Positions 1 to 64,000 of a stretch of DNA of 64,000 nucleotides are shown piece after piece. This DNA comes from Lepraria neglecta (taxonomy: Eukaryota; Ascomycota; Lecanoromycetes; Lecanorales; Stereocaulaceae), in NCBI GenBank assembly GCA_033220425.1, contig CM065651.1, positions 1,736,001 to 1,800,000 on the forward strand, read 5' to 3'. The notes beneath the pieces are model-generated. The model was not told where the DNA came from. It did no database searches and was given only the letters and a program-made list of their open reading frames with translations. Position 1 is the stretch's first letter, and every line of letters starts with the position of its first letter. The translations under genes and the position numbers were made by a program.

Positions 1-318
1 CCCCCTTCCTAATGGGCTGCAGCTTTATTTAGCAATACTTGAAGTCGATAGAGGAATCTAGAGCTTTGATTCATGATCTATAGCTTTCAGGTGATGTTTT
101 GAAAGCTCCCGGACGGTCTATATCCTTTATACAGGTGGACGCGGTTTATTCTAAAAGTAGAACTACTATAATATTAATGGTTCCCGTCGCTAAGGTCTAA
201 GCTATATAATCCCTTCCCCCGCTCCCTTCCTCCTCGCTACTCTAGTACGCGATTATTAAATCTTCTTTACTATAACCTCTCCGACCGATAAGCCTATAAA
301 TAGAGCTTTCTCCGCCTT

Positions 319-934
319 CATCGCGCTTTCCCAAAAGATTATATCATTAGCGTCACAGCTAGTTTTGCGCTGTCAGCAGGCCGTATAGCGATTAGGGTCT
401 GTATCCCATGTCAATTACAGGCCGAGAAATCAGCAGGATCAGCAACTCCGGTTGCTGTTAGTAACTCTAAGGTATTATTAGTAACCAAGCAGCACCCAAA
501 AATCATCCCCGAAGACATGCGACCGCGCGCAATGATTACGATACTGCGACGCCGCAACTAAACCCCCAGGGTAGCTACGAACATCACCCCCGCGAGAATT
601 TGGGCCCAATCGCACGATTCCGGGGTCCGTTTTCAGCTGGTGTTGATAGGGCTCTAGGGGAGTCGCTGCTATCGATGGCGACGATTATAGAAAATCAACA
701 TTTTGCTTAGTCATCAATCACGTGATTCGCTGAATACTTGCTGATCCTGCTGATCCTACTATTAGCAAGCCGGAGTTACTAAATGCGCTGAAATCGCGCT
801 GTTAGCGGGCGCTATTTACTGATTGCGCTGAAATCGACCCATCAGCGGGCGCTATTTGCTGATAGGCTAATTTCAGCCCTATCCGCGCGTCTAGCAAATT
901 AGAAGTTCTTAGCAAGATTTGGGAAAGCGCGATG
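319..934. repeat. MITE-like inverted-repeat element
   Basis: A 17-bp sequence, catcgcgctttcccaaa, at 319-335 recurs as its exact reverse complement at 918-934, bounding 616 bp. The interior is richer in G and C than the flanks and has no coding frame. Subterminal motifs (cagcaggatcagcaactccgg near 430 and its approximate inverse near 740-775) also pair. No clear target-site duplication was found. The structure fits a non-autonomous DNA transposon, but this is inference from the inverted ends only. Confidence 0.4.
785..864. repeat. Two-copy 40-bp tandem repeat
   Basis: Two adjacent 40-bp units (785-824 and 825-864) both begin gcgctgaaatcg and share gcgggcgctattt near the end, with a handful of differences. 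They sit inside the MITE-like element. Confidence 0.6.
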
Positions 935-2801
935 TTTGCCTCTACTAGTAACTAATAGTAAATTAGACCGTAGACGGGCTCCTTCGATCCGGAAAGCCTA
1001 TAAGGGTTATCATTTTCGTACGGAATACTAGCTATTTATAGCAGTTGGCGTCGACCTCGTTGAAAGAGATTATAGATAAGACCTTATCGACTCTTTACGT
1101 CGAGCTGCGTAAGGCTTAGTTCAAGTTCCTTATGAACGATAAATGGCTACTTTTAAATATATTTGTCTTCGACCTCTACTATAAGGTATACCAGTCGGTA
1201 TCTACCTACTATATCGAACGTTTACCGGTCGTGATCGTAGACTACGATCGCTAGTATACCGACGTTTCTATTATAGAGAGCTTTATACGTAACTAAACTA
1301 ATACTCGGGTTATAGAGCTCTATAATCTTAACGAATAGGATAGCAAGCCGCCTTTTTTCGCCGACTACACTTTATCTAAGCGCCTCTCCTACCAAAAACT
1401 ACGTGATACTTTACTCTTAAGCTCGTCGATATCTATAGGGATATAGGACAAGATATATTAATGGTATAACAAACTATATTTACCTATAAGGGTAGGAGGT
1501 TAGAGAGGAAGTAGTGACGCTACGGTATGAATGTCCCTACTAGATATACAAGGCCTGTTTAGCGAAATACGTCAGCTTCATCGAGAAGGAGGACGGCGTT
1601 CATTTATCGGCGCGCTAAAATATTAGAGGCAATTACGATTCAAGCTTCTCTACCATTATGCCTAGTTCGCCGGCGGAGATCTACTATATTAGTATCGATA
1701 GTAGTCTTATCCATTAGCTAGAAGACGTACCGAATAGAGTGGCCTTCGAAGATGTTCAAATATTCCCTCAGCTGTCAAAGTCTTGCCGACGCCTGTAAGC
1801 CCACTGGCAAAAGGTATTAGCACAGTATAAAGAAATATCGCTAGCACCGATCGAAGCTGACGTGTCCAGATTGTAATAGCGCTGCCAGCCCCAGATCGAG
1901 CGAAGGCGCAGGGTGGGTATATCAGCTCGATATACCGCCGGAAACGATACTAACAGCGGACAGAGGAATCGGTAGTAGTGGGTAACACCCTTGTAGAGGA
2001 TTATAATACCTAGAATACTCAGCGAGAGGCCGGCGGAGGGGATCAAGAGAGAGAGCCTGTGTGTCTAGGTTAGTATAGACGACTTAACCGCTATAGACAT
2101 ATCTGATGATTCTAGACCAGTTAATTATGCCCTACGATACGGATAGTAAAGAAGACTCTAATACGTATAAGGCTTTACGAAACTAGCCGCCGCCCTAATT
2201 CAAGCGCCTATCTATCCTAAGACCTTATAACGGGAAGAATCGTGTAAGTTTGACTCGGAATAAACCTAGCAGTATTGAATATATCTTTCTGGTTCAGCGA
2301 TATTAATGGTCGTCTAACGCTCTCCAGGTAACCCGATCGTGGTTAAGGATAAGGACACCGATAGCAGCGGCGACGGACACTAACAGACTACGTGGATCCA
2401 GATATTTCAACCTCCACGAGCAGAGCGAACGTGGTACCCCTAATACCCTTCCCCCATACCAAAATACTCTCTCGTCGACCCCTAGCAAGTAAATGTACAG
2501 GTCTAAAGGCGGAGATTGCGAGGGTCTTACGCCTGATCTATTAACGGGTAGAGATAAGAAGAATCTATAGAATAGTTAAGAGGCGGAGGCGGATAATAAG
2601 GAAGAAGATTAAGAGAGATATAATAGGGATAGGGACAAGAAGACTATACCTTCGCTGGGATTAACAAAGAAAAGGCGTCCGTCTGCCGTTAAGGGGACGT
2701 CTATATCGAAGCGTCACGTTAAATGTCGCTACTGTTTGTTACCTAGGCGAGATAAAGCTGTCAGTAGTTAAGGTAGGTATAGAGTACATATTTTATACTT
2801 C

Positions 2802-2982
2802 TTTAGCATATGTGCTTGCTAATAAGTTCATATGAGAAGAACCATGTTCATTGCATGCTATTGCTAACTCTATGGAGTCGCGTGCAGAAAGTAAATACAC
2901 TTTTCGTGCGTGAATACTACGCTAACCGCTTTAGGCTTAGTGCAAGGGGCACCGCTAGAGATTCCACCACATAATGCTAACG
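2802..2982 (-). repeat. 3' LTR of copia element
   Basis: 181-bp direct repeat, about 99% identical to 11471-11651. It lies next to a polypurine-like tract (2983-2992 read on the minus strand), which marks it as the 3' LTR of the minus-oriented element. Confidence 0.85.
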
Positions 2983-4857
2983 CTCCCATTTGAAATCGAC
3001 GGCGGCGAGGTCCACCACAACATCCAAATCCCTATCCAATCACACTCGGAGATAGTCCAAGCTTGTATCTAAAAGGGGAGAAGTCGTTTGGGGCAATTGG
3101 TTTGGTCATTCCGTCAGCAACCATGTCTGAGGTGTTGGCGTAATCGACGGTGAGTTCGCCGGTTTCTGAGACCATTTCGCGTACTAAATGGAACTTATTG
3201 CGTATGTGCTTTGTTCGAGTATGATTCACCGGGTTTGTGGCAAGCTTGATCGCTGATTGGTTGTCTCCCATCAGCCTTATAGGCATCAAGTCGTCTTCAT
3301 CATAGCCCATTTCATTGAGCAGGGGCCCCACAAAGAGAGATTCTTTCCCATTCCACAATTGAAAGACGTAGCCCGATGTTGTATAGGATGTATCCTTGTT
3401 ATCTGCCCACGAAGAATCCGTCCATCCAATAAGCTTGCCACCAGGATTGACTCCTTCGGTAACATCTCCAGGTCTATAGCGGAGTCCAATGTCGGTGGTT
3501 CCGGCTAGATATTTGGCAATCCGCTTGGCGGCATTGAAATGCTCGGTTGTAGGGTTGTTTGAATAGCGTCCACATTTGCCAACTGCGTATACAAGATCCG
3601 GGCGTGTCATAGTAACCAACCACTGGAGAGCACCTACCAGGGAACGGTAGCCTTCTGCTTCCTCCTCATTTGCGGTATAGTCCTTTGGCGCCGCAGTTAT
3701 ATCGTTACCTCTATCCATAGGAGAGGTGACTGGATGGCAGTCCTCCATATCTAGCTAAGTAATCAGCTGCTTGGTGTATGTAGTCTGGTTGATGTAGATA
3801 GTGCGATTAGGACGATCCCGCATGATTGATATTCCCAGATACCAGTTGATATCGCCGAGGTGTTTCATTCGGAAGCGTCCATCTAACTGTGTCTTGAATT
3901 CTGAGATCAATTGCTTGTTGGGGGCGCACATGAGTATATCGTCTATATAAATAGCAACTATTATACTATTCTTATAGGTGAAGATTAAGTAGTCCTTTAT
4001 GAGTCTCGTATACCTAATAGACTCTATGAACTCTCGAATAGTAGTATACCACTCGCGGGGAGACTGTTTTAATCCGTATAGTACACGGCGGAGTCGGCAA
4101 GCATTGTTGCGGTTCCCATTAGTAAAACCATGGGGTTACTCGACCTATACTTCCTCTTTTAGGGATGACTCTAGGAAGGCGGTGATAACGTCTGATTACT
4201 CTATCTCGTAGTCGTACTTAGCGCAGAGGGCTATAAGTATTCTTACCGTAGTTACTTTAGCAGTGCTTAAGAAGGTCTCATTATAGTTAATACTATAGAT
4301 CTGCCTGAATCCTTTAACGACCTATCTAGCCTTGTAGCGGGCGATGTTTCCTTCCGAATCCAGCTTCAGGGCGAGGACCTACCGACCTGGCAAAGCCTTC
4401 CTGCCATTTGGCAGAGGTACGGGTATATCCTATATTCCCATCTCTTTCAGCGAGTTGAGCTCTTCTTGTAGGGCAGTCATCCATTTATCTTTATCTGGGC
4501 CCTTAAGAGTATTATCGATAGTAGCAGGGACGGAAGGAGTCTGATCGATAGTAACCTTACAAGCTCTCGCGGCAAAGCCCTTCTTCTTATACTCCCTGAC
4601 ACTATAAAGTTACTTATAGTTAGGCTTCTCCTGAGTACGGGTTCGTATAGGCCGTATATTTGGATCAGGAGATGGATCGGGTTTAAACCACTCGTCTTCA
4701 GAATCAGAAGATAGTATAACTTCTTCTGCAGGCAATACGTCAGTAGCGTCGTCGACTACTTCAGTCTTAGTAGGAATAAGAGGTGTGTTAACAGTAAAGA
4801 ACTGCCAGGAGTCGTTTTCGTCGAACTCGTCCTCCCCCCTATTTCTTTATTATCGTA

Positions 4858-4940
4858 GATCCGAAAAACCTGTTGTAGCGTGGTTTTTTAGTTATCGATT
4901 GGCGCGCGCACACACCAAAATCTGAACAAAGTCGGCTTTT
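4858..4940. repeat. Left 83-bp terminal inverted repeat
   Basis: Starts gatccgaaaaacctg, preceded by TA. It is an exact reverse complement of 8810-8892 over all 83 bases. Confidence 0.95.
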
Positions 4941-5120
4941 GCATATAAATCGATTATCGCACCAAATATACATATAAAAAGCTTCCTAAACAGGCAATTG
5001 TGAGGCTTCTAGCGTAGTGTTGCTGTCGCCCCCAGGGTTGCAGCCCTATCTGCCACCCCGCCGACGTCCAACCTCGCTGTCGACCCCCACTATGCCTCCA
5101 GAAACCACCCTCCCCCCCCC

Positions 5121-7505
5121 ATGACGACTCGCCGCCGTGGTCTCCCCACACTGCCGTCTACAGCACCACCCTCTGCGACTCCGAAGCCCCCAGCAGCCCG
5201 CAAAAAGCCTGCCCCCAAGCCTGCCCCCAGGCGTCCAAGCAAAGCGCCCAAACCAAAGAAGCCCCCACTAGCCAAATTACAAAAGGCGCCCTTATCTAAA
5301 TCCGCTACCGCTGTCGCCGCCGCTGGACAGAGATACTGGGACGCTCAGATTGAGCAGGATAATGAAGAAGACGCTATAGCTGCTGCGCAGGAAGAAGCCC
5401 GCAGGCTGGAGCACCAGAGCTTTTATGAGAAATACTACCATACCCTGAATATGGACTCACAAAACACCTCTGGAGAACTCAGCTCTCTAGAGCTATCGCC
5501 TGGGGGGAAGGAGCGCTATCAGAAGGCATGTACTGAGGAAGAATCAAGACGAGCAGCTGTAGCTCGCACTGCTATATGGGACGAATTCAAAGCAGTTGGT
5601 TATTCGGTGGAATGGTGGGTCCATTTCGAGAAGATTGAGCTATTCAGAGACTCCACTACACATACTATGGGAGCCGCGGGACGCCTGGATTGGGAAGCCT
5701 GGTACAACAGGCTTCATCCAATGGGTCGGGAGCATGCAGATAGCGAGGGAAAGAGCTGCTATACGGTTGCAATCAGGGCAGATTTGAAGGTAGGTAATAC
5801 AGCTGGCAAATCTACTAGTACCATAAATATGAAAGATGGCGAGCTGGACTCCATTTGGCAAAAGAAGGTCCTGAGTCTGATGCAGCTCAGACACGAAAGT
5901 CGTCCCAAGAAGAATGCAATACTGACTTTTAAAGTCGGTGTTGAATTCTTCTTTGCTCGTACTCATAACGGTATTCTTCCAGCGTCTATGCTACCGTCTA
6001 TACCTCCAACACAGTCGCAAATAAAGGCACAGCAGTCCCAGGCTAAAACACTGCGGGTAGATCTACTCAAGACTCAACAACAAGCTTTGGTCGATCAGCA
6101 TGAGCTTGCGTTGATAGCAGCCCACAAATGCACTTCGCCCAGTTGTCCAAATAGCGCCGGTGGACAGTGCTTACTGCAGGATGGCAAGCATTATGCTCTC
6201 GATGGACCTCACATTCGTGCCTGGGTTCAATGTATCAACACCAACACTGCTACACCAAGCACCCCTCCTCCTAATTTCCATATCAACGCAAGGCTGAGAC
6301 GTCAGATTCCCCACGGGACCAAGGATCGCAAGAAGCAGGAGGAGGTCCTACCGCCAATAACACCTGCCCCAGCAGCCACAGACGTCATGGATGAGAAGTA
6401 TATGGACAGAGCTTTTAAGCTAGCAACGCTGAAGCTTATGGGAAAGCTCATTGGCGACGATATCCCAGCTTCACCGACACCTCATCTAACGCCAACGCCA
6501 GCGCCAGCGCCAGCACCAGCGCCTACGCCTGCTCGTACGCCATCTCCTCCACTATTACCGCGTCCTTGCTACACGGCGTCTTCTTCCAGGTCGCGCGCTT
6601 TATCGCATCTTCCTGACGCTGACGTATTAAGGCCAAGTAGCCCTGTGACTACTGAAGATTGGGCTGGATATATCTCATGGCTTTGCAATATAGAAAACAC
6701 CTGGACAGGGGCAAAAAAAGAAGCTTTTGAGCACGCTGGACATGTTCTAGAAGAAGCTTATATATCGATTCAGTCTATCCAACAGGAAATGAAGGGCTTA
6801 GGGCATAAGGCTTATTGGGATTCTATGGATATTAAACCTGGAGTTGGGCATCATCTCGCTCGACTTGCCAGTAAATATCAGGCTTATGAGAAGCAGAAAT
6901 CTGCCAGTCGTCAATGTCAGTCGTTCTGCTTTTATTCCACCGTTAATTTCTATTTATAAGTGGTATTTTGGCGGTTGAATATATGGCAATCTTTTAGCTG
7001 TGCGGCTTTCTCCGCCGCTAAATATTACAGATTTTAGCTTCTGCGCTATCGTTTTATTACATAAGATTTGGCAGTGCTTAGTTATTAAATACACGGGTGA
7101 TCTGCAACTAGGTGAAATAATACGCTGGAATTCGTGTTTTTTTGGCTTGGCAGTTGGAGAAGGCTGTATAGAGCACAATCAATTAATTTTGCTAATATCT
7201 TTACTTTAGCAGGTACTACAAAAGCTTCACCGTTTGATATAACATCCTCACCGCCGCCATCTGCTCAGGTCCAGGTACCTGCGTCTCAAGCAACGACTCA
7301 GGATAAGACGGGGAAGCCATTATCGCCGCAGTACTATGCGCCAAAGAACTATGGAGCAGATGACGATTATAAGTCAGGTAGCAGCGACGACGACGATATG
7401 CTAGAGACTCAGCGGCCCCTTAGCGAGAATGCGATTATACAGAGTATCGAGACTCAGCAGTGGGAGCGAGAAAAAGCAGGCTACGAGTCATATCGACGTC
7501 AATAA
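5121..7505 (+). CDS. Passenger protein of the Tc1/mariner element, function unknown
   Basis: Exon 1 runs 5121-6915 and exon 2 from 7210 (or 7213) to 7505, giving about 696 residues. The intron has donor GTCAGT, branch gctaat and acceptor ttactttag; without splicing the frame stops at 6957-6959. The first 75 residues are a basic Ala/Pro/Lys-rich tail resembling a linker-histone tail. A helical Glu-rich stretch follows, then a Trp-rich central region (EWWVHF, LDWEAWY). Near residue 335 there is a Cys cluster (CTSPSC, then GGQC, HY and WVQC) that could bind zinc. A Pro/Ala repeat (PTPAPAPAPAP) near 455 separates a helical C-terminal domain. The spliced tail is acidic (SGSSDDDD). I recognise no catalytic motif. 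It is convergent with the transposase and shares the element's intact ends. DNA binding is a guess from the basic tail and Cys cluster. Confidence 0.7.
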
Positions 7506-7623
7506 GATAATTGCACACATATATATATCTTATTTGCCAACTACCAATCAAAAGCACTTTTCTAATTGCAATTCCATTAAGCCCGCCGTCTATATATAGA
7601 TCTCTCTGCTATTTAGCTATTTT

Positions 7624-8713
7624 TTACCGCCCTTCATAATATATGCCCGCTGCTCGAAATAGTGCCCCATGGTCAGCAAGGTCGCCCTGCGCCCTTACCG
7701 CATCATTCAAAAATCTCTCAAAGTCTGCCGGCTCAGGACCATATACGTCAATAAGATAACCATTCCTTTTAAGCCACCCCTTAAGGATAGCAAATGAGGT
7801 CTCAATGGGGTTATAGTCTGGTGAGTACGGTGGAAGATAAGCTAATGTAACGCCTGCAGCCTCGCACATATCCACTAATTCCTGCGAGTGGTGGATAGAT
7901 GCATTGTCAAGGATAAGCACTGAACGAGGCCCTCCTAGTGCTGCAGGGGTACACTGTGGGAGAACCTTATTGCGTACAAAATCATTGAATAAAGTCTCGG
8001 TGAGAGAACCATGGATAGTGGTCCAGGCAATATATCCATCCACCGTATATGCAGGAAGAACTGACCACCTCTTTGATCTTTTGAATAGCGTATTTACCCC
8101 TACCTCTGCACCAAGACGAGACCAGCCAAACTTCCTATCAGCGGTACGCTCATGGGACGCGGTCTCATCCAGAAATATCAGCTGATTTGCGGTCCAGCTA
8201 CATAGCTTTGCTTTCCATTCATCGCGCTCGCGCTGGTCTCGCTGAGAAGCTCGGTGGGAAGCCTGTCCAGACGTTAATAAGTAAGTCAGGCTATACCTTA
8301 TATTAATGGGAGGCGAGGCTTACTTTTTTATGTGACCAATTACATCGCCGCAGGGTGTCATGAATAGTAGACTCGCCGAGCGTCAGACTATACATATCGT
8401 ATAGAAAATATACCATTTCAAAGAGATAAGACAGTGGCTTTTCATCCAGCCAATCAGTCAGGGCTTTCTCCATTACTTCAGTGAGAAGGCGGGGACGGCC
8501 CTGCACCATATATGGGGCAACGACCGTCCCCCACGCCTCCAGGTTCCGCTTCATCTTGGAGATCTGCTGTTGAGTCACACCAGTACGGTCTACTATATCT
8601 TTGACTGTATCACCGCGGTCGAGATAGTGCTCGATATCGAAACGTGTCTGAGAGCCTAGTGGGGGTGGCATTTTGGCGGCGGCGAGGGTGGTAGGCAGCG
8701 ACAGCGCGGGCAA
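7624..8713 (-). CDS. Tc1/mariner (IS630-like) transposase
   Basis: Exon 1 is 8713-8324 and exon 2 is 8262-7624. The 61-nt intron has donor GTAAGC, a ttaac branch site and acceptor acag; the frame continues exactly, giving 342 residues, normal for the family. The N-terminus has a helix-turn-helix (DTVKDIVDRTGVTQQQISKM, about residues 34-53). The catalytic triad is visible as FLDETA, LILDNASIHH and PDYNPIE, with 34 residues between the second Asp and the Glu (DD34E). It would cut and paste the element at TA sites using the 83-bp ends. No stop or frameshift was seen. An alternative start is the Met at 8671. Protein and ends both look functional. Confidence 0.9.
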
Positions 8714-8809
8714 GAGCTCCGTTTATGGGGGCAAAAGCAACACTATGCCAAGAGCTTCACTTTTGCCCATTTAGGAACGATTCTGACTACTGGTGATGGA
8801 GATCTAGTA

Positions 8810-8892
8810 AAAAGCCGACTTTGTTCAGATTTTGGTGTGTGCGCGCGCCAATCGATAACTAAAAAACCACGCTACAACAGGTTTTTCGGATC
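8810..8892. repeat. Right 83-bp terminal inverted repeat
   Basis: Ends caggtttttcggatc, followed by TA. Exact inverse of 4858-4940. Confidence 0.95.
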
Positions 8893-11456
8893 TACGATAT
8901 CGACAGAAGCGTCGAGTTCCTAATTAACCTATACAGAGAGAATTACCTACTTCCGTTCGAGATCCTAGAAGCGGTACTAGTTATTATTCTTCCTATAGCC
9001 TAGGAATTTGCATTTAATAGCCTTATTATCTAACTTCTTCAATGAAGGATTCGTATTGTAGACGTAGGCGATACATCCAAATGGCTTAAGGTAGCTGATA
9101 TCAGTGTTATTGCTAGTCCAGGCCCTATAGGGTATAGTGGACGAGTCGAGAGATGAGGGTGATCTATTCTTAGTATAGACGATGTAGTTAATTGCCTCCC
9201 CCTATAGGGATTAGCCAAATCTACTGTCTCGAAGGATTGCCCTTATACGGCCAAACAGCGTCCGGAATGTGCGCTCTGCAATTATATTCTGATTGGGCGT
9301 ATATAGTATAGAAGGCTCCCATTGAATCCTACGATCCTTCAGGGTATCCTGGACCTCCTTGTATACGTAGATAGCCTCGTTATCACTAGTAAAGCGACGT
9401 ACTAGATGGCCCTAAGTAGCCATCCAGACTAGAAAGTGTCGAATTATAGTAGGAAGTTCTGACTTGCGCTTAAGTATATAGATCTAGACTATATCGGTAG
9501 CCTCGCAGATAAAGGAGACACAGTAGCGATATCCTCCCTTAGTAACCTTGATATGGCCGCCTCCAGCGATGTCTGAGCAGATCTTAGCGCCCTTGACAGT
9601 CTCTTACTTAGAGACGTCTTGTCGATGAGGGATACGATTGTATATCTTAGCCATCTTCCCTATGGAGCATTCTTCGCACAGCTTATGCGGAGGAACGTCC
9701 TTCTGGAGCTTATCAGCCATAACGGCGTCAATCCCAGTAGCAATTTTGGAAAGCTTCCTGACATCTTGTATACCCAAATGGCCAAGGCGTCGGTGCCATT
9801 TATCCCAGGAAGCATGATTTACTAGAGGCTTCTTAGAAGATCTCAGCGCTTACGGGGGATAAGTATACTTCAGGTCGAGCAAATAGCTCTTGCCAACACG
9901 GGTGCCTGATAGTACGACCTCATCATCTTCGGAATCAATGATATCGAAGCGTCCATCCTTAATAGAGGCGTAGTAGCCCTTATCTTCCAGGGTTACAATC
10001 GATAGAAGGTTATAGTCCATATCAGGAACATAATATACGCCACTAAGGCGGACGTATTTAGCCTTCCCATTAAGAATTCTTGGATATAGTGCAGTACCGA
10101 TCCCGAGGACCCTCAGAGCCTTGCTATCGATGCCAGTAAGGGTCTTATTACTTGGCTCATAATCTTCGAACTTGGATCGATCCTACAGCGTATATACGTT
10201 AGAGGCGGTATCTATATAGACAGCTTATTCCTTTAGTGCAGACGTGATTAATATATTAATAACCTTAGTACTGAAGGACCTCGTAATACGGGCTGTTAAC
10301 TGAGACGATTCTTCAGTACTCCCATTGTATCTGGCAGAAGAGGCTTTCTTCTGTTTATTTTCTATTAGTAGATCTTCCCTTCCCTTGGCTACTTCCCATT
10401 CCTTTAGACGTAGGTACTTATATAGATAGTAGCAGTGAGTGTTACCGTATCGATATAAGCCGTAGCAGCTACAGGGAGGAGTTCCGAGATCCTTTCGATC
10501 ACCTGGTTTAGCGTCTTTTACAGTATCCTTCTTCTTCTTCCTCTGGTACTATAGCTTTTCCGGCTTATCTTGCTTTCTAAATCTAGCTGCCATAGCCTTA
10601 GACATCTCTTCTTAGAGTTTAATACGCCGATCGTGTTCTAAGAGAGCGGTTGCCATATCGTCGATATCGAGTTCTTTTCCAGATACCTTTAACGCCTAGA
10701 TCAACTAGAAAGTATACGGTTCAAGTCCTTCTTCAAGTCCTATTCGGAAGAATAAGGATAGCTACCAAGTGGGAAGCCCAACCCCCATGTTAGCGAGGAT
10801 AGTTTGTTACTTCTTGATAGCCTCTGTGTATTCCTGAATGGATTTATAAGATAAGGACTCGATACGAGCAATTATAGATAATGCTGCATCTCGTATTAAG
10901 AGGTCAGAAGCGCTATACTACTTCTTTAGCTTCTCCCATTAGGTATAGATGGTATCTAAGCCCTTGATGTGTTCTCTAGGACCTTCCTCAGTATAGAATA
11001 CAAGCCGTGTAATACCTTTTCAGTTCTTCTTCTTCCAAGCCTTGGTGTCTTTGTCCTACTGTATAAGTCTTCTCTAGTAGTCGTCCAATTAGGACTGTGT
11101 AGCAGCGACTGCGGGAACTGCAGAACCATTAGCAGCGGTATAAGCTGCTTGGTTTATAGGCTGGGGAGGTATATCTGGCAGGAGTTCTTCGCCACTGACT
11201 ACCTCCCAGGTCTCGTCTATTTCAAATATTGCCTGTATCTTATATTTAAACCTTGGCCAGTTCTTCGCCCCCTTCAGCTTCTCGATCTTATAGGTCGTAG
11301 ACTCTATCGTTAAATATCCTGATCTTCTCTGGAGCGGGCAGATTATTGTTTTGCCAATTGGTGTTAAGAAATATCAACACTCGGTGGAAGATGGTGCAGT
11401 ATCACTTTACTGAGGGCCTGGAATCAATATTGATAGCTGTCAACGGGTGCTGAACC

Positions 11457-11470
11457 CGGGCTCATAACCC
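11457..11470 (-). other. Copia primer-binding site (initiator-tRNA anticodon loop type)
   Basis: Directly inside the 5' LTR the plus strand reads cgggctcataaccc. This matches the anticodon stem-loop of initiator tRNA-Met (anticodon CAT). Copia-class elements are known to prime from a 5' half-tRNA of initiator Met cleaved in the anticodon loop, so position and sequence agree. The match is to a remembered tRNA consensus, not to a tRNA gene from this genome. Confidence 0.65.
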
Positions 11471-11651
11471 TTTAGCATATGTGCTTGCTAATAAGTTCAT
11501 ATGAGAAGAACCATGTTTATTGCATGCTATTGCTAACTCTATGGAGTCGCGTGCAGAAAGTAAATACACTTTTCGTGCGTGAATACTACGCTAACCGCTT
11601 TAGGCTTAGTGCAAGGGGCACCGCCAGAGATTCCACCACATAATGCTAACG
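11471..11651 (-). repeat. 5' LTR of copia element
   Basis: 181-bp direct repeat matching 2802-2982 with two transitions. The primer-binding site abuts it on the interior side, so this is the 5' LTR. The candidate target duplication tacttc follows at 11652-11657. Confidence 0.85.
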
Positions 11652-11657
11652 TACTTC

Positions 11658-12400
11658 GGAAAGTGATTGGCCCGTCCTAACATTCTACAGATAACATATT
11701 TATAGTCCTGGGTCAGGATCTCGACAGCCAGCCCGACGGCACTTCTCCTAAGTCGAAGGGTATCTAGCCCAAACTCTATAATATAACCTTCCCCCGTGGC
11801 CCTGCCAGCGATACTGCCACTAACCTACCTACTCTTGAGCAAGCTCAGGGACACAGTAATACAATATAAGTCGAGGAGCCGGAGTAGGAAATTATAAAGA
11901 TACTGGATAAGAGAGAGACCGTGCCAGGAACGGAATACAAGGTACGCTGGAAAAGCATATGGCTGCCCCAAGGTGAACTAGGAAACGCACGGAAGTTACT
12001 GCGGGAGTTTGAGGTAAACGGCCGAGCACGGCATACACGCAAACGGGGCACACTCGCTCGCACAGACAAAACTTGGTGATAGTTATATACTTTTATATAG
12101 AGATATACTTTATAACCGGAGGATACATATTTTCTTGCCAAAAGATATCTTGTCCTGCAAACTTAAACCTGTTACGTGTAAACGCTGGGCTTTGTATGTA
12201 AACTTTGAGGGAGATAGAAATGATTACAGTAAAATGGAGTTTACAAGTGGACGGTCTCGGATGGCTACATACTATGAGCCCGTATCATCTCTTATATCTC
12301 GACGGTAGGAGAGCAGACTCGCTTTCATGATCTTGGAATAGGCGTAAACAGGTATGAGAAGGCTACTAGAACTCAGTTCACTACTTGCTTAGAAGAGGCG
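11658..12400 (+). mobile_element. Ty3/gypsy chromodomain fragment (fossil)
   Basis: The plus strand from about 11880 to 12070 encodes a chromodomain-like end of a gypsy integrase: EYKVRWKS, IWLPQGELGNA and LLREFE, followed by a basic tail. This arrangement (chromodomain just before the end of pol) marks the chromovirus branch of Ty3/gypsy. The fragment is broken in several places and no LTR was identified. 12140-12400 holds nothing I can name. It lies on the far side of the copia insertion. Confidence 0.5.
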
Positions 12401-12407
12401 AACAAGT

Positions 12408-13616
12408 TTAACCGCTAAGCATAACCCGGCTGTCGACAGACACTTTGACGGGCTCTCCGTCCTCCATGTAAAATGCTGAACCTCGGCAGTAACGATGGTG
12501 AGCTCCGAGCATGGAGACGAATTTCCGGCCGCATTCAACAAGTTGGTCTTTCATCCCTTGTTCGTCCGGATGGTACCGAAGAGGAAATGCGTTCAGCGTG
12601 CTGATGCGCTTTTTCCCACGGAATTTCACGATGGCAAGGTTGATCGACGCTTCCCCAAACACTTGGCCGTCGTGATCCAAATACCGACACTCCATCTGGT
12701 AGTACTTTAACCTATTATTCGTCTCCTTCTCTTCCCCGTCATCATATATGACACACCGTGGTTTACCGGTACCAAGGCAAGTCGTATAGGCCATCGAGTT
12801 TGGCGTGAAGAGTGCCCAAAGCAAATCGTAGGTGATTTCGTTATTCTCCAAAAGCGAGAGAAGGCGCTGAGCCGTAGATTGGTAGGTTGTTTTAATGAAG
12901 TCGACCAAGAGGTCTAAGTGCTTGAGGCAGGTAGCATCTTGTGTAGTGCCAGTATTTGCGTCGCCCTGGTACGATTCCAATTCATGGAGGTAGTTGTACA
13001 GCAGGTTTTGTTCAACCTAGGCTCCAGTCAGCGGGCGGCTCAAGCTAATAGGCCGGAGGAGAGCTATACAGCAGGCTTGTCTTCGTTCAGATTGACCGTG
13101 CGGATGTCTCGCAGCCCTTCCGATTTGATATAAACGTAGTATGTTGGGTCTATCGTCTTCTTATCTATACCATTCTCGTTAGGCGGAGAAGTGTGCATAG
13201 GCAGCAATGTACTCACCAATTCGCTGGCGAACGACGAATACATATTGATCCAGATCGGCCACTGCATCCGACGGTTTGATTGACTCTGCGATTTTATACT
13301 CGTATATCTTTGAATCCCAGCTGCAAGCATATAAATGTCAGCAAGTCTCGCCAGTCAAGCAAAAACCTTATTACACTTACATCTCACTGACGGTCTTGAA
13401 CTCTAGCTTCGAGGCTCTGGCCGCAACTTGCTGCTTGTCTCCGGATGTTTCTTCGGTCTTGACGGGCTGAGGGGCTTCTCCTGGAGGCTGTAGGGTCTGG
13501 GTTGCTTGAACGGTCTTCAGCAGCTCGAAAAACTGTTGAACATGCTTCAAGGTAAGCACCTGCTCAAATGCCGGCAGTGCAGGGCTGCTGGGAGGGGTCT
13601 CCGGCGGTCGTGGAGA
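12408..13616 (-). pseudogene. AAA-ATPase (DUF7025 type), 5' part only
   Basis: Four exons join cleanly: about 13616-13381, 13320-13217, 13164-13070 and 13016-12408, with introns of 52-60 nt. The protein has a Pro/Ser-rich start, then YEYKIAESIKPSDA, FVVRQRID, YYVYIKSEGLRDI and LYNYLHELESYQ. After that comes the DUF7025 region (LLWALFTPN, YQMECRYLDHDG, then a stretch ending VDSRVM). In this fungal family an AAA ATPase core with Walker A and B follows. Here the frame stops three residues after VDSRVM, and the adjoining sequence is repeat-derived, so the ATPase half is missing. No ATG is visible at the 5' end either; an upstream exon may be lost. The family assignment rests on remembered similarity. 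Confidence 0.6.
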
Positions 13617-13672
13617 GGTCGAGATCCTTAATCGAGCGAATCCTGCTCTTCATCCTGTTCCTCCTACTGGAC

Positions 13673-14083
13673 TCATGTGATGGCTAGCCACCTCCATATG
13701 CGTGTGTGAACGGCGGATATGTTGGACCAGAGATTTAGATAAGGATCAGTGTATCCTGTAGTGTTATAACTGTAATGCAGGTTAGGAGATTTTCCGTGCG
13801 TGAATGGGTATGTGACGTTTTTTTTTGTGGCGATGGCAGGTCCACAGAGCAAGAACCATCGTCGCCCGTGTCGCAGGTCCTTCTTGAGCGCTTGCTTCAC
13901 ACGCTCGTAATCCTGCGGGGTCCGGTCTGCGTAGATATATGCGAGGTATTCCTTGTATGCCTTGTTGCTGTTGCTTTCCCCACTTTGGCGCGTCTGCTTG
14001 TAGATGACGCCGTGCAGGCCGTTGTTCCTGACAAGACGAAGGACCCAGTACTCTATGAGTTGGTGACCACTCATATAATCCAT
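13673..14083 (-). CDS. Hypothetical protein fragment, basic
   Basis: An ATG-started frame of 136 residues in clean host-like codons up to about residue 95 (YEYLAYIYAD-like, VKQALKKDLRHGRRW), after which a poly-A run (13815 region) precedes lower-quality sequence, perhaps an intron or a break. I do not recognise the family. It lies between the truncated ATPase and the Helitron remnant, whose coding sequence begins within 30 bp on the other strand, so it may be cut by that insertion. Confidence 0.35.
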   Translation of the reverse strand: MDYMSGHQLIEYWVLRLVRNNGLHGVIYKQTRQSGESNSNKAYKEYLAYIYADRTPQDYERVKQALKKDLRHGRRWFLLCGPAIATKKNVTYPFTHGKSPNLHYSYNTTGYTDPYLNLWSNISAVHTRIWRWLAIT

Positions 14084-14103
14084 CGCCGTTGCTTGGCCTC
14101 CGA

Positions 14104-15170
14104 CATCTGCTGGGATAAAGAGAAGAACTAGTGCTCTAAGTTCTTCCCTAAGGATGTTTGCAATGAGTCATCGTTTAATCCTGAGGGAGTGTACCCCTGT
14201 TATCGACGCCCGCATATGGAGCCTACTCCGGAGGGCTATACCAACTAATGGGTTGTTCCCTACAACCCCTGGCTTCTGAAGAAGTACCGTACGCATCTAA
14301 ATATTAAGATCTGCGCCTCCATTAAGTCTGTGTTTTATTTATTTAAGTATATCTATAAGGGTCCAGACCAGGTAAATATTTCGGTTACTCGATTAACAAC
14401 GGTGCCTCAGGGGAACCTTGTACCGCCGGGGCAGCAACGGCTGGAGCCTCCGTTGGTTGATAAGGTTACCGAATTCTATAAAAGTCGTTGGATAGGAAGC
14501 TCCGAGGCTTGCTGGAAGATCTTTGGGTTTAGTATAAGGGGGATTAAGCCTTATATTGAACGGCTACAGATTTATTTGCCTGAGGAGCAGCAGATTAGCG
14601 TCGATCCAGACAGGGAGACTACCGAGACTATTCTCGACAAGGACTTATTGCGCAAGACCCAGTTAACGGAGTTCTTCGAGATAAATCGTCTTGCTAAGGA
14701 AGCCTTAGAGAACGATCAGCCTCTACCGTTTAGGAGAAGGAGCGGGCGACTATACCTTCTAGATACAAACCCCCTCGACTACCTGTATAACGAATTTCCT
14801 GTATATTTTATATGGGATAAGAGGAAACGGATATGGTTTATTCGCGAGGAGGAGGCAATTAGACGTATATATATGATCAGTCCTAAACAGGGTAATTTAT
14901 ACTATTGTCGACTCCTTCTTACCTACCGCCGGGGGGTAATATCATTTAAGGATCTGCGGACCATTAACGGCGAGCTTCTGACGTACAAAGTGGCTTGCGT
15001 TCGACTCGGATTAGTAGAGAATAATAAGTATTGCGTAGAGGCACTAGAAGAAGCAAAGACTCTTTGCTCACCAGTAGCACTACGAGGTCTTTTTATAACC
15101 ATTCTATTCGAACTACACCCGGAGGACCCTTTGGCGCTTTGGGAGAAATTTAAATTAAGGTACATATCTG
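14104..15170 (+). mobile_element. Helitron remnant: Rep/helicase N-terminal region
   Basis: Plus-strand frames match the Helitron-like N-terminal and linker region of the Rep-helicase: CSKFFP, PEGVYPCYRRP, VVPYNPWLLKKY, then from 14330 YLFKYIYKGPDQ, GSSEACWKIFGF, LPEEQQ, FPVYFIWD, RRGVISFKDLRTINGE and DPLALWEKF. The part up to 14330 has two in-frame stops (before CSKFF and before WVVPYN); from 14330 to about 15165 it is open. The Pif1 helicase core and Helitron ends were not found. It is a dead fragment of a rolling-circle transposon. Confidence 0.8.
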
Positions 15171-15189
15171 TTTTACTGCTGCAATCGTT

Positions 15190-15305
15190 GTTTTTCTATC
15201 CGAGTCGGACTGCATTCTCTGTCCGAGTCGGACTGCACTCTCTGTCCGAGTCGAACTGCATTTAACCGAGTCGAACTATATTCTAACCGAGTCGGACTGC
15301 GTTTT
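15190..15305. repeat. Short tandem repeat based on ccgagtcggactgca
   Basis: Five degenerate copies of (c)cgagtcgRactRYRtt separated by 7-10 bases, immediately after the Helitron coding remnant. Units are about 20-25 bp. No function seen. Confidence 0.75.
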
Positions 15306-15346
15306 CTATTAGTTAAAATAGTATATCGGATGACTGCACCCGTATA

Positions 15347-17385
15347 CGGAGAATGACACCAAAAGTCTTGAATCCGTGGCATACTAGTTAAGTCGTTTCT
15401 ATCCACTCCGCACTCAATACCCATAGTTTAATGTATTACGAACACAATACACATTTTTTGCAAGCTTTATAGCAACTCCAATAACTCCAACTTCTTCAAC
15501 TAATAGCAACTATCTATTCAGACACTAATACTAGCATTCAAGCTCCCATTATGACTGCTATCAGGACTATAGCCTTGCTTCCGACCCTTATACCGCTGCT
15601 GACGCTTCGCAGGGATATATGGACGTATATCAGACCATTCGCCTTCCTCCCTTCCTTCCCTATACTCGTTCCCACCGCGCAATTCTATAACTTTAGCAAT
15701 ATGACGTGGGAGGCGTTCAATCCACGATTGGATACGCTTCTAGCTAAGTTCTTTTTCCCAACAGCGCGTCTAGACCTTAGTCAGAATCGCCCTGGTCCGC
15801 GGGCAGCCTTTGCGAGTTGTACGCCTCTTCATCCACCACCAACACGGTTCTATAGCATTCAGATCCGGGGAATTACCGCACCACATAAGGCGGAGGACGT
15901 TAGCGTCCAGGAATATCTGATTTTAGTGCTTAGACGTATGCGAAGGAGCCTTATCCTCTTAGATAAGAGCCTCAGGGCTATATATTTTTGCAAATAGGAT
16001 AAGCAGTTTCAGCAGAATAACCGTTTGATAGCGGTACCAATCGATACCTCCCTTCTTTGCGTTTCGGACGATTTTACTATACTTTTAGTCCTATTTCCAA
16101 GCAGGCTTAGTACTACCCATATTCTTCAGTCCCATTCTTTTCATTGCCGTCTCAAGTTCCCATTTAGCTTTAAGCTTTAGCTCTAAAATCTTATTTATAG
16201 CGTCTATATACGCCTTAGATTCTTTCTTTTCTGCTACGGTCTCGTCCTTCCAGATATAGAACGGCCCTTTTCTATCATATGTGAAACAGCCCCAAACATA
16301 AACTCCATAAAGCCTCCCCATCGCCGCCGTGTACATGTTACGTTATATTTTTCCCGCGAAGTTCTCCATATTCTAACTTTGCCATAGCGTTATCCTAAGC
16401 AAACGGACGTCTTATCAGTCCAGATCACTTTTTTCCAATCTTCTATTATCCAGTACTGGAAGCGTAAAATAAATTAATAGCGGGCTTCCATCATAGCAGG
16501 TATAAGGCCCGGTTTCTTTATAGTTTTAACATTTTTGAAGCCGTATCTGCGCAGGGTTCGAAGCACTGAGGAAGAAGAGACTCTATTTTTAAATCCTAGT
16601 ACTGCAGATAGCTTCTCTCTACTATTACGGTCTTTCTTTACTGAATTTATTAGTAAAGATACCTCTAGACCAGGAAAAGTATATACCAGCTGCTAGGATT
16701 TGAGCCTCTTTTGTAGGCGTTGAAATACGCGGTCTGCCAGAACGTCCTGCATCCGCAATATATTCTTCTTTTAAAATCGACGAGGCTGCAGGGTCGAATC
16801 CGCGTTCTCTAGCCTTCTTCCGTAGCCTTTTAACTGACGTTGCATTATATAGTCCAGCCTGTACAGCTGCTATCTTCTCCTCTAACCGTATTCGGCCAGG
16901 GCGAGTACTTAGAGTCGCTGCGCTATCGAATGATTGACTGAACGGCAATCTTTAGCGAGCGTCTTAAGGCTTAGGGTCTCTTCTAGGGCAGGGAGAGCTG
17001 CTGTAGGAGGCGAATAACGTATACGGCGTGGGCTTTCAATGATTAATGGCGCGATCGACTCATTCAGCTGCGCGACTGGACCGTACCTGCGAGGATTTCT
17101 TCTTGGTGGAGCAATTGGCTGAGATTCAGGCCCAGCTGCTACACCGCGGCGGCGAGGAGCCATTGATACAGTAATATCTATAGCCTACGGAATTCCCTAT
17201 CTATCTAGTACCTGATACGTATCACTCTAAGCCCCCTGGCCCCCATTCCTGACCCCATTGGCGGTGCTATATCGATATTTAGCTGCAGATGCGGCAAATT
17301 TTTCGGTAGGGCTGAGGTCTGAGGCCTGCTTGGCGCCGTGGCATTCAGTACTAGCGCAATTCAAGACTTTTGGTGTCATTCTCCG
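15347..17385 (-). mobile_element. Degraded Tc1/mariner element with 27-bp inverted ends
   Basis: A 27-bp sequence beginning cggagaatgacaccaaaag (15347-15373) recurs inverted at 17359-17385, each flanked by TA (15345-15346 and 17386-17387). The enclosed 2039 bp is the usual Tc1/mariner size and contains transposase remnants on the minus strand. Its TIR differs from that of the 4.0-kb element, so it is a different family. The coding region is broken and TA-enriched, as after RIP. Confidence 0.75.
15650..17163 (-). pseudogene. Decayed Tc1/mariner transposase
   Basis: The N-terminus begins at an ATG (17163) with a Pro/Arg-rich leader. A frame change near 16930 leads to a helix-turn-helix region (AAVQAGLYNATSVKRLRKKA, GRPRISTPTKEAQILA). 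The middle shows VYVWGCFTYDRKGPFYIW (16336-16270), and the end near 15770-15660 shows SWIERLPRHIAKVIELRGG, the typical C-terminal helix. Several stops and frame changes separate these, so it is non-functional. A plus-strand open frame at 15551-15997 is its antisense shadow. Confidence 0.7.
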
Positions 17386-17673
17386 TATTGAATGAGCATT
17401 TCGCCCACCGCATGGACATCCTCCAGGACCATGAGGACGAACGCGTACGAGACCCAGTGTTTTAAGCTGAGCAGTATGCTCTATATTTGATTTTTGAGTG
17501 CAGGCAGTGTCGAATTCTGGCTTGCCCAACGTGCAAGAGGAACAGACTATAAAACATTCATTTGAATGTTGGGAGCGACAAATGATGGCATTCCCCGTAG
17601 GCCAATTGCTATCTATGAACATGAAGTCATTGTTATTTATCACCTTGAATTTGTTCATGTGACTGATGGCCAA
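17386..17673 (-). CDS. Possible host ORF interrupted by the degraded transposon
   Basis: A minus frame starting at ATG 17673 runs about 95 residues before entering the transposon end. It has several Cys and Gly (CSSCTLGKPEFD, GPGGCPCGGRN). No family recognised. It may be a Cys-rich host gene that the transposon split, or chance. Confidence 0.25.
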
Positions 17674-18002
17674 AGAGTTAAGCTTCGTTTCAGGGTCAAC
17701 TGCCTGCCGCCGTAATTCCTGCCAACTGCGAGGTCATATATAATAATAATCAGCGCAGCTGGAACCTTTCTACATTTCGGGTAAAACTCTGGCACGATTA
17801 CTACTTATTCCCCGCCACCCACGAACGTGCCAACGCTAGCCCGTGCCATGCATGCTGGAACGCTGAGAATGCCAACCGCCGGGTATATTTGCTGCCTGCA
17901 TGCTAGTGCCGCTAGCGAATTCTTCCCTAATCGCCGTGGTCGTCCTTCCGCTCTGGCAGACATGACAGATCTAATCACTGGTAGAGTCAGCAAATAGCAG
18001 AT
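17674..18002. other. Intergenic, nothing recognised
   Basis: About 330 bp without coding evidence; probably upstream sequence of the gene starting at 18003. Confidence 0.4.
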
Positions 18003-18616
18003 ATGATTCCCATGGAATTAACCGGTAACGTGCGGAACCGCTTCGTCCAAGCTGCTGTTCCCCTCCGCATGCTCGATCCTATTCGTGGGGAGCCCACGGT
18101 GCACGGTCTTGACGAAGACTTACACGAGATGAGGACGCCAAGAGAGCGTCTTCTAAAACGGAAGTTCCTTGACTCTTTCGCGCTCATTTGCGCTATTAAA
18201 AGGGACGGCGACAGTGTCTCGGCGGCGTGTATGGAGGAAGGTGCGCCGCAAGGGACAGTTATTCGGGTTACCAGCAATTCCGGAGTAGGTGAAAGGACCT
18301 TGAGTCAACTCCGAGAGCTTGTAGCTGTGTTGAACAGCATCGGGAGCGGAGGTACGCTAGCCTATAGGTCCAGAACTGCACGTAATGTTCGTTAGGTTGA
18401 CCTTGTTCTTCCCCAGCTCTCGCGATATTTGACGGGAAAGCCGAGATTCTCGTCAGGATCGTAAGGCTCGACATTGTAAAGATACGTAACTACGTAAAGG
18501 ATCTCCGTGCCGCCAAGAATGTCTTCGAGGAGCCTGTCTCTGCTGTTGAATCACGTATCACAAAAGTTTCCAATTCAGCACCTGGTCTACAGCAATTTCC
18601 AGGATTCATTAAATAA
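18003..18616 (+). CDS. Conserved fungal hypothetical protein, probably truncated
   Basis: Exon 1 is 18003-18351 and exon 2 is 18417-18616 (intron gtacgc...ccccag), giving about 182 residues. The core (KRKFLDSFALICAIKRDGD, SAACMEEG, VTSNSGVGERTLSQLREL) resembles a region I remember from many fungal hypothetical proteins of unknown function. Exon 2 continues LAIFDGKAEILVRI and LRAAKNVFEEP. The stop at 18614-18616 lies inside the left arm of the palindrome that begins at 18600, so the original C-terminus has probably been replaced by that structure. Confidence 0.5.
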
Positions 18617-19366
18617 TCAGGTGCCGCCCACTTTCAACCAGTTATACCCAGTCACAACACCAGACTTGCTCGCTTTTAGCTTCAGTTGCGCTAAGCTGCC
18701 CATCACAATACTTCAGCACTTGTGGATGATCAGACGCTATGCCCCTATTGCGCGCCTATACCCTTCTGTGACTTGAACCTTTCGGAGATCTTTCCAATTC
18801 GAGAACGAGTGCTTTAAAGAAGGGAAAGGCGTCACCCAACGGGTATACTAATGGTCAATCGAACGACGGTTGCATCGGGGGGCGAACTTTCCCCCACACT
18901 AACCCGCCTAAGGCAGGCGATAATAAAGGCGCCATTGACGAGTATAGGAAACAGCGAGGTAGCTAATCCTATCTAAGAGCTTGTATGCATGAAAAGGAGG
19001 CTTGAATTCGAACATAAAGCAAAATATGGCGTGCTTCGCTTCTAAATCGACGGGCTAGCCTAAACAAATCTCTTGTTTCGATTTAGAAGCGAAGCACGCC
19101 ATATTTTGCTTTATGTTCGAATTCAAGCCTCCTTTTCATGCATACAAGCTCTTAGATAGGATTAGCTACCTCGCTGTTTCCTATACTCGTCAATGGCGCC
19201 TTTATTATCGCCTGCCTCAGGCGGGTTAGTGTGGGGGAAAGTTCGCCCCCTGAAGTATTGTGATGGGCAGCTTAGCGCAACTGAATCTAAAAGCGAGCAA
19301 GTCTGGTGTTGTGACTGGGTATAACTGGTTGAAAGTGGGCGGCACCTGATTATTTAATGAATCCTG
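18600..19366. repeat. 767-bp near-perfect palindrome (foldback)
   Basis: Outer arms 18600-18716 and 19250-19366 (117 bp, one mismatch) and inner arms 18878-19050 and 19078-19250 (173 bp, one mismatch) form one continuous inverted repeat around a 27-bp centre (19051-19077). The right arm is continuous over 289 bp; the left arm carries 161 extra bases (18717-18877). A transcript through it would fold into a long hairpin. No transposase or clear target duplication is present. Confidence 0.9.
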
Positions 19367-19473
19367 CTGAACGAAGTTAGATATTAAACCCCATCATTCA
19401 TCCACAGGAAAGTGCAAAAGTTCGCCCATATAGACCTAAGAAGGATAATTGACATCGTTCGACAACAAACAAC

Positions 19474-21108
19474 ATGAAGTTGACCTGTGTTGTCATAGGC
19501 TTTGTGCTCACAGGGCTTGCTCATGCGCTATGCCCTTATGCGGAGCAGGCTCTCAAAGACCCCCAATTCTTAATACGACATGTCGAGGAGCAAAATACGG
19601 CCAAAGAGGATACTCCAAAGGAGAAAAGACAGAGCGGTCCAGGCAATATTCCTTTCACGACCTTTAACCAGAATCAACTCGTGGATGTTACTGGCAGCCA
19701 CGCCTGGGTTGCTCCTGGCCCCAACGATATTAGAGGCCCTTGCCCTGGCCTTAATGCTCTTGCCAACCATGGCTACTTTCCACATGTATGATAAGCAATA
19801 CTCTGGTGCTATTCTCCTGTTGACTTGGAGGAGCTGACTTTGTTCTTTTCAGAACGGCGTTGTGCCTCTTCCTGTTGGAGCGTCTGCTACAGAGCAAGTC
19901 TACGGTCAGTATCTCTACGCAAATGTTAGGAACAAGATGTTTGACATATGGTTGCTTAGGTCTCGCTTCCAGCTTCGGAGTTCCTTTGACAGTGTATGCT
20001 ACATTAGTCGACGGAGATGTTGTGTAGGATCCCATACTCTACGTGTATAGCAGACTGCTAACGTTGCATCAGTGGGGATACCTGGAGTATTGGCGGGAAA
20101 CAGCCTCAGACTCTCACCTCCCCTATCCTTGGTGCCGGTGACGGACTGTCCGGGAGTCACAACAAGTATGAGAGTGACTCAAGCGTGTCACGTGGGGACT
20201 ATTACCGTGAGTATCTGTCAAAAACATTCATTTATTCATCAAGATCTCAAACGAGTATTTCCGGTAGTAATACTAACTACGGCAATGATTAGTCTATAAT
20301 GGAGATGTTAGTAGCGTACGTGTGGAGAAGTTCAAATCCTTGTACGACCTCCAGAAGAATGTCGCAGTCCCGAACTATAACCTCGACGTTCTCATCCAAC
20401 ATCGCCAATACACGTTCACTAATTCCGAAAGCACAAACCCCTACTTTTTCTCGGCACCCTTTGCTGGTCTTGCAGTCGCTAATGCGGCACACACCTTCGT
20501 CCCAGCCCTAATGTCAAACCACTCTGCTGAGTACCCTAACGGTATCCTGGATAAGGAGACACTCAAGTCCTTCTTCGCCATCACTGAGGCGCCCGATGGC
20601 ACACTGTCTTGGACTCCCGGCCACGAACGTATTCCAGACAATTGGTACCGACGTCCACTCGGTGCTATTAACGAGTACAGTCCAGTATCATTCGCTCAAG
20701 ATTTTGTCCAGTTGGCGGCCGCCGTCCCCGACGCTGCCACTGTGGGTGGCAATACAGGCACCGTAAACAGCTTCACAGGAGTTGACCTTGGGGACATCAC
20801 CGGTGGCGCCTACCGGACCACTGATCTTTTGAACCCGACCAAGTTCGTGTGCTATTTCTACCAGCTGACCTTGGCACTCGTACCCGACTTCTTAAGAAGT
20901 GAGGCGCTAGGGAGCGCGCTGGGAGGAGCCTTGAACCTCTTGCACACTAAGATCGATCCTTTCGTTGATCCCTCTTGTGCTAAGATCGGTAAGACATCCA
21001 TAATCAAACGGTTTCGTGGGTACATGGTTGCTGACTGCATATTTGCAAGCGAACTACAACGATGCCTTCGCAGCACAATTCCCTGGTGCTGCTGTCGGCC
21101 AACCTTGA
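19474..21108 (+). CDS. Heme-thiolate peroxidase / unspecific peroxygenase (Peroxidase_2 family)
   Basis: Six exons: 19474-19785, 19853-19904, 19960-20023, 20073-20206, 20293-20988 and 21050-21108, giving 438 residues with all junctions in frame. A signal peptide (MKLTCVVIGFVLTGLAHA) indicates secretion. The heme-thiolate Cys lies in RGPCPGLNALANHGY, followed by HNGVVPLP, VYGLASSFG, SGSHNKYESDSS, NPYFFSAPFAGLAV, SAEYP and ERIPDNWYRR, all in family order. These enzymes use hydrogen peroxide to halogenate or oxygenate small molecules and aromatics. The length and C-terminal tail look complete. It sits 107 bp after the palindrome, which may affect its promoter. The specific substrate cannot be told. 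Confidence 0.9.
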
Positions 21109-22150
21109 TTGAATTGCCATAGCTGGAGCTTTGCAGGCTACCAGTAGTTGTATCGACCGAGGTCAAAGATATTGACGGCATCGACGAATATTTCTTCAAA
21201 TACTGTTGTTGTATGCTATTTGCCATTTTCCTGCCATTTTCCTGCCATTTTCCTTTGTCACCATTTCTTTGTCAACATTCTAGCGTCTTCTAAGATGTTG
21301 ATCCCATCATGTATATTAGGAGCCTCATTCCATAGATTCTGGCTCCTCAGGCTGTTCGCATTCATAGATCTCATTGATATCTTGCAACGCTTGCACCATA
21401 GCGACAAATACAAACCTTCAACTTTTGCCACTGATCTATTTCCCGTTTATATATCGCTCTTTGGTCAAAGAAAGCTCTTTTCAACAATAATGGCTTTCTA
21501 TTGACATTCAGACGCTAGAATTTGTTTGAAGGCGCAGAGATGGGCAAGTTACAGTTTAGTTTGACTGACGGTAATTTCAATTCCTTATGAAATGAGATAG
21601 AACATGTGATTAAACTCTAGAACTCATAATTGCCTTACTTCTCCTTTCGACTTCGATGCTAGATCTAGATCAATGCCTTGCCACTGACCATAATGTAGAC
21701 TTGAACTCGCAGCCCCTGTTTTTTCACGATGCTACTTTGGTTTCCATTGTCTAAGGACTGGGTCTCAGGTCAGTTGTTGAAAATGCCAAGAAACCACACA
21801 TATATCCGCTAGTAACTCACACCCTCTATTACTAAACCTGATTAGGTGATAGTAGGTGCATAAACTCCGACTTCCGGTGCTAGTCCTCGATTTTTGGCGC
21901 TAAATCTAATACGGGGTTTTCCTGTATATTTATATAGTAGTGTTGGTAGTAAAGATTATTCATTGTTCTATATAGAAGACAAGTTAGTGCCCGTAATCTT
22001 CACAGAAGATTACCGTAAAAACTACTATATCTCGCTTATTTTATACTCGATTTAGAAAATTTAAGCCTAATTAGAAAGCCCTCTATTTATAGTATATTTT
22101 ATATATATAAAGCTAAGTCCTAACCCTAATATATCGAAAGTTATTAAGGG
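21109..22150. other. Intergenic, AT-rich
   Basis: No gene recognised. It contains three tandem 11-bp units (tgccattttcc) at 21221-21253. From about 21840 to 22150 it is TA-rich and resembles RIP-mutated repeat. Confidence 0.5.
21221..21253. repeat. Three 11-bp tandem units
   Basis: tgccattttcc repeated three times without change, 3' of the peroxygenase gene. Confidence 0.8.
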
Positions 22151-22154
22151 TTAA

Positions 22155-23795
22155 ATATTTGAGTGCTCCGGAGGCACTTCGGGGGTGACTGCGGTGGTAG
22201 CTTCAGGGAACTCCGCAGGCAAAAACATGTTTTTGAAGCTTTCCTTAGCCAAATTTCAACTAAATTTCAAAATTCGAACGGTATTAGAAAGCGTATAGCT
22301 GGTTCTAAAACCCGCAGGATTATAATGATATCATATGACGTATATGGCGCAGGGTATTGCTGCGAAGAAGTTGCGGTGCGCATTCAATTTTTGATGTTCC
22401 AGGGTCCGGGGGCGCCAAGCTCAATGCTTGGCATTTGCTATAAGCTTGCGCTGCCCGTAAAACATGGCGAAACCGCTTCTTTTGCTCATAAGTTTTGCGT
22501 AAATAGACCGATTTTGAAAATTTTGACGGTATTGGAAAGCGCATGCTTAGTTCCAAAACTTATGAAATTATCTCGATATCATATGACGTATGTGGCGCGG
22601 GGTATTACTGCGAAGAAGTTGCGGTGCGTATTCAACTTTTGATATTCTAGGTCCGGGGGCGCCAAGCTCAATGCTTGGCATTTGCCATAGAGCTCGCGCT
22701 ACCCGCAAAACATGGCGAAAACGCTTCTTTTGCTCATAACTATTGCGCAAATCGGCTGATTCTAAAAGTTCTTAATACGCAAGCAAGCTAATGATTGACT
22801 CCAAAACTTGTGAAATTATCTCGATATCATATGATGTATGTGGCGCGGGGAAGTACTGCGAAGAAGTACGTAGCGTATTCAACTTTTGGTGGTTGAAGGC
22901 GCTAGCCGAGAGAGGAAATGCAGCTCTAAAGGGCTGTTCTAATTGGCTGCAAGTGCGGAATTGCTCCGAAAGTCCTCATAATCTGTTATTAGAAGAAAGA
23001 TTTGCTAGGTAGATTAGCTCCAATTTCCAGTATCTAGCCCCCAGAGCTTGCGCCCGGAGTAGTTGCCCCGGGGCGCTTTCCAGGGTGCGGCAGGGCGGTT
23101 AGGGCTAGGGTTTACTAACCGCATTTAGGGGGGGTTAACGTATCAACACCCTAAATGTTTAAGTGCTCCGGAGGCACTTCGGGGGTAACTGCGGGGCAGC
23201 TTCACGGAACTCGCAGGCAAAACCATGTTTTTTGAGCTTTCCTTAGCCAAATCTTAACCAAATTTCAAAATTCGAACGGTGTTGGAAAGCGCATGCTCGG
23301 CTCCAAAAATTATAAAATCATCTCGATATCATATGATGTATATGGCGCGGGGCATTGCTGCGAAGACGTATTCAACTTTTGATGTTCTAGGGGGCGCCAA
23401 GCTCAATGCTTGGCATTTGCCACTGAGCTTGCTTCTTTTGCTCATAACTATTGCGCAAATCGGCTGATTCTAAAAGTTCTTAATACGCAAGCAAGCTAAT
23501 GATTGACTCCAAAACTTGTGAAATTATCTCGATATCATATGATGTATGTGGCGCGGGGAAGTACTGCGAAGAAGTGCGCAGCGGCTTCAACTTTTGGTGG
23601 TTGAAGGCGCTAGCCGAGAGAGGAAATGCAGCTCTAAAGGGATGTTCTGATTGGCTGCAAGTGCGGAATCCCTCCGAATTTCGCCATATTCTGTTATTAG
23701 AAGAAAGATATTTGTCTTTATCAGCTCTGAAGCCCCACTATCTGCCTGCAAATAGCTCCTCAGCTCCGCCATTGAGCTTCTTTGAAGCGGTTGCG
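22155..23795. repeat. Two blocks of a noncoding ~248-bp tandem repeat
   Basis: Block A (about 22155-23010) and block B (about 23160-23790) start with the same leader, agtgctccggaggcacttcg, and end with the same tail (genomic Gln-like run gcaagtgcggaa... then ttagaagaaagat). Inside, the motif gatatcatatgaYg recurs at 22327, 22575 and 22823 (exactly 248 apart) in block A, and at 23325 and 23531 (206 apart) in block B. So block A has three units and block B two, one shortened. The short frames within are not conserved between units. No ends of a known transposon class were found. Confidence 0.8.
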
Positions 23796-23892
23796 ATGTA
23801 AATTAAAGGCGAACGGAAGTAGCGTTTACCTAGAATTTCATTGATGTTTTGCATGCTTGTAAATTCTTGCCACTCCTCTCCCCTCCGTTACC

Positions 23893-25217
23893 TCACCAAT
23901 CTCCCACATGATCCATCAGCTTCGCATCCCTTGTCACCGACATAGCAACCCGTTTTCCCTCCTTATTGTCTAGAACCACGCTCGACGCAACATCTCCTTC
24001 ACTATCCCTCACACCACCAAGCGTTATAGTCTTCAAGTATCGCCATTGCCCTCCGTAAAGAGTAGGAGCCAACATCGAGGCAAAACGCTGGTCCATGATG
24101 CGATACAATGGGCCAATCCGATAGAATTTATGCTCCTCGCCTTGCTCAAAGGTGAGATGCTCGAGCGTCCCTTTGAGCGATTCAATGAAGGTTGCGAGCT
24201 CGGAGTATAGATCTTGGTCTATGCTGCTGTATGTGATGCCAAAATCGCGCCAGTGTCGCTGTCCTACTTTCCGGATCGTCAAGGACTTTAGTTTGGGACA
24301 GCGTCCTGCGATCGAACCGAGGAGGTTCTGCATAGGCCCTGCTAGCCATGTGGAGGGAGTGATGTTGTGATAGTTCTGATGTAGAGTGTTCCAGCTTGAG
24401 AGGGTCTGCTGATGGTATGCCTGCCTCTGAGCAACTCGCCGGAATAGAGAATCGTCATTCTGGGACCCTTCTTGCAGCAGATTATCGATTGTGAGGTGCA
24501 CCAGCTTGCAAGGGTCTACAGCAATAATCGATGCGGCTAGGCTATAGTGCATGACACCTGAAAGACGAATTGTCGTGGCGGCTGGGAACAGGGCGTGGGA
24601 AATTGGGAGGCAAGATGATGACTGTGATCACTGGGTAAATATGCAAGGTCTAAGGCCCTGACTTGTGTAAGAGTCTGGAAGATGTCCTAGATTTTGAGTA
24701 TCTTGCGCTGGCGATGAATGCCGGTCAAAGCCACCGTGGTAAATTTTGCATGGAGTAGGAGGGTCCACGTTAGCGATTTGACATACACAGCGTATTCTGG
24801 ATGCATCTCCAGCGTTTCGAGAAAGCGTTCTTGCCTCGTGAGGGTATTGGCTGGGATGACGGTATAAAAGAAACTGCTGGAATCGTATTTGTCGGGGGAA
24901 TTGGGCTGAAGTTTGAATACGCCTCTGTTGTGAATGCTGAGGTCAACATCACGGTAGATGGCTGGAAGGGCTGCTTCATTTAGGCGCTTTGAGGTTAGGA
25001 AGAGGCTTAAACAGTCCGTAAGATGGCACTGTTCAACGATCAAGGTCAAGATCTCATTGGGCAGCTTGACCCAGTCCAGACCGTGTATGAAGGTCAGACA
25101 CCTTAAGCCCTGAGGAGAGTAAAGATTGTAGGACATGCAAATTTTGTAGAGCTTCAAAAGATCCGCTCGATTGTGCCGCTTAGCCAAATCGGCTAGGTAG
25201 TCTCCTGGGTATGCCAT
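23893..25217 (-). pseudogene. F-box protein, recently broken
   Basis: ATG at 25217. The frame contains an F-box at about residues 50-90 (VKLPNEILTLIVEQC, FLTSKRLNEAALPAIYRDV) and continues to a TAG at 24689-24687. Reading past it, the same frame keeps family-like sequence (DIFQTLTQVRALDLAYLPS). The next frame then takes over around 24600-24580 (LFPAATTIRLSGVMHYSLAA) and runs open to 23893 (LKSLTIRKVGQRHW). One nonsense codon plus one frameshift therefore separate it from a full F-box/leucine-rich-like protein of about 440 residues. F-box proteins recruit targets to SCF ubiquitin ligases. A sequencing error is possible but two lesions make decay likelier. Confidence 0.65.
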
Positions 25218-25468
25218 CGAGCTATTCCTTAGCAGATACAATTATAATTAGTGTGCTGAATGGTACGGGATTGCACCGTGTAGAGCGAGTAAAACGCCAA
25301 TGCCCTCTGTTAAGTGGAAACGTTTGGTAGATTGAGGTGTGTGCTGGAGTTTTGGCATGTGAAGGGTTATAAGGGTTCGCCACACAACACTCAGTACAAG
25401 CAGACAGTTGTACTTCCTGTTGCTCAATGTATTATCGATATCCATATTTAGTATTCATGAGTTTGAGG

Positions 25469-27366
25469 TCATTTTCCCACGCAAAACCTGCCCACTGAAT
25501 TAGCCATGATTGGGAAATTTCCATGCCTAAGGGAACATACTTTTCGAAAACGACCCCTAAGACCTCTTCCACGTCGCCAGCTTCACCTCTCCCTGTAATC
25601 TTCGCCAGGCAATCAGCAGCAGCTCGGAGATGTTCAGCTGCGACCACTACATCAATGTCCTCCTCTTCATCCGGCGCCGCTCTATGGCCGTCCTGGCTAG
25701 GCTGCACTCCGGCCAAAAAATTGTCCAGGTGCTGGAAGCATTGCTGCAGAAGTACTCGCTGACGTTCGCTAGTGCCCAATGACTCTGCCCAAGCCGAATT
25801 GTTACTAGCTCCTTCTTGACCATAAGGGCCAACAGCAGCGGTCATTCTTCGAAAGAGCTGAGTAAGGCCATCAAGGAATGTCTGGATACCACCTGGGTCA
25901 CAATTGTCGGAGTTGGCATTCTGCGCAGACTTGCAAGAGATAGCATATACTGTCGTCTTTGAAGAATCAATCAATCCCCGCAAGACAGAATGTCGTCCAA
26001 GGTTCTCACGCTGACTGACTCGCTGTTGATCACTTTTGAACTTGTCTGCTTTGTTGAGAACGCACATGATTTGTTGCGTTTGAGGATCGCACTGCTTCAG
26101 TACTTCAAGCACTTCATCGTCGACCACTCCTCTGACTGTTGCGCCAGTTGTCGATTTGTTACTTATAGCTGACTCTGCTGGGATCACAGCGATTACGACA
26201 TTAGCAGTCAATGCGCGTTGCTTGGCTCTTCGCATGCCTTCTTGCTCTATCTCTCCAATCTGATACGAGCTAGGAGTTTGAGATGCTTTCCTCAGCCCAG
26301 CCAGGTCACCAAATCTGCAATAGAACCCTCCAATGTCGACGTTGACGTCAACGACATCTCTCGTGGTGCCAGCCTCGCCACTGACGATGGCCGCCTCCCT
26401 TCCGACGATCTGATTGAGCAAGGAACTCTTCCCTGCATTTGGCGCCCCAACGAGGGCTATGTTGATGCCATTTCGCAACAGCTCGCCTCGAGATGCATTG
26501 TCAATATTTGCTTGCAGTTGGTGTTTTAATTCTTGGACTTGTTCAGCAACAGATATGCACAATTTCGCAGGCGACTCGTCAAAATGCTGGTCTTCGGAGA
26601 AATCGATTAGAGCTTCCAGTTCTCCTCTGGCATACAATAGCTTCTGTCTCCATGACTCATATCGCTCTGTGAGGGTATTTGTACTCCCTCTGACAGCCAA
26701 TCGGCGCTGTTGCTCTGTTTCGGCAGCTAAGGTGTCTCCGAGTGCTTCAACTTGCAGAAGATCAAGCCTGTCGTTGTAAAAGGCACGGCGGGTGAACTCT
26801 CCAGGATCAGCATATCGTATGGTCTGAGACAGTCCTTGGAAGGGTTTTGGAATTGCAGCCAGGACCGCTTTGACGACTGCCGTCCCTCCATGGACATGGA
26901 ATTCGAGAACATCTTCGCCAGTGGCACTTTCTGGCGCTGGGAAATAAAAGACTAATGCGCCAGAATCAAGTACTCGGGCACCTTCGGATCTTTCGGCTGG
27001 ATCATAAAGGGTTCGCAATGTTGCATATCGAGGCTTCGGCCGTTGCTTTCCAGGGCAGAGTGAATGGTAGACTGTTAGGCATAATGGACCAGAAACCCTG
27101 ATGACAGCAATAGCTGCTCGTCCTGGTGCTGTTGACAAGGCATAAATGGTTGGATCATCTCTAATTGTTGAAAAGGAGGTGGATGGATCATCGTTTGTCA
27201 GAGTGGAGGCTGTTCTCTCTGTGGGTGACGGCCACCGTGACTGAGTCCGAGGCCTCCTCCCTTGGATGGAGAGGGCAAGCCTGCCAGCATTTGGAGTCCT
27301 CGATAATGGATTATGACTGAACTGTAGATGGCTACATAAATGGCTTCGTCCCCTGAGCGGTCTCAT
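25469..27366 (-). CDS. MSS1: Mitochondrial tRNA modification GTPase Mss1 (TrmE/GTPBP3 family)
   Basis: Exon 1 is 27366-25541, then a 53-nt intron (donor GTATGT, branch gctaat, acceptor gggcag), and a 19-nt last exon 25487-25469. The protein is 614 residues. An Arg-rich N-terminus suits mitochondrial import. The TrmE N-domain follows (IYALSTAPGRAAIAVIRVSG, EFHVHGG, GEFTRRAF). The GTPase domain has G1 GAPNAGKS (about residue 307), GTTRDV, DLAG (family DTAG) and NKAD. Splicing into the tiny last exon yields the C-terminal FCVGK, matching the family FC(I/V/L)GK motif with its catalytic Cys; without splicing the motif is lost. With Mto1 this enzyme makes the carboxymethylaminomethyl group on wobble U34 of mitochondrial tRNAs. 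The start is the first ATG, since upstream frame lacks one. Confidence 0.93.
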
Positions 27367-27555
27367 CACCCAAGTTCTGTCTTGACCGGTGTAAATGAAT
27401 GAAGAACACTGAAAGGCCGGTTTCACTTTGCGTGTCAGGCCAAAAGGCAACTTTACGCGCCATTCCCGCTTTTAGCGCCGATTGCAAACTTTCGATTTTG
27501 GCAGACGACAGTATCCTAGTCCTCACACCACCCCTCACTTACCTTCATATCCACT
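27367..27555. promoter_or_regulatory. Shared divergent promoter region MSS1/MAK16
   Basis: Only 189 bp separate the two start codons, so both genes must take their promoters from this segment. No specific factor site is asserted. Confidence 0.5.
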
Positions 27556-28649
27556 ATGGCATCCGACGAGATAGTATGGCAGATCATCAACCAGCAATTC
27601 TGTTCCTTCAAACTCAAGTGCGTGCCTTATCACAACCTACACAAGCCTGCCCACTGACCAAAAGCCAGAACGCCCAAGCAGCAGAATTTCTGCCGCAACG
27701 AGCACAATGTCACAGGTCTTTGCAACAGACAGTCATGCCCACTCGCAAACTCTCGCTATGCTACGATACGTAGCGACCCTGCTACAGGCACACTCTACCT
27801 CTATATGAAGACAATCGAGGTGAGTCTCCTATTCCACGAAAACCCTCCCCACTAATACCTACGTCTCAGCGTGCACATATGCCCTCAAAACTCTGGGAAC
27901 GCATAAAACTATCTCAAAACTACACCCAAGCCCTCTCCCAAATCGACTCCCGCCTAATCTACTGGCCCAAATTCCTCATCCACAAATGCAAACAACGTCT
28001 CACCCGCCTTACACAAGTGGCCATACGTACACGACGGCTAGCCCGTGAAGAAGAGCGATTGGGAGAAAAGGTGGTTCCTAAGCTAGCGCCTAAGGTGCGG
28101 AGGAGGGAGGCTACGAGAGAGAGGACAGCAGAAGCGGCTGCGAAGGTGGAGAGAGCGATTGAAAGAGAATTGATTGAGCGGTTGAGGAGTGGAGCGTATG
28201 GGGACAGGCCTCTTAATGTTGAGGAGGGGGTGTGGAAGAAAGTGCTGAGGGGTTTGGAGAGGGGTGGGGAGGGCGAGAGGGATAAGGATTTGGATGAAGG
28301 GATTGAGGAGGAAGAGGCTGAGGGCGAATACGAGATGGAAGAGGAGGAAGAGGGTGCGGTGGAGTATGTGAGTGATATCGACGAGGAAGAAGATGAGGAA
28401 TTAGGTGATCTGGAGGAATGGCTGGGTGGGGAGAGTGGCGAGGAGGAAGTAAATGATGAGGAGGACGAGGACGAGGACAGTGAGGGAAGTGATAACGAGG
28501 AGGATAAGGCTGAAAAGAAGCCTGCGGCGGGTGCTAAGAGGAAGCGTGGGGCCCTTCAGCCGCCGGCAAGGAAGAAGAAAGGTCCGAGGGTGGAGATCGA
28601 GTATGAGCACGAGGCTGAAGCGCCGCTGCGGGAGGCTGTGCTTGCTTGA
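27556..28649 (+). CDS. MAK16: Ribosome biogenesis protein Mak16
   Basis: Exons 27556-27617, 27669-27819 and 27870-28649 give 330 residues. The N-terminus [19 protein letters not shown], then [38 protein letters not shown] and [14 protein letters not shown] is the conserved Mak16 domain. The C-terminal half is highly acidic (runs of Glu/Asp) and ends in a basic nuclear-localisation-like stretch (KRKRG, ARKKKG). Mak16 acts in the nucleolus in assembly of the 60S subunit. Length and intron pattern look normal. Confidence 0.95.
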
Positions 28650-30214
28650 CCCTGGATCACGAAAGCATGACGATAAGCTGACGCGTTGCTTAGAAAAAGG
28701 CTTGATAGAGTGCTTGTCTTTACAGGGAATACTCTTGGAAGAGCAACTTGCTAGGTAGCTTGCAATGTGCTATCCATCACACTTGAAAGAATCTCTATAT
28801 CATCGTGATTAACAATGTCACACCCTTTCGTCCTCGTCCCACCCGGGGCACTAAAGCTGAAGCATGCATCCATAAGTCTGCTTCCAGAGCCTGGCCTGAG
28901 ATGCTCTGAATTCAGCAGCCAGAGTGTTTTCAGGAACAGTAATTGTAAGGCGGCAGGGAACCAATACAGAAAGTGAATCAGATTCCAAGTACAGACTCGA
29001 AACGTCACATTCATGAAGGCGAAGAGTATTACCCTGCTGGTGGCATTTTTAATAATATCATGGGAAAGCAGATTTCGATACCCTACGCTCTTGTAGCCGG
29101 ATAAGTGTAAACACGGCGAGGAATGCGACCCTCCAAAAACTGCCTGGAACCGAACGCTTGACTTTGAGCTTAGCATTCGCCAAGACCTTGAGTTTTGTGG
29201 TCAGCCGTGCTAGCTCATGGTCCCACCGGAAGGATCAATTGTCGTCTCATTTTGTGGGTCCTCTGGCTGCACGATGATGCAAAAATCTTCATTACCCTAC
29301 CTTATGGGGTCCGATCGATCTGTCCCACTGTGGGGAAGATAACACAGCGCCGTAACATCAATTGTTTTAGGAAATGCAGAATTCTGCGGCGACGTCACAG
29401 TTGTCTATATAAGGTTTCGATGGGCGGTGGTAAGCACGAGCATGAACACTCCGGCGCTCAACGCCTTCGACCTCCGCACCAGACTATTGATGCCCATCAC
29501 CTGTTTTCGGAGGCACCCCACCAAACGTTAACTGTTTCAGCAACGGACCTGTCGATCGCCACAGACAATCGTTTCGTCTCAGCTACAGGCACGGCGACAG
29601 CAACCTGCATAATTGCGCTTGTGGGAGGCGATGGTGGGAAGGCGCAGTGAAATAAAACTTGAAATCCGCATGAATTGATCAGCTGGAATTGTTCGAACTT
29701 TGAACAGACCATCTCCGGTGCCTCTTCGGCATTGATCGGTGGCCCTGCCCAGCTGAAAAGAGAAAGCTTGTTTACCTTAAGACCCTGCGGCGGCCAAGCC
29801 CGTACTCGAATTCTAGACCACTAGCGCCTCTGTAAACAATGAAATTTCAGTCTAAAAACCTGCGTTTTAGTTCAGTCCGCTGTCGCCAATTGATTGGCCT
29901 CGACGGTGCCAAGGCAATATGCGATTGCCAACTAATTTCAATGGCCCCGAAGATGTACGCCACAGTTGCCTGCTCACCGCAAAAAACATGAGTAAACGCC
30001 TGCTGCCGCTCTGGTGTAGCCAAGGAAATGCCCAGTATTGAACCCAAACAATATTTCACATCACCGACATCTTCCTTCTCCCTTCCATCTCCTCCTACAT
30101 AACTACAACTCCGCACTCTCACCCTCGCCCTCTACATACTCTACAGCTTTAAGTGTCCCCATTGACCAAGCATCTCTACACTTAGATTAATTCAACATCA
30201 TACACACATCAACA
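28650..30214. other. Intergenic between MAK16 and CFEM gene
   Basis: About 1.5 kb. Several frames of 90-150 codons exist on both strands (28751-29176, 29195-29650, 29847-30122), but none shows a domain or consistent codon use, so no gene is called. The last 100 bp are CT-rich upstream of the CFEM start. Confidence 0.5.
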
Positions 30215-31208
30215 ATGCAGCTCACCCTCGCAACCGCCGTGCTCTTCGCCGGCTTGACCCTAGCCCAAGACCTCAGCGCTCTCGGCAACCTTCCTCCTTG
30301 CGGTGTACGTGATAACCTCCTGTATATATGCACTTTCGCGAACTCTGGCTAACACTCAGCAGCAAACATGCATCAAGAACATGTTGGCATTGGCCCCGAG
30401 CTTGGGATGCAAAGCAAACGACGTTGCCTGCTTGTGCACCAACATGGATTTCGACAACGGTGTCCGCGATTGCTCGCAGGAGTCTTGCCCATCAGGCACT
30501 GACGTATCCTCAATCACCAGCGCCGGGACGGCCTTCTGCGCAAGTAAGTCCAGTATCACCTTCAACACCGTAACCTAGCTAACAACGTTCAACAGGCGCT
30601 CTTTCAGCAGCCACTGGCAGCGGCGTTGTCTCTACTGCCTCCGTCACATCCACGGTTGCCAGCGGCGTTGTCTCTACTGCCTCCGTCACATCTACGGTTG
30701 CCAGCGGTACAGCAACCGTGGCTGGTGGTTCAGCAGTCGTCGTCACCACCACAGGCACAGGCACCGCATCTGGTGTTACAGGCCCAAGCACAGGCACTGC
30801 TGGAAGCACAGCCGTTGCTGGCGGAAGCGGCAGCAGCAGCAACTCAACCACCGGAGGTGCAGGCTCAGGCTCGAACTCAACCTCCACAACTAGCGGTAGC
30901 AGTACCAACAGCACTTCCGGCGCCAACAGCACCTCAGGAAGCGCCACCATGACCACTCTCAGTACCGTAAGTCTTCTCAAGGTCCAACGCGCTTTCAATC
31001 GCACTACTAACAAGTTCTTAAGAAGGCTCCATCATCCACAAGCAGCAGTGGCTCAGGCTCCAGCTCCACATCCGGCTCAGGCTCCGGCTCCTCAACCTCA
31101 TCCGGCTCACCATCCTCCACCTCCAAAGCCAGCGCAGCCGACTCCGTCAAAGTGGCCGCTGCAGGCTTCGTCGGCTTCGCCGGTATGGCTGCTTTCGTGA
31201 TCTTCTAA
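30215..31208 (+). CDS. CFEM-domain GPI-anchored cell-surface protein
   Basis: Exons 30215-30304, 30360-30543, 30596-30966 and 31023-31208 (last acceptor 31022, alternatively 31025) give about 276 residues. A signal peptide (MQLTLATAVLFAGLTLA) precedes a CFEM domain with all eight Cys in the expected spacing (PPCG, QTC, LGC, VACLC, RDC, SC, AFC). A long Ser/Thr/Gly-rich stalk follows, including a repeated VSTASVTSTVASG unit. The hydrophobic tail (AAAGFVGFAGMAAFVIF) behind a small-residue site fits GPI anchoring. CFEM proteins act at the fungal surface in heme uptake, adhesion or host interaction; which applies here is unknown. Confidence 0.9.
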
Positions 31209-32439
31209 ATGCATCAATCGCGCGTCCCTAAGCATGCATATTCCGTGGGTTTGGAGAGAAGTCATGTGCACCGTGCCCGAGATTGATACCCTTCATTAAC
31301 AGATAAATTCATGTCGCTTACGCTTGGTCTACGAGAAAGATACCTTATACCCTTCACTGGAGCGAGGTTGTTGGTTGTTTGCTCGGTAGTGGACGGGTAG
31401 GAGGTTGCGAAGATTGGAGGAGGCGCTTGCAACAGCCTTGCTCTGCTAAATAAAGCTGCTTAATAATCCTGTACATTCCTGGCGGTCTCCGATAGAACAA
31501 TTCGTGCATTGCTCCTCCTAACGTTTACTTCTCCGATGAATAAGTTTTCTCAGCTGATTGAAGTGCAATTCGCTCTTATTGTTTACACAACAGTCGTCCA
31601 AGTTGACCATTGTTTGCATTCCAGCATTCGACTACTGGTAATTTACCAAGGCCACGAGGCTGAGACTTCATATGCACGTCATATGAGGCATATGTTCGGC
31701 ACCGTACCAGGATGACTGAGGCTGATGCGGCCCCCAAACATACTATCTCCACTGATAACATAATTGAATGACTGCCATAACAAAAACATCAGCCATCGAG
31801 TCCCTCATCCCTACCAAATCGCCTTCCCGTTCCTGAAGACTTGAAAAGCAGTACATTGCACTGCCCGCGGTACTGATTCGGCAGTCTGTATCGCTTCGAA
31901 TGCTGCTGCCGCCAAAACCCCTTTGATTTTTTGTTGCGTGGTATGTACATCAAAACACACACGACGCAGGTCCCGACTAACACCAAATATCCAAACGGTC
32001 AATATTCTGACGGAATGTGATCATCAAACAGGCTTCTCCAATCGTGCAGACCAAATATAGCCGACCTAAACGTAGAGTAGCCCTGGGGTTGAAATGGACG
32101 AAGTGGCTTGCGTATGGGATTTGGCATCTCGAGCGCAAAGTGAGGATTGGCGTCAAGCCATTACCCGATGCGGCGGTATTAGACCCACTCTACAGTAGTC
32201 CTAGCGGTGAGCCTCGAATGAGAATGTTCGATGGAGGTTGCCACGGCATAGTAAAGCGGCGGGTTATGCCTATCCTTTCAGGGTAAAGAGTTTTCAGGAA
32301 GCCGTCTTCTGCGAGTGAATCTCCCTCCCATAGCTCACTCCACGAGGCTCAGGACATTAGGGCCTTCCCATTTCCAAGCTCAAGGCTCGTATCTCAAATG
32401 CAAGTCCGGTTAGGAGCCCTTGTGATAAAATTATCCAAC
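31209..32439. other. Intergenic, nothing recognised
   Basis: About 1.2 kb between the CFEM gene and the convergent membrane-protein gene. Small frames (31509-31715, 32017-32286) lack support. Confidence 0.5.
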
Positions 32440-33235
32440 TCATCTTCGCCCTCGTCTTCTGTCATCGTCTTCCTCGTCGCTGGAATCTCGAAACCCCCCC
32501 TCAAGCTCCCGGCTTAATCTCCTCTCCCTATGATCCGCATCTGAACTTCTATCTACATCAATTCTTCCACCTGTCAATGTGCTATCCAAATTTGTAAACC
32601 CCTCTTCCAGCTCTTCATCCCCCATCAAGCTTTCCCCACTCTCCCGTCTTGAGTCTCGGCCGATCAGAGCATTAACGCGGGAAAAGAGTCCCTGAGCGAA
32701 GGCAGCTGAGGTCGGAGAGTTCGAGGGCGCAAGCGAAGATGGGAGGAGTGTGTAGGAGGAGTGAGAGCGGAAGCGGCGGTAGTAGGGGATTAGGAGGTAG
32801 GTTGTCAGGAGGTAGAGAAAGAGGGCGAAGAAGGGTGGGAGGAGCAGCGTCTGTGTGTTTTGCATTCAGCGGTGGTTCAAGGAACACGATGAGGCTAACT
32901 GTACCTTCCAGAGACTCGAGCTTCCTGCACTCATGGTTGGAGACGGAAGGCGCCTTGTTGCAAAAGATCTCTAAGGGTTCAGCCAGTAACGTAGCCTCGA
33001 CGGGCGGCAGGCTCAAAGCATCGAGGTGGAAATGAATTTTTACGTAGTAAGCTGCTATAAATAATGATATGGTAGGCAAGAGGTAATGCCGTAGATCAGC
33101 CTTGCCACGCTGACGAAGAAGCTGTAAATGCTGCCATGTGGTGGAGCTGAAGAAGTGATGTTTGGTCAGCGGTGTGGGAGATCCCTTGTTTGGCCCGCGT
33201 GGATGTGGCGCTAGTGGGATTCCCCTTTGCGGCAA
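32440..33235 (-). CDS. Membrane protein with two helices and charged tail, unrecognised
   Basis: Two overlapping minus frames look coding in complementary parts. The first (33235-32900) has HHFFSSTTWQHLQLLRQRG, a hydrophobic segment (LPTISLFIAAYYVKIHF) and a Cys pair. The second (32850-32440) has a long hydrophobic helix (FFALFLYLLTTYLLIPYY), then RVNALIGRDSRRESGESLMG and a very acidic/basic tail. A 49-nt intron (gttagc...cacacag, branch gctgaat) joins them in frame. No ATG is visible for the first part, so a short 5' exon is missing from this model. I do not know the family; a small organelle membrane protein is likely. Confidence 0.55.
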
Positions 33236-33580
33236 CGAAAGTTGATAGGGAGCACCACATCACTGAGAAACACTCGCCCCCACAAGATACTCGCCGGAAC
33301 GGTAGCAGTCTTTGACAGACTTCTCATATGCTCATTACATCTTCTTTCCCCTTACATACACGGCGTCGCAAGAGCAGTGGGCGAACTACCGCTCCCAGCC
33401 GACTCCCTCACGGCGAGTTTCTAAAGATGACAGCAACTTGCCACCTACGATCACAGATACCTCACTAGACACTTCACCTTGGGACTTACACGACCAGTTG
33501 GTCCTACCGGCGAGCTGGAGGCGAACCAGCTGTCACGACGCCTGAAAGCCAGGGGAGGGCACTGTTGTTGTTGATCGGAA

Positions 33581-36500
33581 ATGCCTTCAGCACATACCAC
33601 CGATAGCAAGACACGGCAATCTTCAGGAGGGAGGTCATTCTTTGGGCGAAAACATAAAGAGAAGTCTCAGGACGACGAACACGGACAGGATGATGGAGGG
33701 TCAGTGCTGCAGGTGCCCAGCGGCAGTTCCAGCGCCAATGGGTCGCGATCATCGAGGCACTCGCATAAATCACAAATGCAGTCAGAGGACTCGGGACCGG
33801 AGGGTGAAGGACTCGGGCTTTCAATGACTGCTGGAGTTATCACTTCGATACCTTACGATACTGCTGCCGATGGGAGGTCTCCTATACCGGTGGACTATTT
33901 ACCAAAGAATGAGAAGGCCCCGTCTAGAAGAGAGCCTTTACCACACCACTTGGCTAAAGGAGGGAAGGACTTTCACCAGTATCCTTCTTGGAATCCTCAA
34001 GACGCACCAAATGGGTCATCACACCCCACAGGCCCAAGACCGCCACCTCATTCATCTCAGTCCTCTCTCAAACCCGTTGCCGTCCTACCCCCACGTGATA
34101 GCAGTAGAAAACCTATACCACTGAGCGATTCTGCAAGCATCTACAACGATCACCCAGGCACACACGCTTCAAATTCCACCAACGACACGTCCTCCAACCA
34201 CCGAAACTCATTCGACCAAATGAGTGTCCTCTCTGCCGCCTCCTCGGCTACCCGAGGCTCTAGCATATTCTCCTCAGACAACTCATCACGGACAGCGGTG
34301 CAAGATCAACGGCCTAGTACATCTCACTCACGAAGCTCCCACCACCCCCACGCTTGGGCGCCACAGCAAGCCTCAGGTTTCAATTCTACAACTTCCTTGA
34401 ACCCAGATGGCTTCCAATTCCCACGGCCTGCGGATGACCGAATCGTCGAGGCACAATTCCTGGACATGATGAACAAGCGCAATTGGCAAGCTATGCCTGA
34501 ACAAGCAAAGAGGCAGATGATGGCATACCCTACAAGTAAGAAGTGGCAATTGGTACATCAGGACAGGCTGGTAGAATGGCAAGGGGAGCAGAAGAGAAGG
34601 ACGCAAGCCCGGCAAACAGTCCTCAGCCATGATGGCTCCCATTCAATTTTTACTCGCGCCGATGAAGAGGGCAGCCCCGAGTGGTATGTGAGAAAGGTTA
34701 TGAACGATACCATAACCCCGAAGCAGCTGGGAAGTTTGAGCGTCAGCTTGAGGACGCAACCAATCAGCTGGGTCAAGTCGTTCGTGGAAGCCCAGGGTCA
34801 AGTGGCGTTGACAAATGTTCTCGGTAAGATCAATCGAAAGCAGGGCCAAGGTCCTGCACCTGCAGCAGGCTCTACGAGCGACAAAGACCTCGACCGAGAG
34901 TACGATATCATAAAATGCTTGAAAGCACTCATGAACAACAAGTATGGCGCTGACGATGCCCTGGATCACAAGCAGGCTGTTGTAGCACTCGCAACCTCCC
35001 TCATCTCCCCGCGACTGACTACAAGGAAACTTGTGAGCGAAGTATTGACCTTTCTATGTCATTGGGGGGAAGGAGAAGGCCACCTTAAGGTCCTCCAAGC
35101 CATGGACCATGTCAAAGCCCATCAAGGCGAGAATGGTCGTTTTGATGCGTGGATGCGAATAGTGGAGGTCACAGTCGATGGCCGGGGCAAGATGGGCAGT
35201 CTGGTCGGTGCCAGCGAAGAAGTGCGGAGTGGAGGCATCGGCATGGAGAATCTCCTCATGGAATACGCACTCTCTACGCTCTTCCTACTAAATATGATCA
35301 TCGATGCACCGGAGCATGACCTACAGCTTCGATGTCATATCCGGGCTCAATTCACCTCTTGTGGCATCAAGAGGATATTACTTAAAATGGGAGACTTCCA
35401 GTATGAGGCTATAAACAAGCAGGTGGAACGATATCGAGAGAACGAAGCCATTGACTACGAGGACCTTCTTCAGCGCGAGAACAGCAGCATGAAAGATAGC
35501 ATCGAGGCGGAGGTCAAGGATATGCAGGATCCAGCGCAGATTGTGGATGCCATTCAGTCGAAAGTGCAAGGAAGCCGGGCGCAGGACTACTTCCTCTCCG
35601 CAATGCAGCATATGCTCTTGATCCGAGACAACGACGGCGAGGATCGTTTACGGATGTTCCAATTAGTTGACGCTATGCTCAGCTATGTTGCAATGGATCG
35701 AAGGCTGCCTGATATGGATCTCAAACAGAGTCTCAATTTCTCCGTACAGAGTCTATTGGACAGGCTCCATACCGATTCGGAAGCACGACAGGCTCTGGAT
35801 GACTCGACTGAGGCAAGGCAACTCGCTGATTCTGCAATCGCCGAGCGTGATGAAATGAAGGCCAGGATCGATATGGGAGCAGACGGCCTCGTAGCGAAGT
35901 TGCAAAAACAGCTTGAGGAGCAAAGCCAGATAATCGAGCTTCAAGGACGACAAAACGACGCTCTAAAAGCTGAGCTTGCAGATTTGCAACGAATTCGGGC
36001 ACAGGAATTACAGCGGAACGAGTTAGAAACCAGAGAGCTGTATCTTATGTTGCGGGATGCGCAAGACTTCGCGGCGGCTGTTGCTAAGAAAGGAGTTCCT
36101 GACACTCTTGCTTCTACGGACCCCAAGAAAATGCAGGGCATATTGGACCGCGAAGGCCTCATGGCTCGCTTGGAGGTGCAACTCGAACGAGCGAAGACTC
36201 AATGCAAGCTCGAAGGCAAAGTCTGGCAGCAGGCGGGTCCTTCTGACAGGCTACGTGAGCTCCGCGAGCAAATGGACGGTGGCGAAACAGGCGAAGGCAA
36301 AGAAAACTTCTCTACCATGATGACTAGACAATTTAGCTCTGGTCCTCTAAGCATGACCTCGAGAAATAGAATGCTCAAGGGTCCAAGGCGCGCTGCTGCC
36401 GATGCTCTGGCTGCCAGCGAAGAAGAGAAATACCGGATTGAAGGCTCAGGCGACGAGGCTATCATTTATGAAAAGCCTAGGATAATCGAGATGAGACGGC

Positions 36501-39105
36501 CTCAAATGAGCACTAAACAGGCGACTGGACTTCTCGGTGAAATTGCTGCCAAGGTGCGCCGATTCGATGCCAGCGACGACGACGATGGTGAAGGTGATGG
36601 TGTTACTACTGGGACATCTCATCCAAGCCTCGAGTCTGACCAGCCGAAGACGCCAATGGACGAAGTCCCACCGCCACAGGCAGAGAAATCCAAAGATATG
36701 CCACCACCTCCAATACCTACAAAGAGTTTAATACCTGGCTTCGAAGGTGGCCCTCCACCTCCACCTCCTCCTCCACCACCTCCGTCTCTTCCTGGTTCCT
36801 CTCATTCTCCTTCGATGCCTGGCTTCTCTTCTGGCGCTCCACCTCCACCACCTCCGTCCCTTCCTGGTTCCTCTCCTTCTCCTTCGATGCCTGGCTTCTC
36901 TTCTGACGCTCCACCTCCACCACCTCCTCCCATGCCAGGCACTCCTCGATCAGTCGCAAGCTCTGCACACACTTCAATGGGCCCGCCTCCAACGCCTGGC
37001 GCACCGCCAATTCCTGGTGCGCCTCCTTTGCCGAGTCCGTCAAAAGGCAGCTTTCTTCCTCAAGCTCAGTATGCTCTAGCACCTACCATTGGTCTGCCTT
37101 TCATACGTCCCAAGAAGAAGCTTAAGGCACTTCATTGGGACAAAGTTGATGCTCCTCAAGTTACTGTCTGGGCAGCTCACACCCCCACACATGCTGCTAA
37201 AGAGGAGAAATATATGGAGCTGTCAAGAAAGGGCGTTCTAGATGAAGTCGAAAAGCTGTTCATGGCCAAAGAGATCAAGAAGATTGGCGCCGCCAGCGGC
37301 AAGAAATCAGACAAGAAGCAGATTATTGGTAGCGATTTGCGGCAAAAGTTCTTGATCTCATTATCAAAATTCTCGACGACGTCTGCTGATGATATTGTAC
37401 GCATGATTATCCACTGCGACAAGGACATCCTGGATAACAATGTCGTTATGGACTTCTTACAAAGAGAAGATCTGTGTGTGGTACCTGACAATACCGCTAA
37501 GCTTATGGCGCCTTACAGCAAAGACTGGACTGGACCCGACGCGCTTCAATCAACTCGAGAGCAAGATCCGAATGAACTCACTCGGGAAGATCAGATCTAT
37601 TTGGCGACGGCCTACGAACTCAACCATTACTGGAAATCCAGGATGCGAGCTTTGTTGCTGACACGAACTTTCGAAAATGAGTATGATGAGATCTCGAAAC
37701 ATCTCAGAGAGGTCGTCAGTGTCTCAGAACAATTACGAGATTCTGTGGCCTTGATGAATGTTCTGGGTCTTATCTTGGATATCGGCAACTACATGAATGA
37801 CTCGAACAAGCAAGCTACCGGATTCAAGTTGAGCTCCTTAGGACGTCTGGCCATGATTAAAGACGACAAGAACGAATCTACCTTCGCAGATCTCGTCGAG
37901 CGGATAGTTCGAAACCAGTACCCTGAATGGGAAGGCTTCATCGAGGACATTGGTGGCGTCATTACTGCTCAGAAACTCAACGTCGAGCAGCTACGATTGG
38001 ATGCGAAGAAGTACATCGACAATATCAGGAATGTCCAAATGTCACTTGACTCGGGCAATCTCAGTGACCCGAAGAAATTCCATCCACAGGATCGCGTCAG
38101 CCAGGTCGTGCAAAGGTCTATGAAAGACGCAAGGCGAAAGGCGGAGCAGCTGGGGCTGTATCTTGACGAGATGAACAGGACCTACGACGACATCATGACT
38201 TTCTACGGTGAGGATAGCACGGATGAGAATGCGCGACGGGACTTCTTTGCTAAGCTAGCAAACTTCGTCCTGGAATGGAAGGTAAGCAAAGCAGTATCTA
38301 CGTTGTCTTTTAGTACAATGCTAATCCCGAACAGCGCTCCAAAGAGAAGAACATGGCTGTGGAAGAAACCCGCCGCCGTAACGAGGCATCTATGGCCCGT
38401 AAACGTGCCAACGCCAAAGCTGTCAACCCTGCTGCCGCCAACTCTGGCATTAGCACATCGGACGGTGCCCTGTCACCATCATCCACGGGAGCCATGGACT
38501 CCCTCCTCGAGAAACTGCGCGCTGCTGCGCCTCAAGCCCGAGATCAACGCGATCGCAGACGCAGGGCAAGACTTAGGGACAAACATCAAGTCCGCGTTGC
38601 CAGTGGCCAGACGATTCCCGATCTTGGCGACTTGACAAAGACCGGCGGCGAAGACGAAGAAGCAGATAAATCTCTCCTAAGCCCTGACGCTGCCAAAAAT
38701 GGCGATGGCGAGAAAATGGACCCTATCAGCGAAGGCGAAGATGTTGCCGAACGCGCAGCAAGCATGCTGCAAGGTCTTCGTGGCGACGGGGATGGCGATG
38801 GCGCTCGGCCTGGAAGCCGAGACGGTAGTGGCAGTCTAAGAGTCCGACGGCGGAGAGAAAGTGCTGATGACGAAAGACGGAATCGACGAAGAAGAAGAGC
38901 GAGGGAGAGCTCAAGCACAGATGGTGGCGAAGGGGCTACTCTAAGCCCAAAGCATGAGGGCGAAACGATCCCTGAGATCAAGGAGCCGGATGATGAGGAA
39001 GATGGTGGTGATGAAGCTGAAGGGGAAGAGTCGATACCCAAGACGGTCGTGGTCCCTCCAAGTCCGGAGGGGACCGAGAAAAAGCCTGTTGTTCTCGACG
39101 ACTAA
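33581..39105 (+). CDS. Formin (SepA/Bni1-type diaphanous-related)
   Basis: Exon 1 is 33581-38281, the intron is 53 nt (GTAAGC...aacag), and exon 2 is 38335-39105, giving about 1823 residues. A disordered Ser-rich N-terminus is followed by the Rho-GTPase-binding/FH3 region from about residue 284 (VEAQFLDMMNKRNW, KKWQLVHQD). Then come a coiled coil (about 720-880) and the FH1 proline runs (about 1040-1165, three repeats of PPPPPPSLPGSS-type units). FH2 starts near 1180 (LKALHWDKVDAP, LGLILDIGNYMND, GFKLSSLGRL) and ends in LEWK at the splice. Exon 2 carries a diaphanous autoinhibitory motif (GAMDSLLEKLRAAA, then a basic run) near 1619 and an acidic tail. Formins nucleate actin cables at hyphal tips and septa. 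All expected domains are present. Confidence 0.95.
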
Positions 39106-39660
39106 CAATACCGGTCTTACTGAAAAAGGGGAAGCGCAGGCTTGGAGTTGTGTATATTTCCCCTTCTCAGGGTTGGAGGTTCGTTTCATTTGTTTCAAGC
39201 GCTGTATCATGGTACGGATTTTTAATACCCCCTTTCCTTTCTCCCAGGGATGTCATGGCTTTGGCGCGGCATAGCGTTGTTGCAGCGCTGGCATTTGGCG
39301 TATAGAAAGCGTTTAGGTCCTTCCAAGAGGAAGAGATATGTACGTTGGATGGGGTGGCACTTGGTTTTCGAGTGCTAGCGCGTTAAAAGGGATACCTAGG
39401 AGTAGAGCGCTGCAATCAATCACAGCTTTTCCACTTCCCTGCTCCATATCGCAACCATGGCTGAAAGTTATGCACATCGTGCTCTTGGGGTTATGATTTT
39501 GTCTCATAGCAAGCTCTATATTTCTAATCATCGCTCATAAAGAAGAGGCAACAAGGCAACAAACACGAGGTATTTCGCATAAGAACGCTCGCTGCTCATG
39601 GAAACATGTAACGTCCTCATATCATCATGTCGAACCAAACTCCGCACCAGCACCTATTTA
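39106..39660. other. Intergenic between convergent genes
   Basis: About 550 bp of 3' flanks of the formin and the membrane-protein gene. Nothing else recognised. Confidence 0.5.
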
Positions 39661-40914
39661 TTAGCCAGCCCAACTCCCAAAATACATAGTGCCCCAAGCC
39701 TGGAAAACGCCATCATTCCATCCTATCATTGCGCCTCGTAGCCCAGCTGTTCCAAGCTCGCCTTCGTAAACCTTCACAGTTCCTACATCAGTGACCACCC
39801 ATACCTTCTCCGAGATGCCGGGTGGTAGGATGGTGCTGTAAACGACTCCGAACACCAATATCAATCCCAGCACAGCCAGACCGCTGAACATAGTGAACCA
39901 TGGCCGCCGCATTTTCATACCTCGCCATCGTCTGCTGCTGTGCACAGAAGCCAAGACACAGATGTCGAGGAGCTCCAAGACGATTGCGATACTAGTGCCT
40001 GCAACGGTGGCTGAAAGCCACGCCTTCTGTTGGCTGCCTGGAATGAGGATGCATCCAACGCCCTTGGCGAAGGTCTGCTCAATGGGCCAGACGTTGCAGT
40101 TTCCATCGAGCACGGCCACACCGAATGGTTGGAAGATGGGACTGCACCAGGACACGGAAGGAGTCGTGTCCTTGGCGGCGCCGACGGCGTAGGACAGGCC
40201 GAATGCTTGGAGCATGAAGACTGTGAGGAGGAGGATGAGCGCCATAAGCGCGATGTAGAGCGGTTTGGAGGTGAAGAGAGGTGGATGTTCCGAATTTGGC
40301 GCGAGACCAGTGTCTGAGGCGTCATCATTGACCGAGTGAAGAGCTATTGTGACTCCGTCCTCCAAACTGCCGAATTTCCCCATCTCGTGCCCACGGAGTA
40401 GATTTTCGTCTGTAGACTTTCTTTTGCGGGGAGTCAAGGCTTGTCGAAGTCTTGTGAGGAGGCTGTATTGTTCAATAATAAGGAATAGCACTTGCGCCAT
40501 ACTGCCCGCATCGATAACGAGCAGGAGTGGCGTCCATGTTAGGATTTTCTTAGAACTGAAGCCGGTGGACTTGTATGCTTGAGCTGTGATAGCTATAGTG
40601 AAGACTGTGGCGGCTAGGCACCATGTTTGCACCGTTTGCCATCTCACCACGCGGATTACTACCACAGGGATGTGCACAAGGAGGACAACGATGGTGTAGA
40701 TCCAGGGGAGTAGGGCCCCGCCTATGTCAGGGCGGAGATAGGATGATGCGCCGAAGGAGAGGATGGATTGGTTGGTCACTTGGGCCCAGGTTATGTTTGA
40801 GAATGGGCTGACGGTTGCGTTTAGGTCTAGGGGGCATAGCTCGAGAGATGAGGCGGTGGAAAAACGGAGGAAGAGGAAAAAGGAGAGTAGAACGACGGTG
40901 AATTTGTCAACCAT
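39661..40914 (-). CDS. Multi-pass membrane protein, unrecognised
   Basis: A single-exon frame of 417 residues with ATG at 40914. It starts with a signal peptide (VVLLSFFLFLRFSTASS), has N-glycosylation sites (NATV, NITW, NQSI) in a short outer segment, then about seven hydrophobic helices (for example IYTIVVLLVHIPVVVI, LYIALMALILLLTVFML, FSGLAVLGLILVFGVVY). A charged inner loop (TPRKRKSTDENLL) lies near residue 165. It resembles fungal-specific membrane proteins of unknown role; receptor-like topology is possible but no family is named. Confidence 0.75.
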   Translation of the reverse strand: MVDKFTVVLLSFFLFLRFSTASSLELCPLDLNATVSPFSNITWAQVTNQSILSFGASSYLRPDIGGALLPWIYTIVVLLVHIPVVVIRVVRWQTVQTWCLAATVFTIAITAQAYKSTGFSSKKILTWTPLLLVIDAGSMAQVLFLIIEQYSLLTRLRQALTPRKRKSTDENLLRGHEMGKFGSLEDGVTIALHSVNDDASDTGLAPNSEHPPLFTSKPLYIALMALILLLTVFMLQAFGLSYAVGAAKDTTPSVSWCSPIFQPFGVAVLDGNCNVWPIEQTFAKGVGCILIPGSQQKAWLSATVAGTSIAIVLELLDICVLASVHSSRRWRGMKMRRPWFTMFSGLAVLGLILVFGVVYSTILPPGISEKVWVVTDVGTVKVYEGELGTAGLRGAMIGWNDGVFQAWGTMYFGSWAG

Positions 40915-42296
40915 TCAGACAATTGATTGAGTGCGTAAGTTTTTTAGACAACGGGCAAAATAGATTTGGAGGGAAGAGAAGAAGTGGAGCCTTGGAGGTC
41001 AACTTTGTACATACATTTTGGCCGGTTGGGGCTCGGTTTGCGCTTCGTATCATACGTCAGAACCTTACCTTATCTTGACCGGTCAAGATGATAGGAGACG
41101 CGTCGGGTCCGAGTCACGCTGCCCATTATCTCGCTGAGTCCTAGAATTGAGTCAACATTGCGATGCCAGCACACATTTGGCACACATTTGGCACACATTT
41201 GTGGCTGCCGAATGAAAGCGCAGGATAGGAATTAGCCCGAAGCCGCGACGAGGCTGAGTGCTGTCAACCTATGTTTTACCCGTGTTCCAGGTGCGGGTTC
41301 TGCCTTGTGACCTTTGTGCTGAACGTGCTGAACTATGTATCCGATATCGCTATCGGGCATTGTGAAAAGGGACACCTCGCCTTGTAAGCGGCTCTCAGCG
41401 TTGGCCAGTATCCCTCTTACTCATACTGCAATGATTGAAACTCCGACTCTATCTCCAGTTAGAGGGGAAAGGTGAGGGACAGAGGTGACTTGGATATGAG
41501 TTTTGACACAGCAGGAGACACGAATCATTAACAGGTTTAGTTATAGCCTGGAGATAGGGAAATGTAATGCGTCATTCGCTGGTGGTGATGTGGTGGGACA
41601 AGGGGGATAGCTTGAGGAAGGTGCGTGGCTGTACTGCTCAGCCGCCAAGCCACAGAAAATTAGCGGGAAGGAGGGTGTGAGGAGGAGGGGGGAGAATTGG
41701 AAGCGAGATTTCCTTAACGCTTCATGCCAGCCAGCCAGCCAACATCTAGCATCTGTACCAGACACAGGGACAAGAGGGGCTCGCAACAATGCGTCGAGCT
41801 CTATGGCCTCGGCCCTTTCACATCTGTTAGCGTCCTCCGCGGCCAGAATCATTTGTTTATAGACTGAATGAAGGGCTAGTATCGATTAGATCAGCTTCAA
41901 GAATAGTCCCGCACCTTCGAGTCACATTCAAGACGACGGGGTCTTCGAGATATCTAAATAACGCCCATCTTGTTGGATGTCTCTAATAGCTTGTAGACGG
42001 TTCTTCTTACAGGAGTTACACTTCGGGAGCCTCAAAATCAGCAGTCGATACACACTTAGGTTATTTCCCTGACCCGTCACCCTACGTGGCCGGAACTTCG
42101 TACTCGATACCATATGTCACATCATCATACTATACTTCTGGCTCTGGTTATCCACCATATGATACTGAAGTACATTTCCCACCTGATTTTCTTTCTGGAG
42201 TCTCAACCTATAAATACGATCCTGATTGTATATATTCTCCTGCCCGACCAGGTTCCCTAGCAAATTCTGCCTCTAATATTTCATATTTCCGATAGG
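40915..42296. other. Intergenic, with 11-bp tandem repeat
   Basis: Mostly noncoding. Three 11-bp units (gcacacatttg) lie at 41169-41201. A frame at 42086-42295 lacks an ATG and could hold an upstream exon of the following gene. Confidence 0.4.
41169..41201. repeat. Three 11-bp tandem units
   Basis: gcacacatttg three times in a row, unchanged. Confidence 0.85.
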
Positions 42297-42859
42297 GAGA
42301 AGGCCAGGCCGTGACGACAACTCTTGAGGCTCGTGGAACGCAAACCATTGATCGCCTATCAAGTCTGGAAGACGAGACTCACGGACTTGGAAGTGATTAC
42401 CAACCAGCTGAATCTGGAGCCGAGCGCCGAACTATAGCTCAGCAACAAGACGAAAGGACCGAGACACCAACATCCCACCCACAAGTAGAATCTACAACCG
42501 CAACGAATTCCCTCCCGCCTTTGACCGAAGAGCATGTCATCTTTGTCGGACATACGCCACACGGAGCCACTGTCATAAAGAAACCACAGAATCCCGGCCT
42601 TACCGAGATCGCCGAATGGGACCTGCGTACGGGTTTCGGCGTCCTGACGTTAACAGCAAGCCTAGGTACAGCACTGGTGCTGATCTTTGTTATGGGAAAA
42701 GATATAAGCACTGCATTCACCATGGTAGCTTGGGTGCTGGTCGCTGGTACTATGCTTGCTGTTATCACAAAGGCCTGCTTGTGGGGAAGGCTTAAGCTGA
42801 GGCGCGACGACAATGTACCGTTGCAAAGTTCGATATTCACCGCCTCATATCCACCCTGA
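42297..42859 (+). CDS. Two-helix membrane protein family, copy 1
   Basis: A frame open from an acceptor-like site (cgatag at 42291-42296) to a stop at 42857-42859. The first annotated codon at 42311 is GTG, so the true start is probably in an upstream exon (42086-42295 region), which I could not fix. The N-terminal two thirds is polar. The C-terminus has WDLRTGFGVLTLTASLG, a hydrophobic helix (TALVLIFVMG), KDISTAF and a second helix (WVLVAGTMLAVIT). This C-terminal module recurs at 46.1 kb and 55.6 kb. Function unknown; no match to a named family comes to mind. Confidence 0.55.
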
Positions 42860-43664
42860 GGCCTGATAGATGCGTCCAAACATTATGAATGGAATCATTG
42901 TTCTTGTTCAAAGACCTCCAGAATACGGTATGGACCCTTGTTAAGATATTTATCCATAATTTTTCATACCGGTGGATCAAACGAGAGCTCCATATGGGGC
43001 GGGCAATGATGGCCCTAGAACAGAGCCACTTATGAAATTACCAATCATCCTTAGCCTCTAATAGGTCTTAGCTGCCAAGCGCGTGAATAAAACTGTCTCT
43101 TTGAATCCGCGTCTTGAGAAAGGAAAGGCGAGTCTCAGCCTGTAACACAATATCTCATTGGATCTCATTATTTATCTTATCAACCCAGTCACTTCCGAAT
43201 AGACTCCATCGACTCCTATAACATGTCATCAAAGTTTCAAAACAATGTAATCGTCACAATTACAAGTATATGTATCCATCCACTTTCCAATATCAAGTGC
43301 TTTTCTGGTCATTATTGCAGAATATGTCAAAAGTACATCAATCTGCTCACACCATACACACCGCTGCAGTGGCACTGTCCGGTGCTCCTTTGTACCACGC
43401 ACTGTTGGCGCCGCAACCAATTGATGATGAGTGTATCACAGACGCTGACTACCTACAAATGCTTGTCACCCAACTTTTCCCCCGTCACTCAACGTTCTCC
43501 TGAGCCTTCTTAAATCGACAGCAGTAAACATAGGTAGCTTCAACCCCCACATCCATCAAAACGTTCAATTCTTCAACACATCCTCGATACCAACATACCC
43601 GACTTCGTTATCGGAGATACCAAAGAAAATATCGTAAGGATTCTCAAGAAAGGAAATTGCCTAG
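42860..43664. other. Intergenic, nothing recognised
   Basis: About 800 bp. Open frames at 43223-43513 on both strands overlap each other and lack support. Confidence 0.4.
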
Positions 43665-44104
43665 CTATTCAGCTGCGCCAGCCCACATCTTCCAACTCAT
43701 CTTGCCGTTCGGATGCAGGATGAGCTTCACACTCCCCTGTGCATAAGTCCTCGTCTCCGTTGCCATGAGAGCGCGTGGGTCTATACGCAGTTGTTGATTG
43801 TAGATTCTTGCGACTTCTGTAAAAAGTGCAGCCAATTCTTGCGGGTTAATAACGGCATCCATGCGGGTGACTTCTGATTTTCCTGTGGGGTTACTGGGGA
43901 ATAGTCGATTTCGGTTTTATCGGGGAGCGGGGCATTGGGATTGAGGGATGTTGCGTTGGTTTGCGGGAGGATGAGGTTGGGCAGTAGTGGGTTGTTTAGC
44001 AAGGAGGGAATGGTGGCGGTGAGAGCGGTGGTGTAGAGTTGCAATTGGCGGAAAATGATGCACGTTACTTTGAATGTGTTCATCGTGGATGATGTGCAAA
44101 TCAT
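43665..44104 (-). CDS. Small hypothetical gene, model uncertain
   Basis: ATG at 44104 (or 44083) opens a polar frame rich in Asn, Pro and Thr (LLNNPLLPNLILPQTNATS). A second minus frame (43862-43665) has coding-like sequence (INPQELAALFTEVARIYNQQ, HPNGKMSWKMWAG). I found no intron that joins them in frame, so either the gene is frameshifted or only one frame is real. No family recognised. Confidence 0.3.
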
Positions 44105-45354
44105 GACAGATGGACGTAGGAAAGTGGGTGAATGAAGAGGATATATTATATAGATTCGTCCTCAGTCTCGCATGTCGCTCCGTCGCATATGTATGGCGGC
44201 CGGCGACTACGGGTTCCTGAACGGCTATTAATTGCTACGTCCCGGTCTTTACGGATATGGGTTGGGGAAGGTCACCCTTTTTTGGTATGGCCTTCTTCTG
44301 AGCACCAATACATGTTTGACGAAGAAGGCACTATCTGATCCACCCAAAAACACGGCGTTGCTCAATTGGCGAGCTCTTTCCTCAAAGAGCAAGATCGCTT
44401 CGGCCTGCGAATCTGCAAACGCTGCTTGAGAACTCTTGCTAGGCTTGAATCGCTCCTATCTCATGGTCTCTCTGCTTCTGGATGAGTACGGCACCAACGG
44501 CGCCGTCTGTCTATCTCCAACCGCTCGCCTTGAAAGAAATACAATAGAGCATGTATCTAATAGCCCTCGGGACTGATATACTTTTTATCGTGACTCCCTC
44601 CATGGCCCTTGGACCACCTATAAATACTGCACACTTTCTTAGCGCGTTATGAGTCAGCTGTGGCTCTAGCTCTCGTCTCCAACCTTCGACTTTCTCATAC
44701 ACCCTCTCGATACACCGACAGCTAGTGGGAAGATATCGAACACATCATCTCAGACCGCATGCTTTAGCTGATATGAGTGAAACTGCTTTCGTGAGTTGCC
44801 TCTATGCAGATGATTACATGACAAGGAACGGTGGGGTTGCGCCTTCGTCTTCTCAGAATCCATGGTCGCCTGTGCTGTCAACGTCCGTTTATTGAGTTCG
44901 CTTGAATCTGGTAACTGGACAACCTCAACTCATGTTGTCGGCGAAAGTATCTGAGGAGCGGGAGTTGCGCCGCAACTCTGGCAAGCTCAATGCCAATCTA
45001 CCGTGTCAAATACGGGCTTGACCATCTAAATTACGTGCGAGGAAGCAATCAGCCCTATTCGCTTTCGCACTCGCACTAGCTGATCCTACTCGCTTATCGC
45101 CAGCGCATTACTCCACTCTCATCCGCTATCTTCTTGCCTTGCACCTTCTGCTCGGATGTGTCAACGTGCAAATATTCAGTCCAGATTTCAGGACATGTTG
45201 TAACATCTGCTGCATTCATCGCTATCTCACGTTCCACCATACCTCGTAGGGTTCATCGAACGGGCTGCGCTTAGTATTTGTGCGGACGAGATTCACTAGA
45301 CGAGTTGCTTGAAGGACGAAAGAAAGAGAAATTTCAACCTCCAAATCTGGTAAA
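44105..45354. other. Intergenic, with segment duplicated at 54.1 kb
   Basis: Noncoding. 44773-44885 is clearly similar to 54088-54215 (shared runs such as actgctttcgtgagttgc and gcgccttcgtcttctcagaa), and a segment near 45078-45120 is similar to 54418-54465. Both lie upstream of copies of the two-helix membrane gene, so promoter and gene were duplicated together. Confidence 0.6.
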
Positions 45355-46321
45355 ATGGGATCTCATTCGACCGGCCTGGATGTCATTGAGTATAACCATC
45401 CATCGGCAAGATCGAAGCCTAAACGTCCCGCCGAGTTGGAAGAACACTTAGATGTACACTTCATTGACGGCGACCGTATTGATCCCTATGTCCTGCATCT
45501 CGAACTGGCAAATTCCTTGGGGCTAGAAGCTGTGGCTAAAGCTTCGACGCGTAATGTACAGCATCTAATACGGTAGTGGAAGATTCACATTGACCGGAAT
45601 CCTAGGGTATCAAAGGTTACACCGTCACTGCAGCCCGGCCCTTCACATCTGTAAGTTTCGACATCTACAACGATTGCCTTTTTACTGAATTAGGCCTCTC
45701 GAAGGCAGAGATAGACCAACTTGTAGAGCTTTCTCACACTCATATACGAGAGAAAGCCGCATCATGCAAGAGTCCGACCTTGCCGTTTGACTTCCCAACA
45801 AATCATCTACTAGGAGAGACATCGAGGATTCGAGAGAATTTAGACGATGAGCAAGTTCTCGCCTCTATGGCTAGCGACTATGCTGTTAGACAGGACAGAG
45901 ATCAAGTTGTTATTACAATGGTCGGGGATCCGGGGTCGGCCTCCACTCTTGCTTCTATAAGCACTGCTGCACCAGGCATCGGTGATCAAGTCATTAACGT
46001 CGATAATACATCAACACGAGCGGTATGGGAGCAAGGCCATCGAGACCAAGTCTAGCTGTTATTTGGGAGTGGTACTGGCGTAACGGGTCAGGCACATTAA
46101 CTCTTATGGCAAGCTTAAGCACAGCACTGATACTGATTTTTATCCTGAAGAAAGATCTGGACACCGCGTTTACGGTGGCGAGCTGGGTTCTTGTTGCAGG
46201 CACGATGCTTGCTGTCACCGTAAAGGGTTGGTTATGGGAAAGGCCAGGGCGCCATGAAGCTATTCCCTTAGCCAACCATACATCGGGTCAAGTACATCCA
46301 TCCGAAACGGTGATACGTTAA
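45355..46321 (+). pseudogene. Two-helix membrane protein family, copy 2 (frameshifted)
   Basis: Exon 1 is 45355-45555 (67 codons, VHFIDGDRIDPYVLHLELA). Exon 2 is 45606-45650 (15 codons, GIKGYTVTAARPFTS). Exon 3 starts at 45705 (AEIDQLVELSHTHI). Exon lengths 1 and 2 equal those of copy 3 exactly. Exon 3 stops at TAG 46053-46055, but the conserved membrane module (IWEWYWRNGSG, TALILIFIL, DTAFTVASWVLVAGTMLAV) lies in the next frame up to 46321. A single-base shift just upstream of 46025 explains this. No intron fits. It is either a young pseudogene or an assembly error. Confidence 0.65.
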
Positions 46322-48141
46322 ATAGCCTGACACACCACATTCCTTGATTCCGTGCAGCTCCAAGCCAGCTCTATCGCATTGGTGTACCCAATATCCCCGT
46401 TTATGTCTCAACATAAACCTAGCCACGATCCCTTGAGAGCTCGGGCGACCAAATTCCACTGCTACAGTCATGTCCAGACACGCCATCAGCTCCGCTACCT
46501 CCTCAGCGTTTGAAGTTCCGGCCTTCAAGCTGCTCCGCGCGTAATCTCGCGCTTTCATTAATGCACTTTAATGTGAAGAGCTAGAACCATCAAGTGGGTT
46601 GAGCTTTGAGCATTCCATTCTGAAAAGGAATATATAGGTTTTGAGCCACGCAAGCACTGGGTTGAACTCTTTCCTTGGGTTTGCGTTACGATGCCTGCCC
46701 AAATGTCGGATCTTTCGAGGTAGTCTCGCGCGGTTCAATGTATGCAAGTGATAGTCCAATTTGGAGGCAGTTCCGGATAGCTCGGAAGCAGGACTGTGAG
46801 TGTCTTCTCGGCCGTGAACCTCGAGCAGGCCCGCACAGCGAATTCTGAGCCAAAGTCTCAATTCCTTGCACTTCTGTAGGCATTCCGCAGCTGAGGGTAA
46901 TAGGGCACCAGGGGATGATGGAAGATCACCGTCACCCGCGTAAGCCACTAGAAGGCAATAGACACGGTTATTTTCTTGGAATAGCCCCGACGAGTTGGCA
47001 AAGGACGTCGTGGCTTCGTATCTTGCACGGACTAGTTGAAATGTCTGAACGGCAGAGGCCAGATAGACGGTATCGACTTGTTTAAGCATATGGCTGTACA
47101 TGCCTTCTACGTCTTTTGGAAGTTCATGCAAGCGTTGCCGCAATGTTGAAATACGGTCATAATTCCTGGGGCCTGCTAGGAGCGAGTCAACCACTAATTG
47201 CATCCAAAGGAATACACATTTTGTGCTCTGGACAACTTCCTGGACCAGCTCCTGCGCGATTTCAGGTTCCCGAACTGCTGCTTTATTGTTCTTCACCAGT
47301 CGATCGTCAACCTATGTACTGATGTCGCCATGTGTCACATCATGGAGCTTCAAGGCAGGAAGACCCTCAAAGCCTTGCTCAAACTCCTCTAAAGGTCTGC
47401 TAGAGACACAAATCTTGAAATTTTTGTTAGAGGCGAGGCTCTTAATCAGGTCGATCAACGACTCATGATGACTATCGTGTTGATTCAGCCTATCGATGAA
47501 AAAAGCGAGTTTGAAGGTGCCACTGCCTTTGCTTCAATAGGATTGCTGATGTCTTTTGCAATCTTGATATCGCCCAATTGTCAATCACAGGGGCAGTCTT
47601 TGACCATAAGGGCATCTCAGACATCTTTTTTCAATGCTCAGGCATGACAAGCTGAATGAGGTCTTTGTGCTGCTCCAAAATGTCGTGCAGGAGTTTCGGG
47701 AGTAGACCTGATTGCGTTACCTGCTGTACTGCACCGCTGTTCCAGAAGAAGAATCCAGCGGTGATCAAAGGAAGATCGCCAGCCAATCAAGTAGATGTTG
47801 TGTTTGCGAATGCTCGAAGATGTGTTTCATCAGAGTTGATTTGCCGCAGCCTGCTCGGCGACTGATCCAGTAGATGTCCACATTGTCATCACGCTGCCAA
47901 TCAATAAAGTTGCTCCAAGGTTTTGCATAGACGGAGGAGTCGCAGAAGATTCAGTTGAAGTTGTTTTGTGAGCCTCAAGAACTGCGTCGCAACGGTCATT
48001 CATCTCGGTGAAAGCCAGGCTATGGACGAGGTAACTTTCTGCTTGCGAACGCCTCCTCATTCCATCATACCCCGTCTCAGAATCCCGAATCTCTTGGATA
48101 ATAGCCGCTCGTGTTTTCATGACATTTTCAAGTATATCCAT
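46268..48141 (-). pseudogene. STAND/NACHT-type NTPase, decayed
   Basis: Read on minus. From 48141 comes an N-terminal helical region (RAAIIQEIRDSETGYD, YLVHSLAFTEMNDRCDA). A P-loop (YWISRRAGCGKSTLMKHIF, near 47880-47830) follows in another frame. Next are a decayed nucleotide-binding segment, EEFEQGFEGLPALKL, and from 47296 the typical winged-helix/post-NACHT stretch (KCVFLWMQLVVDSLL, ISTLRQRLHELPKDVEGMY, YLASAVQTFQLVRARYE). One stop (TAA at about 46570) separates it from a last frame to 46268. At least two frame changes and several stops are present. Intact relatives are fungal NOD-like receptors in incompatibility and defence. No C-terminal repeats (ankyrin, WD, TPR) were found. Confidence 0.7.
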
Positions 48142-49208
48142 CCTATTGGGCTCTTGAGATTTGACAATAACGTCCGCCTTGATCTACAGCTCTTTCGTAA
48201 AAGCTCTTCTACCTTCCATAACGTTGTTCACTTCCCGCTGGGTGCCCTTCTCGACATTCTTGAACCCTTCGGACTGCTTGAGAGACCGAACATATCACCG
48301 CCCTCCCTACATAAACAAAAGTACGTAAGCCTCCCATTGACATTGTGTCTAAGGAAAAAGATGAATAGAAATGATAGGCCCTACTTTATGGATACCAGAA
48401 GATGTAGCTCAAGCTCGCTTCTGGACATCTCCAGTCTTCTCATTTGAGACCTTAGGGCTCTCTATAGCGGATGGCTCCTCATTGAGATGCTTCAGTCGGA
48501 CGACGCTGCAACTACCCACGGGCCAAAGCAGTATCAAATAGACGCCTGGCCCCTTGGCAGAGATCCTTTCATTAGAGCCGATGTTGATGTCCCCTCGCTG
48601 CGTCTACCACGTATCTCTGATGCGCGTATATAAACGCTATTCCGACCACTGGCCCGCCCCTGAAGCTCCAAGGCCTTCATACAGATACTCGGGAATAAGA
48701 GACGATATCATAGGTACACCTATGCGCGAAAGGAGACAGTTCCGAGATACGCATCGGCAAATCCGCGGGTATGAAAACATGAGAGGAGGTTGTGGGGGCG
48801 GGCCGCACAGATGGCAACCAGCAGGAGGATCAGCCATAGGTGGGACTGGCATTCAATATCGAAAGCGGGTATGTTAGCTTGTGATAAGACAGATCGCACT
48901 ATTCTGGACTGTTTACCCCCTCTTAAGTGGACTGGATGTCTCGGTATTTGATAATAAGGTTTCTTTAGGACTCCTCGACACTCGAACCCAATACAGGCTC
49001 ATTCCCTTGCAAGGATGAGTGACCAGCAAACAATGACGGGTCGACGTTTGTGGGGAGCCGCAGCATATTTCCATCCCGCCAGCTCTGTTCCATAGAGCTA
49101 CGTGGACGTCCATGCGCATGCTGAAATAGCTAGGCGGCAGCAGTGGTAAGGGTACAATATGCCTACAGCTCGGACATCCGTAGAGCTATATACGCTAGCT
49201 TAATCACT
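48142..49208. other. Intergenic, nothing recognised
   Basis: About 1.1 kb; possible lost 5' exons of the NTPase on minus. The frames at 48554-48877 (plus) and 48637-48852 (minus) overlap and neither is supported. Confidence 0.4.
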
Positions 49209-49810
49209 AATGGCGCAACTTCCATCCACGACCCAACCCTTTCAATCCCTCAATTTCCGTTCCATATAACGCCTATCGTCATACCGACCATTGGTATACC
49301 TCCTCTCGAAATGATCCACCATGGTTGAGCAATGTGTCAAAACCGGAGCCACCAGCGTTTGATGCTCCGAAGGAGCCTACACGCTTGGATCACAGCTACG
49401 TTGGTCATGAATTCAATAAATCGAGAATATTGTCAGGATATCAGCCCGAGGAGTTCGACAACGAGGCATCCGCCTTTGAGGACCGCGGAGCCAAAGTCAC
49501 GGGGGAGTCGGCAAACGAACACTTAGCACATGACGAGCGCGAACCGCAATCTGCTATAAGTCATAATGGGAATCCTGTAGAACCTGCCATAACAGCGCAA
49601 GACGTTATACCAGCTTCCGGGAAGCGAAAGATCACACTATCGGAATACTTATCCAGGCGTAGGGTGTCGAGCCTTTCAACTAAATTGAACGATGATTCGC
49701 CGGCTCTGGAATCGAGGAACAGGCTCAGCGAGACGGATCAACGGTTGTCCCTCTCTCCAAGTGAGCATTCTCTGCCAGAGGGAGTGAAAACGTGGTGGAT
49801 CACGTTGTAG
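49209..49810 (+). CDS. Hypothetical polar protein, start unresolved
   Basis: One frame is open from just after a TAA near 49205 to TAG 49808-49810 (about 200 codons). It begins Pro/Asn-rich (FHPRPNPFNPSISVPYNA) and continues with YTSSRNDPPWLSNVSKPEP, KRKITLSEYLSRRRVSS and a Ser-rich end. It has no ATG near its 5' end, so a 5' exon is needed. The repeated Ser/Glu composition suggests a disordered protein. Not recognised. Confidence 0.35.
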
Positions 49811-50312
49811 CACTGTGGACACTATTGCCCCTTGGGATCAAGCCAAATGAACTCCGCTGGGTCTGGAGAGTTCATCAGCGCGCCCTTTCAGAATTTCTGT
49901 TGATAAGTATAATGACGGCAGAATATTTCAAATGAAAACAGCAATTTATGTTAATGTGTTGAGGACTTTATATCTCGAACTTCCCTTCTATCATTTCTCG
50001 CCTGTCATAGAGCAGTAACACTAACAAAGCAGGACTAGAAGAAATACTAAAAGCCAATCGAGCTTTAACAATTGGTCCAGCAGTTCGTCACTCGTCTTGG
50101 CAATAGTCGCTACGATGAACTCTGCAAAGCCAGGCACTCGGAGGCCGATATCGAAGATCCAAAGCGTTGGCCAGAGAAGGCCATTATTACGAATGGGTTC
50201 TGAAATTAGGTGGTGCATCCAATTTAGTATTTCCCGGCATCTCATGCACGGAAAGGGCAAGAGACTATCGATTGCAATACGTGAGCATGCGCAGAAATCG
50301 AGTTCAAGATTG
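49811..50312. other. Intergenic, nothing recognised
   Basis: 500 bp between convergent models. A further 3' exon of the protease-like gene could lie here, since gtaaga follows its codon for Leu at 50321. Confidence 0.35.
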
Positions 50313-51883
50313 TTATCTTACCAGCGGCATCTCAGAAGGCGACTGAGGATCCGACATACTAGGCGATAGCATGCTTGGCGACCACGGATACGTCGTCTCA
50401 GTTGGCGCTACTGTTGATTCCTGATGCCTCCGACGTTGAAGTTGACGCAAGAAAAGGAAGACAAGCGCTCCAATAATCGCCAGACCTGCGACTCCCCCTA
50501 CTGTCCCACCGGCAATAGCACCGGTATGACTGGACTTACTTGGGGCTGGGCTAGCACTTGGAGCTGGTGAAGCGCTCTGGCTGGGGCTGGGACTGGGACT
50601 GGGACTGGGTGTGGGTGTACAAATTGCCTTCAAACTCTGTGGGTTTGAAGTCTGCGTTCCGAGTACCGCAGGTGCCATTTGGAATTGGCCGCTTTCATAA
50701 TCGACGAGCAAGTAGTTGAATGTCAGGTATATACCGCCTAAGAGCGGTTGGACTGTTGCAGGATTGCTCTTGGCAGTGTTTGCTATTGCTGTATCGACAA
50801 TTGATGCATTAGTAATGGCATAGTGACCAGATTGGTCTGACCCTCTGTGCAAGGTTATGAGCTCTGAATTGGGAATGACCGTTGAGTAATCATTGTCCAG
50901 TGTTATTGTTATACTGCCGTCTGGTGCATTGGATGTGGGATAGGTGAGGTTAGCATAGGAGGAATTGTAGTTGGTGATGTTGGCAAATTTAGAGGCCACA
51001 TCTAGCGTGAAGGTGAATCGGTTCTAAAAGGGTTCAACGCAGGCTATCATGTTCTCCGAGAGAAGCGAGTCAGAGGTTCCGTTTGGGTGGTCATACGTTA
51101 TACTACTAACCGTGACCTACAAGGGACAGGGCTACTGAAGCGACCAGTTGCCCAGAGGAAATGTGGTGAAATTCCCAGCGACTCTGGCGGGATCGTAGCC
51201 TCCAACAGTCAATTCGCCGTCAACTGGTGAGAGAGATCGGTCTCCTGCATATAAGCCCCAAGCTTTTGACGGCGCCACGTTGGCTTCAGTCACGGCTGCT
51301 AAGAAGGATGAGTTCAGGCCGAGAGGGAGACCTGCCTCAGTACCTGGACACACGTCAAGATCAGCCAATGGGTTGTTCAATCAGTCAGATAGAACTTTGA
51401 GCACCCACCAGAAATGAGGTCCGAATCCTCAACCAAAGGAAACCCCCAAACGGTACCATTAGACTGAAACTCCATAACATCGTTAAAATAGACATAAGAC
51501 CCAGTAGCCGTCTCAGTATCAGCCGCGCTGCCATTCCATCGGTCCTTAATCGAGACTACAAAGCTCGACGACTTCGAACTATCATAAACACCACCCTTCC
51601 CACCAACGCATGAGGTGTTGGCTTCCGACACGCAGTCGAGCACATTTGAGAGACGGGTGTTGTTTAGGGTGGTCGAGGGTCGGAGGGAGAATATCTGGTT
51701 TGGGGTCCCGATGCCGAGTTCTATGCCTCTTGTGACGGCGACGCCGTTGGTGGATACGGTTACGTTGCTCCAGGGGAGGGAGAGTGGTGCTATTGAGCAG
51801 TTCCCGCTTGCGGCTATTGCTAGAGGGATAGACGAGAGGATGTAGATGCACAGGTGGAACCAACAGGAGCCTCGTGGATCCAT
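50313..51883 (-). pseudogene. Aspartic-protease-like membrane protein, nonsense-mutated
   Basis: Exon 1 is 51883-51409 (signal peptide CWFHLCIYILSSIPLAIA, then LSLPWSNVTVSTNGV and GIELGIGTPNQIFSLRPS). After a 65-nt intron (gtgggt...gtccag), exon 2 runs from 51343. It carries LGLNSSFLAAV, GELTVGGYDPARV and FTTFPLGNWSLQ, then one unbroken frame to 50313 except for three TAG codons at 51134-51132, 51119-51117 and 51026-51024. The end has a Pro/Ser stalk, one transmembrane helix (AGLAIIGALVFLFLR) and a cytosolic tail. The pepsin fold is clear, but the first catalytic Asp-Thr/Ser-Gly is replaced by Arg-Pro-Ser, so the ancestor was probably already a non-catalytic pseudoprotease. All three stops are TAG, as expected from CAG by C-to-T change. 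Confidence 0.7.
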
Positions 51884-52689
51884 ACCTTTGGGCAACAATG
51901 CTCTTCGCAAGATCTCAATCCCTGAGAACGCGACAGATCTTCAGCTCATGGTAGTATTGTACAACAAGTCAAGCTAAGATGGCAGGCTCGACATCAAAAG
52001 ATCCATAGCCAAAGCCTCATTGTTCTGTGAGAGAAGAAGTGGAAAAGGATGGGATGCAGTGAACGAAGGTCAAGAACAATCTGTGTGGAAACGACTGCGG
52101 GGCGGAAAATAGCGCTGCTTATCTCAGCTTATTGGTCAGCCTTGTGCGCAGATGCGGGGACAACAAGTGCGCCGGGCGGCGCAGCAGCGAGTCATAGCTC
52201 AGCCGTGAGTGGAAGATGTGATGAAGAATCTCCAATCACGTTGTTTGCAGGATGATGTGTTATCGCACGTGCTTCACCCTAAATAAGCAATTCGTGATTT
52301 TTGTGGCCTACTCTGGAAGGTGGGCTTACACCCCTCATCGCTGTCCCGACGACCACTTCTCGATCGCTCTTTACATAGCTAAAGAACAAACTCGTCAATC
52401 TCGGCAGTCCTCTATATTTTCAGCATACCACTAGAAGGTGATAGATAAGCCTTTAAAATTCGCATCTTGTTAGATCCAATTTCCCAGAGAATCCAGGAGA
52501 ATTTGGAGAGGACGGACTAGCCCAAGAACCTGCATGTACCTTCCGATAAGGGAGTGAAATTGGAGTCTCTGATAAGCTCTCGCATTTTCTAGTTGTTGGT
52601 AGTCTTTTTTATTTGACCATCGCTTTGCATGGTGTCCTACTGTGCTTGTCAGCCACTGAGGTATCGATTAATGAACTTGGGGTGTACTT
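51884..52689. other. Intergenic, nothing recognised
   Basis: About 800 bp. The 5' flank of the protease-like gene and the 3' flank of the GDP-fucose synthase remnant. Confidence 0.4.
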
Positions 52690-53768
<1,079 letters not shown>

Positions 53769-54872
53769 ATATTTATACTTATATATATATTGTTCAGGGT
53801 AGGAGTGTTACATAGTGTGTCTAGAAGTCATAGTCCCTGATTTGAGAGATTATCGGCTGTCCAGCTCCTAAAAACGCCACTGACGCATAGCTTGCAGAAT
53901 GGTTGATTGATCATCGAGATCACGTCCAAGTCACAGCGTATCTATAAAACAGTGTCCATCATTTTCCGCATCATGTGGAATTCGAACCAGGAAGACCGCT
54001 ATAGTATAATTGATCTCAACATAACATAAAAATGATTACAGCAGACAATTCCTATGTCCGTCTCGAGGTTCTAGGACATACTTCAGCCGATATGAGTGAT
54101 ACTGCTTTCGTGAGTTGCTTCAACGCAGATCAGTAAATGACAAGGAAGTGGGAACGCTGTGGCTGCGCCTTCGTCTTCTCAGAATCCATAGTCGCCTGTG
54201 CTATCAACGGTACTTACAGAAGTACGAAGGTTGCATTAAAGTCTGTCGAGCTGCAATCCGACAGATACCAATAGGTCAATGACCTTGACTGGCTTTCTTG
54301 GGCTTCAATCAGCCTCGTTAAACATAGAACAAGGCTTTAAAAAATGTCAACGAGGCTTGTTGAGTAGTTGGGAGGTATTTGGGAGCCTATCAGCCCTACA
54401 GCCTTACGTACTAGTACTAGCTGATCCTTCCGGCTCATCGCCAGCGCACTGCCCCACGTCTCCCATGCAGCTTCTAGCTGTGGCTGTACCTGCCGAAAAA
54501 CCTCACTACCTACTGTAATGAAGCTGGTACAGCGGATAGGCATTGTACTAGTCTTATTTAGCCTTAGCTTCAGGGGCGCGTATAAGTAGATTTCTGCTAG
54601 GGCACGGGGGAGATATTATTCTTACATACATTCTTACAGATACAGATTTTTATCAAGCAGTCTTATTCGATTCTACTTAGCCGTTCCATGCAGCAAGCTT
54701 GCCCGTGACTATTCCGCTACTGTCTCTTTACCGACTCCCTTACTCCCACACCTTCACACTACGCAGTAAATTCATTCCTTGGGTATGACTCCAGGGACGT
54801 TGTTGCTTATGGCAAGATCCTCACTCTAAAAATCAGACGCAGTCCAGCCTACATTGAGAATCATCCGATATA
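53769..54872. other. Intergenic; duplicate of sequence upstream of copy 2
   Basis: 54088-54215 and 54418-54465 match the region upstream of the 45.4-kb paralogue. A TATA-like run (tatatatatat) lies near 53780. No gene recognised. Confidence 0.5.
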
Positions 54873-55842
54873 ATGTCATCTTCGAGTAGGAGAGCGACGG
54901 AGGATGAGGCGCGACGACGAAGAGGCGAGGAAGTAGAAGGAGAACGCAGGACACTTAGGAGCACACGAAAAAAGTTTTTCATCAATGGCGATGGGATTCA
55001 TCTTGAGGTCCTGCAGAGGGAAATAACGAGATGTCTGGGACCAGGATCATTTTTCAGGCGTTTGAGATTCAATGTAAGCATTATGTAGGGCGTCGGTAAG
55101 TTAAAAGGTCAAGATTGATTATGCTTTTAGGGTGTAAGTGGCTATCTCATTAAACCTATTCGCCCATTAACGCCTGTAAGTCTCGCCGTTGACAATCTAG
55201 GCATGGTTTTGCTAACCCGATCTCTCAAAGGCCATGATGGATGAACTAGTAGAACTTTCTACGACCTATACACAACAAATGCCGACCTCAGCCCTCGATC
55301 CTCGAGGGCACACTGTGCAGTACCGCCCAAACCCAGCAGGGGAAATGACAGATGCTCCTACCGGTGTGTATGGCTTATTTGGGTTTGACCCTGGAGCTGG
55401 TGGTCATGATTCAACACATCAACTGAACCAAGTTGTGACTGACCCAGTCAGCGATGCTATGATAGACCCCAACCTAACGACAAGCAATGTCTCATCAGGC
55501 CCTGGCCATCAAGTTATAGATATAGAAAGCCCAGTTGCCGGTATAACATCCGGCAATTACAGGGTAGTAAAAGCAACGAAACCCAGTCCAGCGGAAATTT
55601 GGGAATGGTACTGGCGCAATGGATTAGGCGCCTTGACTATAGTGGCCAGCATTAGCACAGCGCTAGTGTTGATCTTTGCTATGGGGAGGGATCTGGACAC
55701 GGCTTTTACTGTAGCAAGCTGGGTTCTCGTTGCGGGCACCATGCTTGCTGTCACGATAAAGGGCTGGCTTTGGGAGAGGCCGGGGGGCAATGAGGATATT
55801 CCTTTGGCAAACTTGAATGCAAATAGAATGCATCCGCCATAA
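54873..55842 (+). CDS. Two-helix membrane protein family, copy 3 (intact)
   Basis: Exons are 54873-55073 (67 codons), 55131-55175 (15 codons) and 55231-55842, giving 285 residues. Introns have standard GTAAG donors and branch sites. Exon 1 is basic and charged (RRATEDEARRRRGEE), ending FFINGDGIHLEVLQREI. Exon 2 is GVSGYLIKPIRPLTP. Exon 3 starts AMMDELVELSTTYTQQ, has a polar middle, then IWEWYWRNGLG, helix one (ALTIVASISTALVLIF), DLDTAFTVAS, helix two (WVLVAGTMLAVTI) and KGWLWERPGG. The module is closest to copy 2. A cytosolic N-terminal domain with a C-terminal hairpin membrane anchor is inferred. Function unknown. Confidence 0.75.
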
Positions 55843-57526
55843 CGATCGAGATACATCAATTACCAACGGAAGAAGTTACGCCAAATTGATGAGCATCATC
55901 AAGCCGAAATTCAGAGCTCTGAGCCGATCATACCTTGATTAACCGTAGGAGAATATATATTCAAATTCAATTCTGCATCGATTGGCGCATCAATCGAAGT
56001 CCGATGCATCAAAGGTCTGATAGTGCTGGTGACTGAGATTGCCGGAAACGCCCGTCTCTGCATGTTATTCTCTGATCAACTAGCGTTACACTCGATCTGT
56101 GTCATAAACGAAAATCTTATTGGTAAGCTTAGTATGGGGTTATTTGAGCTGAGATTCTGGTCTTTGAGGAGCTTTCGATTGACAAGAACTTGGGACTGGA
56201 GGTCCTCTGCCACCCCATACTCGAGGGCGATTTCCGCCAAGTCAGCATTTTAAGACGTTTATGTTGGCACTTGGATTACGACTGTCAAATTTCTTGACGG
56301 GATGGAGTCGATAAACGCTAAAGATGAGCTTGTTAAAATCATGGCCGAAAGACGAAATGTCATACTCGGAAGTCCGGTCCTCGGAGAAAGACTATTAGCG
56401 CGCGACAGTGAGTAGAAGGATTCACACCCAACCGGCCAAAACCCCCAACCGTTCACCTTGCTCTGACTCCACAGATACGAAGTTTGATAATATAATTTTG
56501 CGTATAGAATTGTGGATTTTGTACGTCTCTAAAAGGTTGGTACGGAATCTTTTGTCGAAATTGGCCGAGCTGGGACCCGGGTGAATTGTAGAGCTCTGCA
56601 AATTTTCGCCCCTAGAAAAGCCCTTGTACCCCGGAGCAGAAATATCGATAATTCCGGGCGGCAGCCCTACAAGGCTGGTCAGTTGGGTCGTTGAAGCCTG
56701 CGGGCGCTAGTCCGGGTTTGGACAGTTGGAGGGTGAACCCTTCTAGATACAACTACCTTATACTCACACTCACACTCAACCTCTTCTTCTTTTTTCGAGC
56801 TACCGGCTGACGGTATGGAAAATGAGTGCCATGCCATCTACTCAATTGCTTTTGTTCGCCTTTGACATGCAATAGCAGCGGCAGTGATACTTACCCCTAC
56901 AACTCCGATAACGTCCTTTCGCACCGCCTTTTTACACCTACCCACCACAGATCTCTACGTCGCAAATGGGAATTGTAGGGAAGAGAAGATACTCCTCGCT
57001 GTTAGCAGGGGTCAGATTTCTTTCCTTTTGCGTTCACTCGAGTCCAGAACACGCGTGCCTGCTCCAATCTTTTCAATGTTTACTGACACCCGACTCTTCC
57101 TAGCAGCACTCTCATCCCAGCGCACCAACCAAGCCTACAACTCCCACGGTCACAAATATGAGAAAGCGAAGGCGTGTTACATCTGAAGTGAGCTCGTCAT
57201 ACAGCACTTGCCGATGCAAGAGGTGGGAAGTTGGAAATGGGCAAGATAGCTGATATGCGGCGCAACACCAGGAGGACGTACATTACACCAGGTCCAGGTC
57301 GACCAGATTGCGGCAATTGCTAGGTTCAGCCCAGCCCAAGGTACGCTGCCAAGCGATTGCGCTCTGCATTGACTCTGCTAACAGAAAAAATTCGCAGGCT
57401 GTGCCACACTCGCCTCTGTCCTCCTCTCAAGATACTTCTACCCATCCAGACTATCGGACACTATCCTCTAACTGCTCCCCACTGCCACTTACCAACGCCA
57501 ATCTACGGATTTTCAACGGCACTCAA
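55843..57526. other. Intergenic, nothing firmly recognised
   Basis: About 1.7 kb. The frame of the next gene extends upstream to 57308 without an ATG and might include part of a 5' exon. An ORF at 56884-57186 has no support. Confidence 0.4.
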
Positions 57527-58600
57527 ATGGCGCTTCCCTTCACACCCAGCAAGACCACAATATCAGTTTCCGCGAAGCCTAACAACATTGGAGAGATACG
57601 AAGAGTTCTCTACGACAATAATCTCGTAATAGAAGACGACCAGGCTCTTGAAAGATGCTTAGGGATCAAGGATAAGGCTTTGGAAATAATTCAAGGCGAT
57701 AGGAATTCAGGCATGCAGCCAGGATCGAACGAGGAGATTCAAGAACTTCGTAAGATATTTGCTACTGGCAATGAACTCACGTTCCTCGTAGAGCTTTGGG
57801 GGTCCTTACTGCATAAGACACGCACTGCGCGACAGCTTGACCCCCAGGGAAGGATTGAATGGATCAAAGGGGCGTGGCGAAAGGACTGCCTACGAACCAA
57901 TTGGGGAGCGGACTTTCTGCGCGACTCGGTACCGGCAATTCAAAAACCAGATGATAAGGTACTCGCAAAACTACTCGAAAGTTTGCCGCGGATTCAGAAT
58001 CCAAGACCAGACCTTACCTACGGACTCGGGCAGGAGGCTTTCGACGAGACTGAACGCCGTATCATGCATACATGTAATAAGTTTACCGTCTTATCGGCAG
58101 ATCTCTACCATGGATTCTTTCTTGTTGAGGTGAAAAGTGCTGAAGGGACTATCGAGGATGCCGAGAATCAATGCTGTCGCGGCGGTGCTGCGCTGGTGCA
58201 TGCTCGAATCCAATTCAATGCCCAAGCTACTATGGAGCACGAGAGCCCTCCAATGGGCGCTGACCTACAATCAATAGCATTTACCCTCGCACTCGTCCCT
58301 TCGAAAGCGCATATGTTTGTGCACTGGGCAGAAATCAGGAACACAGACATAGTCTACCACATGAATCTTGTCAACAGCTACGACTTCAGATCTCTTTCTT
58401 GTGACGGCTTTGCGCAGTTGAGGTATGACATCGATAACGTGCTGGATTGGGGGACATCGCGGCGGAAGCAGGAGATAAAGAATGTTTGCAAGGAAATCGC
58501 AAAGAAGACGAATGGAGCTAATGCAGATGAAGACTTAGAAGGAGAATCGGAGCCTCCGCCCACCAAGAAGAGAAGACGAGGACGAGGTGGAAAAGCATAA
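57527..58600 (+). CDS. DUF7924-type protein (PD-(D/E)XK nuclease-like)
   Basis: First in-frame ATG at 57527 gives 357 residues; the frame is open back to 57308, so a 5' exon is possible. Conserved pieces are RPDLTYGLGQEAF, FFLVEVKSAEGTIEDAENQC, RGGAALVHARI, MFVHWAEI and DIDNVLDWG, in the order I remember for DUF7924. The Asp of PDLTYG and the Glu-x-Lys of VEVKS fit a PD-(D/E)XK nuclease-like core. The end is a basic nuclear-localisation-like tail (KKRRRGRGGK). Such genes are abundant and variable in Pezizomycotina and often sit near repeats. Biological role unknown. Confidence 0.7.
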   Translation: MALPFTPSKTTISVSAKPNNIGEIRRVLYDNNLVIEDDQALERCLGIKDKALEIIQGDRNSGMQPGSNEEIQELRKIFATGNELTFLVELWGSLLHKTRTARQLDPQGRIEWIKGAWRKDCLRTNWGADFLRDSVPAIQKPDDKVLAKLLESLPRIQNPRPDLTYGLGQEAFDETERRIMHTCNKFTVLSADLYHGFFLVEVKSAEGTIEDAENQCCRGGAALVHARIQFNAQATMEHESPPMGADLQSIAFTLALVPSKAHMFVHWAEIRNTDIVYHMNLVNSYDFRSLSCDGFAQLRYDIDNVLDWGTSRRKQEIKNVCKEIAKKTNGANADEDLEGESEPPPTKKRRRGRGGKA

Positions 58601-58689
58601 TTTGCCAAGTCATCGACTACACACGCTCGGTGTCGCCAAAATAATTCGCGTGGTGGGGCTAAATTAGCGAACAACTTTAGGTACCTTTA

Positions 58690-59045
58690 CGCCTAAATTT
58701 AGCCTATAATACATTACTAGCTACTAAATGCTACCAGCTTATTTTGCCCCCCTTAAGGTGCTGGATATCCCTAAGTCTCTGGGGCATAGAGAGTATTAAT
58801 TCATTAATATAGGGCTGCGAAACCCGATCCCAGCCCTCCCTGAGTAGCTCCCTTAGGGTCTTCTGGTCCTAATGAGGGCGTTTTCTCTGGTACTACCTAG
58901 GGCCCTGCCAGCAGTTCTTAATGGGGCGGATACGCATAGACCCCTCTAGATCTCATGATTGGCTTCTAGGATTTAGATCCATCTAGGTTTCGGCGAATGG
59001 CATGGGAGTACGATTGATGCCCAGACGCAGGTGCCTTAAGTCTAT
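58690..59045 (-). mobile_element. Tc1/mariner transposase C-terminal fragment
   Basis: Minus-strand sequence near 58860-58720 reads TLRELLREGWDRVSQPYI and then LILSMPQRLRDIQHLKGGQ, the typical Tc1/mariner C-terminus. Upstream pieces (LRLGINRTPMPFAE, MDLNP) resemble the region around the catalytic Glu. It has several stops and no ends. A third Tc1-type fragment in the window. Confidence 0.5.
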
Positions 59046-59240
59046 TGCAATGGCAAAGCCGATGACACGTTTGCCTCCAGGCAAATTGGACCGCTAAGCA
59101 GCCTCTTCGAGGCTGAATGCCTGCGAATGCTGTTAATCACAAATGTGTATATAGTTGAGAGAGTTTGATGGTGCAACCTTCCAATATTTCTGACCTGTCT
59201 ACTATCATTTCGGTTTTCGTTCAAGCCATACCATTAGAAT

Positions 59241-60569
59241 ATGTCTCGAGATCCAACAGGCTTCATCACTGGTCAATGCAGATTGCTGTATTCTCATGCA
59301 TTTTCGTCGTTTAATGGTCCTCTTTAGGAATTGCTGGGCAAGATGGAATGTATCTTACTGAGCATCTCCTCTCACTCGGATACACGGTACATGGAGTAAT
59401 TCGCCCTTCATCAAAGTCACAAAGCATCCATCTGGAGACCATTCGAAGAAGTGAGTTCCATCGACCTGATCCCTGGATATCAAAAATTTGACACATCGGC
59501 TTGCAGGTGTCCCTTCACGCCTTATTCTACATTATGGCGATGTCTTAGACCCATACTGCCTTCTCCAGTTCTTTCCCTCGGTGGACGTGAATGAGATATG
59601 TCACCTTGCCACACAACCCCATGTTGGGCACTCTTTCGTGCTGCCACAGTATACCACCGATATTGATGCTCTGGGAACAATGCGAATCTTATATACGATC
59701 ATCGCTTTGAACTTGCAGAAGAAGGTGAAGTTTTATAATGTATACCACCTTGTTTGGTCTTGATACCGCTTTGATAACTCATTAAAGCCAGGCTTGTAGC
59801 TCAGAAATATACTGCCAATCTTCAGATACGCTACAAAGCGAGACAACCCCGTTCCAGCCATGCTCACCCTATGCTCCTACGAAAGCCTTCGGCTTCTGGA
59901 TGACGAAGAGCAAGAGGAAATCCCACGGGCTCTACGCTGTCAATGGCATTTTGTTCAATCATGAGTCACCAAACAGAGGGGCTTATTTCGTCACACGGGA
60001 AAAAACGCTTGGCGTTGCCATGATCCACTTGGGTAAAGCAGAGCGGATCACGCTCGGGAATTTTGACGCATACAGGGACTGAGGCCATGCGAAGGACTAT
60101 GTACGTGGTATGCATCTAATGCTCCAACAAGCTGCGCCGGACGATTATGTTCTCGCCACAGGTGAATCCAGTTCTGTGCAGCAGTTTGCTGAAGCTGCAT
60201 TTCGGGTCGTGGGGATAAAATTGAAGTTAGTGTTCTCCCCATGCCCTGAAATTTTCTCTGAATTGACCATTTCCCTAGGTGGGACGGCACTGGCTTCGGA
60301 GAAGTTGGTCAAGATGCAAAAAGCCGGATTGTTCGTGTATCAGTGGACAGAGCAGTACTCAGACCACTTGATCTACCCTACCTGTGCAGCGACGCTGCGA
60401 AGGCGAGAGAAAGTCTAGTGTGGTCGCTAACTATTGGTTTTGATGTGAGTAAGCCGCGAGGAACATGAGAGAGCTCTGAAACTGAACATATAATTTATAA
60501 TAGGAAATGGTGAAGGAGATGGTTAAAGCGGATATTGAGCGAGTGCGTAACGGTAGCATTTGTGCCTAG
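59241..60569 (+). pseudogene. GDP-mannose 4,6-dehydratase, complete but for one TGA
   Basis: Six exons (59241-59271, 59328-59450, 59507-59739, 59792-60225, 60279-60444, 60504-60569) join in frame to 350 codons, normal for the family. Motifs: TGIAGQDGMYLTEHLL (NADP binding), VHGVIRPSS, LHYGDVLDPY, SSEIY and SPYAPTK (catalytic Ser/Glu/Tyr/Lys), NGILFNHESPNRG, HAKDYVRGMHLMLQQ and DDYVLATGE. The single lesion is TGA at 60080-60082 in NFDAYRD-x-GHAKDY, where the family has Trp, so a TGG-to-TGA change fits. The enzyme makes GDP-4-keto-6-deoxymannose, substrate of the synthase at 53 kb. With that partner decayed, loss of selection is expected. A sequencing error is the alternative. Confidence 0.85.
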
Positions 60570-60863
60570 GCCCGGGATGATGTAGGTGAAATGTAGATAG
60601 GGTAGGTATAAGGGCTGTCGGTCCATTGGCTTTGGCATTCTTTGGTGGATTGCGTCAAGTAGCTTACAAATAGGCACAATATCGTGGAAGGAAATCTCCT
60701 CTTCATATGACATTGCTTACTAGTAAAGATTTCCAAGACACCAAACCCTGCTTTTCATTCAGCAAACAGATTCTGGTAGGGCGCGTGTGCGGATGATTAA
60801 AGCAGCCTAAAGTGCAATCTTCAGCATTTTGAGCTTCGTGGCTACATAAGCGTAGGTTTCCCC

Positions 60864-60914
60864 TCAGCTATCATGCCTGAGCTTGGTGGCTAAAAATATA
60901 GGCATGATAGCTGA
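60864..60914. repeat. 15-bp inverted repeat, 21-nt loop
   Basis: tcagctatcatgcct (60864-60878) pairs perfectly with 60900-60914. It lies in noncoding sequence; it could be a transcript hairpin or a remnant of a small inverted-repeat element. Confidence 0.6.
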
Positions 60915-61202
60915 ACCACAGAGCACCAGGTCCTACTCTGCTAAGTGAAGGAAACCAGTTGCAGACTCGGGTAATCTCCGGACAGACATCTGATGACAAA
61001 GGAGAGTCATAACACTCTGGGCATTCAGGCTTCCCGGGACGCGTGACGCGTTTGATAATTCACTCCGGCTTCCAGGTGGAGTACATAACACCGGCCCCAC
61101 TTGTCTTAAAACATGCAACAACCATTGCATCCACCTCCAGACACTGTCTAAATCTCGTTTCGATCTGCAACTGCTGGAGATTTCGCATCCTAAACTTTCA
61201 AA

Positions 61203-62200
61203 ATGGTGAACTCAAAGCCATGGAGGAAGCCATGGAGGAAGCCATGGAGGAAGCCATGGAGGAAGCCATGGAGGCCACCAGTAAGTTAGGGATCGAAGAC
61301 AGCCTATGGAAGATTCACTAATGCCGATTTGGAGGTACTGCTGAAGAGTCGCAACCTCCCATATTCGGGCACCAAAAAGAAGAAGGTATATCGACTGGTA
61401 GAGTACGACAACACACAGTCCGTCACCCAATTATGTATTCCCTTGAAGAAGGATGACGAATGCCGACCCTGGCAATAGTCCCTTTCGCTTTCTAGATCTT
61501 CCACCGGAGGTTCAAAACATCATATACGAATACCATGCGGCTGAGGACTTCGGAACTTTCCCAAAGAGCTTCATCAGCTACCCCCACAAGGAATTATCAA
61601 TCTTCAGTAGACTCTGCAAATCTAACGCGTTTGGACTTCAGCGCGGCGCAGCAGCAACAATCAGCGCACCCAATCCCTTCCTCACAAGCAAAACAACTCG
61701 CGACGCTGAACTGACGTCCTTCTATCTTGCACACCCCTTCTGTATAACCACCATTAAGCCACAGATGGGGAGCTTGCCGCTTTGAGATGGCTCGAGGCCA
61801 TTGGCAATGAGCGCTGCAAGCTCATTCGCAGCCTCGAAATCGCCCATTTCAGCAACAACATGGAATCGCTCAAGGATATCATCACCCACATTCATCGAAA
61901 GCTCTCAGAAAAAGCCACAGTCGCCTACAAGTGCAGTGATCCTCAGTTGCTGTGGGGGCTCGGAGCTGAGTTCCAAGCTGGACATCCAGTGGAAAGGGGG
62001 CCGACTTTTTCTCCGTAGTGGAGCTTCAAGTATGATAGTTTCACTCAGGACTGCGCGTCTCTCAGCCTTGGAGAGCAGTATGTGACACTAGATTTCCTTC
62101 CAAACATGGGATGGTTCGGGCAAACTACCAACCTACATGGTCAATCCGCTACTGAAGAGAGCCAGGCGGAGGGTAGCGGCAGCTCCTAGACAGCTGGAAC
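61203..62200 (+). pseudogene. SAP/F-box-like protein, broken
   Basis: An ATG at 61203 or 61220 leads into a 12-bp tandem repeat. Downstream is a SAP-like DNA-binding motif (TNADLEVLLKSRNLPYSGTK, then VYRLVEYD) and, in another frame from 61453, an F-box-like start (FRFLDLPPEVQNIIYEYH). After 61785 the frame changes again (RWLEAIGNERCKLIRSLEIA, LLWGLGAEFQAG). At least three frame changes are needed and only some could be introns, so I call it a pseudogene. It resembles fungal proteins with a short F-box-like head and unknown body. Confidence 0.5.
61220..61276 (+). repeat. 12-bp tandem repeat (atggaggaagcc)
   Basis: Four exact units (61220-61267) and a partial fifth. In one frame it encodes Met-Glu-Glu-Ala, in another Lys-Pro-Trp-Arg; both are open through the array. 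A minus frame is open as well. Confidence 0.9.
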
Positions 62201-63595
62201 GGAGCCCGTGCCACTCTTCGAAGAGCTATGGTCGACGTCATCTTGATCAAATCAGGCACAGAGCAGGGATTTTCTTACTCAGGAGGGGTTCTAAGACGGG
62301 GCTTTTTCTTGCGTAAAAAGAGGCTGCTATCAGCGAGAAGTCTACTGGATGAAAGCAGGAAATGGAGCGGTCCTAACACCGCTTCCGTTGAAGCTGACAG
62401 TCTCCTGATTCTTTTTAGCATGCTAGCAAACAATCGTATACTTCAACAAAAATGCAAATCATCAGCTTGGGCAAAACTTGGCTCCAAATAATGACGTTCT
62501 AGTCCAAGAGTGTCGGAAAATTCGTGCCAAAGTGTATCATGTCTGTTCTGCGCGCTGCATGCTTGTGTGGAGCTCTGAGCGGAGACTTTAATCTCCAGAC
62601 TTGACATTCCAACCAAACATGTTGTGGGTTGGAGAAGGGACCAACACCGATAGCCATTCTAGGGCTTGAGTGAGCCAGATAGAGGCTACTGATGGCTCTT
62701 TGATCACAGGAAATTGTCCGTGTCTGGATCTCTATGGGGTTTCTCCTGACAGCTTGTCATCGCAGGTAAGCACTTATCTCCCTGTCTATATCGTGCAAAC
62801 CCATTGTTCGTCCGACTGGAAAGTTGTTCGTTTTTGATAAGGATAACGGCATACGAAAGCATTTTCCGATTCTTGGAGCCGCAAAGCGGACTATTTCTTA
62901 TTCAGAAGAAGCCCAACACGAAGAAATAATTGCTGTGGAGGAGCAGGCAATAATCGTAGCAAAGACGGTGCTCGATAAGAAGCAATAATATCCAAAAAGT
63001 TCAAAATTTTCACATCGGCATTAGCAAAATGCCATGCTAAACAAAGACAAGTCATCGAGTTTCACCAAGACCCAATTCCAAAACTCGATGGTCTAGCGCA
63101 TGGATGACCCCGCAATGCGTGAATCAGCCTAAAGCGGGCATTTGTTGCGGCCAACCGTATCCCCTCTCAGGCTGTGGCGCGATGACTTTTTGGGTCAAGC
63201 TATCCATCAGCTGGATACTTTTGACGTAAGCAGGGTCTCCCAGCTTCAGCGGACGGCAGTTCGCCCCGCAAAAGAGTATAAAAAGTCCTGCGTCATTCCG
63301 CTACTTGCCTCTAGACATTGAAAATTCCGTCGTAACTCTACAAAACACTTCAATCGATTCCAAACTACCTCAAAACCCTTAGCAATCCAGGCAAACAGCC
63401 CCCAAATCCCCTAAGTTGGTTGCTGTGACGTTGGTTCCAGATTGACCACTGACGTACTACCCCGCTAACAGGCTCTCGGCTTTATTTCCGCAGGTCTGCC
63501 GCCAGGCCAAACCCAAAGCTTCCCTCTCGTTCAAATACCCATTGAAGTCTCCTTGACCACCCAAAACTACTACTTAGACGGTCTCTACATTCACA
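62201..63595. other. Intergenic upstream of formate dehydrogenase
   Basis: Mostly noncoding. A frame at about 62803-62988 (RPTGKLFVFDKDNG, EEAQHEEIIAVEEQ) looks coding-like and ends in TAA, but it has no start and no partner exon found. The last 300 bp hold a TATA box and a CT/AC-rich leader. Confidence 0.4.
63277..63283 (+). promoter_or_regulatory. TATA box
   Basis: tataaaa, 313 bp before the formate dehydrogenase ATG. The long distance implies a leader of about 280 nt, perhaps with an intron (gctaacag at 63465-63472 looks like an acceptor). Confidence 0.5.
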
Positions 63596-64000
63596 ATGGT
63601 ATTTGTTCGCTCCATCTCCCGCCTCTCGCGTCCTGCTTCTTCGCTCTTGTCCGTGAGGACCGCTCTCCCGGCCCAACGGGGAGCTTTCGGCGGGGTACGA
63701 ACGCTGACTGCGACTTCGCGATTGCAGGTTGGATACCACTCCTGAATGAACGGCCCCGAGAGTAATACTGACGTTGCGAGAATGACAGTCTAAAGTCTTG
63801 CTTGTCTCGTACGATGTTAGTTATGCGGCCCTTCCAATTCAATGGGTCCCAGTTGCTGCTGTTGAATAGTCGTGTTGACGGTTGAGGTAAATAGGGCCAC
63901 GAGCACGCGAGAGATGTCCCTGAATTGCTAGGCACCACCGAGAACGAACTTGGTATCCGAAAATGGCTCGAGGACCAAGGCCATACCTTGGTCACCACAT
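63596..64000 (+). CDS. NAD-dependent formate dehydrogenase, 5' part (cut by window end)
   Basis: Exons are 63596-63727, 63789-63815 (27 nt) and 63895 onward past the window. The N-terminus ([20 protein letters not shown], basic, no acidic residues) is a mitochondrial targeting sequence. Then come KVLLVSYD from the tiny exon and [33 protein letters not shown], the conserved start of the D-2-hydroxyacid-dehydrogenase-type FDH. The enzyme oxidises formate to carbon dioxide with NAD. Catalytic residues lie beyond the window. Junctions are in frame. Confidence 0.9.

Follow-up and report, generated by a model that had tools for sequence, protein, structure and literature searches.

The locus lies in a window of 64,000 nucleotides from Lepraria neglecta (contig CM065651.1, positions 1,736,001 to 1,800,000), the whole stretch of DNA that was analysed, and all coordinates below are positions in this window. 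Positions 4853-8897 are a 4045-bp IS630/Tc1/mariner (DD34E) element that carries two convergent genes, one for a transposase and one for a second protein (Table 1). The inverted arms, 4851-4940 and 8810-8899, are 100% complementary over 90 nt. Because the outer TA of the arms is the target duplication, the element itself ends in perfect 88-bp terminal inverted repeats (TIRs). The original prediction was right that the ends are perfect inverted repeats and TA is duplicated, but it drew the limits too narrowly (83 bp, 4858-8892).

TA directly flanks TCGTAGATCC in the window copy and in 10 other identical copies, and it also lies on both sides of a further copy, L031. The inner 29-mer of the TIR is expected 0.00 times by chance (100 shuffles of the window), and the 42-Mb genome holds 40 scattered TIR matches. 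The element is inserted in a retroelement whose 182-bp repeats (2801-2982 and 11470-11651, 99% identical) are probably LTRs; we take this host to be copia-like from motifs recognised by eye in the ORF at 3032-3748. Eight other copies of the host retroelement have an empty site with one TA. The pair of subterminal repeats inside the TIRs scored 49, compared with 27 for the best of 300 shuffles.

Table 1. Features of the element and its insertion site, in window coordinates.
Feature	Position	Strand	Basis
Host retroelement (copia-like), receives the insertion	2801..11651	-	repeats, empty-site comparison
TA target-site duplication, left	4851..4852	.	sequence, copies, empty site
Left TIR, 88 bp, perfect	4853..4940	+	inverted-repeat comparison
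Subterminal inverted repeat, 5' region of second gene, inside TIR	4983..5034	+	79% over 52 nt
Second gene (accessory/passenger), 612-codon ORF	5121..6959	+	ORF list, genome search
Zinc-knuckle-like motif C-x4-C-x7-C-x6-H, residues 337-357	6129..6191	+	sequence pattern
C-terminal region, residues 488-588, predicted helical	6582..6884	+	common to families 1 and 2
Possible second exon of second gene, putative	7210..7505	+	intron prediction
Transposase exon 2 (DDE_3)	7624..8262	-	Pfam match
Transposase intron, 61 nt, GT...AG, predicted	8263..8323	-	splicing prediction
Transposase exon 1, weak helix-turn-helix matches	8324..8671	-	splicing prediction, Pfam search
Subterminal inverted repeat, 5' region of transposase gene	8726..8777	-	partner of 4983-5034
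Right TIR, 88 bp, perfect	8810..8897	-	inverted-repeat comparison
TA target-site duplication, right	8898..8899	.	sequence, copies, empty site

The transposase had been called an intact DD34E enzyme. The signature stands, with 34 residues separating the second D from the E, and the 328-aa reading frame is open only once the predicted intron is removed. Exon 2 matches DDE_3 (E = 8.6e-21, 74.8 bits), and exon 1 matches several helix-turn-helix (HTH) families, every one under its cut-off. DDE_1 scored 18.1 bits, below its cut-off of 22, which does not place the transposase in the pogo/Fot1 group. No CENP-B domain was found among its Pfam matches, and the element's transposase ORFs had no match to MULE transposase. 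The transposase of family 3, described below, exceeds the NCBIfam IS630 cut-off (129.6 vs 100 bits). A single transposase gene is typical of Tc1/mariner elements without defining them, and it is not what this element has.

The second gene is indeed convergent to the transposase gene. The roughly 696 codons first given for it depend on a putative intron, 6916-7209, the predicted splicing of which would yield a 696-aa product; it is one of 32 GT-AG introns that keep the frame open, and the ORF itself is shorter. The putative second exon encodes an acidic tail with a loose, by-eye likeness to that of family 2, and the two genes end 118 bases apart, or further if this exon is not real. Pfam and NCBIfam searches found no known domain in the second protein, consistent with the view that no family could be named. 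Its N-terminus, first described as a histone-like tail, is better described as Pro/Lys-rich and basic (20 K+R and 17 P in residues 1-100). The reported Cys cluster is present and is more exactly a C-x4-C-x5-7-C-x6-7-H knuckle, common to the second proteins of the families below. This pattern suggests that the protein may bind zinc and nucleic acids. A probable alpha/beta domain is also predicted, with the order beta-alpha-beta-beta-alpha-beta.

Confidence in the structure models is low: that of the family-1 second protein has a mean pLDDT of 38. That of family 3 averages 59; a coiled coil (37-183) is its one well-modelled part, the C-terminal helices are fair, and the central domain stands at about 30-68. 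Foldseek against the PDB gave 0 fold matches at E <= 0.001; many Y-family polymerases stood among the best 50 PDB matches, none significant. PDB sequences gave nothing below E 0.3 for the second proteins. One structure match to a viral model (E 9.7e-4) was set aside (unnamed, TM 0.10/0.44). In viral contigs, P0001 had no relatives and the family-2 second protein had 5 pattern matches, 0 of them confirmed.

The 11 copies in the genome are identical except for a C run. With zero substitutions among them, the element is young and recently active, as predicted. The second gene is intact in all 11. The 40 TIR matches scored include 13 full-length pairs, and every one of these 13 carries it. No full copy without it was found in this genome, which supports the original prediction that it moves with the element and is maintained. 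The two full-length copies that are not identical comprise one interrupted within the second gene and one mutated by RIP (L031), where C>T or G>A changes make up 418 of the 429 substitutions, 357 of these 418 at CpA/TpG.

Two other families carry the same pair. Family 2 (L041/L046) is 3991 bp with perfect 68-bp TIRs, and family 3 (L045+L049) is 3566 bp with perfect 109-bp TIRs. Their open DD34E transposases, of 346 and 341 aa, are 47% and 34% identical to that of family 1, and each family has a homologous convergent second gene within its own TIRs. Whole elements were read for families 1 to 3; 'family 4' (L047) and 'family 5' (L048) are decayed, and the decayed families show the same convergent layout. 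Homology among the second proteins was supported by single-comparison E-values of 2e-9, 2e-5 and 6e-4, and by a profile-profile probability of 96% over 64 columns at the knuckle. All three family pairs scored above the best of 60 shuffles, families 2 and 3 by a narrow margin (75 vs 66). The family-1 and family-3 second proteins did not retrieve each other when used to search the genome. Between families 1 and 2 the second proteins are 20% identical, compared with 47% for the transposases. Because a homologue lies convergent in two other intact families, the second gene is an old, co-inherited part of the lineage and not the unrelated passenger first proposed. That such distant relatives share its placement makes it look like a working transposon part rather than accidental cargo.

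The two genes are often neighbours in the genome. Pooling recent identical copies with old ones, 41 of 69 second-gene clusters have a transposase match no more than 5 kb away (1.2 expected), 38 of these 41 in convergent orientation. Without the 17 recent family-1 and family-2 copies, 24 neighbouring pairs remain, 21 of them convergent. The other 28 second-gene clusters have no transposase match within 5 kb, and 29 of 68 transposase clusters have no second-gene match within that distance. One of these 29 was read, a truncated family-3 copy (L051), and one-gene relatives are therefore possible. Some rows were dropped by hand before counting. For the transposase, these were the 8 rows of one search with E above 1e-5 and, from another, the rows of families 1 and 2 and any that overlapped or lay next to listed places, with others kept to E 0.001. 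For the second gene, C5:343488, C6:4459845 and C1:5522724 were dropped, as were 9 of 42 rows in one search (C2:5629012 and 8 repeats or extensions of listed places) and 9 of 20 in a further one (repeats of listed places).

The second gene also shows signs of purifying selection. Two comparisons, which include decayed copies from a RIP-active genome, gave dN/dS of 0.36 over 635 codons (transitions being 88 of 107 differences) and 0.10 over 100 codons.

On balance, we favour the view that this is a Tc1/mariner lineage with two genes. Its second product would be a co-evolved accessory factor that binds nucleic acids and most likely serves transposition. The element is an autonomous-looking transposon of the Tc1/mariner type. 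Its right-hand gene encodes the DD34E transposase for cut-and-paste movement at TA, and its left-hand gene would supply the co-evolved accessory protein. This protein would combine a basic N-terminus (in family 3, a long predicted coiled coil), an alpha/beta domain, a CCCH knuckle and a C-terminal helical region. It would most likely bind element DNA and/or the transposase and aid transposition, possibly through end binding, complex assembly or nuclear delivery. The start of each gene lies just inside a TIR, and because the family-1 subterminal repeats in the two 5' regions are related, both genes may have matching promoters. Tc1/mariner transposases usually work without a helper, which counts against this role. 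More tentatively, a large fungal Tc1/mariner clade may move by a two-protein machine of a DD34E transposase and an obligate, co-evolving partner. Such a partner would be built of coiled-coil/basic, alpha/beta and zinc-knuckle modules, in a layout that recalls the Gag/ORF1 nucleic-acid chaperones of retroelements.

The main rival, possible though we doubt it, is that the transposase is self-sufficient and the second gene encodes a VANC-like anti-silencing or RIP/chromatin-escape factor. RIP is heavy in this genome, as seen in L031, yet the 11 identical copies are unmutated; however, they may merely reflect a burst after the last round of RIP. The basic N-terminus and putative zinc knuckle would fit such a factor, as would the greater divergence of the second proteins (20% vs 47% in families 1 and 2). 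VANC binds the DNA of its element and is less conserved than the VANDAL transposase (PMC5735166, excerpt). On the other hand, Pfam and NCBIfam searches of the second protein found no enzymatic or chromatin domain. A helper for transposition or for silencing escape, both raised in the original prediction, is still the best class of explanation.

It is unlikely that the second gene regulates the element itself, whether by repression, by copy-number control or through an RNA-binding protein that targets the element's transcripts. The closely spaced convergent ends and related 5' regions would permit cross-regulation, but we saw no specific sign of repression, and family 1 has grown to 11 copies, every one with an intact second gene. 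Capture of a host gene on a single occasion, as cargo that plays no part in the life cycle of the element, was suggested at first and now seems very improbable. The lack of a recognised family makes a host origin possible, but since other transposase families have homologues in the matching position, any capture was ancient, and the signs of purifying selection also argue against it. Furthermore, protein searches of this genome found no full-length intact homologue outside elements. The nearest case, L042, is a family-2 gene with 637 open codons and four stops over its whole length, and has no transposase match nearby. Accidental enclosure of a neighbouring gene by inverted ends, as a single composite, drew on nothing beyond the first look at one copy and is refuted by 11 identical 4045-bp units, each at its own site and flanked by TA, as well as by the empty site in the other copies of the host retroelement.

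The favoured reading, a transposase with a co-evolved accessory factor, can be set beside known systems. In the literature searched, with partial coverage, we found no fungal two-gene element of this kind. The available parts of PMC9594970, PMC5872316, PMC3562529 and PMC2836289 held nothing on the question, nor did that of PMC12730594, where 'mariner' does not occur. Tc1/mariner elements of filamentous fungi share the TA duplication, perfect TIRs, a DDE transposase and RIP-mutated old copies, whereas the Lepraria element is 4 kb and has a second gene. Those of Sclerotinia have one transposase gene and are 1.8-2.3 kb (PMC4188875, excerpt); those of Verticillium are about 2 kb with a single ORF and DDE_1 (PMC3441728, excerpt). 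By their psq/Tc5-type HTH (with DDE_1 in Verticillium), described in the same excerpts, they belong to another branch than our DDE_3 element.

The nearest precedents are the ciliate TBE/Tec elements and the yeast Tc1-OP1. TBE/Tec are also Tc1/mariner elements with additional ORFs; a zinc finger occurs in the 57-kD ORF of TBE, and purifying selection acts on each of the three TBE genes (PMC4724952 and PMC7325037, excerpts). They differ in their ciliate hosts and in having three ORFs, compared with two genes here. Going by their descriptions, they are set apart by a kinase domain in the 57-kD protein and a site-specific recombinase in Tec; the element's proteins had no kinase or recombinase match in Pfam. 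Tc1-OP1 of Ogataea parapolymorpha, termed the first nonclassical Tc1 transposon, has a large 'unidentified' extra protein region, the Ser/Pro-rich domainX (1-681 aa; PMC9977792, excerpt). As described, domainX is fused to a DD40E transposase, whereas the Lepraria protein has a separate convergent gene.

PIF/Harbinger elements are two-gene DNA transposons that encode a transposase and a DNA-binding Myb-like protein, and their transposase superfamily and target site differ from those of Tc1/mariner. The likeness lies in the two genes and in a second product that binds DNA, as ours may; Pfam found no Myb-like match in it. VANDAL elements belong to the MULE superfamily. VANDAL/VANC of Arabidopsis likewise pairs a transposase with a less conserved DNA-binding accessory protein (PMC5735166, excerpt), in another transposase superfamily and host. 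VANC has DUF1985/DUF287, which Pfam did not find in the second protein.

Tc1/mariner elements are the textbook example of one-gene transposons, a simplicity that has made them gene-transfer tools in many hosts. That this lineage has kept a second gene across deep divergence suggests that the transposase alone may be insufficient in some hosts, or that silencing may have to be countered from within. A two-protein machine, if true, would be a binary transposition system in a superfamily known for the sufficiency of its transposase. In this strongly RIP-active genome, the identical copies that have stayed unmutated offer intact material for telling these readings apart. If the gene pair is widespread, naming the second protein could explain 'hypothetical proteins' beside fungal transposases.

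The window occupies G000:C6:1736001-1800000, and its introns, copia-like retroelement and signs of RIP suggest a filamentous ascomycete as host. In the 42.02 Mb genome (11 contigs), TA lies directly outside TCGTAGATCC in 11/11 identical copies of the two-gene element in the window (family 1). Because TA borders TCGTAGATCC in each copy, the outer TA of the inverted arms is the target duplication, and the element is therefore 4045 bp long with 88-bp TIRs. The perfect ends and TA duplication of the original prediction stand, and each end lies 5 bases further out than the 83-bp ends at 4858-8892 that it gave. When joined at one TA, the window flanks match eight other genome places without interruption (90-98% identity): further copies of the host retroelement in which the site is cleanly empty. 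Features of the window are collected in the table.

Coordinates of the element, its genes and other features of the window
Feature	Position	Strand	Details
Inverted arms	4851-4940 and 8810-8899		90 nt, 100% complementary
Element	4853-8897		
Transposase gene	exons 8671-8324 + 8262-7624	minus	61-nt GT-AG intron (predicted); 328 aa
Second gene	5121-6959	plus	ORF, 612 codons
Open frame that could contain a second exon of the second gene	7134-7505		additional open frame
C run	5112-5120		length varies among otherwise identical copies
Copia-like retroelement	2801-11651		182-bp repeats 99% alike; split by the transposon
DDE_3 remnant of another transposase	15812-15973 (G000:C6:1751812-1751973)		decayed; 2 TAA
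Complex inverted repeat	18600-19366		arms 176 nt and 117 nt, both 99%; in the genome, full-length match to itself only and one partial match on C2
Irregular direct repeats	22214-23709		158 and 279 nt, 66-95% alike

Forty of 44 TIR candidates in the genome were scored. They comprise 11 intact full-length pairs, a RIP-mutated full-length pair (L031), a pair 10.6 kb apart (L033/L034), a 1.26-kb pair (L032) and 12 unpaired ends. Zero substitutions separate the 11 intact copies across 4045 bp, bearing out the original description of the element as young; they differ solely in the length of a C run immediately upstream of the ATG, which has 0-3 additional C. In all 11 the second gene is 100% identical over residues 1-612, with no stop. 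L031 has the second gene with stops. C>T and G>A changes account for 418 of the 429 substitutions in L031, and 357 of those 418 fall at CpA or TpG; L031 is therefore RIP-mutated. L033/L034 (C5:2040053-2050628) is a full-length copy in which an insertion of ~6.5 kb splits the second gene near element position 1620; ~5 bp (element positions 1617-1621) are repeated at the joint. Since intact, RIP-mutated and split pairs all have the second gene, 13/13 full-length pairs carry it. The genome search suggested by the original prediction thus found the passenger in every full copy among the scored candidates and no full copy without it. L032 (C6:1025833-1027088) is a fold-back with two inverted transposase-end copies between family-1 TIRs, neither gene being whole, and the six unpaired ends that were read (L035-L040) are all element fragments only. 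One intact copy, L022 (C7:67161-71208), is flanked on the right by the outermost part of a TIR from a different copy; L022 was therefore inserted at a TA within that TIR.

Searches with the family-1 second protein and transposase found another set at matching positions (family 2, six copies among the search matches). Read in locus L041, family 2 is 3991 bp long. Its 68-bp perfect TIRs start CAGTCG and are flanked by TA at either end, and between them lie an open transposase frame for 346 aa and, convergent to it, the second gene; an alignment of L041 with L046 shows a single base difference over 3996 columns. The family-2 second gene is a single 814-codon open frame in two copies and has a frame jump near the N-terminus in four; in L041, the one jumped copy read, the jump is caused by one base in a C run (about 1014-1021). 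C-run length variation in families 1 and 2 is either true slippage or sequencing error. Family 3, for which L045 plus L049 were read, measures 3566 bp between two TA dinucleotides and has perfect TIRs of 109 bp; its transposase is open (341 aa), and its convergent gene, of 677 codons, bears the same Cys motif. This convergent gene was detected by reading beside its transposase; the genome search with the family-1 second protein did not find it, and the search with the family-3 protein did not find the family-1 gene. Families 4 (L047) and 5 (L048) are decayed: in L047 the second gene still has a broken transposase next to it, and around L048 there is no transposase match. The convergent homologue in separate families 2 and 3 argues against a gene enclosed once by chance, the alternative that the original prediction had allowed.

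Transposase identity is 47% between families 1 and 2, 34% between 1 and 3, and 35% between 2 and 3. For the second proteins, in the same order, identity is 20%, 19% and 27% (best local alignments of 543, 451 and 78 columns), with alignment scores of 130, 98 and 75 against 62, 70 and 66 for the best of 60 shuffles. Single BLASTP comparisons gave E values of 2e-9 (1-2), 6e-4 (2-3) and, partly across Pro-rich sequence, 2e-5 (1-3). A profile-profile comparison gave a probability of 96% across 64 columns with the knuckle, a CCCH zinc-knuckle-like motif, at their centre. Both proteins group alike, with families 1 and 2 closer and families 3 and 4 closer, as co-inheritance of the two genes would predict.

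Exon 2 of the transposase matches DDE_3 at 8.6e-21, and the last D to E spacing is 34 in families 1, 2 and 3, all of which were read; every HTH match to exon 1 fell below its cut-off. The 696 codons originally given for the second gene are one of 32 GT-AG solutions that keep the frame open (predicted intron 6916-7209), and by eye the acidic tail of the candidate exon loosely resembles the family-2 protein end. Residues 1-100 of the family-1 protein contain 20 K+R, 9 D+E and 17 P. Its knuckle is C-x4-C-x7-C-x6-H (residues 337-357); the family-2 version is C-x4-C-x6-C-x6-H, the family-3 version C-x4-C-x5-C-x7-H and the family-5 version C-x4-C-x6-C-x7-H, and Tyr replaces the third Cys in family 4, which is decayed. 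W and PP follow the knuckle in 5/5 families, and a motif of this form arises in 1-2 of 2000 shuffles per protein (families 1-3). The AlphaFold model of the family-1 protein is poor (mean pLDDT 38). In the family-3 model, helix 37-183 is confident, the strand-helix-strand-strand-helix-strand series at 220-346 is weak and the C-terminal helical bundle (577-673) is of fair confidence; the low-confidence family-1 model has a similar series minus the first strand. Pfam and NCBIfam searches placed the second protein in no family and a PDB fold search with it returned nothing significant, so zinc and nucleic-acid binding are suggested by the sequence pattern.

To count co-location, second-gene and transposase search matches were merged, with some rows removed by hand, giving 69 second-gene and 68 transposase clusters. 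A transposase lies within 5 kb of 41/69 second-gene clusters, where 1.2 are expected from the genome fraction covered, and 38 of these 41 pairs are convergent. Without the 17 recent family-1 and family-2 copies, 24 are neighbouring and 21 convergent. Counting against this simple picture, 28/69 second-gene clusters have no transposase match within 5 kb and 29/68 transposase clusters have no second-gene match within 5 kb; 24 of the latter 29 are under 600 nt. The transposase-only cluster that was read (L051, C4:2915967) follows family 3 from its left end as far as position 1348, a little beyond the transposase. The 5 kb read showed no right end, and L051 was rejected as a one-gene element in favour of a truncated family-3 copy. 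One-gene relatives may occur among the other 28. Two same-strand neighbours (G000:C5:240979-241643 and L050, C1:3403859-3404247) have a piece like the second-protein C-terminus directly before a transposase piece (residues about 139-187) and are possibly rearranged derivatives. L044 (C2:2511525-2513143) is a decayed distant second-gene relative; its N-terminus is similarly rich in Pro and Lys, and no transposase match lies nearby.

The dN/dS ratio is 0.36 over 635 codons between the family-2 gene and a decayed copy (L042), with RIP-type transitions making up 88 of 107 differences, and 0.10 over 100 codons between families 4 and 5, with such transitions making up 42 of 69. These values suggest purifying selection on the second gene while copies were active, with the share of transitions in both comparisons calling for caution.

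Inside the perfect TIRs of family 1, a 52-nt inverted pair (79%) has one member in the 5' region of each gene and scores 49 against 27 for the best of 300 shuffles. Subterminal inverted pairs also occur in family 2 (22 nt, score 34, shuffles 28) and family 3 (21 nt, score 37, shuffles 29). The two genes may have matching promoters. CACACACCAAAATCTG/CACACACCAAATTCTG is common to family-1 and family-2 TIRs, equally deep in both (score 27, against 26 for the best of 200 shuffles), and is perhaps a transposase site.

The fungal Tc1/mariners described in two papers have one gene and about 2 kb (PMC3441728; PMC4188875) and belong to another branch than the DDE_3 element studied here. Ciliate TBE and Tec are described with extra ORFs, three of three TBE genes being under purifying selection (PMC7325037; PMC4724952), and Tc1-OP1, with a fused region of unidentified kind, was named the first nonclassical Tc1 transposon in 2023 (PMC9977792). 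A literature search of partial coverage recognised no description of a two-gene fungal Tc1/mariner, and an earlier sighting is quite possible.

The transposase has the catalytic machinery. The conserved, basic, knuckle-bearing second protein, which separate families and all the full-length copies found have retained, would most simply act with it on element DNA. We rank first, as somewhat probable, that the second gene is a transposition helper. An anti-silencing role ranks second and appears unlikely; the identical copies, unmutated despite active RIP in the genome, are compatible with protection as well as with a recent burst and are not decisive. That the second gene is a self-regulator of the element ranks third and is quite improbable. 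Whichever role applies, the window element is real, young and not a one-off, and it represents a two-gene lineage inside a known superfamily.
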